NCBI GenBank assembly: GCA_025449735.1
Contig: JANWIV010000002.1
Location: forward strand, 186,001-250,000
From: Candidatus Microgenomates bacterium
Lineage (GTDB): Bacteria > Patescibacteriota > Microgenomatia > UBA1406 > HO2-37-13b
Reading direction: 5' to 3'
Length of the DNA: 64,000 bases
The notes under the pieces are model-generated. The model made no database searches. It had not been told where the DNA came from and saw only the letters and a list, made by a program, of their open reading frames with translations. Positions 1 through 64,000 of this stretch are shown piece after piece (position 1 is the stretch's first letter; each line of letters opens with the position of its first letter). Position numbers and translations under genes: made by a program.

Positions 1-456
1 ATCGGTACTTATAATGAAATTATCTTTATAGACGACTCAGCTTCAACTCACCCGGAGTCGACAATTAAAGCGCTGCGAGAATTAGGAAAAGTGGACACTT
101 TAATTTGTGGTGGTCAAAATCGTGATTTTGAATTAGATGAGCTTGCTCATGAAATTATTGCCAGTAGCGTCGAGAATGTCGTCTTATTCCCAGATACTGG
201 CAATTTGCTTGAGAGGTCATTGTTATTATCTCCTAAAAAAGCAATGCGAATTTTTAAAACCGACTCGATGGAGTTAGCGGTCAAGTTTGCCTTGGCAAAG
301 ACTAAACCAGGTAACGTTTGCCTTTTGTCGCCAGGTGCTCCTAGTTATCTCACTTTTAAAAACTTTGAGGAACGGGGAGACAAGTTCGTGTATTATTTAG
401 ATAAGTATGCTAAGAAAAAAGAAGGAACAACCGAATCGTCTCAAGATCAGCAATGA
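1..456 (+). CDS. murD: UDP-N-acetylmuramoylalanine--D-glutamate ligase, C-terminal part (5' truncated by window)
   Basis: Open frame from base 1; C-terminal LLSPGAPSYLTFKNFEERGDKF matches MurD; followed by ftsW-murG. Confidence 0.85.
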   Translation: MGTYNEIIFIDDSASTHPESTIKALRELGKVDTLICGGQNRDFELDELAHEIIASSVENVVLFPDTGNLLERSLLLSPKKAMRIFKTDSMELAVKFALAKTKPGNVCLLSPGAPSYLTFKNFEERGDKFVYYLDKYAKKKEGTTESSQDQQ

Positions 457-1507
457 TACCCGTCTGCTATTTTTTTTGCCCGTCATCCTGACAATTATTG
501 GTCTCTTTTTTATTTTTGAAGCCTCCTCAATATCAGCATACCGTGAATTTGGTGATAGTTTCTTTTTCTTAAAACGGCAGGCAATATGGTTTATATTAGG
601 GCTCTTTTCAATGTTTTCATTAGCGGTTTTTGACTATCGAAGACTGCAGTATTTTGCTTTTCCGGCATTGATTGCGACGATAGGTTTGCTTATATTAGTA
701 CTACTGCCTGGTGTCGGTAGCAGTGTCTCTGGAGCCAGACGTTGGATAGACTTGGGAATTATTAGTTTTCAACCAACCGAGTTTGCCAAGTTTTCCGTGA
801 TACTTTATCTTTCCTCATGGTTGCTACATAAACAGAAACAACGTTTTCTCTCTTTCATGATGCTGATGACTTTTATTCTGGCACTAGTGATGATCCAACC
901 AGATATGGGGACGACAATAATTCTTTTTAGCTTATTTATTTTGACTCATTTTCTAGCTGGTGAGCCGACGAGGCATTTGTTGGCGCTTGTGCCAGTGGCA
1001 ATTACTGGCTTTTTGATTCTGGTGAAAACCTCTCCCTATCGGATGCGACGCTTTCTTTCATTTCTTGATCCCAATGTTGATACCCAAGGCATAAGCTATC
1101 ATATTACCCAGATTTTGATTTCTTTGTCCTCTGGAGGTTTATTCGGTCGTGGTTTTGCCGGGAGTCGTCAAAAATATCAATTTCTACCCGAAGCGCAAAC
1201 AGATTCGATTTTTGCCATAATTGGCGAAGAGGTGGGTTTTTTAGGGTCAATTCTTATAATTGGAGTTTATCTCGCTCTTATGTACGTTGTTTATCGGGCA
1301 GCTTTGAATGCTAAAGATCGATTTGGTTTTTTGCTCGCGAGCTCTACTTTTGCTTTAATATCAATTCAAATCTTAGTAAATCTTGGTGGTATGGTGGGGT
1401 TGATACCGCTGACAGGAGTGCCGTTACCATTTATATCCTATGGTGGCTCCTCGCTTTTGGTATTTTTTGCTTTAATGGGAATCGTTATCAACGTTTCTCG
1501 TAAATGA
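407..1507 (+). CDS. ftsW: SEDS peptidoglycan polymerase FtsW
   Basis: Polytopic SEDS protein with GARRWIDLG...QPTEFAKFS, PFISYGGSS; dcw position. Exact start uncertain (overlaps murD by 50 nt). Confidence 0.9.
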   Translation: MLRKKKEQPNRLKISNDTRLLFFLPVILTIIGLFFIFEASSISAYREFGDSFFFLKRQAIWFILGLFSMFSLAVFDYRRLQYFAFPALIATIGLLILVLLPGVGSSVSGARRWIDLGIISFQPTEFAKFSVILYLSSWLLHKQKQRFLSFMMLMTFILALVMIQPDMGTTIILFSLFILTHFLAGEPTRHLLALVPVAITGFLILVKTSPYRMRRFLSFLDPNVDTQGISYHITQILISLSSGGLFGRGFAGSRQKYQFLPEAQTDSIFAIIGEEVGFLGSILIIGVYLALMYVVYRAALNAKDRFGFLLASSTFALISIQILVNLGGMVGLIPLTGVPLPFISYGGSSLLVFFALMGIVINVSRK

Positions 1508-1562
1508 TCTATCTTATTGCAAAAGCTTTTTTAGGTTGTTAATTTGATAAAATATTAAAGCG

Positions 1563-2639
1563 ATGAAAATACTAATTACCGGAGGACATATTACTCCAGC
1601 CATAGCGGTAATTGAAGAACTCAAAAAGAGTCGAAATGTTGAAATTGTCATGGTTGGGCGTAAATATAGCCAAGTTGATGAGAAGGCACCTTCATTTGAA
1701 TATGCGGAGCTAAAGCGGCAGAATATACGATTTATCAATTTGAAAACGGGCCGATTAAATAGAAAACTGTCAATCTCAACGCTCATTAATTTAATTCTTT
1801 TTGCAAGAGGTCTGCTTCAATCTCAAAAAATAGTTGGTCGCGAAAAACCCGATAAAATCCTAAGTTTTGGAGGTTATTTAGCGCTACCGATTGCAATTGC
1901 TGGTTATTTTCGAGGGATCCTAGTCTATACTCATGAACAAACTTTGGTTCCAGGTTTGTCAAATCGAATTATTGGTTGGTTTGCTAAAAATATTTTTGTT
2001 GCATTTCCTCAGACTAGACAGTATTTTCCATCCTCAAAAACAATTATCAGCGGTAATCCAATTCGGTCAACAATTTTTAAAGCCAGCTTAAACGAGATTA
2101 AGCTTCCACATGACCGACCGATAATATTTGTAACTGGAGGTTCAATGGGCGCTCATGCCATAAATATTCATATCGAAGCCATTTTGCCCGAACTACTCAA
2201 TAAATATACAATTGTCCATCAAACTGGCAATGTCAAAAAATATGATGATTTCAGCAGACTTTCCAAGCTCAATGATCAGAATTACCTTGTGCGTCAACAT
2301 TTTTCCAGTGAGGAAATGGGTTCTATTTACCAACAAGCGAGTCTTATTATCAGCCGCGCTGGTGCTAATACCATTTTTGAGCTAATCAAACTTCGCAAAC
2401 CCGCTGTTCTGATCCCTTTGCCAGGAGCAGCCGCTGGCGAGCAGCAAGCTCATGCAGAGCTACTAGAAAAAGCCGGTGTTGCTAAGATTTTTAATCAAAG
2501 ATCTCCGAGTGACGAATTGCTTGAATTGATCAAAGTACTCATAAACGATGAAAAGTCGGCTATTGCAGCATATTCTTTGATGCAGACGCTTGTCAAGGAT
2601 GATGCCGCCATTATAATCAAGACTATTCTTTTGGCATAA
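1563..2639 (+). CDS. murG: UDP-GlcNAc:undecaprenyl-PP-MurNAc-pentapeptide GlcNAc transferase
   Basis: N-terminal ITGGHITPA, VTGGSMGAHAIN, ISRAGANTIFEL, PLPGAAAGEQQAHAE motifs. Confidence 0.9.
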   Translation: MKILITGGHITPAIAVIEELKKSRNVEIVMVGRKYSQVDEKAPSFEYAELKRQNIRFINLKTGRLNRKLSISTLINLILFARGLLQSQKIVGREKPDKILSFGGYLALPIAIAGYFRGILVYTHEQTLVPGLSNRIIGWFAKNIFVAFPQTRQYFPSSKTIISGNPIRSTIFKASLNEIKLPHDRPIIFVTGGSMGAHAINIHIEAILPELLNKYTIVHQTGNVKKYDDFSRLSKLNDQNYLVRQHFSSEEMGSIYQQASLIISRAGANTIFELIKLRKPAVLIPLPGAAAGEQQAHAELLEKAGVAKIFNQRSPSDELLELIKVLINDEKSAIAAYSLMQTLVKDDAAIIIKTILLA

Positions 2640-2645
2640 TTAGTT

Positions 2646-3353
2646 ATGTGGAAAAGAATCACATCCCTGTATAGACTAAGAATATTTACTTATCTACTTG
2701 CAATTTTAATTAGTTTTAGCCTGGTTGGTTTGTTCATTTTTTTTACCGTGCGATCAATTACGGTCAATGGTATTGAAAAACTTGATGGTTTGGCCTCAAT
2801 TTATGGTAAGTCACTACTTCTCCTTTCAGAGAGCGAGATCGCTGAAAATATTTATAATCGCAATCCGGTAGTTGAGTCAGTGGTAATAAGAAAACAATAT
2901 CCCCAAACCCTAATAATTAAAGTTGGTAGAAGTGTGCCAGTAGCTTATTTGCAAGGAGCTGACGGCTACTTTGCGCTTTCAAAAAATTCACGGATAATTG
3001 AAAAAGTGACGACGATAGCGCAGCAAAATTCGTTGCCGATTATTAAATACTATCAACAATTAGGTTTTCAATCCTATTTATTGGGAGAGCCAATAAAGAG
3101 TAAAGATATTGTTGCGGCGCTTCAATTTGCTGATAATTTAACCGATAATAACGAAAAAATTATTCGCATTGATATTACTGATCTCAATATGATAGTATTA
3201 GTCAGTGAGACAAGAAAATATATATTTACTGCCGAGAAAGACGCCCAAATTCAACTTTTACAACTGAGTGCGATAAATAAGGAATTTAAGTTATCAAATC
3301 AAGAATTTAAAACTCTTGATCTTAGATTTAGCAAGCCAATAGTGACATTCTAG
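2646..3353 (+). CDS. ftsQ: FtsQ-type POTRA cell division protein
   Basis: Single N-terminal TM, POTRA-like region, between murG and ftsA. Confidence 0.75.
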   Translation: MWKRITSLYRLRIFTYLLAILISFSLVGLFIFFTVRSITVNGIEKLDGLASIYGKSLLLLSESEIAENIYNRNPVVESVVIRKQYPQTLIIKVGRSVPVAYLQGADGYFALSKNSRIIEKVTTIAQQNSLPIIKYYQQLGFQSYLLGEPIKSKDIVAALQFADNLTDNNEKIIRIDITDLNMIVLVSETRKYIFTAEKDAQIQLLQLSAINKEFKLSNQEFKTLDLRFSKPIVTF

Positions 3354-3414
3354 ATCAAGATTGAAAGATAATGGTAAATATTAAAAAAGTTCACTTTATT
3401 TTTTAGCTGGATAA

Positions 3415-4677
3415 ATGACTGACACAATAATAACTGGTATCGATGTAGGTTCAAGCAAAGTCGCGACAATCATTGCTAAACTTTCTGAGGATGAAGAAAC
3501 ACCAAGGATCATGGGATTCTCCAGTGTGCCTTCTCGCGGTGTCAAACGTGGCACAATCGTTGACATCAATAAAGTGACGGAAACGGTCGAAAAATCAGTA
3601 GAGAAGGCAGAAAGAATGGCTGGAGTGAAGATCAGCTCAGCATTTGTGACTGTCGGTGGACCGCATATTGAGTCGCTCAATTCCCAAGGTGTGGTGGCGG
3701 TCTCGCATCCTGAGGTTGAGATCGGCAGTGAAGATATTGATAGAGTCGTTGATGCCGCTCGGGCCATTTCTTTGTCATCAACCCGTGAGGTAATTGAGGT
3801 TTTACCACGTGAGTTTATTGTTGATGGTCAGGGAGGAATTAATAATCCGGTGGGCATGAGTGGTGTGAGACTAGAAGTAAACACTCATATTATTACCGCG
3901 AGCGTCACTAATCTTAAGAATTTAGAAAGATGCTTGTCAGATTTGGGTATTGATACTGAGGACTTTGTCTTCTCATCTTTGTCTTCTGTCTATTCAGCTG
4001 TTTCTGATACGGAGCGCGAGCTTGGAGTTGCTGTTATCGATTTAGGTGGCGGGAAAATTGATATTTGTGTATACGTCGAGGGTTCGCTATCTTATTCAAC
4101 CAGTATTCCAATAGGAGCGCGTCATATCACGAATGATATTGCAGTAGGCTTAAGAATCTCACTAGAATCCGCTGAAAAAATAAAATTAATGCTCTCAAAA
4201 ATAGATACCAAAGAATTATCAGCCCGAGATGAGATTGATATTTCAAAATTGGCGCTTGAGGAAGGACTGAAGAAAATTTCCTACAAGACGGTCGTCGATG
4301 GCATTATTCGTCCTCGACTTGAAGAGATGTTTGAGGAAGTACTAGCAAAGCTTGAGACCGAAAGCATGATCACCCAAATCCCCTCCGGCTTGGTGATTAC
4401 TGGCGGTGGGGCGCTGACCGTTGGAGCGATTGAATGTGCTAAGCGGGTCATTGGGTTGCCAGCTAGAATCGGCACTCCTTCTCATGTGACCGGTCTTGTA
4501 GACGAGGTATTATTTCCTCAATATACCGCTGTTGTTGGACTGCTCTTATATGGTAAAAACTTCAAACCAAGCCAAAGTGGGGCAGGATTTAAGGATTTTG
4601 ACAAGATCTTCCGCAATTTTTCCATGAAAAGCTCAATGAGAAAGATGACTGATCTGGTAAAATCGCTTATTCCATGA
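3415..4677 (+). CDS. ftsA: Cell division protein FtsA
   Basis: Actin-fold motifs GIDVGSSKVATII, VIDLGGGKIDICVY, VITGGGALT; C-terminal amphipathic helix. Confidence 0.95.
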   Translation: MTDTIITGIDVGSSKVATIIAKLSEDEETPRIMGFSSVPSRGVKRGTIVDINKVTETVEKSVEKAERMAGVKISSAFVTVGGPHIESLNSQGVVAVSHPEVEIGSEDIDRVVDAARAISLSSTREVIEVLPREFIVDGQGGINNPVGMSGVRLEVNTHIITASVTNLKNLERCLSDLGIDTEDFVFSSLSSVYSAVSDTERELGVAVIDLGGGKIDICVYVEGSLSYSTSIPIGARHITNDIAVGLRISLESAEKIKLMLSKIDTKELSARDEIDISKLALEEGLKKISYKTVVDGIIRPRLEEMFEEVLAKLETESMITQIPSGLVITGGGALTVGAIECAKRVIGLPARIGTPSHVTGLVDEVLFPQYTAVVGLLLYGKNFKPSQSGAGFKDFDKIFRNFSMKSSMRKMTDLVKSLIP

Positions 4678-4742
4678 TTTAATTCGTGAAAAAATTGTGT
4701 TATAGTACGGTAATTCTTAATAGGTAAGAAAAATAATCAGAT

Positions 4743-5870
4743 ATGTTAGTCAAGCCACACGCAGGACAACCAGCTAAAATTAAGGTCATCGGAATTGGTG
4801 GTGGCGGTGGTAATGCCTTAACCACGATGATTAAGGAGGAAGACATTGTTGGTGTTGAATTTGTGGCGGTTAACACTGATGCACAAGCACTACTAGCTCA
4901 CTCCGCTGATACCAAAATTCAAATCGGTGAAAATCTAAGTAAAGGACTCGGTTCGGGAGGAGATCCACAAATCGGACACCAGGCAGCTGAGGAATCGCGA
5001 GAAAAATTAAAAGAGCATTTAGAAGGATCTGACATGATTTTTATTGCTGCCGGTCAAGGTGGTGGTACTGGCACTGGGGCGAGCCCAATTATCGCAGAGA
5101 TTGGTCGTGAGGTCGGTGCGCTTACAGTGGCTGTCGTGACGCGTCCTTTTGCTTTTGAGGGTTCACGACGCAAAGTTTTGGCTGAAGAGGGAATCAATAA
5201 TTTGAAAGATAAGGTTGATACCTTAATTATTATCCCTAATCAAAAAGTTCTTGAAATCATCGATTCGAAGGTCAGCATGCTAGAAGCATTTAAAAAAGTC
5301 GATTCAGTGCTTCATCAGGGAGTCAAGGGAATTGCGGAGCTAATTACTATTCCAGGTCTTGTTAATGTTGACTTTGCTGATGTGAGGAGCATAATGCAAG
5401 ATGCTGGCACGGCGCTGATGGGAATTGGTACCGCTAGCGGTGAAAATCGCACTATCCAGGCAATTAAGCAAGCCATTTCTTCACCTCTCTTAGAAACATC
5501 AATAGAAGGGGCAAAAGGGGTGCTTTTCAATATTGTTGGTGGCCCGGATCTTTCAATGAGTGAAGTTGATGAGGCGGCTTCGGTTATCGCCAAGACCGTC
5601 GACCCTGATGCTGATATTATTTTTGGTGCTGTTATTGATGACAAAATGCTTGACCAGGTGAGGGTGACGGTTATCGCCACTAAAATCGATCCACGTCGAC
5701 TTCGACTCTCCCGATCAGTGCAAAACAATCCCGTTTCAACGCCAATACGCAATTTTAATTTGGAGGAGGAAGAAAAGCCAGTTGAAAACATCAATGATCA
5801 AAGGCATGATGACAGTTTTAGTACTGAGGAAAATGAATTTGACACCCCAACTTTCCTGAGAAAAAAATGA
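4743..5870 (+). CDS. ftsZ: Cell division GTPase FtsZ
   Basis: GQGGGTGTGASP tubulin signature, N-terminal GIGGGGGNAL, C-terminal FDTPTFLRKK tail. Confidence 0.98.
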   Translation: MLVKPHAGQPAKIKVIGIGGGGGNALTTMIKEEDIVGVEFVAVNTDAQALLAHSADTKIQIGENLSKGLGSGGDPQIGHQAAEESREKLKEHLEGSDMIFIAAGQGGGTGTGASPIIAEIGREVGALTVAVVTRPFAFEGSRRKVLAEEGINNLKDKVDTLIIIPNQKVLEIIDSKVSMLEAFKKVDSVLHQGVKGIAELITIPGLVNVDFADVRSIMQDAGTALMGIGTASGENRTIQAIKQAISSPLLETSIEGAKGVLFNIVGGPDLSMSEVDEAASVIAKTVDPDADIIFGAVIDDKMLDQVRVTVIATKIDPRRLRLSRSVQNNPVSTPIRNFNLEEEEKPVENINDQRHDDSFSTEENEFDTPTFLRKK

Positions 5871-6205
5871 TAAATGCTGATTTAACTACAAAAAAATGTG
5901 TTCCTTGTGAAGGGGGAGATGAGCCGATGACTCGGGATGAGTTTGCTGTCTACGTAGACCAAGTCAAAAATTGGGATATAGCCGACGATATAAAATTGAA
6001 ACGCATGTTTAAGTTTAAAGATTTCAAAGCGGCATTAAATTTTGTCAATGAGGTTGGCGCTTTGGCAGAAGAGGAGGGTCATCATCCGAATATCAATCTT
6101 TGGGGCTGGAACAAGGTTTCAATTACCCTAACAACACATGCCATAGGTGGTCTATCAATAAACGATTTCATTATGGCCGTCAAAATTGACAAGCTAAATG
6201 ATTAG
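5867..6205 (+). CDS. Pterin-4a-carbinolamine dehydratase-like protein
   Basis: EEEGHHPNINLWGWNKVSITLTTHAIGGLS motif of PCD family; overlaps ftsZ stop (ATGA). Confidence 0.85.
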   Translation: MINADLTTKKCVPCEGGDEPMTRDEFAVYVDQVKNWDIADDIKLKRMFKFKDFKAALNFVNEVGALAEEEGHHPNINLWGWNKVSITLTTHAIGGLSINDFIMAVKIDKLND

Positions 6206-6338
6206 TCTTTAAAAATTTACTTGCTTCTAGGGCATATATTTCCCTACCATTTCGATTTTCTACTCGCGTATTATAATATATATGAATCGATTCTAGTTAT
6301 TCTAACAGCCTTTATGAATTAGTATATAATATAATTAT

Positions 6339-9143
6339 ATGTTTGATTCCCTTGATACCAAACCAGACTTTCCTAAAATAGAAGAGGATATCATCGCTTA
6401 CTGGAAAGAAAATTCCATTTTCGAGAAATCTGTAAATAAAGGAAGAAAGAATAAAAAGTGGACTTTTCTTGATGGGCCACCATTTATTACTGGATTGCCA
6501 CATTATGGCAGCTTGCTCTCAAGCATTCCCAAGGATCTATATCCCCGATTTTGGACGATGAAAGGTTATACTGTCGAGCGTGTTTGGGGTTGGGATTGCC
6601 ATGGCTTGCCAGCCGAAAATAAAGTTGAGGAAAAATTAGGGATAACTCGAAAACGCGATATTGAAGATAAAATTGGTATAAAAACCTTCATTGATGAATG
6701 CAAGCGCTATGTATCGACTGTTTCTGAAGATTGGGAATGGTATATCGATCACATTGCCCGATTTGTCGATTTTAAGAATAGCTATCGCACCATGGATAAG
6801 TCCTATATGGAGACAGTGATGTGGGTATTCAAAGAGTTATACGATAAGAATTTGATTTATAAGGGTTTAAGAGTATCGCTCTATTGTCCTCATTGTGCGA
6901 CACCAATCTCAAATTTTGAAGTGGCGATGGATGCCGATAATTATAAAACTGAAACTGATCCAGCGACAATTTACAAATATCCATTAGTTGGTGAAAACAA
7001 TACCTTTGTTTTGGCTTGGTCGACGACACCTTGGAACAAAATTGTCACTCCTGCCCTTGCGGTTAATCCAGAGCTTAATTATGTTAAGGTTGAGCAGGAG
7101 GGGGAACGCTATATTCTGGCAGAATCGACGCTGAAAATCCTCAAAAAAGGCGCGCACAAAGTCGTCGGTAAGACAACTGGAAAAGATTTGATAGGTAAGA
7201 AATTTACCCCTCATTACGATTATTATAAAATTGGAGATGGCAAACGTGCCTTTGAAATCATCTGTGGGGATTTTGTCACTGCTGAGGAGGGGACTGGCGT
7301 CGTGACGATCGCAGCATATGGTGAGGAGGATTTGAAGGCAATGAAGGAGAATGATATTCATATTGAGCTGCATTTAGATGAAGATGGTATGGTCAAGTCA
7401 GATGTACCAATTTTCAGTGGCATGTATTATCTAAAAGCAAACAAAGCGGTAAATGAAGATTTGCACAATCGGGGACTCATTTATTCTAACGAATCCTTGA
7501 GCCATCCAGTACCTCATTGCTGGCGCTGTAGCACTCGTCTTTATTACGCGCCCCAGGATGCTTGGTTCGTCGATATTACGACACTAAAGCCGAAACTAAA
7601 TGAATCCGCGAAGATAATCAATTGGTTCCCAAGCCATTTTAAAGAGGGAAGATTTGCCAAAAGTATGGCCTCGGCCCCAGATTGGTGTATTTCTCGTTCT
7701 CGTTATTGGGGTAGTCCGGTACCAGTATGGGAGTGTAGTTGTGGGGAGCGTTTTGTGCCTGGTTCCATTTCTGAGTTAGAAGCGGCATCGGGCTCAAAGA
7801 TTGATGAACTGCACCGTCCTGAAATTGATGAGGTAATTGTTAAATGCAAAAAATGTGGTCAGGAGGTGCATCGGGTCAAGGAAGTGCTTGATAGTTGGAT
7901 TGAGGCTGGTTCTGCCCCATACGCAAGTCATCACTATCCATTTAATAAAGAATCCAAACTTGAAGATTTTTTCCCACCGGATTTTATAGTTGAATATACC
8001 GGACAAATCAGAGCTTGGTTTTATGTCCTTCACGTTTTAGGCACCGCCCTATTTAATCAAGCGGCTTTTAAAAATGTCGTCGTCACTGGTGTCATTCTTG
8101 GCACTGATGGTCGAAAAATGAGCAAAAACTTTGGTAATTATCCTGATCCTCGCGAAATGCTTGATAAATATGGGGGGGATAGTTTGCGACTTTATCTTAT
8201 GGGGAGCTCGGTGATGAGAGGTGAGGATATTATTATCTCCGAGGAAGAATATCGCGCCAGCTTAAGAGATCTTTTGCTTCCATATTGGAACATTACCCGT
8301 TTTTTTGTTGATTCAGCACAATTTCACCACTGGAAGCCTGATAATGAAAAAAACGCATCCGACGACGAGCTTGATCAGTGGATATTATCGAGAATGAACG
8401 GTAGCATCAAACAGGTCACTCAGGAACTTGAAAGCTTCAATACACCAAAAGCGGTTGAATTAATCAAAAATTTCGTTGTCCGCGATCTTTCAATGTGGTA
8501 CTTAAGAAGAGCAAAAGAAAATTTGAGGCCGGAAATGACTGATCCAGTTATTATTAATCGCACTTTATCGACCTTATACCAGATCCTTATAGAATATTCT
8601 AAGGTGATGGCACCAATAATTCCATTTTTAACTGAAGCGATTTATCGAAAGCTGACAAAATCAGAATCAATCCATCTTGAATCATGGCCAGATTACGAAA
8701 ATGAGAATAAGGCACTTGAAGAAGAAATGGACTGGGTAATGAAACTATGCTCAGCAGTACACTCAGTGCGCAAAAAAAATAATATCGCCGTTAGAATCCC
8801 AATCCGCAAAATTAACTATAGTGGCCCATTCGAATTGACTTTGCCCTTTTTGGAGATTGCGAAATCAGAAACAAATATATATGAAATTTTATTCAAGAAA
8901 AAGAGTGAAATGCTTGAGTTAAATATAGATACTACAGAAAAAAATCTGGATATCGAAGCAGGAAAAGCACGAGAAATTGTTCGCTCGATTCAGCAACAAA
9001 GACACAAAATGGGTTTGTCTATTAAAGATATTATATCGGTGACCGTACCTGATTTTCCTGAAGAATTTAAAGACTATATTATTACTCGAACACAAGCAAA
9101 GGAGCTAATAACTGGCGATAAACTAACAATCACAGTGATATAA
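6339..9143 (+). CDS. ileS: Isoleucyl-tRNA synthetase
   Basis: Class I motifs GLPHYGSLL and KMSKNFGNYPDP; WGWDCHGLPAENKVEE. Confidence 0.97.
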   Translation: MFDSLDTKPDFPKIEEDIIAYWKENSIFEKSVNKGRKNKKWTFLDGPPFITGLPHYGSLLSSIPKDLYPRFWTMKGYTVERVWGWDCHGLPAENKVEEKLGITRKRDIEDKIGIKTFIDECKRYVSTVSEDWEWYIDHIARFVDFKNSYRTMDKSYMETVMWVFKELYDKNLIYKGLRVSLYCPHCATPISNFEVAMDADNYKTETDPATIYKYPLVGENNTFVLAWSTTPWNKIVTPALAVNPELNYVKVEQEGERYILAESTLKILKKGAHKVVGKTTGKDLIGKKFTPHYDYYKIGDGKRAFEIICGDFVTAEEGTGVVTIAAYGEEDLKAMKENDIHIELHLDEDGMVKSDVPIFSGMYYLKANKAVNEDLHNRGLIYSNESLSHPVPHCWRCSTRLYYAPQDAWFVDITTLKPKLNESAKIINWFPSHFKEGRFAKSMASAPDWCISRSRYWGSPVPVWECSCGERFVPGSISELEAASGSKIDELHRPEIDEVIVKCKKCGQEVHRVKEVLDSWIEAGSAPYASHHYPFNKESKLEDFFPPDFIVEYTGQIRAWFYVLHVLGTALFNQAAFKNVVVTGVILGTDGRKMSKNFGNYPDPREMLDKYGGDSLRLYLMGSSVMRGEDIIISEEEYRASLRDLLLPYWNITRFFVDSAQFHHWKPDNEKNASDDELDQWILSRMNGSIKQVTQELESFNTPKAVELIKNFVVRDLSMWYLRRAKENLRPEMTDPVIINRTLSTLYQILIEYSKVMAPIIPFLTEAIYRKLTKSESIHLESWPDYENENKALEEEMDWVMKLCSAVHSVRKKNNIAVRIPIRKINYSGPFELTLPFLEIAKSETNIYEILFKKKSEMLELNIDTTEKNLDIEAGKAREIVRSIQQQRHKMGLSIKDIISVTVPDFPEEFKDYIITRTQAKELITGDKLTITVI

Positions 9144-9152
9144 TGAAGCTTC

Positions 9153-10187
9153 ATGAGTCGCAAATTTGATCTCGTACTCCTTCTTCCTATTCTACTATTG
9201 TCTCTTTTAGGTAGTTTGAATATGTTTGGTATCAAGCGAGAACTTTTCTTAAGCCATACTATTTTTTTGCTAGTCGGAGTTATCATCTTTTATCTAATAT
9301 CACATGTTCGAACAGTGGTTATGTATACCCATACCAAATTAATTTATATTTCTTCCTTGCTGTTATTTTTTTTAGTTTTTTTAATTGGCACTCAAGTTCG
9401 TGGTGCTACTCGATGGCTCGATTTATATTTCTTCAGATTCCAACCTTCTGAGCTTTTTAAACCGCTTTTTTTGATTTTAATCAGTCATCAGTTGGCTCAA
9501 AGTGATGAACGTAACCTCAATTGGTTGGTGGCCAATTCAATTTATTTAGGTCTTCCGATTCTATTTATATTGTTACAACCAGACCTCGGAAATGCTTTGC
9601 TTTATATGGCTACTTTCTGGTTACTGCTTTTTTTTACCGGTGTACCGAGAAAATATTTTATGAGCACATTCACAATCGGAATCGTGCTTCTGCCTTTAAT
9701 TGCTCAAGGGTTAAAAGATTATCAGAAGGCTAGACTGTTCAGTTTTATTAACCCAGAGATTGATCCGTTAGGGCTATCATATAATCTTACCCAATCAGCA
9801 ATCAGCATCGGTTCTGGAGGCTTTTTTGGCAAGGGATTAGGGCTCGGGACCCAATCTCGTTTTCAGTTTTTGCCAGAATTTCATACTGACTTTGCTTTTG
9901 CATCATTTGTTGAGCAATTTGGCTTTTTGGGTGGATTGGTAGTTATATCCCTTTTTATGCTGATAATATATCGGTTATTTATCAAATTTAGCCTAGTTAA
10001 AGGAGAACTAAAAAAACGAATCTATTTATTAGGTGTAATAATTTTCTTTTTTATAACCGTATTTGTCAATATCGGGATGAATCTAGGAATTCTTCCGGTA
10101 ACCGGAATTGCCTTACCGTTCATATCCTATGGCGGTTCATCAACCTTATCTATATATATAATGCTAGGAATTGCGAGCGCCTTGTGA
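9153..10187 (+). CDS. rodA: SEDS protein, RodA-like
   Basis: GATRWLDLYFFRFQPSELFKP ... PFISYGGSSTLS; second SEDS paralogue, 10 TM-like. Confidence 0.85.
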   Translation: MSRKFDLVLLLPILLLSLLGSLNMFGIKRELFLSHTIFLLVGVIIFYLISHVRTVVMYTHTKLIYISSLLLFFLVFLIGTQVRGATRWLDLYFFRFQPSELFKPLFLILISHQLAQSDERNLNWLVANSIYLGLPILFILLQPDLGNALLYMATFWLLLFFTGVPRKYFMSTFTIGIVLLPLIAQGLKDYQKARLFSFINPEIDPLGLSYNLTQSAISIGSGGFFGKGLGLGTQSRFQFLPEFHTDFAFASFVEQFGFLGGLVVISLFMLIIYRLFIKFSLVKGELKKRIYLLGVIIFFFITVFVNIGMNLGILPVTGIALPFISYGGSSTLSIYIMLGIASAL

Positions 10188-10201
10188 TATAATTTGTGAT
10201 T

Positions 10202-10510
10202 ATGAAAATGGCAGTAATTAAAACCGGTGGCAAGCAATATTTGGTTGGCAAAGATAGTGAACTACTTGTTGACAATCTCAATGTTGAAGCTGGCAAAACT
10301 CTAGAGATTGATAAATTAGCAGACATTGACAGTGAAAGTCATGAAGTTAAGCTCGGCACTCCAGTATTGCCTGCTAAGGTGAAAGTGGAAATTATTGAAT
10401 CAATCAAGGGCGATAAGATTCATGTGGCTCGGTTTAAAGCCAAGTCTCGCTATCGAAAAGTACGCGGTTTTCGAGCCCGACTGTCGCGAATTAAGATAGT
10501 TGCTATTTAA
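10202..10510 (+). CDS. rplU: 50S ribosomal protein L21
   Basis: MAVIKTGGKQYLV start and KSRYRKVRGFRARLSRIKI end; start set at ATG 10202. Confidence 0.95.
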   Translation: MKMAVIKTGGKQYLVGKDSELLVDNLNVEAGKTLEIDKLADIDSESHEVKLGTPVLPAKVKVEIIESIKGDKIHVARFKAKSRYRKVRGFRARLSRIKIVAI

Positions 10511-10530
10511 TTTTTGTATAAAATTTTTTA

Positions 10531-10558
10531 GATTTTCATTTTCAATTTTAATTTAACA
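10531..10558. repeat. Weak heptad array N (4x7) between rplU and rpmA
   Basis: GATTTTC ATTTTCA ATTTTAA TTTAACA. Confidence 0.45.
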
Positions 10559-10560
10559 AT

Positions 10561-10815
10561 ATGGCACATACAAAATCACAAAAAGCAACCAGAGGTAATA
10601 GAGAATCTAATGCCAAACGCTTGGGTGTGAAAATTTATGGGGGTCAACCAGCGAGCGTTGGCAATGTAATCATTCGTCAACGTGGCAGTGCGGTCAGAGC
10701 CGGAGCTGGAGCTAAAATTGGCCGAGATGACACTATTTTTGCGATGGCAGATGGACTGGTCAAATTTTCAAAAAAAAGAGGTAAAAGATATGTCTCAGTA
10801 GAGACAACTGCCTGA
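10561..10815 (+). CDS. rpmA: 50S ribosomal protein L27
   Basis: NRESNAKRLGVKIYGGQPASVGNVIIRQRGS. Confidence 0.97.
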   Translation: MAHTKSQKATRGNRESNAKRLGVKIYGGQPASVGNVIIRQRGSAVRAGAGAKIGRDDTIFAMADGLVKFSKKRGKRYVSVETTA

Positions 10816-10834
10816 ATTTAATCTTCTATATTCT

Positions 10835-11386
10835 ATGGATGAGTTATTGATCGATACTATCAAGGCCGAAAAAGATGAAATTAAAAAAGCAACCACTATT
10901 GACAATCTTCTTAAGCAAGGCGAAATAAGCGTCAAGGAATTAGCTGAGCAACTCAACAAGTCTTCCTCATATATTTGTAATTTGCGTCGTATTGTCAGCC
11001 TTCCGGAACTCGTCATTGATGGTTATTCTTCAGGGACGATAACGGCCTCGCATTTAAGGATTCTATCTCGTTTGCGAAGTGAAGAGCAAGCAATTATCGC
11101 TTTTGAAAAAATCCTGGAAAACTCATTGAGTACTCAGGAGACTGAAGAGCTGATTCGAGAGATGCTCTTTGCAGTTGAACCTGGTGGGAGTCGTCTGAGC
11201 GCTCTTGATAAAGACACCATTGAGGCCGGATTTAAGATAATTGATCCTGCGGTTAAGGTTACTATTAGTCAAAGTCGAGTACGATCTCGAGTGGTTCTAG
11301 ATCTATATGGCGGTTTTCGCAAAACTTCAACTTTTTTGAAAAAATTAAATGAGCAATCTTCAGATACGACTAAACTTATAAAGTAA
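10835..11386 (+). CDS. ParB/Spo0J-like helix-turn-helix protein without N-terminal ParB domain
   Basis: SVKELAEQLNKSSSYICNLRRIVSLPELVIDGYSSGTITASHLRILSRL resembles the ParB HTH. Confidence 0.6.
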   Translation: MDELLIDTIKAEKDEIKKATTIDNLLKQGEISVKELAEQLNKSSSYICNLRRIVSLPELVIDGYSSGTITASHLRILSRLRSEEQAIIAFEKILENSLSTQETEELIREMLFAVEPGGSRLSALDKDTIEAGFKIIDPAVKVTISQSRVRSRVVLDLYGGFRKTSTFLKKLNEQSSDTTKLIK

Positions 11387-11393
11387 AATTTTT

Positions 11394-11954
11394 CTAGCTG
11401 GTAAATGGATTTTTGATTGGTCCTACTTTATTTGGTGGGAAATAGCGAAAAAAGACTTTGCCAATAATTGATTGTCGAGGAATAAAACCGAATTCTCGAG
11501 AATCTGATGAACGCTCACGATTATCTCCCATGACGAAATAGCTATTTTCAGGCACTGTCACTATTTGTCCCTCATTGACAAAACTATTGGGGAAAATATC
11601 GGTTTTAGTATTGGCGTAATCTTCATTCAGTGCCTCACCATTGACATGTACTAGACCGGCTTCAATCATAATCTCATCTCCCGGTAAGCCAATAATGCGT
11701 TTGATAAAATCGATATCGGCGTTTTTCGGTGACATGAAAACGATAATATCACCTCTTTGTGGGCTACCGATTCGATAAGAGATTTTACTGGTGAGAATAT
11801 ACTCTCCATTGTGAAAAGTTTTGTCCATTGAGGCACCGCGTACCTGATGAGGTTGAAGCAAGAATAGATAAACGACTATAAAAATAGAGCCGACAAAAGC
11901 CACCGTCTCCAAAATATCCATGAAGAAATTAACAAAGCGTTTGAAAAGATCCAT
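11394..11954 (-). CDS. lepB: Signal peptidase I
   Basis: VRGASMDKTFHNGEYIL, GDIIVF, FIKRIIGLPGD, VMGDNRERSSDSREFG. Confidence 0.95.
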   Translation of the reverse strand: MDLFKRFVNFFMDILETVAFVGSIFIVVYLFLLQPHQVRGASMDKTFHNGEYILTSKISYRIGSPQRGDIIVFMSPKNADIDFIKRIIGLPGDEIMIEAGLVHVNGEALNEDYANTKTDIFPNSFVNEGQIVTVPENSYFVMGDNRERSSDSREFGFIPRQSIIGKVFFRYFPPNKVGPIKNPFTS

Positions 11955-12052
11955 GGCAATAATTGTATGAAACTGATTCAAAAAATACAATGGTGATATA
12001 ATAGATTTGACAAGGACGGTTAGCTTCACGATGTCCCTTGAGGGAATCGGGA

Positions 12053-12080
12053 TTCCGACTTCCGAAACGGAACGTCGGAA
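12053..12080. repeat. Nested-hairpin palindromic element, copy 1
   Basis: TTCCGAC [TTCCG AAA CGGAA] C GTCGGAA; 40 nt from the tRNA cluster. Confidence 0.7.
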
Positions 12081-12119
12081 CAGATTGATTATGACGTTTA
12101 CACCTACCCGACTTGCTTA

Positions 12120-12295
12120 GCATCCGTAGCTCAGTGGTATAGCGTTTCGTTCACACCCACCTGCCAAAGCGCGTATAGCTCAGTGGTAGAGCGCTGCATT
12201 CACATTGCAGATGTCCGTGGTTCGAATCCACGTACGCGCACAGCAGTGCGACGGGCAGGTCGGAGAGGTCAGAGGTTCGATACCTCTCGGGTCCA
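12120..12295 (+). pseudogene. Interrupted tRNA: exon-like halves 12120-12156 and 12261-12295 around a 104-nt insert
   Basis: Joined halves give a 72-nt cloverleaf with anticodon loop TTCACAC; acceptor 6/7, anticodon stem 5/5, T stem 5/5 pairs. Confidence 0.5.
12169..12240 (+). tRNA. tRNA-Val(CAC)
   Basis: GCGCGTA/TACGCGC acceptor, CTGCA-TTCACAT-TGCAG anticodon arm, CGTGG-TTCGAAT-CCACG T arm. Confidence 0.92.
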
Positions 12296-12436
12296 CAATC
12301 TAGCAGGCGGGTCGGAGAGATCGATGGTTTCCGCATAGCGGGACTAATTCTGATTGAATCGGGATTGAGGAACCCAACCTTGACCACGTTAGTCAAGTAG
12401 ATTGCTAGCGCAAATTTTGGGCGACTGTTTGATATT

Positions 12437-13771
12437 CTAAACTTCGGAAAATAGCTTGGTTAAAGCCTCAATCCCGCGGAAAAACATCACCTCATCGATA
12501 TTTTCATTAGGTGAGTGGAGATTACTGTCGGGCATTGAGAATCCAGTGACAATAACCGGTTTGCCAAAGATTCGTTGCAGTATTTCTGCCGCCGGAATCG
12601 AACCTCCGGAGCGATTGTAAAGAGTCTCGTTGCCAAAAACATTTGAAAAAATCTGAGCCGTATGCTTAATATATTCGTTATCAAGCTCGCAATAAAAGGG
12701 GTCAATGGCTTCATTTGAAATGAGTGTAAATTCAACACCTTTGGGAATAATACTTTTGATATATTTCAAAACTCGCTTTTGAATTATATTAGAGTCTTGA
12801 TTTTCAACTAGTCGGCAAGTAAATTTAATGGTCGCCGTACTAGGAATTATAGTTTTAACTCCTTGCCCCAAGTAGCCACTATACATGCCATTGATGTCCA
12901 GTGAGGGATAAATTTTAGAAACAAGAGATTGACTAATACCATCAATGGAGACAATACTCATGGCGCTTGATTCCTTGATCTCCTCCTCGATACTTCGATC
13001 AACTTTTGCAAGAAGGTTTTTTTCATCTTTCGGAATCTTTCTTACTTCATCATAAAAATTTGGAATGAGCACTCGGTTGTCTTCTGGATTTTTAAGTTTT
13101 GAGGCGATACTAGCAATGATATGTGCTGGGTTAAGGACCTTGTTGCCATAGCTTCCTGAGTGCAGATCACGCTTTGCCGTTTTTATCGTTAGCTCAAATG
13201 AAACTAAGCCTCGCAATCCATAAAAAATACAGGGGACATTTTTTTTAAACAGTCCGGAATCGAGAATATAAAAAGCATCGACCGATGACAACTGTTTTTT
13301 GACTTGATTGATGTATGACTCGAAGTTAACACTACCAATTTCTTCTTCCCCTTCAAGAATAAGTATGACATTACAGTTTAAAGTACCTGCTTTAATGCAT
13401 TCTGATAAGGCAACATAGGTTTGAATTATGCTCGCTTTGTCATCAGCGATTCCTCGAGCCAGCAACTTGCCATTTCTTGAGGTTAATTTAAAGGGAGGAC
13501 TTTTCCATTCACTGACTGGATCCTCAGGCTGGACATCATAATGGGCATAAATTGCAATGGTTTTTTTGTTTTCTTTTTTTTGATAGACAGCGAGTATTAA
13601 TGGATGAGCCTGGGATCGATTCAAAATCTTAACGTCAAATCCAATCGACATAAATAATTCTTGGAGATGTTTTGCCGTGAGTTTGACATTATCTGCTCGG
13701 GCCTCATCGGTTGAAACGGACTCAAATTGGATCAGTTTGGTAAGTTGGCTTAGAATTAAATTTCGTTTCAT
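12437..13771 (-). CDS. M20 family metallopeptidase (dipeptidase)
   Basis: IYAHYDVQPEDP, ARGIADDK, EGEEEIGS, LHSG; start at MKRN. Confidence 0.9.
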   Translation of the reverse strand: MKRNLILSQLTKLIQFESVSTDEARADNVKLTAKHLQELFMSIGFDVKILNRSQAHPLILAVYQKKENKKTIAIYAHYDVQPEDPVSEWKSPPFKLTSRNGKLLARGIADDKASIIQTYVALSECIKAGTLNCNVILILEGEEEIGSVNFESYINQVKKQLSSVDAFYILDSGLFKKNVPCIFYGLRGLVSFELTIKTAKRDLHSGSYGNKVLNPAHIIASIASKLKNPEDNRVLIPNFYDEVRKIPKDEKNLLAKVDRSIEEEIKESSAMSIVSIDGISQSLVSKIYPSLDINGMYSGYLGQGVKTIIPSTATIKFTCRLVENQDSNIIQKRVLKYIKSIIPKGVEFTLISNEAIDPFYCELDNEYIKHTAQIFSNVFGNETLYNRSGGSIPAAEILQRIFGKPVIVTGFSMPDSNLHSPNENIDEVMFFRGIEALTKLFSEV

Positions 13772-13836
13772 AGCATTAGTATAGCACAAATGGCATATCA
13801 AGTAAAAAACCTTATTCTAATATAGTAAAATAATCT

Positions 13837-14586
13837 ATGCTATCAGCAATCGTATTGTCCAAAAATTCTAGTCATGATATTACTCGAACTCTCAAATCAC
13901 TTGCCTTTTGTGATGAGATCATCGTGATCGATGATTTTTCCGATGATAATACAGTTGAGCTTTCAGAAAAAATAGGTGCTAAAGTTTATCGTCATCGACT
14001 CGACAGTTTTGCTGAGGCTCGTAATTTTGGGATGACAAAAGCTCAGAATGAGTGGAATTTATTTATTGATGATGACGAGGTGGTCGAGAATGATCTGGGT
14101 GATGAGATCCTGAAACAAGTTCAGGATGACACTAAAGGATACAACGGTTACTTTATCAAGAGGGCTGAATTTTGGCACGATAAAGAGCTTGATTATGGAG
14201 AAGTGTGGAAAGCAAGACGTAAGGGTTTGATAAGATTGGTAAAGTCGGGATCAGGTAAATGGGAGGGGCGGGTCCATGAGAGATTTATCACTGATGGCTC
14301 AATTGGGAGACTTAATAATTTTCTGCATCACTATCCGCACCCAGACGTAGAATCTTTTTTGCGACATATTAATAAATATAGCACGATGCGTAGTGAAGAG
14401 CTGGAAGCCAAGGAGGCTGGAATCAATATTTTAACGGTGTTTTTTTACCCATTGTTAAAATTCTTTTATAGTTATATTATCCTATTAGGATTTCTTGACG
14501 GAAGCGCCGGATTTATTTATTCCTTCATGATGAGTTTTCATAGCTTTTTAACACGAGGTAAACTTATGGTTCGTAGATTATCGTAA
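13837..14586 (+). CDS. Family 2 glycosyltransferase
   Basis: AIVLSKNSSHDITRTLKSL..DEIIVIDDFSDDNT..FIDDDEVV. Confidence 0.9.
   Translation: MLSAIVLSKNSSHDITRTLKSLAFCDEIIVIDDFSDDNTVELSEKIGAKVYRHRLDSFAEARNFGMTKAQNEWNLFIDDDEVVENDLGDEILKQVQDDTKGYNGYFIKRAEFWHDKELDYGEVWKARRKGLIRLVKSGSGKWEGRVHERFITDGSIGRLNNFLHHYPHPDVESFLRHINKYSTMRSEELEAKEAGINILTVFFYPLLKFFYSYIILLGFLDGSAGFIYSFMMSFHSFLTRGKLMVRRLS
14107..14127. repeat. In-frame palindromic repeat ATCCTGAA-ACAAG-TTCAGGAT inside glycosyltransferase
   Basis: 8-bp perfect stem, encodes ILKQVQDD. Confidence 0.65.
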
Positions 14587-15268
14587 GCACGGCTTCTTTT
14601 GTATTGCCAGCGATATCTGTAGCAATAACTCTTATTTTGTTTTCACCAGTGTTTAGACTAATCTCTTGGGAAAAACCACCACTACCATTGATTACCGTTG
14701 GCACTCCATTGACGGTGACAGTCGTATCTGCGCTCACTGAGCCCTTGACGGTAATACTAGATTGAGCGACGATTTGATTGTCAACTGGAGATTCAATCGA
14801 AAGGATTGGACCCTCTTTAATTAGTATTACGGTGTAGGTTGTAGAGCGCTTGGATTCTCCAGTTTTTGGATTTTGTGCCTCAACATATATTGAGTTTTCA
14901 GTTCTTGTCAATGAGAGCTTAGTTTGAAAAGTACCATTTTCGGAGAGGAGTTTCCTTTTCTGGACATTATTGACATAGACATATATTGTGGCATTATCAG
15001 GAGCGGTCCCTGTGATTTTAATAGCGGCAGAGCTCGTGGCATCGGGAATATCGATAATATCAGGAGGAGCGAAAAAATCGCCAGTGGAAATATTAGGAGA
15101 ATCGTCTCGCTCACCAATAGCGATATCGGTTACAATCTGAATTGCGCTTACTAGCAGCCTTATCCCAATAGTTGCCAGGAAAGTACCCGCAATCAACAGT
15201 AGGACTAAATATGATAGCCAGCTTTTTCGTTTTCGATTTCGATACATATTTTTCATATTAAGAGCCAA
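14564..15268 (-). CDS. Membrane-anchored protein with Ig-like/bacterial Big-type domains
   Basis: N-terminal TM, then repeated beta-rich VKGSVSADTTVTVNGVPTVINGSGGFSQEISLNTGENKIRVIATDIAGN. Confidence 0.65.
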   Translation of the reverse strand: MALNMKNMYRNRKRKSWLSYLVLLLIAGTFLATIGIRLLVSAIQIVTDIAIGERDDSPNISTGDFFAPPDIIDIPDATSSAAIKITGTAPDNATIYVYVNNVQKRKLLSENGTFQTKLSLTRTENSIYVEAQNPKTGESKRSTTYTVILIKEGPILSIESPVDNQIVAQSSITVKGSVSADTTVTVNGVPTVINGSGGFSQEISLNTGENKIRVIATDIAGNTKEAVLTIIYEP

Positions 15269-15335
15269 CGGTGGGAGTCGAACCCACGACCTCTGCTTTA
15301 CGAAAGCATTGCTCTACCAGCTGAGCTACGTTGGC
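15263..15335 (-). tRNA. tRNA-Thr(CGT)
   Basis: Reverse strand GCCAACG..GCTCAGCTGGTAGAGC..loop TTCGTAA..GTGGG-TTCGACT-CCCAC..CGTTGGC. Confidence 0.92.
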
Positions 15336-15350
15336 ATTTCAAATTAACTA

Positions 15351-15419
15351 TGCCGACGATCCTGTCGACATTCCGAGATTCCGACTGAAACGTCGAGACA
15401 TCGGAAAGCTAAGTCGGCA
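15351..15419. repeat. Multi-hairpin palindromic element, copy 2
   Basis: Outer stem TGCCGAC/GTCGGCA, inner TTCCGA/TCGGAA and CGAC/GTCG; directly upstream of tRNA-Thr. Confidence 0.7.
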
Positions 15420-15502
15420 ACGATACCATGCTTTCTTACATTATATTGTATCAAAAGGCGCTTGATTTATCCTAAGCGCTTAATGTATTATAAATTAAAG
15501 TT

Positions 15503-16021
15503 ATGTTACAGCTTAACCCCAAACACCCAATTCTACCTGAGGATGAGAAAAAGATAAAAAGTTTGAAGGCACGAGCTAATTTATCCCGCACGCTAGCAGA
15601 AAAAGCCGCCGATCGATTAATCCTAACTTTTGGAACCTCGAGATCTTTTTTACTCCACGTAATCGGATTTATCACTTGGATGACGATAAACTCTGGATTG
15701 ATCCCAAATCTGCCAGTGTTTGATCACTACCCATTTAATTTTATGACCACAATCGTATCTCTTGAGGCGATTGCACTCGCCATATTTGTGCTTATTTCTC
15801 AAAACAGGCAAACTGATATTGCTGACTTGCGAGAAGAAATTGATCTACAAATCAATGTGCAATCTGAAGCAGAAATTACCAAGATTCTTAAAATGGTAGG
15901 TGATATTCAAGAACACCTAGGAATTAAAAAGGATGTCGACAAGGAGCTCCGTTCCATGGAGCGTAAGCTTAATCCGGAGCGAATTAAACAAGAATTGGAG
16001 CGAGAAATTGAAGCTGACTAA
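15503..16021 (+). CDS. DUF1003-type membrane protein
   Basis: Two TM plus NRQTDIADLREEIDLQINVQSEAEITKIL. Confidence 0.75.
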   Translation: MLQLNPKHPILPEDEKKIKSLKARANLSRTLAEKAADRLILTFGTSRSFLLHVIGFITWMTINSGLIPNLPVFDHYPFNFMTTIVSLEAIALAIFVLISQNRQTDIADLREEIDLQINVQSEAEITKILKMVGDIQEHLGIKKDVDKELRSMERKLNPERIKQELEREIEAD

Positions 16022-16079
16022 TTCTAGATATCTTTGTTCATTATAAATTTGCAAATAGTTTCTAAAGGAGGTGAAAATT

Positions 16080-16481
16080 ATGAGTTGGATAAAAGGACTT
16101 ATTTCATTTACCATCGCTAACGTGATTATTTTTTTTGTGGCAAATTGGTTAAACACGGGATATGTGGTATTTGGCAATGTTTTTGCATCACCGATGCAAG
16201 CAATTTTGACCGCGGCATTTGGCTTGGCACTCGTGACTACCTTGGTTGACCCAATCGGGAAATATTTAAAGGTCGAGGCTGAAGATAATATTTGGTTTTT
16301 GATTTATTTGTTAGTTAATGTATTAACCATATATCTATTTGCCCGTACAGATTTATCAGAGACAGTCGGCATGGGAATTGGCGCTTTTTGGGTTGCTATT
16401 GTTCTTGGAGTCGCGGTTAATGCTGGGCAATATTTTTCCTGGAGGTTAATTGGAGGTGAGATGAAAACAAAGAAAGCTTAA
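16080..16481 (+). CDS. Small polytopic membrane protein
   Basis: AAAGGAGGTGAAAATTATG ribosome site; four hydrophobic segments. Confidence 0.7.
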   Translation: MSWIKGLISFTIANVIIFFVANWLNTGYVVFGNVFASPMQAILTAAFGLALVTTLVDPIGKYLKVEAEDNIWFLIYLLVNVLTIYLFARTDLSETVGMGIGAFWVAIVLGVAVNAGQYFSWRLIGGEMKTKKA

Positions 16482-17338
16482 AGAATTTCTGATTGCTCTT
16501 TCTCCTCGTGAGGCAGTGAGAGCATATATTCATCAGCCCCATATTCATCGTGGCCAACAAAAGTGGCTTTGCCGCTAATGATTTGCTCCATTTCGGAGCA
16601 TCGGTGACAGGTGCCTTTGTGACAGCGAAATCTGGAAAGAGATCGAGCTAGCTTGATTTCTTTGCCAATACTTAATATTTTTTTATTAGCGGATTTCCGA
16701 TTAGGAATTTTTTGCTCAGTTAAATCGTCGTTTTTATTTAGATACCAATAGCTCACTTTTGAAACCGGTCGACTTTGGCAGTTCTCGGTAAGTAATAGGT
16801 AAATCGGCAGTTGTAGCGATTCTTCCTTTTCTTCTTTATTGCCGGTTTTAAAATCTATAATATGTAGACTATCGGTTTCGCTTAAATACTCTAGCCAGTC
16901 AATTTTGCCACAGAGGATGATATTATCTTCTTCCGAAAGCCAGAAGTAGGGTAGGTCTTGTTTAATTTTCACTGCTAGGTTTTTTAGAGGGCCAGGATGT
17001 CTAGCCAGTCTTTCTATCATTTTCATCCCCTTTAGTCTGTAATCCGCCTCCTCTTTTTTATTAACAAAGCCTCCGCCAATGCCGGTTATTTTTTGCCAGA
17101 CCTCATCGTAGCGATCAAATAATGAATATGTGAGGCGCCGATCAACGGGGATTTTAGACAAACTTTCAATGACTTCGTGTACTGCTTTGCCAAGCGATAA
17201 GGGTGGAGATATTAGCTTGATTTTATTGCCGGTTTTTGGATCCCGATAGACATGTTTATAAAAATAAGCTTGAGGGCAATCAAGAAAATCACGGATTGAG
17301 GTGTGAGAAATCCAGGTAGCAGTATATTTATCCGGCAT
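16478..17338 (-). CDS. PD-(D/E)XK nuclease family protein (RecB/Cas4-like)
   Basis: SIRDFLDCPQAYFYKHVY, GKIDWLE, LHIIDFKTGNKEE, C-terminal CHKGTCHRC. Confidence 0.8.
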   Translation of the reverse strand: MPDKYTATWISHTSIRDFLDCPQAYFYKHVYRDPKTGNKIKLISPPLSLGKAVHEVIESLSKIPVDRRLTYSLFDRYDEVWQKITGIGGGFVNKKEEADYRLKGMKMIERLARHPGPLKNLAVKIKQDLPYFWLSEEDNIILCGKIDWLEYLSETDSLHIIDFKTGNKEEKEESLQLPIYLLLTENCQSRPVSKVSYWYLNKNDDLTEQKIPNRKSANKKILSIGKEIKLARSLSRFRCHKGTCHRCSEMEQIISGKATFVGHDEYGADEYMLSLPHEEKEQSEIL

Positions 17339-17393
17339 AAAGATATTCTACCATGTGTTGACAGCAAGAGACTCCCATGATAGGATTTGAGTC

Positions 17394-18050
17394 ATGGAAA
17401 GTTTATCACCTCGCAACATTCTTTTAGGCTCAGTAGTCGCGGCTATTGGAATAGTAGGCCTCTTTTTTATTTGGAAAGCCACCTCGGGTCTGTCGCCAAC
17501 TACCTCGAGCAATTCGGCCAAAATTATTGTTGAAGCTGACGATCATACAAAAGGCAAAGCCGACTCCAAAATTTTATTAGTAGAATATAGCGATTTTCAA
17601 TGCCCAGCTTGTGGTGCTTTTTTCCCAATCGTCACTCAGGTAGTGGACAAATATAAGGACAAAATCAGATTTATCTATCGCCATTATCCACTACCGCAAC
17701 ATAAAAATGCTAATGCCGCCAGCCTTGCTGCTGAAGCAGCCGGTGACCAAGATAAATTTTGGGAAATGCATGATAAGCTTTTTGGCAGTCAAGAGGATTG
17801 GTCTGAGAGCGAAACGGTGGCTAAACTATTTGAAGGATATGCTAAAGAGTTAAAGCTTGACATGACTAAGTATAACGCGACGCTTAAAGACTCAAAATTG
17901 CAAGATCGTATTGACAAAGATATAGCCTCAGGCAATGAATATGGTGTCAATTCAACACCAACATTCTATCTCAATGGCAAAAAGCTCCAAAATATTCGCT
18001 CCGCTGAGGATTTTAATAAAGCGATTGAAAAAGCTATTTCTGCTCAATGA
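17394..18050 (+). CDS. DsbA-like thioredoxin-fold protein, membrane anchored
   Basis: N-terminal TM; VEYSDFQCPACGAFFP; YRHYPLPQHKNA. Confidence 0.88.
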   Translation: MESLSPRNILLGSVVAAIGIVGLFFIWKATSGLSPTTSSNSAKIIVEADDHTKGKADSKILLVEYSDFQCPACGAFFPIVTQVVDKYKDKIRFIYRHYPLPQHKNANAASLAAEAAGDQDKFWEMHDKLFGSQEDWSESETVAKLFEGYAKELKLDMTKYNATLKDSKLQDRIDKDIASGNEYGVNSTPTFYLNGKKLQNIRSAEDFNKAIEKAISAQ

Positions 18051-18321
18051 CATCATTACCTTCTGACACTTGAGCATTGTGCGATTCTAATTCTGAAGTT
18101 GAGGTTATGATTCGATCAGGATTTTTCTTATCTGTATATCTAGTTAGCATTATTCCTCCAAATCTAAAACCAGAAGTGCCATCACCAACTTTAGTTAAGT
18201 CGTTGATATTTGGTGCTTTATATTCGGGTAAGCCTTCTTGATCGCTAGCCACAATTTTCTGTGTCAAGTCCTCACTTAGAATAGTACTTGAGGCACGTGA
18301 TTGTTCTGTTTCTGTAGCCAT
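18034..18321 (-). CDS. Hypothetical protein
   Basis: 95-aa ORF in an otherwise non-coding gap; TATAAT upstream. Confidence 0.4.
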   Translation of the reverse strand: MATETEQSRASSTILSEDLTQKIVASDQEGLPEYKAPNINDLTKVGDGTSGFRFGGIMLTRYTDKKNPDRIITSTSELESHNAQVSEGNDVIEQK

Positions 18322-18355
18322 ACTTATTTTTTAATTATAAATATTAATTAACAGG

Positions 18356-18739
18356 TCACTCTATTTCGAGTGTAATAGGTCGTGAATACTGCGTACTAAA
18401 AACATTTTTGTCCCTTGCGAGGCTCAAAATTGCCTCGAAATTTCCTCTGGCGGCGATAATTGGACCCAAGCGACCGAGTATTTCTAGACCGGCGATTTCC
18501 GCTTCAGGCCAATTTTCTTGATTAGCAGATACTAATTCGATTAAAAAAGGTACTGATCCGGAAAAAGCATTCCTAGATAGAGCTTCCCTTATAAATCCTT
18601 CGTGGCTGCCACTAAATGAAAAGAAATTTTCGCTAGTAATTAATCCATGGATCATTTCCATGTCAATTTTATTCCAATGAGCATTAGAAAGAATGTCCGC
18701 TTCGCGATCATCACTCGATTTTTGTTCGGTAACGCTCAT
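18356..18739 (-). CDS. Hypothetical protein
   Basis: 127-aa ORF, balanced composition. Confidence 0.5.
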   Translation of the reverse strand: MSVTEQKSSDDREADILSNAHWNKIDMEMIHGLITSENFFSFSGSHEGFIREALSRNAFSGSVPFLIELVSANQENWPEAEIAGLEILGRLGPIIAARGNFEAILSLARDKNVFSTQYSRPITLEIE

Positions 18740-18786
18740 GATCTTTAGTATTTTATAAATTTATGATGTAAATGCATCCTTAATTG

Positions 18787-18857
18787 AGCGGGTGAGGGGA
18801 ATCGAACCCCCGGCTCATCCTTGGGAAGGACGCATTGTACCACTCAACTACACCCGC
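18787..18857 (-). tRNA. tRNA-Gly(CCC)
   Basis: GCGGGTG/CACCCGC acceptor; anticodon loop TTCCCAA. Confidence 0.92.
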
Positions 18858-18914
18858 ACACAGTATTCACCATTATATCGCAATACGGCGAAAATAATAA
18901 CCATACTGTATGCG

Positions 18915-19469
18915 TTACTCTCTTGGTAGCTTCAATGTCATGCCAGTTTCAATCCAATTAGGATTTTTGACATTGTTGGCTTTGGCAATCTTTGGCCATT
19001 GATAACCGTCACCATAAGCGGCAACAGCAATTCCCCAAAGATGATCTCCTTTGACAACAACATAACTATCTCCGGTGATTGATACCTGGTCAGTTGCTGC
19101 TGGAGCCTCCATTGTTGATCCGGTTGTGGCAGCTTTTGCTGCTACATCCGGCAAAATTAGCTCCATGCCAATTTCAATGCCATCAGGATTGCTCAAATTA
19201 TTGGCTTCAGCAATATCAACCCAATTGTAGCCAGAGCCGTATCTTTCCTCGGCAATTGCCCAAAGATGATCTCCTTCTTTGACGATATAGCTGCCAGCAG
19301 ATGTCTCATCTGGAGTTCCTGTTTCTTCACCTCTTTGCAAAATCTTGTCCAATATACTTTGGCGCTCCCCCTCGCTATTCTTGCTTGGAGTGATCAAAAA
19401 AGAAGCAGCGACAATTACGACTAAGACACCAATAATTATCGAGAGATAATTTTGTCGAATCAAATTCAT
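18915..19469 (-). CDS. Membrane-anchored protein with two LysM domains
   Basis: YIVKEGDHLWAIAEERYGSGYNW... and YVVVKGDHLWGIAVAAYGDGYQW... Confidence 0.88.
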   Translation of the reverse strand: MNLIRQNYLSIIIGVLVVIVAASFLITPSKNSEGERQSILDKILQRGEETGTPDETSAGSYIVKEGDHLWAIAEERYGSGYNWVDIAEANNLSNPDGIEIGMELILPDVAAKAATTGSTMEAPAATDQVSITGDSYVVVKGDHLWGIAVAAYGDGYQWPKIAKANNVKNPNWIETGMTLKLPRE

Positions 19470-19674
19470 GAAATTTGTTTGTTCGTTTGCGATATTATTT
19501 CACCTCCAGACTTTTATTTTAATTTTTACTATATAAGTACAGAAGATGATTATAAAGATTGATTTGGCACATTGCAACCCTTACAATCTATACAAAACTG
19601 TATCAGAGGGGATATTATGAGACTTAGTTATTGACATCAATTTTATAGATAGTAAAATAATTTATAGCAAGGAG

Positions 19675-20016
19675 GTGCAAATTAAAATGACTGAATATTA
19701 TCAATATTTTCACGAAGTAAAAGGACCGTTCCAATTTCCTATTTCGAAAGTATTTGTAGAAAGGCATACCTCTGATCTTTTAAAAGAATTACAAGTGGAC
19801 GTTTCTGAGCTTGTCAAACGACACGGAAATTGTGATTGGGGAATGGTTAGCGAGAGAGAAAAAGCTGTCAATGATGCAGCTATTATTTCTGGAGGTGTAG
19901 CTTTATCGAAATTTAACATTGGTGAAGAAAGCGATCCTCTTTTATTATGTTTGATGACCGACAGGAGGACTTGTGTTTGTGAAGTATTTACAGACGTAGC
20001 GCTGGATTTAGATTAA
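19675..20016 (+). CDS. Hypothetical protein
   Basis: ORF with AAGGAGGTG ribosome site; start possibly ATG 19687. Confidence 0.55.
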   Translation: MQIKMTEYYQYFHEVKGPFQFPISKVFVERHTSDLLKELQVDVSELVKRHGNCDWGMVSEREKAVNDAAIISGGVALSKFNIGEESDPLLLCLMTDRRTCVCEVFTDVALDLD

Positions 20017-20041
20017 GAAATTCTTGAGTTGAATAATTAAG

Positions 20042-20115
20042 CGGGACCAACCGGACTCGAACCGGCGACCTTCCGCGTGACAGGCGGACGCTCTAACCAA
20101 CTGAGCTATGATCCC
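20042..20115 (-). tRNA. tRNA-Asp(GTC)
   Basis: GGGATCA/TGGTCCC acceptor, TCCGC-CTGTCAC-GCGGA, discriminator G. Confidence 0.93.
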
Positions 20116-20212
20116 AAAGCACAATATATTTTAACACATAAACCATCTATTTTGAACCCTACCTTATCAGTGAATAAAATTCCCATAGACAATTTTTCAC
20201 TTTTTTAAGGTC

Positions 20213-20240
20213 TACTTTCATTAATTAATTAATGAAAGTA
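20213..20240. promoter_or_regulatory. 28-nt perfect palindrome TACTTTCATTAATTAATTAATGAAAGTA
   Basis: Exactly self-complementary; downstream of TrpR-like gene. Confidence 0.75.
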
Positions 20241-20269
20241 GGGCAGGAAGAATCCTTAAAAACATAGTC

Positions 20270-20713
20270 CTAGATATCTGAAGTTTTCCTTTTTTGTTTC
20301 GTTTTTTGGTAATTCCAGAAGCTAGACCAATGCCCCCTTTTTATTCCTGGCTGCAGAAACATATTATAAAAAATATCCTCCAGTAAATACGTGATTTCTT
20401 CCTTGGCTGAAAGTCGTTCCAGGTCATCCTTTAGGTTTGTTTTTACGTGTTGTAGCATTAGAGAATATCGTGAAACAGTTGCCGATGAAACCTTCATTGC
20501 TTGTTGAATTGCTTTATGTTCAGCTCCTTTAATGAGTAGGTATAGAATAACTACTCGTTTCGCAAGCATTACTTGTTCTGTTGGAGTTAATATCTCCCCT
20601 ATAAGTCGAGTGAATTGAGCTTCTGTTTTATTTTTTCCTACAATCTCATAAAGTAGCTTGAATATTTTGGCTAATGAATCTTTTCTTAATTTCGCTTTTG
20701 AGATATGAACCAT
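20270..20713 (-). CDS. TrpR/YerC-family DNA-binding protein
   Basis: LTPTEQVMLAKRVVILYLLIKGAEHKAIQQAMKVSSATVSRYSLML. Confidence 0.8.
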   Translation of the reverse strand: MVHISKAKLRKDSLAKIFKLLYEIVGKNKTEAQFTRLIGEILTPTEQVMLAKRVVILYLLIKGAEHKAIQQAMKVSSATVSRYSLMLQHVKTNLKDDLERLSAKEEITYLLEDIFYNMFLQPGIKRGHWSSFWNYQKTKQKRKTSDI

Positions 20714-20717
20714 ATCC

Positions 20718-20749
20718 TACTTTCATTAATTAATTAATTAATGAAAGTA
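20718..20749. promoter_or_regulatory. 32-nt perfect palindrome TACTTTCATTAATTAATTAATTAATGAAAGTA
   Basis: Exactly self-complementary; 4 nt upstream of the TrpR-like ATG, between it and divergent polX. Confidence 0.8.
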
Positions 20750-20827
20750 AGTATAATTCATGGTGATTAGAGATGTCAATTTGCTGAAAGCTACTAGTAG
20801 TAAGTTACTTGATGTTATAATTAAATT

Positions 20828-22597
20828 GTGAAAACAGCAAATAAGGACATTGCTCACCTCATGCGCTCGGTGGCGGCCGCCTATGAACTCAAAGGATTTA
20901 ACCGTTTTCGTCGCATTGCCTATGAGCAAGCGAGTGACGCCATTGAACATTTGAATCGTGAGATATATGATGTCTGGCAAAATGGCGAGCTTGAGGCGGT
21001 TTCTGGCATTGGCGCAACGCTTTCAGCCCATCTTCATGAATATTTTACTAAAAAAGGGAGCGATGATACTTATATTGTCAAACAAATTAGTGATTACCCG
21101 GCATCTGTCTATGAATTGATGAAAGTACCTGGGCTTGGGGCCAAGCGTGCTTTTCGACTATCTCAGGAGTTTGGTATTGTCGACGCTAAAGGATCGTATG
21201 AAAAATTGTTAAAAATTGCTGAAAGCGGTCGTATTGCCCCCTTACCTGGTTTTGGCGAGAAATCAGAAAAAGCGATAATCACTTCTATTAAAACCTTTGT
21301 ACAAGAACAACATAGCGAGGTTCGAATGCCGCTCGCTTATGCCACCAGTCTTGCCGAAGAGGTAATTGACTATATGAAGAGCAATCCCCATGTTGAGCAA
21401 ATTGATGCTTTGGGTTCACTCCGGCGACAGGTAGCGACTATTGGTGATATAGACCTGGCGGTTGTCTCCAAAAAAGAATACTTTGGCGAGATTATCAGCC
21501 ATTTTATCGCCTATCCTGGTCGGGTTAAGACAGAGACACAAGGAGAAAATAAAGCCAGCATGACGGTTGCTGGGGGGCGAGACGTTGATTTGAGGATGAG
21601 CGAACCTAAAAGTTATGGCGCCATGTTGCAATATTTTACTGGCTCCAAACTGCATAACATTCGCCTTCGCGAATATGGACTTAAAAAAGGGTATTCGCTC
21701 AATGAATTTGGAATAAAGGAAATAAAGTCAGAAAAGCGTCATATTTTTGCCACTGAACAAGATTTTTATAAGTTTCTGAGTCTACCTTATGTCGCGCCAG
21801 AGATTCGGGAGGGGACGAATGAAGTAGAGCTGGCGATTAAATATAAATTACCCAAATTAGTGGAATTGAGGGACATCAAGGGAGATCTTCAGATTCATTC
21901 TGATTATGATCTGACCTCTTCTCACGATCTGGGAGCCGACAGCGTTGAGTCGATAATAAAGCGAGCAAAACAACTGAACTATGATTATTTTGCCATTACC
22001 GATCACAATCCAGCTCAATCGACAGGAAGCGAAGAAAAGATTGTCAATATTATGAAACGCCGACATGAATATTTTGCCAAGTATCAAAAAAAGTTTAACC
22101 TGATTATTAGTTGTGAAGTTGATATTACTCCAGATGGTAGTCTCGCCTTACCAAGCGCCGCGCTTGAGTATGTTGATATGGTTTTGATAAGCATTCATTC
22201 CAGTTTTAGGCAGCCAAAAGCGGAAATGACCAGTCGAATTTTAAAAGCCTTATCAACCAGCCCGAAGGTCAAGGTCCTGGCTCATCCAACAGGAAGGTTG
22301 CTCGGCAAACGGCAAGAAATTGAAGCCGATTGGGGTGCAATTTTTGCAGAATGCAAAAAAAGAGGTATTGCAGTTGAGATAAATGCTTATCCGGAGAGAC
22401 TCGATTTACCAGATAGCCTGGTGAGGCAGGCTAAGGAGGTTGGGGTGCTTTTTACCTTGGGTACTGATGCTCATGCCATCTCTCACATGGACAATATGCG
22501 TTTTGGGGTGTCGGTGGCTCGCCGCGGTTGGCTTGAAAAAAATGATATAATTAATAGCAAGAGCTGGAAGGAAGTTAATGAATGGATTAGTAAATAG
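20828..22597 (+). CDS. polX: DNA polymerase X with C-terminal PHP domain
   Basis: HhH region, GSLRRQVATIGDIDLAV polymerase site, PHP motifs QIHSDYDLTSSHD, ITDHNPAQS. Confidence 0.93.
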   Translation: MKTANKDIAHLMRSVAAAYELKGFNRFRRIAYEQASDAIEHLNREIYDVWQNGELEAVSGIGATLSAHLHEYFTKKGSDDTYIVKQISDYPASVYELMKVPGLGAKRAFRLSQEFGIVDAKGSYEKLLKIAESGRIAPLPGFGEKSEKAIITSIKTFVQEQHSEVRMPLAYATSLAEEVIDYMKSNPHVEQIDALGSLRRQVATIGDIDLAVVSKKEYFGEIISHFIAYPGRVKTETQGENKASMTVAGGRDVDLRMSEPKSYGAMLQYFTGSKLHNIRLREYGLKKGYSLNEFGIKEIKSEKRHIFATEQDFYKFLSLPYVAPEIREGTNEVELAIKYKLPKLVELRDIKGDLQIHSDYDLTSSHDLGADSVESIIKRAKQLNYDYFAITDHNPAQSTGSEEKIVNIMKRRHEYFAKYQKKFNLIISCEVDITPDGSLALPSAALEYVDMVLISIHSSFRQPKAEMTSRILKALSTSPKVKVLAHPTGRLLGKRQEIEADWGAIFAECKKRGIAVEINAYPERLDLPDSLVRQAKEVGVLFTLGTDAHAISHMDNMRFGVSVARRGWLEKNDIINSKSWKEVNEWISK

Positions 22598-22602
22598 AGT
22601 TT

Positions 22603-22673
22603 GCCCGCCGGTTCTTACCGTGCGCCTTAGTCCCGCCTTGGCGGGACGGCTTACGGAGCAAACTATTGCGGGC
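22603..22673. repeat. Intergenic multi-hairpin element
   Basis: GCCCGC...GCGGGC outer; central GTCCCGCC-TT-GGCGGGAC perfect 8-bp hairpin (22630-22647). Confidence 0.65.
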
Positions 22674-22733
22674 CTAGGAATCTGTATTTGATTAGTTACA
22701 ATTCGAAAACAGTTTCTAAGGGAGGTGAAATAA

Positions 22734-23285
22734 ATGAATACAACTTACATAATTATCGGAATCATTGCCGTTATCGCCATATATATCGTCGGTATCTACA
22801 ATGGACTGATCACTTTAAGAGCCAGAATCAAGGAAGCGCTATCTGGAATTGATGTTCAACTTAAGCGAAGAATTGATCTTATTCCTAATTTGGTAGAAAC
22901 CGTCAAAGGTTATGCCAAGCATGAGAAGACTGTCTTTGAAAATGTCACCAAAGCGAGGAGTCAGCTAATCAAAGCCGGTGGACTAGAAGAAAAAGCCGCT
23001 GCCAACAATATGTTGACTGATGCTTTAAAAAGTCTTTTTGCTGTCGCGGAAGCCTATCCTGATCTTAAGGCGAGTACTAATTTTCAAGATTTGCAGCGTC
23101 AACTTGAGGATACAGAAGACAAGATTGCTTATAGTCGCCAGTTTTACAATGCTAATGTCTTGGCTTACAATACCAAAATAAAGGTGGTACCGAGCAATTT
23201 CATAGCGCAAATGTTTGGCTTTACCGAAGAGCAATTTTTTGCTGCTACTGAGGAAGAAAGAAAGAATGTTAAAGTAACATTCTAA
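22734..23285 (+). CDS. lemA: LemA family protein
   Basis: [39 protein letters not shown]. Confidence 0.95.
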
Positions 23286-23286
23286 T

Positions 23287-23360
23287 TTGAAAGTTGAAAT
23301 TTGAAAATTGAAAATCATTTTTCATCTCTCATTTTTCATTTTTCATTTTTCATATTTTTC
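23287..23360. repeat. Heptad array A (TTGAAAN x4 | ATTTTTC-type x5-6), inverted halves
   Basis: TTGAAAG TTGAAAT TTGAAAA TTGAAAA TC ATTTTTC ATCTCTC ATTTTTC ATTTTTC ATTTTTC. Confidence 0.85.
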
Positions 23361-23363
23361 ATC

Positions 23364-24257
23364 GTGACAATCTACAGCCAAATTACCGGTAATAAAATTA
23401 AGACTTACTTAATTCTTGCCCTGTTTATGGGGTTGGTATTTACTTTTTTTTATTTTTTAGGGGCTTATTTTGGCAACCCAAGTACCTACTTCTTGTTTGG
23501 AATGACTTTTTCTTTAGTTTCCGGCTTGGGAAGCTATTTTTATTCTGATAAATTGGTGCTCGCCATGGCGGGCGCCAAGCCTGCTAACAAGAAAGAGAAT
23601 TTTGATTTTTATACTGCGGTAGAAAATATGTCTATTGCGGCTGGGTTGCCGAAGCCGAAACTATATGTGATTGAAGACTCGGCAATGAATGCTTTTGCTA
23701 CCGGGCGCGACCCTACCCACGCTGTCGTCGCCGCGACTACAGGACTTTTATCCAAACTAGATCGAGCCGAGGTAGAAGGGGTAATCGCTCATGAAATGAG
23801 TCATATCAAAAATTATGATATGCTCGTTTCAACAATTGTGGCGGTCTTGGTAGGGACTTTGGTTTTTGTTGCTGATTGGGTCTCAAGAAGCCTTTTTTGG
23901 GGAGGGGGAGATAGCGACGACAGTCGCGGTAATGCAATTGGTATGGTAGTGTTTATTATTTTTCTAATTATTACTCCTATTTTGGCGACATTAATTCAGC
24001 TTTGTATTAGTCGCAAGCGCGAACTTTTGGCTGATGCCACCGGCTCACTGCTCAATCGCAATCCAGATGCACTCGCCAATGCGTTGATCAAAATCTCCGG
24101 TGATCCACAGCCTTTGATGCGAGCCTCAAATGCGACTGCTCATCTCTTTATTGACAACCCATTTAAGAATCGATCAAAAAAAGCCAGTTTCATTGCTGGT
24201 CTTTTTTCCACCCACCCACCGGTTGAAGAGAGAGTAAAGCTCTTACGAGCTATGTAG
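23364..24257 (+). CDS. htpX: HtpX-like zinc metalloprotease
   Basis: GVIAHEMSHIKNYD; likely GTG start 23364 just after heptad array A. Confidence 0.92.
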   Translation: MTIYSQITGNKIKTYLILALFMGLVFTFFYFLGAYFGNPSTYFLFGMTFSLVSGLGSYFYSDKLVLAMAGAKPANKKENFDFYTAVENMSIAAGLPKPKLYVIEDSAMNAFATGRDPTHAVVAATTGLLSKLDRAEVEGVIAHEMSHIKNYDMLVSTIVAVLVGTLVFVADWVSRSLFWGGGDSDDSRGNAIGMVVFIIFLIITPILATLIQLCISRKRELLADATGSLLNRNPDALANALIKISGDPQPLMRASNATAHLFIDNPFKNRSKKASFIAGLFSTHPPVEERVKLLRAM

Positions 24258-24285
24258 TATGTAATATGTAGTACGAAAATACAAG
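24251..24285. repeat. Heptad array B (TATGTAG type, 5x7)
   Basis: TATGTAG TATGTAA TATGTAG TACGAAA ATACAAG, ends at nth ATG. Confidence 0.8.
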
Positions 24286-24948
24286 ATGAAAAGCAATTCA
24301 ATTCAGGACATCGATAAGATAAAGAAACGGGTAGAGACTATACTTAAAATCCTCAAAAAACTTCATCCCAATGCTAGGATAGTCCTTAATTACTCTAATA
24401 ATTGGGAGCTCCTGGTGGCGGTGATTCTTTCAGCCCTGTGCACTGATAAGAAAGTCAATGAAGTCACGGCTCGTTTGTTTAAGAAATATCCGACACTAAA
24501 TGATTATTTAAAAGCAAACAGCAACGAGTTTGAGCAAGATATTCGATCCACTGGCTTTTATAAAAACAAAACTAAAAGTATCCTTGGGGCAGCCAAGGTC
24601 ATCAGCGAAAAATTTGATGGTCAAATCCCACGTACAATGAGTGAGATGTTGATGATACCCGGTGTAGCTCGTAAGACCGCTAATGTGGTCCTTGGCAATG
24701 CCTACGGAGTTGTTGAAGGTATTGCAGTTGACACTCATGTGAGGCGACTATCGCAAAAATTTGGACTGACTGAAAGTGATGACCCGGTTAGGATCGAGCA
24801 GGATCTTATGATGATTTTACCCAAAAGCGAGTGGTTTAATTTCACCTATCGACTGATTGATTATGGTCGTAATGAGTCACCAGCGAGAAAGAAAAATGAC
24901 ACCGATGACCCAATAAGCATGGCATTAATCGAATCTGGCAGAGTCTAA
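24286..24948 (+). CDS. nth: Endonuclease III-like HhH-GPD DNA glycosylase lacking C-terminal Fe-S cysteines
   Basis: MIPGVARKTANVVLGNAYG, VDTHVRRLSQKFGL; C-term has no Cys. Confidence 0.9.
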   Translation: MKSNSIQDIDKIKKRVETILKILKKLHPNARIVLNYSNNWELLVAVILSALCTDKKVNEVTARLFKKYPTLNDYLKANSNEFEQDIRSTGFYKNKTKSILGAAKVISEKFDGQIPRTMSEMLMIPGVARKTANVVLGNAYGVVEGIAVDTHVRRLSQKFGLTESDDPVRIEQDLMMILPKSEWFNFTYRLIDYGRNESPARKKNDTDDPISMALIESGRV

Positions 24949-24960
24949 ATATTATAAAAT

Positions 24961-25015
24961 ACCGTGGGTGCGAACCTATTTAACCCCCGGGGTTATTTGA
25001 GTACGGAACCTACGG
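24961..25015. repeat. Imperfect GC-rich hairpin upstream of gatC
   Basis: ACCGTGGGT..AACCCC/CGGGGTT..ACCTACGGT. Confidence 0.6.
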
Positions 25016-25120
25016 TAAACTTGACAAAAATTTTAAATCTAGCTAAAAACCGCTGTTGATGTACTACGACTTGGCAATTTTTCCTTTAATAAAGGCTTAG
25101 GATGTCGTATACTTGTTTCC

Positions 25121-25432
25121 ATGAAGCCAAGTCAGAAAATAACCAAAGTCGAGGTTGAACAAATTGCAAAACTGGCAAACCTATCGCTCTCTCCAGATGA
25201 AGTTGAAAAATTCCCCAGCCAACTTGAGGAAAGCTTGGAATATGTCGAAAACTTGCAGGAAATCGATACTAGCCAGGTCCCCGAAAACTACTTTACTACC
25301 CCACTGAAAAATGTACTCGCTGAGGATATTGTTGATGAGTCGATTATGTTGACTCAGGCAGAAGCACTAAAAAATGTCAAGAATACCAAAAGAGGTTATT
25401 TTGTTGTCAAAAGGATAATTCATGAATCATGA
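25121..25432 (+). CDS. gatC: Aspartyl/glutamyl-tRNA amidotransferase subunit C
   Basis: VEQIAKLANLSLSPDEVEKFPSQLEESLEYVENLQEIDT; gatCAB order. Confidence 0.93.
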   Translation: MKPSQKITKVEVEQIAKLANLSLSPDEVEKFPSQLEESLEYVENLQEIDTSQVPENYFTTPLKNVLAEDIVDESIMLTQAEALKNVKNTKRGYFVVKRIIHES

Positions 25433-25455
25433 AAAGTGAAGCATGAATCATGGAG
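25421..25455. repeat. Heptad array C (CATGAAT type, 5x7) across gatC stop/gatA start
   Basis: CATGAAT CATGAAA AGTGAAG CATGAAT CATGGAG. Confidence 0.8.
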
Positions 25456-26844
25456 CTAAAAACTATGGATTTACTAGGAAAATCGGCAACAGAGATAATC
25501 AGCATAAGAAAAAAAAATCAAGTTTCTTCGGGTGAGGTAATAGAGTATTTCAGCAAAAGAATTGAAAAGTTTGAAGGGAAGCTAAATTGCTTTGTAACAA
25601 AAACAGAAAAAGTAAGTCAAGTAGATAACGGTGTCTTGGCAGGATTGCCGTTGGCAATAAAGGATAATTTCTGCACCAAAGGGATACGAACAACCGCTTC
25701 GTCCAAAGTCCTTGATGATTTTATACCTGCATTCGAATCAACCGTGACCAGTCGTTTGAATCAAGCTGGGATGACACTACTAGGTAAAACCAACCTCGAT
25801 GCTTGGGCACATGGCTCAAGTACCGAGACGAGTGACTATGGAGTGACCAAAAATCCTTACAACATAGAATATGTCCCTGGAGGCTCTTCGGGAGGCTCTG
25901 CCGCCGCAGTAGCAGCAGGACTGGCGCCAGCGGCGATTGGCACCGAGACTGCCGGCTCAATTCGCCTGCCAGCAGCTTGGTGTGGAGTGGTTGGGTTGAA
26001 ACCGTCCTATGGCCGGGTCTCAAGATATGGAATTGTTGCCATGGGTTCTTCTTGGGACTGCCCAGGGCCGATTACACAGACAGTTGAGGATGCGGCTATG
26101 CTTTTAGAAATCATTGCGGGACATGATAGTAATGATGCAACAACTGCCAATGAGAGGGTAGAGAATTATCAACAAGTTATTGATCAAAAGAAAAAATACA
26201 CCGTGGGAATAAGTGAGGAATATTTTGAAGGAGTTGACTCAGAAATTGTAAATTTGACTAAAGAGAGCATCGCAAAGCTTGAAAAAATGGGACACTCAAT
26301 AAAGCCAGTGAAATTGATGTCACCAAAATATGCCATATCAGTATATATGCTTTTGCAGCGGTCTGAGGTGTCTTCAAATTTAGGCCGTTATGATGGCATC
26401 CGATATGGGCAGGAAAGAACCCATTTTGGCCATGAAGCAAAGAGACGGATAATTTTAGGAACTCATGTCCTCTCTTCAGGTTACTACGATAGTTACTATA
26501 AAAAGGCGACTAAAGTCCGCTATTTAATTAGGCAAGATTTTGAAAAAGTGTTTGAAGAGGTTGATGTCATTTTTGCCCCAACGACACCAATTACCGCAAC
26601 TAAAATTGGTGATCTTGAAAAGTATGCTTTTTATGGAGAGATGATGGACGTGCTTACTGAGCCGGCATCGGCGGCCGGGTTGCCAGCGATTTCGATCCCG
26701 ATCGGGATGCATTCCAATGGCCTACCAGTTGGCGGGCAATTTATGGGTAAGTATTTGGATGAAGGTACCATTTTGAATATTGCTTCTCAACTAGAGGAAG
26801 CCGTTAATTTTGACCGTCATTTGGTCATGAAAAAATATGAGTAA
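25450..26844 (+). CDS. gatA: Aspartyl/glutamyl-tRNA amidotransferase subunit A
   Basis: Amidase signature GGSSGGSAAAVAAGLAPAAIGTETAGSIRLPAA. Confidence 0.97.
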   Translation: MELKTMDLLGKSATEIISIRKKNQVSSGEVIEYFSKRIEKFEGKLNCFVTKTEKVSQVDNGVLAGLPLAIKDNFCTKGIRTTASSKVLDDFIPAFESTVTSRLNQAGMTLLGKTNLDAWAHGSSTETSDYGVTKNPYNIEYVPGGSSGGSAAAVAAGLAPAAIGTETAGSIRLPAAWCGVVGLKPSYGRVSRYGIVAMGSSWDCPGPITQTVEDAAMLLEIIAGHDSNDATTANERVENYQQVIDQKKKYTVGISEEYFEGVDSEIVNLTKESIAKLEKMGHSIKPVKLMSPKYAISVYMLLQRSEVSSNLGRYDGIRYGQERTHFGHEAKRRIILGTHVLSSGYYDSYYKKATKVRYLIRQDFEKVFEEVDVIFAPTTPITATKIGDLEKYAFYGEMMDVLTEPASAAGLPAISIPIGMHSNGLPVGGQFMGKYLDEGTILNIASQLEEAVNFDRHLVMKKYE

Positions 26845-28204
26845 ATATATTCCAGTCATTGGCTTGGAGATCCATGTTCAACTAAAAACAAAATCAAAAA
26901 TGTTTTCCCGTTGTAGCGCTGACTGGTTTGGCAAAGAGCCAAACACGGTAGTCGATCCAGTAACTTTAGGTCTGCCTGGGGCATTGCCGGTACCGAACAA
27001 AAAAGCGGTAGAGCAAGCAATACTTGTTGGAATGGCTTTAAACTGCGATATTGCCAAGGTTTCTAAATTTGACCGCAAACATTATTTTTATCCTGACTTA
27101 CCAAAAGGTTATCAAATTAGTCAATATGATCAGCCCCTTGCAAAGCAAGGGAAATTCGAAATTCGAAATTCGCCCGCCCTGAGCGAGGCCGAAGGGAAAT
27201 TCGAAATTGAAAAAACGATTGAAATTAAACGAGTTCATTTGGAAGAAGACACCGGCAAACTCATTCATGAAGGTAGCGATACGCTCGTCGATTTTAACCG
27301 CGCCGGGGTGCCCTTATTAGAAATTGTGACTGAGCCTGATTTTGATAGTAGTGATACAGTTAAGTATTTTCTAGAAGAGCTGCAGGTATTGATGCGACAC
27401 TTGGGTGTGTCGGATGCCGATATGGAAAAAGGCTCAATGCGCTTGGAACCAAATATCTCGCTACGCGAAGTAACAAGTAACAAGAAACAAGAAACAAATT
27501 CGGACAATTTACCAAAATACAAAGTAGAAATTAAAAATATTAATTCATTCCGGTTTGCTAAAGCGGCGATTGATTATGAACTAGCTCGTCATCAAGAGCT
27601 TCTTGAAAAAGGAGAGACGCCGGAGCAAGAGACTCGCGGTTGGGACAGTGTACATAAACGTACGGTCAGCCAGCGAACCAAGGAAGGGGAGGCTGATTAT
27701 CGCTATTTTCCCGAGCCCGATATTCCACCAATGGAATTTAGCGATGAAGATTTAAAAAAGATTAAAGAATCTATGCCCGAGTTACCTCAAGATCGATTAA
27801 ACCGTTTTGTCTCCCAATATGGTATTAAACATAGTGATGCCTTTACCATTACAAGGAATTTGAAATTAGCTGATTATTATGAAGCAGTATGCAATCTCAT
27901 CGAGAATAAACAATTTGTGGCTTCTGTCATTGTTAATAAAAAGCTATCAACAGATCATAGTGCAGAGGAATTTGCCAAAGCAGTAATAATAATGGCAAAA
28001 CCTAAAGAAACGGATGTTGATATGCTAGAGCAGGCTATAGATCAAGTCTTCTCTCAAAACAGCTCTGCAATTGCGGACTTCAAATCCGGTAAAGAAAATG
28101 CCATGCAGTTCTTAGTGGGTCAAGTAATGCGGGAACTCAAGGGCCAAGCCGATGCCAATCAAGTCAAGGAAGCAATTATGAAGAGATTAGAAAGCGAGAA
28201 ATGA
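26837..28204 (+). CDS. gatB: Aspartyl/glutamyl-tRNA amidotransferase subunit B
   Basis: GLEIHVQLKTKSKMFSRC, HYFYPDLPKGYQISQYD, VEIKNINSF. Confidence 0.97.
   Translation: MSKYIPVIGLEIHVQLKTKSKMFSRCSADWFGKEPNTVVDPVTLGLPGALPVPNKKAVEQAILVGMALNCDIAKVSKFDRKHYFYPDLPKGYQISQYDQPLAKQGKFEIRNSPALSEAEGKFEIEKTIEIKRVHLEEDTGKLIHEGSDTLVDFNRAGVPLLEIVTEPDFDSSDTVKYFLEELQVLMRHLGVSDADMEKGSMRLEPNISLREVTSNKKQETNSDNLPKYKVEIKNINSFRFAKAAIDYELARHQELLEKGETPEQETRGWDSVHKRTVSQRTKEGEADYRYFPEPDIPPMEFSDEDLKKIKESMPELPQDRLNRFVSQYGIKHSDAFTITRNLKLADYYEAVCNLIENKQFVASVIVNKKLSTDHSAEEFAKAVIIMAKPKETDVDMLEQAIDQVFSQNSSAIADFKSGKENAMQFLVGQVMRELKGQADANQVKEAIMKRLESEK
27151..27209. repeat. Heptad array D (GAAATTC x3, 24-nt GC palindromic unit, x2) inside gatB
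   Basis: GAAATTC GAAATTC GAAATTC GCCCGCCCTGAGCGAGGCCGAAGG GAAATTC GAAATTG. Confidence 0.85.
27468..27502. repeat. Heptad array E (AAGTAAC/AAGAAAC, 5x7) inside gatB
   Basis: AAGTAAC AAGTAAC AAGAAAC AAGAAAC AAATTCG. Confidence 0.8.
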
Positions 28205-28207
28205 AAT

Positions 28208-28242
28208 ATTTTACATTTTACTTTTTACATTTTACATTTTCC
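28208..28242. repeat. Heptad array F (ATTTTAC type, 5x7) between gatB and dnaE
   Basis: ATTTTAC ATTTTAC TTTTTAC ATTTTAC ATTTTCC; ends 3 nt before dnaE ATG. Confidence 0.85.
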
Positions 28243-28245
28243 TAA

Positions 28246-31200
28246 ATGTCATTTACTCATCTACATGTTCATTCGGAATATTCTCTACTTGATGGACTTA
28301 TAAAAATTCCTGATTTGGTGGCGGCGGTAAAAGCGCAAGGTGGGACGGCCGTAGCTCTTACCGATCATGGAGCGATGCATGGCGCCTTTCAATTTTATTT
28401 GGAATGTTTGGATCAGGGGATAAAGCCAATTATTGGACTTGAAGCTTATAAAGCTGCTGGTAGCAGGCATGATAGGCCAGAACATAGCAAACGAGACCAT
28501 TTCCATCTCACGATTTTGGCGAAAAATTATATTGGTTACAAGAATTTAATTGCCTTAACAAGTGCCTCACATCTTGAAGGTTTTCATTATAAACCCAGAC
28601 TCGATTTTGAGCTTTTGGAACAATATCATGAAGGGATTATTGTGTTATCAGGTTGTGGATCGAGCGAGATCTCAATGGCGATTAAAGATAACCAACATAA
28701 TAAGGCGGAGGAATTGGTAAAAAAATACTCATCAATCTTTGGAGATGATTTTTATATTGAAATACAACGATCAGCAATTACCTCAGATGAGGCTAATCTC
28801 AACACGGAGTTGGTTAAATTATCAAGGAAATTCGCCGTTCCAATTGTGGCGACTAATGATGTCCATTATTTGACTTCCGATCAAGCCTATGCTCAAGAAA
28901 TCTTACTTTGCATTCAAACTCAACGCACCATTCTTGAAAAAAATCGAGGCATGTCGATGTTTGACGTGCCAGAGTTTTACCTCAAGACTGAAGCGGAGAT
29001 GAAGGGCCTTTTTATTGATATTCCTGAGGCTATTGAAAATACTAAGCGCATAGCTGACAGTGTCGACCTAACCATACCTTATGGTAATTGGATTCTACCG
29101 AAATTCGTCACGCCTGATAAATCAACCTCAAGTGATTATTTGCGAAGTTTGACCTATCTAAAAGCCAAGGAGAGACTTGCCGTCACTGATGAGGTAAAAA
29201 AAAGAATTGATTATGAGCTTTCGGTAATTGATCGCAAGGGTTATTCGACCTATTTTTTAGTGGTACAAGATTTTGTCAACTGGGCTAAAGCTCAAGCTAT
29301 TGCCGTTGGTCCGGGAAGAGGCTCAGCCGCCGGGTCGCTTGTTGCTTACTGTCTTAACATTACTGATATCAATCCGCTGGCCTATAATTTACCATTTGAG
29401 CGCTTCCTAAACCCAGATCGACCGACACCACCTGATTTTGATATTGACTTTGCTGATGCGAGACGCGACGAAGTGCTTGAGTATGTGACGAAAAAATATG
29501 GAGAAGATAATGTGGCGCAAATAATTACCTTTGGTCGAATGGAGGCACGTCTTGCGGTGCGAGATGTCACTCGCGCCTTAGGTCTCTCATATAGTCATGG
29601 CGATCGCATTGCCAAAATGATCCCGATTGGGAGACAAGGCTTTGCGATGACGATTGATCGTGCCCTTCAAGAAAACCCGGCATTAAAATTCGCTTATGAT
29701 CATGAAGAAGATGTCAAGAGGGTTCTCACAATCGCCGCTCAGGTCGAAGGTATAGCGAGACACAGCTCGGTACATGCGGCCGGAGTGGTTTTGTCTGATA
29801 AAAATCTGACTGAATATGTACCGCTTCAAAAAGAAACCAAAGGCGATAAGATTATTACTCAATATGATATGTATTCGCTTGATTTGAACGCGGTCTCTGG
29901 TGCGCGGGCCGTGGGCCTTCTCAAAATGGATTTCTTAGGCTTAAGAAATTTGACAATAATTGAACAAGCACTAAAATTTGTACGACAAACCAAAGGAATT
30001 GAGATTGATATTCACAACGTGCCTCTTGATGATAAGGGCACTTACGAGCTAATTGCGGCCGGTAAGACAATTGGTGTCTTTCAGCTAGAATCACGTGGTA
30101 TGAGGCAGCTGGCGATCGATTTGAAGCCGACTAAACTTTCGGATATTGCCGCTATGGTTGCGCTCTATCGACCTGGGCCGATGGATCTTATCCCCTCATT
30201 CTTGGGAGGTAAAAAAAATATCAAGTCAATTAAATACCTCCATGCGGATCTTAAACCAATTCTAGGTGAGACCTACGGAGTGCTTGTTTATCAGGAGCAA
30301 GTGATGGAAATTGCCAATCAAATTGCCGGTTTTACCATGTCAGAGGCTGATAATTTGAGAATGGCAATGGGAAAAAAGAAGAAATCGCTGATGCAAAAGG
30401 AAAAGGAAAAATTCTTAAAAAAAACTCAAGAGAGAGGTTATACCAAGGCGCTATCGGAGAAGATCTTTGGTTTTATTGAAAAATTTGTCGGTTATGGTTT
30501 TAACAAACCTCATTCGGCAAGCTACGGCCTGATTGCCTATTGGACCGGTTATATGAAAGCAAACTACCCAGTGGAATATATGACGGCGCTCTTGTCAGCA
30601 GAACTTCAGGGTTCGGCAGGATCGGCACGCGAGGTCAAGGTTTTTGCCGCTCTTGAGGAATGCCGAGCCATGAAGATAGCGGTCCAACCACCGGATATTA
30701 ATAAATCCAGTGAGGATTTTAGCATTGAGAATGGGGGAATTCGATTTGGATTGTCAGCAGTCAAAAATGTCGGGCGAGCCGCCATTGAATCGATCCTTGA
30801 GGTGAGAAGTAAGAAAGGCTTTACTGGTTTTAAGGAATTTCTGACTCAGGTTGATCTAAGACGCGTAAATAAGAAAACAATTGAAAGCCTGATAAAATCC
30901 GGCGCTTTTGATCAATTTGGGACTCGAGCGGCGCTTTTGGTTTACTACTCGCAAATTCATGAGGAGGTGCAGAAGGGTAAGCTAGATCTCGCCGCTGGTC
31001 AAGTGGGTTTGTTTGCCGACTCAAGCTCCTCTATTATTATTGATGATATTCCTGATACGCCGGAATTTGATGAAGATGAAATAGTAGTCATTGAGAAGGA
31101 AGTATTTGGCTTCTCACTCTCCAGTAGCCCCTTGGCTAAATATAAGTCGGCGATTGAGTCAAAGATCTCAATAAAAATCGGTGAAATAGGCAGCGCTGAT

Positions 31201-31473
31201 ATTGGCAAGATCCATATCATCGGCGGTAGTATTTCCAAAGTTAAATTTATCACCACTAAAAAAAATAACAGTCGGATGGCTTTTGCGACAATTTATGATG
31301 AGACTGGTAGTATTGAGCTGGTGATATTTCCTAATCTTTTCAAAGAGACGATTTCCCTTTGGCAAGAAAGCACGCCAGTGCTACTTAAAGGTCGTATTGA
31401 CGAAAAGGGGGCAGCAGTGGCGGTTATTGTTGACCGGGCGGTTGATCTATCTAAAGTTGCTCAAGCCAACTGA
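28246..31473 (+). CDS. dnaE: DNA polymerase III alpha subunit
   Basis: PHP domain FTHLHVHSEYSLLDGL; GPGRGSAAGSLVAYCL; PDFDIDFAD. Confidence 0.97.
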   Translation: MSFTHLHVHSEYSLLDGLIKIPDLVAAVKAQGGTAVALTDHGAMHGAFQFYLECLDQGIKPIIGLEAYKAAGSRHDRPEHSKRDHFHLTILAKNYIGYKNLIALTSASHLEGFHYKPRLDFELLEQYHEGIIVLSGCGSSEISMAIKDNQHNKAEELVKKYSSIFGDDFYIEIQRSAITSDEANLNTELVKLSRKFAVPIVATNDVHYLTSDQAYAQEILLCIQTQRTILEKNRGMSMFDVPEFYLKTEAEMKGLFIDIPEAIENTKRIADSVDLTIPYGNWILPKFVTPDKSTSSDYLRSLTYLKAKERLAVTDEVKKRIDYELSVIDRKGYSTYFLVVQDFVNWAKAQAIAVGPGRGSAAGSLVAYCLNITDINPLAYNLPFERFLNPDRPTPPDFDIDFADARRDEVLEYVTKKYGEDNVAQIITFGRMEARLAVRDVTRALGLSYSHGDRIAKMIPIGRQGFAMTIDRALQENPALKFAYDHEEDVKRVLTIAAQVEGIARHSSVHAAGVVLSDKNLTEYVPLQKETKGDKIITQYDMYSLDLNAVSGARAVGLLKMDFLGLRNLTIIEQALKFVRQTKGIEIDIHNVPLDDKGTYELIAAGKTIGVFQLESRGMRQLAIDLKPTKLSDIAAMVALYRPGPMDLIPSFLGGKKNIKSIKYLHADLKPILGETYGVLVYQEQVMEIANQIAGFTMSEADNLRMAMGKKKKSLMQKEKEKFLKKTQERGYTKALSEKIFGFIEKFVGYGFNKPHSASYGLIAYWTGYMKANYPVEYMTALLSAELQGSAGSAREVKVFAALEECRAMKIAVQPPDINKSSEDFSIENGGIRFGLSAVKNVGRAAIESILEVRSKKGFTGFKEFLTQVDLRRVNKKTIESLIKSGAFDQFGTRAALLVYYSQIHEEVQKGKLDLAAGQVGLFADSSSSIIIDDIPDTPEFDEDEIVVIEKEVFGFSLSSSPLAKYKSAIESKISIKIGEIGSADIGKIHIIGGSISKVKFITTKKNNSRMAFATIYDETGSIELVIFPNLFKETISLWQESTPVLLKGRIDEKGAAVAVIVDRAVDLSKVAQAN

Positions 31474-31475
31474 AA

Positions 31476-31745
31476 ATGAAATATTTTAATTTAACCTCTG
31501 GAATGAAACTAGAGAATTTAGAGACAAAACCAGTGGTTAAAAAACAAGAAAATTCAATATTGACCCTTGCAAAATATTCTTCTGTCGGGTATTATTTATC
31601 AACTCCAATTTTTATTGGAGTTATTTTGGGTTGGTATTTAGACAAGCATTTAGGTAGCCACCCCAAAGGCATATTAATAAGCATTGTGGTCGGTACGATA
31701 TTTAGTTTTTTAAATTTATTCAAGCTAACCAAAGAGAGCGGATAA
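31476..31745 (+). CDS. AtpZ/AtpI-like membrane protein
   Basis: Two TM, GVILGWYLDKHLGSHPKGILIS; heads ATP synthase operon. Confidence 0.7.
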   Translation: MKYFNLTSGMKLENLETKPVVKKQENSILTLAKYSSVGYYLSTPIFIGVILGWYLDKHLGSHPKGILISIVVGTIFSFLNLFKLTKESG

Positions 31746-31749
31746 AAGA

Positions 31750-32475
31750 ATGTTGCATATCAATATTAAACCTGATGTGATCTTTCACCTCGCTTCCTTT
31801 CCCGTCTCAAACACCCTTCTTGCTAGCACCATTGTGGTAGTGCTTTTTTTATTTTTATCTCTATATGTCTCCCACACCGGTAGAAAGTCAACTCTTGCCT
31901 TTCTGATTCGATATATCTGTTTCAAACTTAATGATTTGATTAACTCGATTCTAAAAGATAAGACTAAAGAGTATTTCCCATTACTAGCGTCGCTATTTCT
32001 TTATATATTATTTTCAAATTGGCTGGGTTTAATTCCTCCAGTAGGGAGTTTGATCGTCGCTGATGTACACAGTCATGAGGTGCCACTGCTTAAGGGTAGC
32101 ACTGCTGACCTAAATACGACGCTTGGTTTAGCAATTTTAGTGTTTGTCGTCTTGCAGATAAGCGGTATTAAATATCTTGGTTTAGGTGGATATGGTGGTA
32201 AATTCTTCAATTTCAAGAGTCCGATTGATTTTTTTACTGGAATATTAGAGCTTGTATCGGAGGTATCAAAAGTGATATCATTTGCTTTTCGACTATTCGG
32301 AAATATATTTGCCGGGGAGGTCTTGATTTTGGTAATGGTTTTTTTGATTCCGGTGTTGGCATCATTTCCTTTCTTAATGCTTGAGATATTTGTGGGTTTT
32401 ATACAAGCGCTTGTTTTTATGATGTTAACCGCCGTATTTTTACAAGTCGCAACTACTGGGCATCATGAAGTATGA
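31750..32475 (+). CDS. atpB: F0F1 ATP synthase subunit a
   Basis: SKVISFAFRLFGNIFAGEVLI and GFIQALVFMMLTAVF. Confidence 0.95.
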   Translation: MLHINIKPDVIFHLASFPVSNTLLASTIVVVLFLFLSLYVSHTGRKSTLAFLIRYICFKLNDLINSILKDKTKEYFPLLASLFLYILFSNWLGLIPPVGSLIVADVHSHEVPLLKGSTADLNTTLGLAILVFVVLQISGIKYLGLGGYGGKFFNFKSPIDFFTGILELVSEVSKVISFAFRLFGNIFAGEVLILVMVFLIPVLASFPFLMLEIFVGFIQALVFMMLTAVFLQVATTGHHEV

Positions 32476-32519
32476 AGCTGGTAACATGAAGCACAATATT
32501 TCATGATTCATGTTTTAAG
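32464..32519. repeat. Heptad array G (CATGAAG type, 8x7, inverted halves)
   Basis: CATGAAG TATGAAG CTGGTAA CATGAAG CACAATA TTTCATG ATTCATG TTTTAAG. Confidence 0.8.
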
Positions 32520-32562
32520 ATTAATAATGCATATTATAAGTTTCATAAATTTTAGGAGGTGA

Positions 32563-32796
<234 letters not shown>

Positions 32797-32803
32797 AGGA
32801 CAT

Positions 32804-32873
32804 AAAATACGATACATGTAGTATGTATTACAAGTAAAAACTTGTATTTCGTACTACATATTACATATTACAT
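32804..32873. repeat. Heptad array H (10x7) forming an inverted repeat between atpE and atpF
   Basis: AAAATAC GATACAT GTAGTAT GTATTAC AAGTAAA AACTTGT ATTTCGT ACTACAT ATTACAT ATTACAT. Confidence 0.85.
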
Positions 32874-32881
32874 TTTTATTT

Positions 32882-33388
32882 ATGGAAGGATTAGGAATCG
32901 ATATTAGACTAATGTTTGCTCAAATTATTAATTTTGGGCTATTTTTCTTTATTTTCAAGCGATTTATAGCGCCCTCATTTTATAAATTTATTGAGAATGA
33001 AAAGCTAAAGGAACAAGAAAAGGATCGATTACTCGCTGAGATGGAAAATAAGCATGCGGAAATTGATAAGAAAGGTAAGCAAATCATCAAAGAAGCCCAT
33101 GATAATGCTAGCGTGATATTAGATGAGGCAAAAGAGGAGGCAAAGAAATTAAAAGAACAGACCTTGAGCGATGCCAAGAGTGAAATCAAACAACTCAAGG
33201 AAAAGCTGAATAAGCAATATGAAGAAGATAGCAATAGTTTAAAGAAGGATTTGAAAGAGAGTATTATTGTCTCAAGCACCAAGATGGTAGAGCTGGTTTT
33301 GCCTGATCTACTCGACAAAACAATGCAAAAAAAGTTGACCGAATCAATTGTTAAACATCTTTCCCAGAAGAAGCTATATGAAAATTGA
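32882..33388 (+). CDS. atpF: F0F1 ATP synthase subunit b
   Basis: N-terminal TM and long charged coiled coil, operon position. Confidence 0.9.
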   Translation: MEGLGIDIRLMFAQIINFGLFFFIFKRFIAPSFYKFIENEKLKEQEKDRLLAEMENKHAEIDKKGKQIIKEAHDNASVILDEAKEEAKKLKEQTLSDAKSEIKQLKEKLNKQYEEDSNSLKKDLKESIIVSSTKMVELVLPDLLDKTMQKKLTESIVKHLSQKKLYEN

Positions 33389-33647
33389 TGAAGTCGATGC
33401 CGCTCAACTCAAAAAAACTATTATCAAAAGTCTCCGTGACATCAAAAAGAAGCGTGTCGTCATAAAAAGCGCTTATAAACTTGATGATGAGGAGTTAAAG
33501 TTGTTCGTTGACCAGTTGCCTCAACTTAAAGATAAGGAATTGATCAACATAGTGCAACCATCATTGATCGGAGGCTTCATTATTGAGGACAGTGAGGGTG
33601 TTGTTGACTTGTCTCTTTTAAGTAGTCTAAATCAATTTAAGAATTAA
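33378..33647 (+). CDS. atpH: Short F1 delta subunit (C-terminal domain only)
   Basis: IVQPSLIGGFIIEDSEGVVDLSLLSSLNQFK resembles delta C-terminus; between atpF and atpA. Confidence 0.75.
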   Translation: MKIDEVDAAQLKKTIIKSLRDIKKKRVVIKSAYKLDDEELKLFVDQLPQLKDKELINIVQPSLIGGFIIEDSEGVVDLSLLSSLNQFKN

Positions 33648-33655
33648 TAAATAAC

Positions 33656-35179
33656 ATGACACAAATCAATAAATTAGTTGAAGAAATACAAAATGAGCTG
33701 GCTGGCAAGAAGCCAAAAGTGATGAAGCGAAATGTCGGTTCAGTTTTGGAAGTAAAGGATGAGGTGGTTTTTATTGAGGGTTTGACCGGTATTTCCTATG
33801 GAGAGCTACTTGATTTCGGACAAGGCAGGATCGGTATGGTGATTGATATGACTGAAGAGCTTGTTGGCGCGATTATTTTTGGTGAATTTGAAAGCATCAA
33901 GGAAGGCACTCAAGTTACCGGAAAAGGGGAAATATTTTCAATACCAGTTGATGACTCTTATCTAGGTAGAGTGGTTGATGCCGTCGGTGCCCCACTTGAC
34001 GACAGACCAGCGATTAAATCAAAAAAATCCGCTTTCATTGATTCAATCGCCCCAGGTGTTATTGAGCGTCGCCCGGTTGACACTCCGCTTCAAACTGGAA
34101 TAAAAGCCATTGATGCCTTAATTCCAATCGGTCGGGGCCAAAGAGAGCTTATTATTGGAGACAGAAGAGTGGGCAAAACAACGATTGCGACTGATACAAT
34201 TCTAGCTCAAGAAGGCACAGATGTCATTTGCATCTATTGTGCGATTGGGCAACGACGCGGTAGCACGGCCGGAATTGTCGATCTTTTTGAAAAAAGTGGC
34301 GCAGTTAAATATACAATTGTTGTTTCCGCTTCTTCATCGGATCCAGCGGCGATGCAATATATCGCGCCCTACACGGCGACGACTATTGGAGAGTATTTTA
34401 TGAATCAGGGTCGCCATGTATTGATTATTTATGATGACTTGACAAAACATGCTTGGGCCTATCGCCAAGTGTCGCTTATTTTACGCCGCCCAGCAGGAAG
34501 AGAAGCTTATCCAGGAGATATTTTTTATCTTCATTCAAGGCTTTTGGAGCGTGCCTCGCAACTCAATGACAAAGCTGGAGGGGGATCTTTGACGGCACTG
34601 CCGATAATTGAAACCCAAGAAGGGGACTTGTCGGCTTATATTCCAACCAATGTCATCTCGATCACTGATGGTCAACTAGTGCTTGATTCAGACCTTTTCA
34701 ATGCGGGAGTACGACCGGCAATAAACATTGGCGCCTCAGTCTCTCGTGTTGGTGGCGCGGCGCAGACCAAAGCAATCAAACAAGTCGCTGGAAAGCTAAA
34801 AATGGACTTAGCGCAATATCGAGAGTTAGCCGCTTTTGCTCAATTCGAGGGAGAGCTTGATGAAGCGACAAAAAAACAACTGGATCGCGGCTCAAGAATG
34901 ACGACATTGATGAAGCAGAAAAAAAACAAGCCTTATCCGTTGTCTCATCAAGTGGTCTTGATTTGGGCAGGAGTTAATGGCTATTTGGATAGGCTCACTA
35001 ACGAGGAGATTGGTCAATTTGAAGAAAAATACTTAAATCAAATGTCAGATCGTCATGAAGCAATACTATCGGCGATAGACAAGGAAAAGGTTCTTGATAA
35101 GGATGTAGAAAAAAAATTGCAAGTCGCGGTTGAAAGTTTTATGAATAGTCATTATCCAGTTGAGGCAAATAAATCATGA
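33656..35179 (+). CDS. atpA: F0F1 ATP synthase subunit alpha
   Basis: GDRRVGKTTIATDTI P-loop; atpA signature. Confidence 0.98.
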   Translation: MTQINKLVEEIQNELAGKKPKVMKRNVGSVLEVKDEVVFIEGLTGISYGELLDFGQGRIGMVIDMTEELVGAIIFGEFESIKEGTQVTGKGEIFSIPVDDSYLGRVVDAVGAPLDDRPAIKSKKSAFIDSIAPGVIERRPVDTPLQTGIKAIDALIPIGRGQRELIIGDRRVGKTTIATDTILAQEGTDVICIYCAIGQRRGSTAGIVDLFEKSGAVKYTIVVSASSSDPAAMQYIAPYTATTIGEYFMNQGRHVLIIYDDLTKHAWAYRQVSLILRRPAGREAYPGDIFYLHSRLLERASQLNDKAGGGSLTALPIIETQEGDLSAYIPTNVISITDGQLVLDSDLFNAGVRPAINIGASVSRVGGAAQTKAIKQVAGKLKMDLAQYRELAAFAQFEGELDEATKKQLDRGSRMTTLMKQKKNKPYPLSHQVVLIWAGVNGYLDRLTNEEIGQFEEKYLNQMSDRHEAILSAIDKEKVLDKDVEKKLQVAVESFMNSHYPVEANKS

Positions 35180-36039
35180 ATTTTCGAAAAGTAAGCAAAA
35201 AAATTCGATCGATTAGCAATGTCGCCAAAATAACACGCGCTATGCAAATGGTGTCGGCGGTCAAGATGAGACGAAGTCAGCAAGCGGCAATTGCAGCGAG
35301 GCCTTATACTCAAAAGCTTGAAGAGGTTTTGTCTAGATTGCTTGCTGCCGGCTCGCTCACGCTATCTGAAATTCCCTATTTGAAACCGCAGTCAGGTGGT
35401 AAGACGCTAATTATTCTCGTTACTTCAAATAAAGGTCTATGTGGTGGGTTTAATTTCAATCTGTTTAAATTTATCATTAAATCTCAAGAATTAGAAAATT
35501 GTGATTTTATTGCCGTTGGCAACAAAGGCGCTCACTTTGCATCTCGGACAGCTCGCCAAATTGCTGATTTCGCGACCGAACCACTTATAGATAATGCAGG
35601 CGCTATTTTTGCCTCCGCTCGGGAAGCCTATTTTAGTGGTCAATATAGTCAAGTGAAGTTAGTTTACAATCGCTATTTATCAGCGATGTCTTTTACCCCG
35701 TATGAGGAAAGTTTTTTACCAGTGAATAATGTCGTTGACCTAACCGGAGAGTCTATTTCAGAGACGACCACTGCCTATACAATTGAGCCGCTAAGCGAAG
35801 CGATGATGATCTCAGTAATTGAAGATTTGTTAACCCAGAAAATAAGGTCGGCGATTCTTGATAGTCAGGCCGCTGAGCACTCAGCTAGGATGATGGCAAT
35901 GAAAGCCGCGACAGACAATGCGGTTGAGTTAATTGGCAATCTAACCCTATATCGAAACAAATTGCGCCAAGCCAGTATTACCAGTGAGCTTTTGGAAATG
36001 ACTGCAGCTCAAGAGTCTACGGCAGAAAAGAATTTTTAA
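35176..36039 (+). CDS. atpG: F0F1 ATP synthase subunit gamma
   Basis: ISNVAKITRAMQMVSAVKMRRSQ; TSNKGLCGGFN. Confidence 0.97.
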   Translation: MNFRKVSKKIRSISNVAKITRAMQMVSAVKMRRSQQAAIAARPYTQKLEEVLSRLLAAGSLTLSEIPYLKPQSGGKTLIILVTSNKGLCGGFNFNLFKFIIKSQELENCDFIAVGNKGAHFASRTARQIADFATEPLIDNAGAIFASAREAYFSGQYSQVKLVYNRYLSAMSFTPYEESFLPVNNVVDLTGESISETTTAYTIEPLSEAMMISVIEDLLTQKIRSAILDSQAAEHSARMMAMKAATDNAVELIGNLTLYRNKLRQASITSELLEMTAAQESTAEKNF

Positions 36040-36046
36040 GTTATAA

Positions 36047-37426
<1,380 letters not shown>

Positions 37427-37444
37427 GACCGTCAAAAGTATAAT

Positions 37445-37867
37445 ATGGTAAAACTAAGCATTATTACCCCAATCGGTAAAGTATTTGATGATGAGGTCAT
37501 CTCGGTGACTGCGCCTTCATCTGAGGGTGAAATTACCGTGTTGCCGCATCATGAGTCATTGTTTACTCAACTTAAGGAAGGGGTAGTTTTGGCTCGAACT
37601 GAGGAGGATGAAGAATATTTTTCAATTGGAGGTGGTTATCTTGAGACTGACGGCAAGCAAATCACCCTGTTAGTCTCACGCGCCATGGGTCAAAGGGAGC
37701 TGGATGAAGAGGTGGTCATTGCCGCTAAAAATAAAGCTCAACAAATGCTAAATAGCGCTCAATCTGATGAGGATAGGCATGAGGCAGTTATGCAACTTAG
37801 ACGCTCGCTTATTGACCTTTCGCTTTTACAAAAAGTTAAGCGTCGTCGTAGCCCCCACAACGGTTGA
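37445..37867 (+). CDS. atpC: F0F1 ATP synthase subunit epsilon
   Basis: TPIGKVFDDEVISVTAPSSEGEITVLPHHESLFTQLKEG. Confidence 0.93.
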   Translation: MVKLSIITPIGKVFDDEVISVTAPSSEGEITVLPHHESLFTQLKEGVVLARTEEDEEYFSIGGGYLETDGKQITLLVSRAMGQRELDEEVVIAAKNKAQQMLNSAQSDEDRHEAVMQLRRSLIDLSLLQKVKRRRSPHNG

Positions 37868-38114
37868 CATTCATTCGTTTCTTTGGTAATATAAGGTTTA
37901 GCTTTATGCAACAAAAAAGCGTAAACACTCTCTATTAAACTCCGTGCCTTGCTGCACGGCAAAAAAAGAGTGCAACAAGGCATCATTGGAGGACTTCTAT
38001 TGTTTCTCCGAACAGCCACAATTCAAATATTAATCAAGCTAAAAGTGTATATTTTTTACACTTTTTGTTTGTTGCTAAAGTTTTTGGACTCGGATTTGAA
38101 ATTGGGCTCGTAGC

Positions 38115-38157
38115 TTTCCGACGTTTTAATCGGAATGCCGACTTAAACGTCGGCACA
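38115..38157. repeat. Double-hairpin palindromic element, copy 3
   Basis: TTCCGA-CGTTTTAA-TCGGAA then TGCCGAC-TTAAAC-GTCGGCA; 20 nt before tRNA-Ala. Confidence 0.75.
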
Positions 38158-38175
38158 GGTTGCCTGAATGAAATT

Positions 38176-38249
38176 GGGCCTGTAGCTCAGTTGGCTAGAG
38201 CGCCTCGTTTGCAACGAGGAGGTCAGGGGTTCGAATCCCCTCGGGTCCA
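38176..38249 (+). tRNA. tRNA-Ala(TGC)
   Basis: GGGCCTG..CGGGTCC, CCTCG-TTTGCAA-CGAGG. Confidence 0.95.
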
Positions 38250-38919
38250 CCGTTTGTTGATTTGGCTGATAGGGTATGAGAGGCAGTCACAGTAAGCCTT
38301 TTGTGTTTCTTAGGCCAAAGACAAATAAAGCAGTACTATTGTTTGAATTTAAGCGAATAGACTGTTTTAATTGAACTTTGACAATTTGGGTCGCATCGAA
38401 AGATATATACACAAATGAAGAAATCTTCAATCTTGATTTGTGGGACATAAAAATTAAAGCAATTGGTGGATGCCTCGGTAGTTTGAGCCGAAGAAGGACG
38501 CTTGCATGAAAGCGATATCGTCGGTAAGTCTTCTAGCAGACATTATCAGCCGGCGGTTTCCGAATGGAGCAATCCCCCCTTGTGTAATCAAGGGGACCCT
38601 GACATTTATGTCGGGGGGGAGACCTGGTGAACTGAAACATCTAAGTAACCAGAGGAAAAGAAAATAATAATGATTCCGTCAGTAGCGGCGAGCGAACGCG
38701 GAAAAGCCTAAACTTCGATTTATCGGAGGGTTGCGGGGCTTGCGATATGGGATTGTGACTAGTTAGGAGAATGCCGTGGAAAAGGCAGCCAAAGATGGTG
38801 AAAGCCCAGTATCTGAAAATTAGTTGCACCCTAGCGAGTACCCAAGTACTACGAGACACGGAAAACCTTGTAGGAATCTGGGACGGTCATGTTCCAAGGC
38901 TAAATACTCAAACTGACCA

Positions 38920-38955
<36 letters not shown>

Positions 38956-39021
38956 CCCCCGGCGAGGGGAGTGAAATAGAACCTGAAACCAGTTGCTATC
39001 AAACAGGTAGAGCATCTCGTT

Positions 39022-39152
39022 AGCACTCGACGCTCAAAGTAAAAATTAAAAAATAAAAGTGTTAAGATTCAGATTAAAGTTTAAAAATGAAGCTAATAAT
39101 CTCAATTTTTCATTCTAAATTTTGCATTTTAAATTTGAACACCGAGTGTTGA
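39022..39152 (+). repeat. AT-rich expansion of a domain I helix in 23S rRNA with heptad array I (39105-39139 5x7)
   Basis: ATTTTTC ATTCTAA ATTTTGC ATTTTAA ATTTGAA within CACTCG..CGAGTG stem. Confidence 0.75.
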
Positions 39153-39670
39153 CGAGGTGTGATACCGTGCCTATTGAAGAATGAGCCAGTGAGTTTCCAT
39201 TTTAGTGCGTTGCTTAAGCAAGTATAACTTGCGGAGGCGTAGCGAAAGCGAGTCTGAATAGGGCGTTTGTACTAAGTGGAAGACCCGAAACTGGGTGATC
39301 TAACCATGGTCAGGGTGAATCTCGAGTAAAATTGAGAGGAGGCCCGCACTCGTTGTCGGTGAAATGACATGAGATGAACTGTGGTTAGGGGTAAAATGCC
39401 AATCGAACCCAGAGATAGCTGGTTCTCCCCGAAATATATTTAGGTATAGCCTTTCTGTCGATAAAACATCTGGGGTAAAGCTACTGGATGATTGCACAAG
39501 CTTTTAGCGAGTGTGACCAACCAAACTCTGAATACAGTAATGTTTTGACAGGAGGAGTCAGACTTGCTCGGATAAGCGAGTATGGTCGAAAGGGAAACAG
39601 CCCTGACTCCCATCTAAGGTCTCTAAGTTGTTGTTAAGTGGGAAAGGATGTGAGGTTTCAACGACAGCCG

Positions 39671-39712
<42 letters not shown>

Positions 39713-39817
39713 CAGCTCACCGTAATAATCCCGATTTATCGGGAATGAAATCTTGCGCCGAAAATGATCGAGGCTAAAACAACACACCGAAGGTGGAGAT
39801 GCTTGTCCTTTGGACAA

Positions 39818-39936
39818 GAAATTCGAAATAAGAATATCGAAATACGAAACAATACCAAAATTCTAATTTTCTAATGTTTAAAACATTTGGATTTTAGATA
39901 TTTGAATTTGTTTTGAAATTTGGATTTAGAAATTCG
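39818..39936 (+). repeat. Heptad array J (17x7=119 nt) inserted in a domain III helix of 23S rRNA
   Basis: GAAATTC GAAATAA GAATATC GAAATAC GAAACAA ... GATTTAG AAATTCG between CTTTGGACAAG and CTTGTCC. Confidence 0.85.
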
Positions 39937-40688
39937 AACTTCTTGTCCAGAGGACGAGTGTGGTAGGGGAGCGTCCCGTTTTCATTGAAGGTGAACCGTG
40001 AGGTTTGCTGGAGAGGACGGGAGTGAGAATGCTGGCATGAGTAGCGATTCTCCCGGTGAAAATCCGGGATGCCGAAAGCCCAAGGTTTTCTGCGCAACGT
40101 AAATCGGCGCAGAGTTAGTCGGATCTAACCGCGGCACGTTTGGTGCCGGGGGATGTACAAGCCGTTAATATTCGGCTACTGTTCTATCCGCGTTATTACC
40201 TCTATGGTGACGGAGTATGACTTGACGGAGCCTTCTATATGGGGGTTCAAGCAGTAAAAATTTAAACTAGAGCTGCAAATACAATTCCAGTCTTTGATTG
40301 GGAGAGTCTGATCAGTTATGTTTCCAGGAAAAGCCGTATGAGGGAGTTGATAGTATATCCGTACCGCAAACCGACACAGGTGGGCAGGTCGAGTAGACCG
40401 AGGCATACGAGCAATAGTGGTTTAAGGAATTCGGCAAATTAGCTGGGCGTACCTTTGGAAGATGCCCTCCCCGACGTAAAAATCGGGGTACAACAAAAGA
40501 CTTTCATCTAACTGTTTAGCAAAAACATAGCTCCCTGCAAACCGGAAACGGGAAGTATAGGGGGTGATGCCTGTCCAGTGCCGGTAAGTTAAGAATTGAG
40601 GTTGACCTTATGTTTACATGAGAAAGGCTTTGATTTAAGCTCCGGTGAACGACAGCGGTAACTCTGACCGTTCTAAGGTAGCGTAGTC

Positions 40689-40722
<34 letters not shown>

Positions 40723-41145
40723 TTCATAAGATGAAAACTGTCTTGAACCACTACTCGGCGAAATTGAAATGGCTGTGAAGATGCGGCCTTCTTGCACCAG
40801 GACAAAAAGACCCCGGGAGCTTTACTGAAACTTGACATTGATAAGGAGCGTTTAATTGTTTAGCGTAGGAGGGAGACTTCGGTCATCAATGAAACACCTC
40901 TCTTTAAACGTTTTGAGTCTAACCACCTATTAAAAATAGGAGAGACAGTGTGAGGTGGTCAGTTTAACTGGGGCGGTTTCCTGCAAAAAAGTAACGGAGG
41001 AGTACAAAGGTTGGCTAACTACGGATGGAAATCGTAGGTTTAGTATAAACGCATAAGCCAGCTTAACAGTGAGGCATACAAGCCGAGCTGATGCGAAAGC
41101 AGGTGTTAGTGATCCCCCGAACGGCTGTGATTGCCGTCGGGGCTT

Positions 41146-41183
<38 letters not shown>

Positions 41184-41281
41184 CCCCTGAGAGTCCATAT
41201 CGACGGGGAGGTTCGGCACCTCGATGTCGGCTCACCGCATCCTGGGGCCGTAGTTGGTCCCAAGGGTTGGTCTGTTCGCCC

Positions 41282-41317
<36 letters not shown>

Positions 41318-41622
41318 AAGACAGTTCGGACTCTATCCGGTGCAAGCGTCTTGATTCTTGAGGGGGCCTTCTTCTAGTACGAGAGGACCGAAGAGGGGGA
41401 ATCCCTAGTGTACCAGTTGTCACCAAATGGCATCGCTGGGTAGCTACATTCCCACGTGATAAGTACTGAAAGCATCTCAAGTACGAAGCATACCCCAAGA
41501 TGAGGAATCTAAGTCTCCAGGCAGATGACCTGGTTGATAGGCAACAGGTGTAAGAGCAGTAATGCTTTTAGCCGAGTTGTACTAATGACATTCTATGTCC
41601 CACAAGTTGAGATTGAACACAA

Positions 41623-41692
41623 CATGAAGCATGAAACATGAAACATGTAACATAAAACGTGAATCATAAATCATGCAGCATGTAGCATAAAA
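41623..41692. repeat. Heptad array K (CATGAAA type, 10x7) after 23S rRNA
   Basis: CATGAAG CATGAAA CATGAAA CATGTAA CATAAAA CGTGAAT CATAAAT CATGCAG CATGTAG CATAAAA. Confidence 0.9.
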
Positions 41693-41693
41693 A

Positions 41694-41722
41694 GGCGGTA
41701 GGGGAAACTCTGCCGTTTTTTT
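41694..41722 (+). terminator. Rho-independent terminator of the 23S transcript
   Basis: CGGTAG-GGGAAACT-CTGCCG followed by T7. Confidence 0.75.
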
Positions 41723-41768
41723 GTGCCCACACTGTTAATTTGTTAGATACTTTACGTAACTCAGATAA

Positions 41769-41810
41769 TGTCATTCTGAGGAGGAGCCAAGAGACGACTT
41801 GAGAATCTCA
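41769..41810. repeat. REP-like sequence TGTCATTCTGAGGAGGAGCC...GAGAATCTCA
   Basis: Resembles, from memory, a dispersed GTCATTCTGAG...GAATCTC repeat seen in many bacterial genomes. Confidence 0.4.
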
Positions 41811-42073
41811 TACAGTTTTTCTTTTACAATTTTTGGTGCTTCTTTCCCCCTCTGAATTATTGATGCGCGAAGTGAGAAATCTTTGATATTGACAATTTGA
41901 ATTCTTGACATAAAAAGAGGTGTGAAAAATCCCATCTCAAAAATATCAATTTATCAAAATATCTTAAATCAAAAACTTCTCATTTCCCACATCGGTTATT
42001 TTTCAAGAATACTAAAGTTAGCAAAATGATTTATTTTATGGAATTAGAAATTAGAGCAATTAGGAATTCTAAA

Positions 42074-42108
42074 ATGTTTCATGCTTCATGTGCCATGATT
42101 CATGCTGT
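42074..42108. repeat. Heptad array L (ATGNTTC type, 5x7) before topA
   Basis: ATGTTTC ATGCTTC ATGTGCC ATGATTC ATGCTGT; inverse of array K consensus. Confidence 0.8.
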
Positions 42109-42121
42109 ATACTAACTAGCT

Positions 42122-44218
42122 ATGAAGCTAATTATTGTCGAGTCCCCTACCAAAGCCAAGACTTTTTCCAAATATCTTGATAGCAAGGACTATCAAATTG
42201 AGGCCACCATGGGCCATATAAGAGACCTTCCGGAAAAAAAAACTGGTATTGATGAGGAGCATAATTTCAAACCGGATTATGTTTTATCAGAAAAAAAACA
42301 AAAAACCATCGATATCATAGTTAAAGCGGCGAAGCGCGCCGATACTATCATTCTTGCTACTGATGCCGATCGTGAGGGGGAAGCGATTTCTTATCATATT
42401 GCTTTTATCTTAGGTCACATTAAAGAAAAATGGCCAAAAGCGACGGTTTCTGAGGGTAATGTTAAGCGAATTGTTTTTCATGAAATTACCAAAAGCGCGA
42501 TTTTAGAAGCGCTGAAAACACCCGGGAAATTAAACCTTAATCTAGTTGATGCCCAACAGGCAAGAAGAATATTGGATCGATTAGTCGGCTATAAATTGTC
42601 ACCCTTGCTTTGGGGTAAAATTGGCAAGCGTTGGCTTTCTGCCGGTCGCGTGCAAACCGTCGCTTTGCGGTTTATTGTCGAGCGCGAGGCAGAGATCAAG
42701 GCATTCAAATCGATGTCTTTCTATCGAGGTTTGGGTCTTTTTGCTGATGAGCACAAAATTCAAGTCGAAGCCAAGCTAGTCGCTCAAGATAGTGAGTCAT
42801 ATGAAAAGAAAACTACCATCAAGCTATTTGATGGTGATTATACCTATGGTCAGACTAGAATTGATAAGGCTTTGTCTCAAAAAATTGAGCAGGAGTTAAA
42901 GGCCGATTCTTTTTCGGTCACTGACATTGAGGAGAGAGTCTACAAACGCACTCCACCACCGCCTTTTACCACCTCCACCTTGCAACAGCAGGCCGCGTCA
43001 AAACTGGGTTATTCCTCAAAAAACACCATGAGACTCGCTCAGCAGTTATATGAGCGCGGTCTGATTACCTATCACCGAACCGACTCGATTATTATGTCCG
43101 AGAAGTTTCTCAGTAAATGTCCAGACTATATTAAGAAAGCTTATGGGGATGAATATTTAGTTGAAAGCGCTCGTCGTTATTCTGGCAAATCGAAGCTAGC
43201 TCAAGAGGCCCATGAAGCAATAAGACCGACTCATCTAAAATCTTCAATTGAGATAAAAGGCAAGCTCACCACTCAACACCAAAAACTTTATGAACTAATT
43301 TTTAATCGCGCTATTGCCACTCAAATGAAGGAGGCGATTATGAAATCAGTTAAGCTGAAAATTGAAAGTGGCAAGAAATATCAATTTGAGTCCGGTTTTG
43401 AAGAGACAATGTTTGACGGCTATCTAGTCCTCTATAATCCTAAGAAAAAGCCACCAGTACCGGATATCAAAAAAGGCTCCAAACTTGATTTAGCGACTAT
43501 CAATTTTGAGGAAGCGGCTACTGAACCACCACCAAGATATAATGAAGGCTCTTTGATTCGCACCCTGGAGCGCGCTGGTATTGGTCGACCATCGACCTAT
43601 GCGCCGACAATTAGCACTATTCAGGAGCGGCAGTATGTGGAGAAAATAGAAGCTCGATTCCATCCGACTATTTTGGGAATAGCGGTTTGTGATTATTTGG
43701 TGTCGGAATTCGACAAATTGTTTGAAATTGACTTTACTGCCAAGCTTGAAGATGATCTTGACAACATTGCTCATGGCAAAGAAGATATGGTTGCGGTCAT
43801 TAGGGGAGTCTATGATCCGATGATGAAAACATTGGAAAAAGCCAAAACAAAAAAGGGTCATATTAATGTGCAGGAGACACTTGACGAAAAATGCCCTGAA
43901 AGCGGTCATCCCTTACTGATGCGATTCTCTCGCCATGGTAAATTTATCGGCTGCTCAGGTTGGCCCGATTGCAAATACACCCGGTCTTTTGTCGAAAAAG
44001 TCGGTAAACAATGCCCGAAATGCAAGGTTGGCGAGGTTATAGTGAAGTTAACGAAGCGGCGTCGCAAATTTTTCGGTTGCAGTCGTTATCCCGAATGCGA
44101 CTTTGCCGCTTGGCGGGAGAATCAGATTGATACCTGGACACCAGAGCAAGATGCGAAAATGAAAGAAGCTTACGAAAAATCAAAAGCAAAGAAAACCGCA
44201 GAAAAAAAACCTGAATAA
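42122..44218 (+). CDS. topA: DNA topoisomerase I
   Basis: IVESPTKAKTFSKYL, ATDADREGEAISYH, C-terminal Cys4 zinc ribbons. Confidence 0.97.
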   Translation: MKLIIVESPTKAKTFSKYLDSKDYQIEATMGHIRDLPEKKTGIDEEHNFKPDYVLSEKKQKTIDIIVKAAKRADTIILATDADREGEAISYHIAFILGHIKEKWPKATVSEGNVKRIVFHEITKSAILEALKTPGKLNLNLVDAQQARRILDRLVGYKLSPLLWGKIGKRWLSAGRVQTVALRFIVEREAEIKAFKSMSFYRGLGLFADEHKIQVEAKLVAQDSESYEKKTTIKLFDGDYTYGQTRIDKALSQKIEQELKADSFSVTDIEERVYKRTPPPPFTTSTLQQQAASKLGYSSKNTMRLAQQLYERGLITYHRTDSIIMSEKFLSKCPDYIKKAYGDEYLVESARRYSGKSKLAQEAHEAIRPTHLKSSIEIKGKLTTQHQKLYELIFNRAIATQMKEAIMKSVKLKIESGKKYQFESGFEETMFDGYLVLYNPKKKPPVPDIKKGSKLDLATINFEEAATEPPPRYNEGSLIRTLERAGIGRPSTYAPTISTIQERQYVEKIEARFHPTILGIAVCDYLVSEFDKLFEIDFTAKLEDDLDNIAHGKEDMVAVIRGVYDPMMKTLEKAKTKKGHINVQETLDEKCPESGHPLLMRFSRHGKFIGCSGWPDCKYTRSFVEKVGKQCPKCKVGEVIVKLTKRRRKFFGCSRYPECDFAAWRENQIDTWTPEQDAKMKEAYEKSKAKKTAEKKPE

Positions 44219-44219
44219 T

Positions 44220-45260
44220 TCAAGAAGTACGCAACTGTGCTAGCCCCTCAACTGGCTCATCAAAAGAGCAAGAGCCGATTGAATGAAGAGTGGTTCTACT
44301 GCGACCAAGACTGCCTCGATGAATAAATTGACCATTCCAACTAATCCCTGAGTCGCCAATTTTAAATGCACCGACATTTTCTTCCTGTAGAACTTGTTCC
44401 ACTAATGAGGGATCAATTTTACCTCGAGTGACTTCCTCGGCCAAAATTGAAGCGATCAAGACATTTAAATATCCTGATTCCTTTATTTCTCTTCTTTGCC
44501 CGTTCAGATCTATTTCTGACACGGTGTGTGCTAGTAACCCATGAAGCCTCCCGGTCAGTTTATAACCTAGTCCTAGTTCAGTGGATTTAATCATAAAATC
44601 AGCTGTCTGTTTAGAGGAAGGTGGTGTAGGCCCACCGGTTCTAAATTTAGCAAAAAACCAACTACTTCTATATCTTGAAATTTCATTCAAGATTTCGAAT
44701 GTATTTCTATCGCTTGGTACCTCAATATAAAATGCGTCTAGGTTAATGCGCTCCTCCCTATCGAAAGAAAATAACTCTCTATGAATCAATTCTACTTCTT
44801 CTGCTGATGTTGCAGGTATCTCAACTGTATTTATAAATGCATTCACTGGTCTATCCGTATTAAAACTAATTACATTTTCGACCCCGTTGCTAAATAAATT
44901 TGCATTTTGTACCGGGCCGGTTGGGATTAGTGCACTTATTTGAAATGAATCAACAATAGCCGCTTGGTTTACTAAGACATCGAGGTCAGATTCTAATTCT
45001 CCCGTTTTTGGATTATTGTATACCGACCGTTGTACCAGTCTTCCGAGCATGAGTTTATAATCTCCTGTTGAATACTGCGCATAGTTTTCGACAACTTTAA
45101 TTGGATCAGTGCTAGCTGGTGGTGCAAAACCAGTATAATCAATGTAGTCTCTGAATCCCTGTCTTAATGAAGATGGCAATTCATTAAATTTTGGAATTTC
45201 TTGATCAACTTTTCCATGTGTAGAATTATCTGGGTCTATCGGAAATTCAGGGTACGACAT
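44220..45260 (-). CDS. Hypothetical protein
   Basis: 346-aa ORF, no recognised motif. Confidence 0.6.
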   Translation of the reverse strand: MSYPEFPIDPDNSTHGKVDQEIPKFNELPSSLRQGFRDYIDYTGFAPPASTDPIKVVENYAQYSTGDYKLMLGRLVQRSVYNNPKTGELESDLDVLVNQAAIVDSFQISALIPTGPVQNANLFSNGVENVISFNTDRPVNAFINTVEIPATSAEEVELIHRELFSFDREERINLDAFYIEVPSDRNTFEILNEISRYRSSWFFAKFRTGGPTPPSSKQTADFMIKSTELGLGYKLTGRLHGLLAHTVSEIDLNGQRREIKESGYLNVLIASILAEEVTRGKIDPSLVEQVLQEENVGAFKIGDSGISWNGQFIHRGSLGRSRTTLHSIGSCSFDEPVEGLAQLRTS

Positions 45261-45370
45261 AAATCGAAGTAATTATACATTACACAGATCTGATGTCAAA
45301 TGGACCGTGACTATCAGGGCAAGTCGCTTAACAGAATGAGCAATTAATTTGACAGGTTCGAAAAAAACTA

Positions 45371-46330
45371 TTACTTATGTGATTTTTTAAATTGCACTAT
45401 TTTTCTTATAATATATTTCGGTCGTCTTTTTACTTCAAGAAAAATTTTCGCCATATACTCGGCCATTACACTAAATGCCAAAAGCTGTATACCGCCTAAA
45501 AATAGCGATAAGACAAATAGTGTCGGAATTCCACGTGGTGAATCAGGGTTAAAAATATATATTATGATGAAGACTACTATTGACAAGAATGAGGCTATCA
45601 TAACCAAAAAAGCAAGTTGTGACATCCAAGTAAGCGGTTTGAATGAGAAATTGACAATAATTGTTTTTGCCCACCATAAACCTGACAGAAAATTTTCATT
45701 AGAATGACCGTGCTCCCGCGCACGTCTTATATAAGGGACACCGATCTGCCTAAAACCGACAAACGCACGCAAACAGCGTATATAATAATCATATTCTTCA
45801 ATCTGTAATAGCTCCGTTACTACTTTTTTATCCATCAAAGAAAAGTCACCCGCATTCAAAGGAATTTGAATATAAGCAAGTTTATTCAACGCATAATAAA
45901 AACCTCGATAAAAAAAATTCATTACTAGTCCGTATCCTTTACGTTTATTGCGAATACCATATACCACATCATATCCTGCTTTCCATTTTTTAATAAACTG
46001 AGGAATTAACTCTGGAGGATCTTGAATGTCACCATGAAGCAAAACTGCTGCTTGGCCTTTCATATTTTTAAGTCCAGCCAAAAAACTCGGTTGCGGAGAA
46101 CCAAAATTACGACTCATAAAAATAACCCTTACACAGGTGTCTTTCTTAGCTAGTCGGTTAAATATTTTCTCTGAGTCATCTGTTGAATTATTGTCGACAA
46201 AAATCAAATCAAGATCATAGCCGTTCAAATTTCGAAAAACTTCCTTTATGCGCTCAAATATTGGAATAATGCTTTCTGACTCGTTATAACAAGCCACAAT
46301 GACTGATATTTTACTTTTTGTTGAATTCAT
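45371..46330 (-). CDS. GtrB/DPM1-like family 2 glycosyltransferase with C-terminal TMs
   Basis: VIVACYNESESIIPIFERI..FVDNNSTDDS..LLHGDIQDPPELIP. Confidence 0.9.
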   Translation of the reverse strand: MNSTKSKISVIVACYNESESIIPIFERIKEVFRNLNGYDLDLIFVDNNSTDDSEKIFNRLAKKDTCVRVIFMSRNFGSPQPSFLAGLKNMKGQAAVLLHGDIQDPPELIPQFIKKWKAGYDVVYGIRNKRKGYGLVMNFFYRGFYYALNKLAYIQIPLNAGDFSLMDKKVVTELLQIEEYDYYIRCLRAFVGFRQIGVPYIRRAREHGHSNENFLSGLWWAKTIIVNFSFKPLTWMSQLAFLVMIASFLSIVVFIIIYIFNPDSPRGIPTLFVLSLFLGGIQLLAFSVMAEYMAKIFLEVKRRPKYIIRKIVQFKKSHK

Positions 46331-46398
46331 AGATTGGCATTATAATCAAATTGTCAAAACTTTGTCAGATATAGCAATAAGTTCTTTAGAGGGAGCAA

Positions 46399-46851
46399 TT
46401 AGCCTTCATACTTCATTCTTGAGTATTCTTTTACTTTCCTGTTAAATCTGAATCCTATTTTTTCATAAAATTGAATGGCATGCGACATATCGGGATGTAT
46501 CAGGAGATATATATTTTTCGTGCCAAACTTTTTTGATAAAGTAATCATAAACTTCATAGCCGCAGTCATAGAGCCGTCTGACTTTCCTTCTCCCCGTATA
46601 ACCATACCGATATAACAGTCGTTCCCCCCAATTTTATCAAACCCAAGCTGTCCGATATATTCATCATTTTTAATAACAAAAAAGTATAGCTTTTTTGGGT
46701 CATTGATAATTTTATTTATCCAAATCTTCGTGCCTTTATAGGTTACCTTAAAGGTTTCACGCCATACTTGCTGGACACTTTTTCGCCACTTAGCAAGTAG
46801 TCTGATTTCTTTTGGAGTAATACCGCTATCGATTGGCTTGTATGTCAACAT
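46399..46851 (-). CDS. GNAT-family N-acetyltransferase
   Basis: YIGMVIRGEGKSDGSMTAAMKFM, QFYEKIGFRFNRKVKEY. Confidence 0.8.
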   Translation of the reverse strand: MLTYKPIDSGITPKEIRLLAKWRKSVQQVWRETFKVTYKGTKIWINKIINDPKKLYFFVIKNDEYIGQLGFDKIGGNDCYIGMVIRGEGKSDGSMTAAMKFMITLSKKFGTKNIYLLIHPDMSHAIQFYEKIGFRFNRKVKEYSRMKYEG

Positions 46852-47939
46852 ACCAACTCAATCAATTTTTTACATACAAAATCAACGTCCTTTTTGGTTA
46901 TATCCAGAGCCGAGGGAAGGTTAAAGCCGAAGTGCATAATCTCTGTAGCGACCGGATTCCTGTATTGCGCTTTATACATAGGAAACAAACTCATACGGGG
47001 AAAAGCGGCACGGGCATGAATATTATATTTTTTGAGCTTTTGAATGAGTTCATCTCTCCCAATTTTATCTGTTTTAAGTAGTGCGGTAGGATAAGCATAA
47101 TTCCATCGCGTACCTTTCCTTTCTTCAAGAAGCCTAATTTCGGGAATATTCAGTCCTTCTTTGTACCACGCATATATGGAGCGTTTTTTGGCAACTAATT
47201 CTTCAATTCTTTCAACCTGGGCACGTGCCAGTGCGGCAACAACATTTGCCATTGAATATTGGTATCCCAATTCGTCACACCAAAAGGTAGCTTTGCTGTC
47301 AGTACGACCCATACTCGATAGTAACACTGCCCGTTCATAATATTTTTTATTGTTAGTTAAAAACATACCCCCTTCACCTGCAACCGCAATTTTTGCTCCA
47401 TGAAATGAAATGCAACCGACGTCGCCAAAGCTGCCGACTTTTTTGCCCTTATATAAAGAGCCCAGCGCCGGAGCCGCGTCTTCAATAACTTTCAGTTTAT
47501 GTCGCTTAGCGATTTTCATAATTTTATCCATATCGCAAGGGTTGCCGTACGAATGAACGATCATTATGCCCTTAGTTTTTTTAGTGATCGCTTTTTCTAT
47601 AGCCTTGGGGTCAATGCACCACGAGTCGGGTTCCACGTCAACGAAAACAGGTGTGGCCCCCGTATAGGCGATTACATGCGCAGTCGCCGCCCAGGAAAAA
47701 TCAGTCACGATTACTTCGTCCCCCTTTTGAAATTCGCAAACTAAACAGGCTAGATGCATCGACTGGGTGGCACAGAAACCGGCAAGTGCGTACTTAACTC
47801 CGATATATTTAGCAATGGTTTTTTCAAGCGCGATGACATCCTTGTTAAATTTCGTGTACCAGCCGTTCTTAACCGCATCGGTTACATAATTAATTTCTTT
47901 GTTAGTAATTGAGCAGCCGGCAAATGCGATTTTTTTCAT
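46845..47939 (-). CDS. DegT/DnrJ/EryC1/StrS-family sugar aminotransferase
   Basis: VIEDAAPALGSLYKGKKVGSFGDVGCISFHGAKIAVAGEGGMFLT. Confidence 0.93.
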   Translation of the reverse strand: MKKIAFAGCSITNKEINYVTDAVKNGWYTKFNKDVIALEKTIAKYIGVKYALAGFCATQSMHLACLVCEFQKGDEVIVTDFSWAATAHVIAYTGATPVFVDVEPDSWCIDPKAIEKAITKKTKGIMIVHSYGNPCDMDKIMKIAKRHKLKVIEDAAPALGSLYKGKKVGSFGDVGCISFHGAKIAVAGEGGMFLTNNKKYYERAVLLSSMGRTDSKATFWCDELGYQYSMANVVAALARAQVERIEELVAKKRSIYAWYKEGLNIPEIRLLEERKGTRWNYAYPTALLKTDKIGRDELIQKLKKYNIHARAAFPRMSLFPMYKAQYRNPVATEIMHFGFNLPSALDITKKDVDFVCKKLIELVC

Positions 47940-48111
47940 ATTTTTTAAAATTCGTTTAATGGTTTGTTATTATATACAAACGAGTGAACTAAGTTGTTGA
48001 AATAAAATTTTCGTCTTATTGTAGCACATGTATACCCTCTCAACTGCGAGATTAGTATGAGATAAAAACGTACCCAATTTTAACTATTAAGTATTCTAAC
48101 ATCCCACTTGC

Positions 48112-50052
48112 TTAGTACCGATTCGGATACGCGGGTTCGGGTAAAGCATTCAATCGTAATGACTGATAATCAATCCAATAAATAAAATCTAATTCAATTG
48201 GGACTCGCAGTACGCTACCTGTTTTTGATCTTCTAAGCAGAGTAAAATCTGCATTGGGGATGGTTACAACGGATTTAGTTCTCACATTTCCTTTACTATC
48301 AAGCGAAATCTTGTTAAAACTAATATTTGAGTTTGGGTCAAGGTCTCCCAAAATGAAAATATCCAGACTTTTTGTTTTTACTGCGGTTTTCATAAATTTC
48401 GGGTCTGTTTGAAAATCTAAGACCTTAGATATAACAACATAGCCTTTACTAGTTGAGTCAGACCAATATCGGAAAAAGAATACCGGTCCCTTGTCCATAT
48501 AATATTTCTCAGATGCTCCTATCGGAGGAATAGATTTTGATTTAATGACACCTTGGTACCAAGTGACGATTCCTTTTGAGTTTATAGCAAATATTTCACG
48601 GTTGGTTAGCGAGTATATAAAAAAAGGGTAATCGAGTGATAGACCGTCGTCTGTCTCCATCACGAGTGTCGCGTTTATCGGCACCTGATTAAACAATCCA
48701 TTTTTTGCAGAGACCTCTACAACATTACGAGGATACCAATATATTCTGTTAATCTGTTCAACTATAACACGGTTATTTTGTAGGTTTACTAATAAAGTAG
48801 TACTCAACAATGCCGCTAAACAAAATACTAATATACGCTTGACATTTTTAGGTCGTATATATTGACTTATATATGAGGTAATACTAACCAAAAATAAACA
48901 CACCCCAAAATATTGAATATAGACAGGTAAGTATCCTATTCCAAAGACAAGTAAATATTGAAACGTACCGGAAAGCCCGATCATTAAACTAGGAAGAATA
49001 AAAAGTAGCAACCCAAATATAAGTAATCGCTTTCTCGACTCTTTATTAAGTTTAGCTTTTGTTATTAGATAAAAAAAACAAATTAAAAACAGACCGACTA
49101 CGACTAAATCCGGAGGTTGCATATGTGAAAGTCTGTACTGCCTCGTTTGAGGAAGCACCTGCTGAGGATTGCTATGATCATAGCTAAGGGGAAAAGCGGC
49201 ATATAATTGCTTTAACGTTGTCCAAAAATACTTATTAGGCACAAAGTGAATTTGATATGTTTCAACAGTTTGAGCGCCAAATTTGATTCTCTCGTTCATA
49301 CTGCCTATGACAGCAATGCTTAAACATGCGCCAAATAATATCCCGTAACGTAGAACATCTCTTAAATTTCGACGCCGAATGAAAATAATACTAATATGAA
49401 GCAGTATAAATGCATAAGTAATTTCATATGTTAAGACGGAGATCAAATAAATAATCGCTGAAAGCAAAAGAAACCTCCACTTATCGGTCTCAAGAAAAAT
49501 ATCCAAAAGTATTAGAGACATCAATGTAAGCGATAAAGTTACAGGCATCAGGGCAGAACCATATAAAATCGGATCATAAAAAAATCTGAATTGAAAAAAT
49601 GCCGGCATGATAGCGCAAGTGAGTAATGCAAGATGTTGATTGCCTGAAATTCTTTTAACAAAATGGTAAAACAAGAAAATACTGAAAAGTATTAGGCAAA
49701 GCACGATGCTTTTGTAAGTTACAACGTTCGGCACTATAGTAAAAAGTATAAATGCATAGCCTGCCAAAGGGAAAAACCGTCCAGGAACTTTGCCTCCTCC
49801 CATCAAATCACCTTTTATTTTTTCAAGTAATGACACATCGTTCATTTTAGCGACATACAAAGAAAGTGAGGCGGATGTCTCGTCGGCGTACCAACCACTG
49901 GAAAGAAGCGGCTTAAGGTATAAGGCAGTTATCAAAATAACAGCAAAAAGCAGAGAGTAAGTGTATAACTTAGTCGGCGATTTTTCTTGATTCTTTATCC
50001 AGCGATATTTTTGACTGATCTTTTTTTTTAAAATTTTCTTTAAAAATTCCAT
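48112..50052 (-). CDS. Polytopic membrane protein, possible GT-C-type glycosyltransferase
   Basis: About 10 hydrophobic segments and a periplasmic C-terminal domain; cluster context. Confidence 0.55.
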   Translation of the reverse strand: MEFLKKILKKKISQKYRWIKNQEKSPTKLYTYSLLFAVILITALYLKPLLSSGWYADETSASLSLYVAKMNDVSLLEKIKGDLMGGGKVPGRFFPLAGYAFILFTIVPNVVTYKSIVLCLILFSIFLFYHFVKRISGNQHLALLTCAIMPAFFQFRFFYDPILYGSALMPVTLSLTLMSLILLDIFLETDKWRFLLLSAIIYLISVLTYEITYAFILLHISIIFIRRRNLRDVLRYGILFGACLSIAVIGSMNERIKFGAQTVETYQIHFVPNKYFWTTLKQLYAAFPLSYDHSNPQQVLPQTRQYRLSHMQPPDLVVVGLFLICFFYLITKAKLNKESRKRLLIFGLLLFILPSLMIGLSGTFQYLLVFGIGYLPVYIQYFGVCLFLVSITSYISQYIRPKNVKRILVFCLAALLSTTLLVNLQNNRVIVEQINRIYWYPRNVVEVSAKNGLFNQVPINATLVMETDDGLSLDYPFFIYSLTNREIFAINSKGIVTWYQGVIKSKSIPPIGASEKYYMDKGPVFFFRYWSDSTSKGYVVISKVLDFQTDPKFMKTAVKTKSLDIFILGDLDPNSNISFNKISLDSKGNVRTKSVVTIPNADFTLLRRSKTGSVLRVPIELDFIYWIDYQSLRLNALPEPAYPNRY

Positions 50053-50143
50053 TCTTTTGAGTAATATAATTCTTATTTTGTTAATTAAATCATACCCTTT
50101 AACAGATATTATACATATTCAAATATTGAACATTTAAATATAA

Positions 50144-50172
50144 TTGCATTTGTAAATAATATTTGCTATATT
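50144..50172 (+). promoter_or_regulatory. Leaderless promoter: TTGCAT-N17-TATATT, 6 nt to ATG
   Basis: Shared spacer GTAAATAATATTTGC. Confidence 0.7.
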
Positions 50173-50178
50173 TTCCCA

Positions 50179-50709
50179 ATGAGCAAAGCTGAGCAGATGC
50201 CAGTAATTGACAACAGCGATTTTGCGGTTAACCAAAGAACAGAAGCCGTCCTCCAAGAATATCGCGCACTTGCTAACCATCCTGCTTTGCAACCTTTAAT
50301 TATTGAAGCCTTTTCTTATGGCTCAAGGCAAATCAACATTAAATTAGGAGTATTAAATTATCGACTTGAATTTGGCAAGATTGTTGATCGCGGCGGTGGT
50401 CTACTTTCATTGCAGATTGAATCTGAGGAATCATATGAAGCCGCTGAGATTGCTGTGAGACAGCAACTACTAACGCAAAGTATAGATGATTTTGACGGCT
50501 TCTCAATTCCAATGGACTCAAATGTAAGAAGATATGATTCAGTTTATGTAAAAGTTAGTGGACTTTATGAAAGTGAGGAAACAGACAAAAATCTGGCAGA
50601 ACTTGATCAACTTGATCAAATTAGTAATTTGGCGAGTCGGTTTAAAACCGCTTTAGACAAATTTCATCAAGAAATTCTAATTGAGTCTGCACCCGGGGTG
50701 GCAACATAA
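50179..50709 (+). CDS. Hypothetical protein, paralogue of 52624..53175
   Basis: Shares RTEAVLQEYRALANHPALQPLIIEAFSYG and LAELDQLDQISNLASRFKTALD pattern. Confidence 0.65.
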   Translation: MSKAEQMPVIDNSDFAVNQRTEAVLQEYRALANHPALQPLIIEAFSYGSRQINIKLGVLNYRLEFGKIVDRGGGLLSLQIESEESYEAAEIAVRQQLLTQSIDDFDGFSIPMDSNVRRYDSVYVKVSGLYESEETDKNLAELDQLDQISNLASRFKTALDKFHQEILIESAPGVAT

Positions 50710-50814
50710 GCAATACCACATAGCTAATTTTTTTTACATATGTTATTTGAACAAGAATTAGCAACCAGGTGTAAGTTAAATTCTACCCCCAGTAATAGTT
50801 TGATGTAGTTCTAA

Positions 50815-50834
50815 CCATTTGTCTAGACAAATAG
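50815..50834. promoter_or_regulatory. Palindrome CCATTTGTCTAGACAAATAG, copy 1
   Basis: Core ATTTGTCTAGACAAAT self-complementary; repeated at 52385. Confidence 0.65.
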
Positions 50835-50873
50835 GCGAAAGTAGATTAAAAGACGTCAGACATTAAAATTAAA

Positions 50874-50902
50874 TTGACAGGGTAAATAATATTTGCTATA
50901 TT
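50874..50902 (+). promoter_or_regulatory. Leaderless promoter: TTGACA-N17-TATATT, 6 nt to ATG
   Basis: Spacer GGGTAAATAATATTTGC shared with 52589. Confidence 0.8.
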
Positions 50903-50908
50903 GCTTTT

Positions 50909-51424
50909 ATGACAGAGACAAATACTCATACTGAAGCTGAAACTCTAACAGCGGATTCTGCCTTGTCTCGATTAAAAAGCTTAACGTTAAGTGATAACCT
51001 ATTAGATCAATTTCAGGAGAATTGCTTAAATGGGGTTACTGCAGTAAGATTGGAAACCGAAGATAACAGTTATGATATTATATGGTTTGATGGTGGGGCA
51101 ACCTTTGTATCTTGCAATAAGGATGCTGATAACCAGTATAAAAAATTGTTAAATGTTTATAGAAAGTTTGAGCACGGCAACTTAATTCATGACGGTGAAA
51201 CTGTTGTGCCATTTATGGTGAATGAAATAAGCTCAAGAGTATATTATACTGAATATAGACATACTCCATACGTTCCAATTAAGGTGGAAGAATGGCAGTC
51301 GACACCAATGACTCTTCTATCAGAATTTGAAGAATCACTAAAGGCTCTATCTCAACAATCTGAATTAGAGTCACTTGAGCCAATGAAATCACCGAAGTTT
51401 CATAGCGGCGTGCCTCATAGTTAA
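50909..51424 (+). CDS. Hypothetical protein
   Basis: 171-aa ORF behind consensus promoter. Confidence 0.6.
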   Translation: MTETNTHTEAETLTADSALSRLKSLTLSDNLLDQFQENCLNGVTAVRLETEDNSYDIIWFDGGATFVSCNKDADNQYKKLLNVYRKFEHGNLIHDGETVVPFMVNEISSRVYYTEYRHTPYVPIKVEEWQSTPMTLLSEFEESLKALSQQSELESLEPMKSPKFHSGVPHS

Positions 51425-51543
51425 TTTATAGACATATTGATTTAAAAAAGAATCAGTGTCTAGGTTTAAGTTCAAATCTGTCCAGATGGCTGCCTTCTCT
51501 CTTGACTTAACAAGAGGAGTTTGATAAAGTACCGTTAAATAAA

Positions 51544-52290
51544 ATGTTAGTAGAAAGTAGAGAATCAGTACAAGAATCCTTATCTCAAGAAAAGCTTGAT
51601 TATTACACGAGACTTAGAAGAGAAGTCATTGAATCAAATGTCATTCCCGATATTGCCAGCGTTTCATCATGGTTACAATATCAAGAACCTCGAATTAAGG
51701 GAGCTAAACCAAGAGAAAATCTCCCCGATTCAGTACAAGTAGCAAATTTGCTTGATAGATTGAGCGAAATGTTACTAAATAGACTTGATACAGTAGAGAA
51801 GGATGCTATTTTTGGTAGTGTCCATTTAGGCTTGTATAGTAGCAACTATTTACATAGAGGGAAAATGAAACCATATATGCCTCAGTTTAATGGCATATCT
51901 CGAGATATCTTTGATAATGCCGCGTCAAAGTTTCTTACTAGTCTTCAAGGAGAAGTTCCATTAAAATTTGATTATGCTTGGGACGATATTGTGGCAATCT
52001 ATGAGGCCATGGGTAAACCTTTACCCAAACTTCCAGAGGAATTAATATGGGTTGATGATCCTGATGGTGGTTGCATTAATGATTCTGTAAGCGTCACTTT
52101 ACCAACAAAAGCACCATTCACTTTCGTATCTTATAGGTACAAGCTTGACCAATATGGAAAGCTCGAGCTGCCATCGGTTAAAGAGTCAGACCCGAAAAAT
52201 GTCTCACTTCAACTTATTAGGCTTGATTCTTTATATCCTCAAGCTCCATATCAACGCTCAATCCGCTTTCCAGGATTTAAACAAGGATGA
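51544..52290 (+). CDS. Hypothetical protein
   Basis: 248-aa ORF; upstream TTGACT-N17-TAAAGT. Confidence 0.6.
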   Translation: MLVESRESVQESLSQEKLDYYTRLRREVIESNVIPDIASVSSWLQYQEPRIKGAKPRENLPDSVQVANLLDRLSEMLLNRLDTVEKDAIFGSVHLGLYSSNYLHRGKMKPYMPQFNGISRDIFDNAASKFLTSLQGEVPLKFDYAWDDIVAIYEAMGKPLPKLPEELIWVDDPDGGCINDSVSVTLPTKAPFTFVSYRYKLDQYGKLELPSVKESDPKNVSLQLIRLDSLYPQAPYQRSIRFPGFKQG

Positions 52291-52384
52291 ATAGTTATGT
52301 AATTCTAATTTCATATGCGTGCTGTAAGTTCAATTCCACCCCAGAGGTGTACCACGATAATTTATAGTCTTGACATATTTATAA

Positions 52385-52404
52385 CCATTTGTCTAGACAA
52401 ATGG
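52385..52404. promoter_or_regulatory. Perfect palindrome CCATTTGTCTAGACAAATGG, copy 2
   Basis: 20-nt self-complementary. Confidence 0.75.
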
Positions 52405-52588
52405 ACGGAACTATATCAAAAGATTGCAGAAAAAATAATAGTGCATTAAATTTCACCATGATTTCGAATTATATAGACTATCACTGACTGTTATATTATC
52501 GACAACCGATAAAAATGATTTAATTATGATCGAATGTTTAAACAATCGATCATAAATGCATCAAAAGACATCGGAAATTTAAATTAAA

Positions 52589-52617
52589 TTGACAGGATAA
52601 ATAATATTTGCTATATA
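52589..52617 (+). promoter_or_regulatory. Leaderless promoter: TTGACA-N17-TATATA, 6 nt to ATG
   Basis: Spacer GGATAAATAATATTTGC. Confidence 0.8.
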
Positions 52618-52623
52618 TGAGTC

Positions 52624-53175
52624 ATGATTGAAGCAGTTGACGTCGACTCCGGTTTAGAAAACAGAATCCAAGATGTTAATTCAAGGACAGAAGAAGTTGC
52701 AGATCAATTCCGTGATCTTGCGAAACACCCACAGTTGCTACCTTCTGCCGCTGAGGCATTTACAAGAGGTCTTAATTTTATTGAGTTTCCCGTTGGTCTT
52801 GATACCTGCCGGCTAGGCTTTGGTTCAGCTAGTAGCATTAATAGCATGCTTGTCCAAGTTCACCTTTTCTCTGAAGATTTTACTAATGAAGAACATGCTG
52901 ACATCGAGGTTGACCGTGAGAGGCGATCTAGCAGTTCGGATGAAGATGATGAAGAGGACGACGAAGAAGGGGATTTTAGTTATGTGGTTACTGATGAGAG
53001 TAAAAGAAAATATTCTACTCACTACACAATTAATGGTCATCCATGGCTTAGTGGAATGAACGACGAAAATCTAGCCGAGCTAGATGTCCTTGAGCAAATC
53101 AGTGATTTTGGAACGAGAATAAAAGCTTCACTTGATGCTCAGCAAAATATTCCTAGTGGTCTGCCACATGGTTGA
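52624..53175 (+). CDS. Hypothetical protein with acidic SSDEDDEEDDEEGD stretch, paralogue of 50179..50709
   Basis: SRTEEVADQFRDLAKHPQLLPSAAEAFTRG; DENLAELDVLEQISDFGTRIKASLD. Confidence 0.65.
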   Translation: MIEAVDVDSGLENRIQDVNSRTEEVADQFRDLAKHPQLLPSAAEAFTRGLNFIEFPVGLDTCRLGFGSASSINSMLVQVHLFSEDFTNEEHADIEVDRERRSSSSDEDDEEDDEEGDFSYVVTDESKRKYSTHYTINGHPWLSGMNDENLAELDVLEQISDFGTRIKASLDAQQNIPSGLPHG

Positions 53176-53383
53176 AATAAAAAATAACCTCTCCATCCTC
53201 AACCTCTGAGTAGTAATTTCCTACACAAGGGTAGAAGATGGAGAACAAAAGCGGACACGCTCATTTGAGTCTGGCATGCAAAGGCGCCAGCCCTTAAGCG
53301 TTATCGCTATACTTGTTCTCCATCTGCCACGACTTCGTTATTTCAGTTTGAGCAGACTCGAGTTGTCGTCTCATAGACAACGC

Positions 53384-54304
53384 CTAATTGACGATCAACT
53401 TGTCCGAGTGTTGCCAATCTGGCAACGTCTTATCCAGCCCCCATACCAAATTGAGCCATCTTAAGGTGCTTATGATATACCAGCTCGGGTCAAATTGATA
53501 CCATCTCAGGCCATGGCGTGGTGACGTAGGAAAAGCATGATGGTTATTGTGCCATCCTTCACCGAAGCTTAGGAGGGCTACAATCAAGTGATTTCGGCTC
53601 TGATCATCAGTGCTAAATTGCCTTGAGCCAAACATGTGACAGATAGAGTTGACGCTCCACGTGACGTGGTTGGTGACTCCGTAGCGTACCAGGCCACCCC
53701 AGACAAAAGCCCACCAAGCTGAAGACCAACTCCAGGTGGCTGAGTCTGACCAAAACCCTGAGAGGCCGCCGATAGTTGCCGGGAGAACTAAGCTGAGTAC
53801 AACCCAGAATGCAAAGGTTCTCTCAAACCAACGAGCCATTTTGTCTGTATGCATGAAATGAGCTCGTAGTTCATAGACTCGGTCGCTGTAGTTGGTAAAT
53901 AGCCAACCACAATGAGCGTGAATAAAGCCTTGCAAAGGGCTATGAGGGTCACCTTCTTTGTCAGAGAGTTCGTGATGTACGGCGTGAACCGCTTTCCATG
54001 TCAAAGCGCCACCTTCCATCGCCATTGAACCTAAAGCGTAGAAAACGAAGCGGACGGAAGAGAAACATTGGAAGCCTTTATGGGTAAGTAGGCGGTGGTA
54101 TCCAATGGTAACCCCCAACCCCGTGAGAAGCCAAAGCCCAAGAAGCAGAGCAATATCGAGTATAGTCACATATCGCTCCCAAGTGCTGAAAATGGCAAAT
54201 ATTAAGCCAAGAATTGGGCAGATGATAAAGATGAGCATTGCTACTTTGTGTTTGACATTGGTTTCGGAGACTGTAGAGTTTATCGTCTTTTTCGATGTGA
54301 CCAT
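53384..54304 (-). CDS. Membrane fatty-acid (acyl-CoA delta-9 type) desaturase
   Basis: Histidine boxes GYHRLLTH, HAVHH, GEGWHNNHHAFP. Confidence 0.93.
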   Translation of the reverse strand: MVTSKKTINSTVSETNVKHKVAMLIFIICPILGLIFAIFSTWERYVTILDIALLLGLWLLTGLGVTIGYHRLLTHKGFQCFSSVRFVFYALGSMAMEGGALTWKAVHAVHHELSDKEGDPHSPLQGFIHAHCGWLFTNYSDRVYELRAHFMHTDKMARWFERTFAFWVVLSLVLPATIGGLSGFWSDSATWSWSSAWWAFVWGGLVRYGVTNHVTWSVNSICHMFGSRQFSTDDQSRNHLIVALLSFGEGWHNNHHAFPTSPRHGLRWYQFDPSWYIISTLRWLNLVWGLDKTLPDWQHSDKLIVN

Positions 54305-54430
54305 TATGATGGTCCTTTCTTTATTTTGAAGTCGTGGTGTCAATGAGCTACCGTCGATTATATCAGATCAAATATTTCAATATATTTTAAATACAATTGA
54401 AATGCAGTCGATGTCAAGTTATAATTGAAC

Positions 54431-56089
54431 ATGCCCAAGTATATATTTGTTTCCGGAGGGGTTATATCCGGCCTCGGTAAAGGCATTACCGCCGCCTCCA
54501 TTGCTCTACTCCTAAAATCAGCCGGTTATCGAGTCACTCCAATTAAGTGCGAAAACTATCTAAACATTGATGCTGGTACCATAAACCCGATTGAGCATGG
54601 TGATCCTTTTCTTTGTGAGGATGGTACCGAAGCTGATATGGATATCGGTACTTATGAAAAATTCTTAGGCCAAGATATGACAAGAGTCAATTTTGTCACC
54701 ATGGGTCAAATTTATAAAAAGGTAATTGATAAAGAGAGGCAATTTGAATATGGCGGTGAGGATGTGCAGGAAGTAATTCATATCACAGGTGAGATCATTG
54801 ATCGAATCAATATTGCGGTCAAGGAGGCGAACGCGGAAATTGCCGTCATTGAACTAGGTGGCACTGCTGGGGAATATCAGAATATTCTATATTATGAAGC
54901 CAATAGAATCCTAGCTTTTCGTCACCCGGGAGATGTGCTTCATGTCCATGTCAGTTATGTACCGACTCCGGCCCATTTGGGTGAACCTAAGACCAAACCT
55001 GCTCAGCTATCAGTACGAACCGTCAATTCCCTCGGCATTCAACCTGATATGCTGATTGCTCGCTCAGAACGCCCACTTGATAAAAGACGCTTGGATCGGT
55101 TAGCCCTGTTTTGCAATATTGCCCCACAGGATGTCTTTACGAGCCATAATGCCGATTCTGTCTACGAGGTACCACTTATTCTTGAAGCGCAAAATTTAAC
55201 GAGCCGACTTGAAAAAAAATTATCACTAACTCAAAAAGCGCCTAAGCTCAATGAGTGGAAGAAACTAGTGACGCAAACACTGGCAAAGAAAAAGAAGACA
55301 GTCTCAATTGCTATTGTTGGCAAGTATTTCAGCACCGGAGAATATCAATTGCGCGATTCATACGCGGCTCTTTTTGATGCACTTGATCATGCCGCGGTTG
55401 CGCAAAATGTCAATCTGGAATTGAAGTGGGTTGATGCTGAGAAAGTCGAGAAGCAGGGTATTGAAAAATTTATTGATAAGAACAGAATTTGTGGCATAAT
55501 CGTACCTATCGGTTGGGGGCCGCGAGGAGCAGAAGGGATGATTACCGCGGCGTCATATGCCCGGGTCAACAAGATTCCATACCTTGGGCTATGCTACGGT
55601 ATGCAGCTAGGAAGCATAGCTTTTGCCAGAGATGTCCTAGGTTTATCAAAAGCCAATACAGTTGAAAATTTACCCAAAGGTGAAGAACCAGTGATCCATT
55701 TGATGCCAGCTCAAGCGAAGTTTATGAAACGTCGGGCCTATGGTGGCACCATGCGCCTCGGTGGTTGGGAAGCAATTGTCAAGCGTGGCACTCGCGCCTG
55801 GAGAATTTATGACAAATATAATGGCTTTATTAATAAAAAAGAAGGCCTAACGAGTGAACGACATCGGCATCGTTATGAGTTTAATGACAAGTATTCAGCC
55901 ATGTTTGAAAAAGCTGGGGGTATAATTTCCGCTCGTTCAAAAGTTGAGGGTTTGGCCGAGATAATAGAACTTGACACCAAAATCCACCCCTTTTATCTCG
56001 GCACCCAAGGGCATCCAGAATATAAAAGCCGACCTCTCTCCCCACATCCGATTTTTCTTGAGTTCATTGAAGCTTGTACTATGATCTAA
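54431..56089 (+). CDS. pyrG: CTP synthase
   Basis: PKYIFVSGGVISGLGKGITAASI; GLCYGMQLG amidotransferase nucleophile. Confidence 0.96.
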   Translation: MPKYIFVSGGVISGLGKGITAASIALLLKSAGYRVTPIKCENYLNIDAGTINPIEHGDPFLCEDGTEADMDIGTYEKFLGQDMTRVNFVTMGQIYKKVIDKERQFEYGGEDVQEVIHITGEIIDRINIAVKEANAEIAVIELGGTAGEYQNILYYEANRILAFRHPGDVLHVHVSYVPTPAHLGEPKTKPAQLSVRTVNSLGIQPDMLIARSERPLDKRRLDRLALFCNIAPQDVFTSHNADSVYEVPLILEAQNLTSRLEKKLSLTQKAPKLNEWKKLVTQTLAKKKKTVSIAIVGKYFSTGEYQLRDSYAALFDALDHAAVAQNVNLELKWVDAEKVEKQGIEKFIDKNRICGIIVPIGWGPRGAEGMITAASYARVNKIPYLGLCYGMQLGSIAFARDVLGLSKANTVENLPKGEEPVIHLMPAQAKFMKRRAYGGTMRLGGWEAIVKRGTRAWRIYDKYNGFINKKEGLTSERHRHRYEFNDKYSAMFEKAGGIISARSKVEGLAEIIELDTKIHPFYLGTQGHPEYKSRPLSPHPIFLEFIEACTMI

Positions 56090-56109
56090 TTATTGATATA
56101 ATTAAACTA

Positions 56110-56188
56110 CATGAAGTATATATCATGAATCGTGAAGCATTATAATCCAGATAATGTTTCAGGCTTCAAGTTACCTGTTTCATGAATA
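56110..56188. repeat. Heptad array M (CATGAAG type, inverted halves) between pyrG and rplS
   Basis: CATGAAG TATATAT CATGAAT CGTGAAG CATTATA ATCCAGATA ATGTTTC AGGCTTC AAGTTAC CTGTTTC ATGAATA. Confidence 0.75.
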
Positions 56189-56191
56189 AAT

Positions 56192-56515
56192 ATGGCTAAT
56201 TCACTTAAATTCAACGAAACAATAATCAATGTCGGTGACACGATTCGTGTCTCATATGCTTTCAACGAAAAAGGCAAGGAAAAGACCCAGGACTTTGAAG
56301 GTATTGTGCTGAGAATAAGAGGTATGGGAGTTGGCAAAAGCTTCACTGTACGTCGGATGACTCGAAGCAAGATTGGGGTCGAGCGAATTTTCCCAGTCTT
56401 ATCACCATTTATCAAAGCAATCACAATCATGCGTAAATCAAAGACAAGAAAAGCGGGAGCACGATTTATTCGTAATAAATCAGATAAAGAGATCAGAGAA
56501 AGATTGTATACTTAA
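56192..56515 (+). CDS. rplS: 50S ribosomal protein L19
   Basis: GDTIRVSYAFNEKGKEKTQDFEGIVLRIRGMGVGKSFTVRRM. Confidence 0.95.
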   Translation: MANSLKFNETIINVGDTIRVSYAFNEKGKEKTQDFEGIVLRIRGMGVGKSFTVRRMTRSKIGVERIFPVLSPFIKAITIMRKSKTRKAGARFIRNKSDKEIRERLYT

Positions 56516-56524
56516 ACCTAATAT

Positions 56525-56878
56525 ATGAATGTGGGAGCACTTGGTGAACACCTTGCTCGTCAATATCTTCAAGAAAAAGACTATTCATTCGTAACCTCAA
56601 ATTTTCGCACACGGGCTGGTGAAATTGATCTTATCTTCAAACAAGGCAATACTTATATATTCGTCGAAGTCAAAACGCGCTTATCTGATCGATTAGGTAA
56701 GCCCTACGAAGCGGTTGGTTTTCATAAAAAGCTTCGTATGAAGCGCGCTATTGATTATTATTTGTTAACTAATAAAATCGGTCAATCCCCGTTGCGAGTT
56801 GATATCGTGTCGATTTTATTGCATAGTAATGGACAAATATCAGATCTTAAACATTTTGAAAACATTGAGATAGATTAA
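56525..56878 (+). CDS. yraN: YraN/UPF0102 family endonuclease-like protein
   Basis: FRTRAGEIDLIFKQGNTYIFVEVKTR. Confidence 0.93.
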   Translation: MNVGALGEHLARQYLQEKDYSFVTSNFRTRAGEIDLIFKQGNTYIFVEVKTRLSDRLGKPYEAVGFHKKLRMKRAIDYYLLTNKIGQSPLRVDIVSILLHSNGQISDLKHFENIEID

Positions 56879-56911
56879 ATTTGTCATATTTTGGGAAGGA
56901 GGTGAAAATAA

Positions 56912-57568
56912 ATGGTAATATTTGACTCAATTTCCGCAATCACAACCTCAGCTCTAGATAGTTTTGTCACCTATATTCCTCATTTAATTGGAGGAATAAT
57001 TATTCTTGCAATTGGGGTGATTTTATCTCAGATTGCAAGGAGACTACTATCTTCTGTCTTTGGTTTCTTTAAGCTGGATTCAATGATTGCTGATGCCAAG
57101 CTCGGGTCAGCTCGCGAGGTGAAAATTTGGCAGGAGACGATTACCGAAATCACCGTTTGGGCGATTGTCATTTTGTTTCTTATCCCCGCAGCAGAAGCTT
57201 GGGGCTTGACACAAGTGACAGTAGTCTTGAATCGATTGTTGTTTTTCATCCCTAACCTGCTGATTGCAGTAATCATTGCTTTTATCGGAATGGTCCTAGC
57301 TGGGCTAGCGAGCGACATTATTCGCTCTAGTGTCCGTAGTGTCGGCTCAAACTCAGCAAACACCTTGGCAACAATCACCAAGGGTGCAGTACTATTTTTT
57401 ACGGCGCTCGTGGTATTGAACCAACTTGGTGTCGCTCAGGACCTGGTGAGAATACTTTTCACTGGAATTGTTGCGATGCTAGCGATTGCTGGTGGACTAG
57501 CTTTTGGCCTTGGTGGCCAAACTTTAGCTCGAGAAATACTTGACGAGCTAAAAAAGAGCGTTAAGTAA
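56912..57568 (+). CDS. Conserved TM-helix (MscS-related) membrane protein
   Basis: AGGLAFGLGGQTLAREILDEL; repeated TM helices; SD GGAGGTGA. Confidence 0.75.
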   Translation: MVIFDSISAITTSALDSFVTYIPHLIGGIIILAIGVILSQIARRLLSSVFGFFKLDSMIADAKLGSAREVKIWQETITEITVWAIVILFLIPAAEAWGLTQVTVVLNRLLFFIPNLLIAVIIAFIGMVLAGLASDIIRSSVRSVGSNSANTLATITKGAVLFFTALVVLNQLGVAQDLVRILFTGIVAMLAIAGGLAFGLGGQTLAREILDELKKSVK

Positions 57569-57587
57569 GTCCGTCCTTGTAAGTAAT

Positions 57588-57622
57588 GTCGGGGGTTGGA
57601 TGAAAACAAGCCAATCCCCGAC
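57588..57622 (+). terminator. Hairpin GTCGGGGGTTGG-ATGAAAACAAG-CCAATCCCCGAC
   Basis: 11-bp stem; no long T run, so terminator role tentative. Confidence 0.5.
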
Positions 57623-57659
57623 CGGAATAGTGATTATTTATATTTATATAATAAAAAAA

Positions 57660-57911
57660 ATGCCTACACTATGTGAAGGAATTCGTTGTTATCGTGAGGT
57701 TGGCCCTGGTGGCCTTCGAGTTAATTATGAAGAATTAGAACATCTTAAATCAGACCGCAAGCGATATCTAACTGGTCAGAAACAATGGCCAGTCGAAAGT
57801 ACTCAGGTGTTAAGAGGTACACCAGCCCAAATCGATGAGTGGAAACAAGCACTCGATCCAGAGCTTCATCCCGATTTGAATCTACCAGGGGATGAAGGAA
57901 TAGTCTATTAA
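57660..57911 (+). CDS. Hypothetical protein
   Basis: ORF from MPTLCEG. Confidence 0.45.
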   Translation: MPTLCEGIRCYREVGPGGLRVNYEELEHLKSDRKRYLTGQKQWPVESTQVLRGTPAQIDEWKQALDPELHPDLNLPGDEGIVY

Positions 57912-57964
57912 GATTTGTATATAGTGTAAGTTAGCTTCATACTTAAAGAGGTTATAATTAAATA

Positions 57965-58444
57965 ATGATCAATCCGGCACCAAATCTAGAAAGATCTTGG
58001 CTAGAAGCAGAACTAAATCCTTCTTCAACTTCTAAAATTAATTCCAAAAAAGTGATTGTATTTCAAAAAGAATTAGCCGATATTTGCAACATGCACATTT
58101 TCTGTGGACCAATGGTGGTTTCACCTGATGAGGATGATTCATTATACGTATACAAAACAAACCAAAAGTTTAAGCCGAGGGATTGGAATGCATATGCCTG
58201 GTGGACAAGAAAAGACGCTTCAAATGTGTTGACAATCCTTGATCATTCACATGAGTCATTTTATTATTACCCAGAGCACAACTTGATCGACATATCAATT
58301 GCAACATGCAACACCTATGACCTTCAAAAAGTTTTGAATTATATTTATGCTTTTTGGAATCCGACACAGGGCATAAGATATGCCTTTTTACATCCAAATA
58401 ATGCCACTACAAAATGGCAGTTATTTAAAAAGACGAACGTTTAA
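57965..58444 (+). CDS. Hypothetical protein
   Basis: 159-aa ORF; TATAAT 6 nt before ATG. Confidence 0.6.
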   Translation: MINPAPNLERSWLEAELNPSSTSKINSKKVIVFQKELADICNMHIFCGPMVVSPDEDDSLYVYKTNQKFKPRDWNAYAWWTRKDASNVLTILDHSHESFYYYPEHNLIDISIATCNTYDLQKVLNYIYAFWNPTQGIRYAFLHPNNATTKWQLFKKTNV

Positions 58445-58562
58445 ACATTAAAGCGCAACTAATGCTTGGCGCTCGACATTATTCTTCTTGAGGTATTATC
58501 TTGCTACAATACTATAATAACTTCCGACCATATGTAGAGGTTTGATAACCGAAGCTAAAAAC

Positions 58563-58587
58563 AAGGATAGTGACCCCAGTGGGATTC
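58563..58587 (-). pseudogene. tRNA-Glu 3'-end fragment (24/25 match to 58981-59005)
   Basis: aaggatagtgaccccagtgggattc vs aaggatagtgaccccagcgggattc. Confidence 0.7.
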
Positions 58588-58630
58588 CCTTCATCTTGTT
58601 TGCACTGAGTAAGCGAAAGCGAATCGAAGA

Positions 58631-58648
58631 GTGACCCCGACGGGATCC
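58631..58648 (-). pseudogene. Second, weaker tRNA-Glu 3'-end fragment
   Basis: gtgaccccgacgggatcc. Confidence 0.45.
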
Positions 58649-58706
58649 TCCTTCGTTAAAACTTCGGCGGACAAGTATCCCGCTTAATCTTTATCCTTCT
58701 CCAAAA

Positions 58707-58955
58707 CTACGGCTTTACTGAAAAATCGTTTTTCATAAATACCCAACCTGATCCTAACTTAAGATATTGTTCAAATGATACAGCTTGAGATTTGTTCTTA
58801 AACGCGCAGTACCACTCAAGCTCATAGTTTAGATTTGATTTTGTAGATAGCACCTTACCTGAATTATGTTTTTTAAAGCGATTTTTCAGATCGGGAGCTG
58901 ATCCGATGTAGTATCGACCTGTTACAAAATTTCTGAGAATATATGTGTAATACAT
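58707..58955 (-). CDS. Small GIY-YIG domain protein (1)
   Basis: YYTYILRNFVTGRYYIGSAPDLKNRFKKHNSG. Confidence 0.85.
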   Translation of the reverse strand: MYYTYILRNFVTGRYYIGSAPDLKNRFKKHNSGKVLSTKSNLNYELEWYCAFKNKSQAVSFEQYLKLGSGWVFMKNDFSVKP

Positions 58956-58988
58956 AGGCTTGCTAGCCGTAGCCTTGGCGAAGGATAG

Positions 58989-59062
58989 TGACCCCAGCGG
59001 GATTCGAACCCGCGATCTTCAGGATGAAAGCCTGACGTCCTAGGCCACTAGACGATGGGGCC
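58989..59062 (-). tRNA. tRNA-Glu(TTC)
   Basis: GGCCCCA/TGGGGTC, TCAGG-CTTTCAT-CCTGA, GCGGG-TTCGAAT-CCCGC. Confidence 0.94.
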
Positions 59063-59072
59063 AAATAATTTT

Positions 59073-59300
59073 TCAAGTCGCGCTCTTTTTTTCTATGATT
59101 TCAATTCTTTCTCTCTCTCTTTTTCTTGCCCGAGATAATTCACAAATTTCTTCATTATACCTCAAAATCCATGGTAGATAACGCTTTGTATACTTGCTAA
59201 GACCATTATTATGTTCGGTAAGTCTTCTTACTAAATTATCGGTACTTCCAATATAATATTTACCGTTTAATTTCGACTCTATTACATATACATAATACAT
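59073..59300 (-). CDS. Small GIY-YIG domain protein (2)
   Basis: YYVYVIESKLNGKYYIGSTDNLVRRLTEHNNG. Confidence 0.85.
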   Translation of the reverse strand: MYYVYVIESKLNGKYYIGSTDNLVRRLTEHNNGLSKYTKRYLPWILRYNEEICELSRARKRERERIEIIEKKSAT

Positions 59301-59308
59301 ACATTACA

Positions 59309-59400
59309 TAGTCCTAGGTCCCGTTCTCGTTGTCTGACAACTAGACGAGGATGCTCGTCTCCGCTCAAAGCGGGACGGCACCACTAGACGATGGGGCCAA
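59309..59400 (-). pseudogene. Degenerate tRNA-Glu 5'-end copy interrupted by a multi-hairpin insert
   Basis: ccactagacgatggggccaa (59381-59400) is a perfect 20-nt repeat of 59045-59064; gtcctagg at 59311-59318. Confidence 0.65.
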
Positions 59401-59461
59401 GTCACGCCTATATTTTACAACAAAAATGCAAAAAACAGTCGTTTAAAGCGAATTTCTAGGT

Positions 59462-59490
59462 TTGACAGGTGAAACAAATTCCGATAAACT
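59462..59490 (+). promoter_or_regulatory. Leaderless promoter: TTGACA-N17-TAAACT, 6 nt to ATG
   Basis: Consensus -35 with 17-nt spacer. Confidence 0.7.
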
Positions 59491-59496
59491 TTTTGA

Positions 59497-61221
59497 ATGC
59501 AAGTTAGCGCCAAAAGTAAATGTCAACAAGGTGCAATACCGGTTTTATTGACCTTGGTAGCTTTAGCAGTGATGACCGTTGGAGTTGTTGCTGGTTCAGC
59601 ATTTACCGCTCAGTCTGATTCTATCAAACTTTTTGGTTTTGCCTCATCTAGTTCCAGCGATAATACAATCTGTATTGACAATCATAAAATGTGGGCTAGT
59701 GCCGTTATTGAAGCTGATCAAGGACTCCTTGAGACTGGACAGTCTATAAATTCACAGGATTCATTACGAACTAACCCTAACTTTGTCCTTGGCCCAGCTG
59801 ATGGTCCGGCTAGTGGTACCTTTTTTAGCTTAGGAAAACAAATGGAAGGTCATAAAGGATTATTATCTGCCCGCTTTGACAATGCAGTAGTTGATTCTCC
59901 TGGTCCAGATATTGCTGTTCATGAAATAACATGGAACAGAATGAATTATTTTTCAGAAAAGGCGATAGTTGAGGTTAGTGCTGATGGAACAAATTGGTCT
60001 TATGTTGGCACTGCTGACAATCATGCAAGCGAAAATGGTATTAATTATTTCGACATAGCAACAACCGGAATACCAGCGATTAGCTTCGTGCGACTCGTTG
60101 ATCAAAGTGATTATCTGGGGACATCGCCAAATATCGCTAGGGACGGCTATGATATTGATGCCATTGAGGCGATAACGAGGAATTGCCAAACCGCTGGTCA
60201 ACCTACCTCAGGAGTTGTACCACCACTTTCACCAACAACTCAATTTAATTTCGGGACACCAGTTGTCAGAATTTTAACTCAACCTCAAGAAATTGAGATC
60301 ACCGATTCACAAAATCCCACTTTAATTCCAACGATATTTAACCCCCGATTTACTCCAGTGCCTACAAATAGATTAATTTCAACACCAATTATTTCAAAAG
60401 TGTCCCCTACAACTGTCAAAATATCATCACCTGTTGTTCAGCAAACGCCCCGATCACCTACAAATATTAACACGCCAATAATTGCTTTGTCTCCGACACC
60501 CAGACCCTCAACATCAATTTTTTTGACCCCAATTCCAACTGACCCAGTGACTTTTGAGACGCCTAAATTGTCCTTTCCGTCGGAGACTCCCGGTATTGAT
60601 GAACCGACTCCAGAATTACCAAGTAATACACCAACACCACCGCCTCCAGCTTGTAGAATCACCTGTGAAGCGATTGATCTTGGAGTGACGACACCTAGTG
60701 GACTAACCTGCATGGAAATTGAACAACCTTGTTTACTGGGACGCATTGCAGAATTCGTTGGATTGGAAAGTGAACCCTTTTGCGGTCAAGTTCGTGAATG
60801 GGTGAATGCGCAGTGCCCTCAGAGTGAGGATTGTCGTTGTATTGAACCAACGCCAACAATTCTATTTACACCAATTCCAACCAGCCCTGAACTCACCAGA
60901 ATTCCAACCGAACTCTTTAAAGTTACACCAATCGAAGGTTTGACCCCAATACCAGTTCCATCTTTTGGTGAGCCTGAGCCAAGTTTGCCATTTATTCCTA
61001 ATCCGACTATACGTATTCCATCTCCAACGACCGTTCCAAATTTAATTAGCTGTCGTGAAGCTGATATAAATGGCGACGGATTGGTAAATGGTTCGGATTA
61101 TTCGCTTATACTTGTGAGGTTGGGAAGTCGATATTTAGGAGCAGATATTAATCGGGATGGCATTGTCGATTCGAAAGATACCTCAATTGTTATTGGGTGT
61201 TTGGGTCAATCAATTGAGTAA
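59497..61221 (+). CDS. Secreted/surface protein with Pro-Thr-rich linker and C-terminal dockerin-like repeats
   Basis: N-terminal TM; CREADINGDGLVNGSDYSLIL and ADINRDGIVDSKDTSIVIGCL duplicated Ca-binding loops. Confidence 0.8.
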   Translation: MQVSAKSKCQQGAIPVLLTLVALAVMTVGVVAGSAFTAQSDSIKLFGFASSSSSDNTICIDNHKMWASAVIEADQGLLETGQSINSQDSLRTNPNFVLGPADGPASGTFFSLGKQMEGHKGLLSARFDNAVVDSPGPDIAVHEITWNRMNYFSEKAIVEVSADGTNWSYVGTADNHASENGINYFDIATTGIPAISFVRLVDQSDYLGTSPNIARDGYDIDAIEAITRNCQTAGQPTSGVVPPLSPTTQFNFGTPVVRILTQPQEIEITDSQNPTLIPTIFNPRFTPVPTNRLISTPIISKVSPTTVKISSPVVQQTPRSPTNINTPIIALSPTPRPSTSIFLTPIPTDPVTFETPKLSFPSETPGIDEPTPELPSNTPTPPPPACRITCEAIDLGVTTPSGLTCMEIEQPCLLGRIAEFVGLESEPFCGQVREWVNAQCPQSEDCRCIEPTPTILFTPIPTSPELTRIPTELFKVTPIEGLTPIPVPSFGEPEPSLPFIPNPTIRIPSPTTVPNLISCREADINGDGLVNGSDYSLILVRLGSRYLGADINRDGIVDSKDTSIVIGCLGQSIE

Positions 61222-61231
61222 TAACTGGAGA

Positions 61232-62563
61232 CTAGATTGAAATTACGTCAAGAATTCTTTCGATACGAGAATCATAGCTTATATTGACAATTTCTTTGGT
61301 TCTAGCATCAACTTCAGCAACAATTCCGATTGACACTGGTAGAAAAGCAAAGAGGTACTCATCACGGTTGCCTTCAACCCGGTAGACCAGTCGATTATTC
61401 TTCCAACCGATATAGACAGGATAAGTCAATTCTGCGGCTTGAGCCTGCGGAAATAGTCGAGAGACTACATGTCCATCGATTCTGGTTATTATGTCAAGAT
61501 CTGATAAATACTTAGTAATATCGTCTGGAAGGTAGACTAATTTTTGTTCACCCTGTGGGGTTAATATTGATAGCGACCGTCTTGCAAAACTTAATCGTAC
61601 TGGGAGCTCGGTCGCAGCGGTGACCCCAAGACGTGTTAGGAATAATTGAGAATTTCTACCGGCATATATTTTGATTTCATAAGGGTCGAGATATCTATTT
61701 ATTGAATCCAATGCGCTAAAATCGAGTTCAATATTGGTCTGAAATGGGAAATTGGGAAGAATAGTCACAAATTCACCAGAAGCATCATTGATTATTTTAA
61801 AGCCTGAGCTTATGTCGCCCGGTTGATTGCCAGAAATAATGTTGGCTTTATCGACGGCGCCTCTGTCAAAACCCTGTCCAAATAATTGAGCCAATAGTCC
61901 ATTAATACCGCTGGCAATTCCTGAAGATTGGGATGACCCAATCGTTGTGAAGCCAGGCAAAGTAGTTGGAGTTGGTTGGGGGTTGAAAATATTGGCCACA
62001 AAATCGCCGATATTAAATGAACCAGGAGTGATTGTTGGGTATACTGGCGCTGGAATCGTTGGCGGACTCGTAATTATCGGTGGCGGCACTATCGGATCGG
62101 TAATCGAGACTGATAATGAGCCGTCTTTGACCTTGACTTGTATTGTATTGTTGGGGTCATTAATGTTGACTGTACCACCACCTATTGTGCCTATTTCGAT
62201 CGGATTTATTGTTGAAGGCGGAGTTAATGATGGATTAATGATAACTAAATTGGGAATTTCGGTTGTCGGCGTTGGATAATATCCAGTAGTTGGGAGCGGC
62301 ATCGTAGACGCAGTCGGAAAGGGGTTACTTTGACTGTCAGTTGGTATTGGTAGTTGCTTGCTGCTAGTGGGCGCAGTCGTTGGTGATTCTTGACCTTGAC
62401 CTTCGCCTGAGCCAAAATCGGTCGTAGCGAGCACACTGGCATCATTCAAATGGCCTTTTTTATCTGCAATGAGAAGTATTTTAAAGCTAAGGGCTGAAAA
62501 TAAGCCCACAAACATTATTACAAAAAAAAACAATTTTTCATCAACGTGTCCTTTTTTGACCAT
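61232..62563 (-). CDS. Membrane-anchored Pro/Thr-rich surface protein
   Basis: N-terminal TM, long P/T/S linker, C-terminal globular region. Confidence 0.65.
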   Translation of the reverse strand: MVKKGHVDEKLFFFVIMFVGLFSALSFKILLIADKKGHLNDASVLATTDFGSGEGQGQESPTTAPTSSKQLPIPTDSQSNPFPTASTMPLPTTGYYPTPTTEIPNLVIINPSLTPPSTINPIEIGTIGGGTVNINDPNNTIQVKVKDGSLSVSITDPIVPPPIITSPPTIPAPVYPTITPGSFNIGDFVANIFNPQPTPTTLPGFTTIGSSQSSGIASGINGLLAQLFGQGFDRGAVDKANIISGNQPGDISSGFKIINDASGEFVTILPNFPFQTNIELDFSALDSINRYLDPYEIKIYAGRNSQLFLTRLGVTAATELPVRLSFARRSLSILTPQGEQKLVYLPDDITKYLSDLDIITRIDGHVVSRLFPQAQAAELTYPVYIGWKNNRLVYRVEGNRDEYLFAFLPVSIGIVAEVDARTKEIVNISYDSRIERILDVISI

Positions 62564-62615
62564 GATACTTAATCAGTATACAAAATTTTTAAGTAAATGG
62601 GTATAATTGGGGAGC

Positions 62616-63284
62616 ATGTTGACTATTTATTGCGGTGATGACATCGTGACCTCAAGAGAAAATTATTTTAACTGTAGAGAAAGATTTATTGAAAAAGGCA
62701 GTGAAATAATTAATTTCAATAGCCAATCATTAGGCGAAGTTATATCAGGTTCATTTAATACCTCGCTTTTCATGGATAACCTTGTTTTTTTTGGTGAGAA
62801 TTTGTTTAGTCTAAAAAAAAATCGTGACAAATTACTTAAAGCGACAACAGACATAGATTTAGTCGTCTGGGAAGAAAAATATGATCCACGAGATTTAAAG
62901 CGCCAATTTAGCCAGGCGAAGCTAATCATCAGTAAATTGCCTGACAATCTCTTTACTTTTCTTGACTCGATTATCCCTGGTAGAAAAAAATCTCTCCTAG
63001 AGAGCCATCATAGGATTGACGAGACAATCGAGCCAAATATGCTATTATTTATGCTTCAGAAGCGTATTAAACAGCTCATTTTTGTCTCTATGGGAAATGA
63101 ATCGGCGTTGAAATTAGCTTCATGGCAGTTGTCACGGCTCAAAACTCAATCGACCTACTGGGACAGTCAAAAGCTGTTGTTATTTTATGACAAGCTCTTT
63201 GCAATCGAGAAAAATAACAAGACTAGTTATGGTCACTATTCAATTTCTCAGTCACTTGACATATTATTCTGCTATTATTTGTGA
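62616..63284 (+). CDS. holA: DNA polymerase III delta-like protein
   Basis: N-terminal IYCGDD, C-terminal LLFMLQKRIKQLIFVSMG..ALKLASWQLSRLKTQS pattern; weak. Confidence 0.55.
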   Translation: MLTIYCGDDIVTSRENYFNCRERFIEKGSEIINFNSQSLGEVISGSFNTSLFMDNLVFFGENLFSLKKNRDKLLKATTDIDLVVWEEKYDPRDLKRQFSQAKLIISKLPDNLFTFLDSIIPGRKKSLLESHHRIDETIEPNMLLFMLQKRIKQLIFVSMGNESALKLASWQLSRLKTQSTYWDSQKLLLFYDKLFAIEKNNKTSYGHYSISQSLDILFCYYL

Positions 63285-63286
63285 AT

Positions 63287-64000
63287 ATGAAGCTTGATAC
63301 CAGCATATTCAAAAGTTATGATATCCGTGGCATCTACCCGGAGCAGATTAGTGAAGAAAATATTCAAGAGGTGGTGCAGGCAGTACTTCATTTTTACCAG
63401 ATTAGAATAGGGAGACCTAATATCTCCATAGTCGTCGGTCATGATATGAGGATGTCAGTTCCCAATCTTTACCCACGGCTTATTGATGCCTTGGTTAAAG
63501 GGGGCGCTGAGGTCATTGATATTGGTTTATCCTCGACACCGACCTATTATTTCGCCGTGCTTCATCTCAAGACAGATGCAGGGATAATACTTACCGCCTC
63601 ACATAACCCTTCTCAATATACCGGCATGAAATTAGTAATCAGGGAAGGAGACAAGATTATTAAAATTGGCGGGGATACCGGTATGAAGGATATAATGGAA
63701 TTTGCTGAGCAGGGGATCTCAGTTAATGAATCGGGAGGCTCAATAAGGATTGAGTCTGGGTTAGTTGAAGCTGAAATTGAGAATGCTGAGAGTGTTGCAA
63801 CGATGCACGGAATCAAACCATTAAAAGTAGTTGCCGATACAGCTAATGCCATGGCAATCACTTATATAAAACCCTTATTTGAGAAATTGCCTTGCACGCT
63901 TATTCTTATGAATGAAGAGCTTGACGGCTCATTCCCAGTACATCAACCAGACCCGTTAGTTTTTGAAAACTACAAAGCGCTTTATCAGCGAGTCATTGAT
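63287..64000 (+). CDS. Phosphomannomutase/phosphoglucomutase, N-terminal part (3' truncated by window)
   Basis: FKSYDIRGIYPEQI; GHDMRMS; TASHNPSQYTGMK. Confidence 0.92.
   Translation, partial: MKLDTSIFKSYDIRGIYPEQISEENIQEVVQAVLHFYQIRIGRPNISIVVGHDMRMSVPNLYPRLIDALVKGGAEVIDIGLSSTPTYYFAVLHLKTDAGIILTASHNPSQYTGMKLVIREGDKIIKIGGDTGMKDIMEFAEQGISVNESGGSIRIESGLVEAEIENAESVATMHGIKPLKVVADTANAMAITYIKPLFEKLPCTLILMNEELDGSFPVHQPDPLVFENYKALYQRVID

Follow-up and report, generated by a model that had tools for sequence, protein, structure and literature searches.

What are the degenerate rows of seven-nucleotide units that begin just past the 3′ end of a 23S rRNA gene in this bacterium, and what has placed similar rows at so many other sites? 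The DNA analysed (the window) was a stretch of 64,000 nt corresponding to bases 186001-250000 of contig C2, one of four contigs that make up a genome of 822 kb with 88.7% completeness; genome-wide scans took in 807 kb of the 822 kb, the remaining 14.6 kb lying in contig C4. The best match of the host AtpD was from Candidatus Roizmanbacteria (77%), and a TopA query for relatives gave no match; judging from its sequence, the host is probably a Roizmanbacteria-like member of the Patescibacteria, of the Microgenomates type. A 5S rRNA was not identified by Rfam at the gathering threshold in the region following the 23S gene (window 41600-42100).

Heptad arrays in the window and in the host genome

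The row next to the 23S rRNA gene (Array K) consisted of ten diverged CATGAAN heptads, exactly as had been read from the letters alone. It had a period-7 score of 33 over 41623-41688, far ahead of every other period (best other period 4), and was found without a separate inverted arm; its predicted fold is that of a direct array folding on itself, because CATG is self-complementary. The hairpin past it is GC-rich and carries a T run. The original prediction had listed 13 further places with the same period and other words, 10 of which were significant at period 7, and thus 11 of the 14 places, Array K included, exceeded their shuffles (Table 1). Two others, 39818 and 56110, failed as arrays and were retained only as arms of predicted hairpins. 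The place at 10531 was rejected as a member of the family.

Table 1. Heptad arrays and related features in the window. Shuffles, number per 1000 that reached the period-7 score; z, score of the predicted hairpin (background -0.28, sd 1.17).
Feature	Coordinates	Strand	Array scored	Shuffles	z	Location and remarks
Sequence outside the family	10526..10554	.	10531	147		Period 6 outscores period 7
Palindromic heptad element AATTTGA ... TTTTCAT	23284..23357	.	23287	0	-2.7	Between two co-directional genes
TATGTAG array	24251..24273	.	24251	0		Gene junction
CATGAAN-word array	25415..25452	.	25421	0		gatA upstream junction
GAAATTC x3	27151..27172	.	27151	0		In gatB; part of in-frame insertion missing from solved GatB sequences
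AAGTAAC/AAGAAAC array	27468..27497	.	27468	0		In gatB; second in-frame insertion, 9 residues relative to 3al0_B
ATTTTAC x4	28208..28240	.	28208	0		Fills gatB-dnaE gap
CATGAAN-word hairpin, heptads eroded	32462..32516	.	32464	9	-2.5	
Hairpin with TACATAT/ATATTAC heptads	32818..32882	.	32804	0	-5.0	Gene junction
Period-7 sequence in 23S rRNA insertion	39036..39140	+	39105	1	-0.5 (stretch alone)	Folds as hairpin only with flanks
Second 23S rRNA element, CGAA word, CGAAATACGAAACAAT ... TTTGTTTTGAAATTTGGATTTAGAAATTCGA hairpin	39817..39937	+	39818	64	-3.4	
Array K	41621..41692	.	41623-41688	0 (dinucleotide)	-5.7	23S rRNA 3′ end (41602) on one side, hairpin at 41689-41722 on the other
CATG-word array, opposite orientation	42055..42113	.	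42074	0		Upstream of gene at 42122
Eroded CATGAAN-word palindrome	56108..56187	.	56110	146	-4.5	

Comparison of GatB with 3al0_B placed the gatB elements in frame within the protein. A short GC-rich palindrome was also present in the first gatB insertion, beside the three GAAATTC units (about 27173-27197), where it encodes SPALSEAEG. In the 23S rRNA gene, the first insertion opens at about 39017, corresponding to position 583 of the Rfam LSU model, and 39817-39937 appears to be an insertion as well, given a gene length of 3160 versus the 2925 positions of the model. In addition, another kind of dispersed element, about 175 nt long, has a copy at 41821-41994 of the window (C2:227821-227994), which paired with C3:337444 at 75%; by resemblance this copy belongs with a linked repeat family of 19 members (CTTTTACAATTTTTGGTGCCTGAGTTCC...), which is the largest in the host, GC-richer, strongly folded and devoid of heptad arrays.

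The period-7 excess over shuffled sequence that had been set as a check was present in the host genome: 28 strong intergenic arrays had period 7, 15 had period 14 and 6 had period 21, as compared with 0-2 for each of the other periods from 4 to 24 and none in the shuffles. At a looser threshold, 72 intergenic and 47 coding arrays were obtained. Four-fold runs of a trinucleotide numbered 495 at a spacing of 7 versus 15-23 at spacings of 5, 8, 10, 11 and 13, and three successive CATGNAN units were matched 58 times versus once in the reversed control. An artefact of coding or of AT-richness was discarded as the source of the period, since the other periods and the shuffles were without the signal. 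Arrays were enriched in co-directional intergenic regions (44 of 306) and depleted in divergent ones (3 of 114).

The predicted recurrence of a few word classes at unrelated loci held as well, as four words accounted for 63 of 101 host arrays versus 30 in a column-shuffled control, and in the relative G021 for 105 of 127 versus 28; each genome thus uses few words. The four largest dispersed repeat families of G021, with 22, 18, 11 and 9 members, consisted wholly of heptad arrays, and heptad families of 12, 8 and 7 members were found in the host. In G021 it was also noticed that the final 1.8 kb of a reading frame of 1657 residues (L171, G021:C1:14-4987) contain some dozen heptad arrays.

Anatomy of the palindromic elements

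Most arrays proved to be the arms of imperfect palindromes some 70-150 nt in length, an organization that had escaped the original prediction along with the limited number of words per genome and the presence of elements in rRNA and coding genes. A partner of the same word in inverted orientation within 110 nt was found for 45 of 107 arrays in G021 and for 23 of 74 in the host, versus 4 in each reversed control; some arrays had a single arm only. The best-defined family in the host was the CAA family, with 12 linked copies, in which an arm reads CAAGnnn-CAAGnnn-CAATnnn-CAAGnnn-CAAACAA-... and is followed by its mirror image. In the predicted folds 88% of CAA/TTG cores and 50% of spacers were paired, with 204 core-core pairs versus 4 core-spacer pairs, and the predicted hairpins of four elements had z of -4.2 to -4.9; the CGAA family folded more weakly (-1.5 and -2.4). 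Alignment of the CAA copies revealed that one outer arm was nearly invariant, including its spacers, and that elsewhere chiefly the cores were kept.

Blocks of CAA cores in the host were stepped by 4 nt (14 cases) or by 4+7 nt (27 cases), and none by 3, 5, 6, 7, 8, 9 or 10 nt. The corresponding pattern 7,7,4,7,7, with its spacers free, had 138 matches (the sum over a per-genome table) in 36 of 380 genomes drawn phylum-wide, with no match to the reversed pattern and 1 match when a more permissive pattern had a step of 5 instead of 4; this fixed 7/4 spacing recurs phylum-wide. Among 50 named genomes, matches numbered 17 in a Falkowbacterium, 9 in a Parcubacterium and 1 in each of two further Patescibacteria, and there was none in roughly 25 named genomes of other phyla. 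The 4-nt step was absent from G021, which is rich in other words, and is therefore confined to some families. Short GC-rich palindromes (CCTGCCTGTCGGCAGACAGG and others) were observed nested in heptad elements at G000:C3:169743, C3:178266 and C2:148442, twice at one same position in the CAA arm.

Gain of elements and of single units

Orthologous junctions were compared in genus g16 (18-19 species), in place of the host's own lineage. The ribosomal-gene junction S3-L16 measured 4-18 nt in 16 of 18 species; in the other two it holds heptad palindromes unrelated to each other, about 70 nt long in G061 and about 103 nt in G062. Another such palindrome, about 124 nt in length, was present in the S17-L14 junction of G027. 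Array lengths had been described as often exact multiples of seven, and judged against these whole-element gains the description was only partly right: one junction showed a clean increment of 7 (16 to 23 nt), another differed by 22 nt. Two loci of G021 had 119 nt in common at 95%, with matching ends AAATCC...GGATTT and unrelated flanks, and two host loci had 152 nt in common at 93%, again with unrelated flanks. At two recent copy pairs, whose AT-rich flanks limit the test, no target-site duplication was seen.

In our view the arrays probably belong to miniature palindromic elements that a factor moves, with local turnover of units on top. An arm is a row of short cores placed every 7 nt and the opposite arm its reverse complement; one strand would then fold into a long hairpin in which core pairs with core and the spacers make regular internal loops, and in the CAA family two cores abutting at the 4-nt step would make one longer helix. 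Whole elements would be copied to new sites, be it at gene junctions, in rRNA or at positions within genes that tolerate them, and arrays would additionally gain single heptads in place. We infer that the moving is done by a factor that acts in trans on the single-stranded hairpin and reads one core per 7 nt, and that the words may differ through co-evolution of element and factor, as for REPINs and RAYTs. A common generating mechanism, as raised originally, is thereby supported in kind, with whole-element copying plus gain of 7-nt units; its machinery was not found; neither the Y1 loci nor the same-word arm pairs of G021 yielded a mobilising gene or an autonomous partner. In the 420 kb of G021 covered by a list of same-word arms at most 3 kb apart, a list of arms and not of the genes between them, no gene-carrying transposable unit was recognised.

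Copying of whole elements does not account for everything, as the units at the L18-S5 junction come one at a time: one heptad in G023 (16-nt gap), two in G055 (23 nt) and three in G061 (33 nt). Perfect CATGAAG arrays were also observed to open contigs C2 (1-119, about 16 units) and C3 (1-84, about 12 units) in orientations compatible with joining; the assembly was probably interrupted here by a single long array. Together with the L18-S5 series, these arrays imply that single-unit expansion also happens. It could be argued that replication slippage on heptanucleotide simple repeats is the sole process, inverted pairs and shared words being by-products. As cited in PMC4679880 and PMC4692102, heptamers are the commonest long simple repeats in most prokaryotes, and 7 nt was suggested by Mrazek in 2007 to be the stretch contacting the polymerase; the contig-end arrays and the clean step of 7 between G023 and G055 are what slippage would give. 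However, slippage gives neither inverted arms, a fixed +4 step and precise copies with unrelated flanks, nor the gain of a palindrome of about 70-124 nt in one step, and the small number of words per genome calls for copying. Pure slippage is therefore unlikely, although it ranks first among the remaining alternatives, followed by protein-binding arrays and then in-place rewriting.

The region downstream of mreB was the most puzzling. A period-7 array occupied the same slot in 14 of 19 species, with AATTTCT, AAAGTTA, AAAGTCA, AATTTTC, TTTTTAG and CTAGTGA among its words, and the distance from the stop codon to TATAG was 73-74 nt in 10 of 19 species. Array-free species had nearly the same spacing (74, 81 and 82). 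Neither simple insertion nor simple slippage would lead one to expect this, and a slot of near-fixed length with differing words, kept by species lacking the array, speaks against independent insertions; the least bad reading is that of old, length-constrained arrays whose words turn over through slippage, through template switching or because they co-evolve with a reader. The mreB-tagA intergenic region (L191-L223), about 240 nt and conserved in one genus, was also seen to contain, at nearly constant spacing, TATAGTA motifs and TTTGAACAAAA that may be promoters, with the array slots immediately upstream of the TATAG motifs. Around mreB, G061 and G060 (L206, L207) were about 97.6-97.8% identical over 3.8 kb, as compared with about 80% in other syntenic regions, due to either recent recombination or mixed contigs.

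The near-fixed distance of the slots from TATAG in congeners would suit operator- or centromere-like sites at which an oligomeric protein binds one core per 7 bp. By analogy, such a protein might resemble Omega of pSM19035, a ribbon-helix-helix protein binding contiguous heptads (for Omega heptads, see PMC9499535). Yet arrays are rare between divergent genes and enriched between co-directional ones, for which reason a promoter or operator role was ranked low, and they are found within coding genes and 23S rRNA as well, with words that change between congeners; we regard such sites as a doubtful explanation, less likely than slippage. The same slot can alternatively be viewed as an old quasi-palindrome rewritten in place by template switching between arms or heptads, with length and site being maintained. 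The 73-74-nt slots with differing words agree with this, as do the reverse-complementary words in the left and right slots of G023 and G055, but the left and right slots of G058, G025 and G046 have unrelated words, and neither gain at an empty site nor dispersed near-identical copies would be explained. Rewriting by itself is thus improbable, slightly more so than binding sites, and could act in addition to copying.

Relation to known repeats and significance

Movement of the elements as REPINs by RAYT (Y1 tyrosine) transposases was largely refuted and is highly improbable: although the element shape is REPIN-like (PMC3116915) and 21 of 30 relatives, host included, have Y1_Tnp genes, the flanks of these genes carry short palindromes of other kinds, e.g. 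AATCCCGGGATTGA, rather than heptad arrays, in none of 20 Y1 loci (90.6 kb, 15 scattered arrays in all) was the gene bordered by an array in the manner of REPs, and G036 has arrays with no Y1 gene detected. The RAYT-like Y1 genes at G000:C1:66340-67002 and L319-L338, flanked by AATCCCGGGATTGA or AACCTACGAGGTT, are apparently REP/RAYT systems of this Patescibacteria order in their own right.

Miniature palindromic elements moved by a factor remain the reading we prefer, and they resemble several known repeats in part. As the original prediction stated, they form a dispersed, degenerate and often inverted period-7 family to which STRR are the nearest and yet distinct relatives. STRR of heterocystous cyanobacteria and the TAACTGA and GGGAATC arrays of Beggiatoaceae, Xanthomonas and Nostoc share the seven-nucleotide unit, intergenic location, dispersal and several words with the host arrays, but the accounts given of them are mostly of direct tandem arrays with one or few fixed words, although some Xanthomonas heptamer arrays are inverted pairs (PMC4692102), as here. 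Unlike STRR, the host elements have degenerate units, inverted arms and a defined architecture with the +4 step, occur also in genes and rRNA, and differ in word between related species at the same site. Near-perfect direct repetition of one word was seen only in the CATGAAG arrays of C2 and C3, and the host, by its AtpD, is no heterocystous cyanobacterium.

With REPINs they share the arrangement as short inverted pairs, genome-specific word families and a place in small non-coding spaces; their arms are, however, rows of heptads and not 16-mer REPs, and the same repeats did not flank a single-copy RAYT gene. Like MITEs they are miniature and non-coding, with matching inverted ends as in G021, many dispersed copies and nested insertions. 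Unlike in MITEs, the 7-nt pattern runs through the whole arm and not just its tip. An autonomous partner was not recognised among the same-word arm pairs listed for G021, nor a target-site duplication at the two recent copy pairs with their AT-rich flanks. Rickettsia palindromic elements, repeats about 100 nt in length, likewise lie in frame in protein genes, as the GatB insertions do here. To our knowledge no 7-nt periodicity has been reported for them, and their host phylum differs from Patescibacteria.

Taken together, the elements constitute a mobile-looking class of palindromic repeats, similar to MITEs and REPINs, rather than plain slippage of the STRR type. It is possible, and we put it forward tentatively, that they represent a class of mobile DNA of their own, common in Patescibacteria and defined by geometry and not by sequence. 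A factor would recognise a hairpin bearing one core per 7 nt, with a single 4-nt step in one family, and the word would change along with that factor, giving the same site and geometry with a different word per species. Taken separately, heptamer repeats and miniature palindromic elements are both known; a description of elements of this kind in Patescibacteria, or of a word-changing 7-nt geometry across many families of one phylum, was not found in the incomplete literature searched.

That bacterial genomes have an excess of heptamers has been on record since 2007, with a guess at polymerase slippage as the sole explanation, and for the heptamers of Beggiatoaceae it was stated that "no mechanism is evident". 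For assembly, a long perfect array lies at two contig ends of the host. For annotation, it matters that proteins in streamlined genomes acquire in-frame peptides and C-terminal tails from such elements, as rRNA acquires insertions. In Patescibacteria the unit of seven is accompanied by a fixed architecture, insertion of whole elements and empty sites for comparison, which makes the questions of why seven and what moves them testable.
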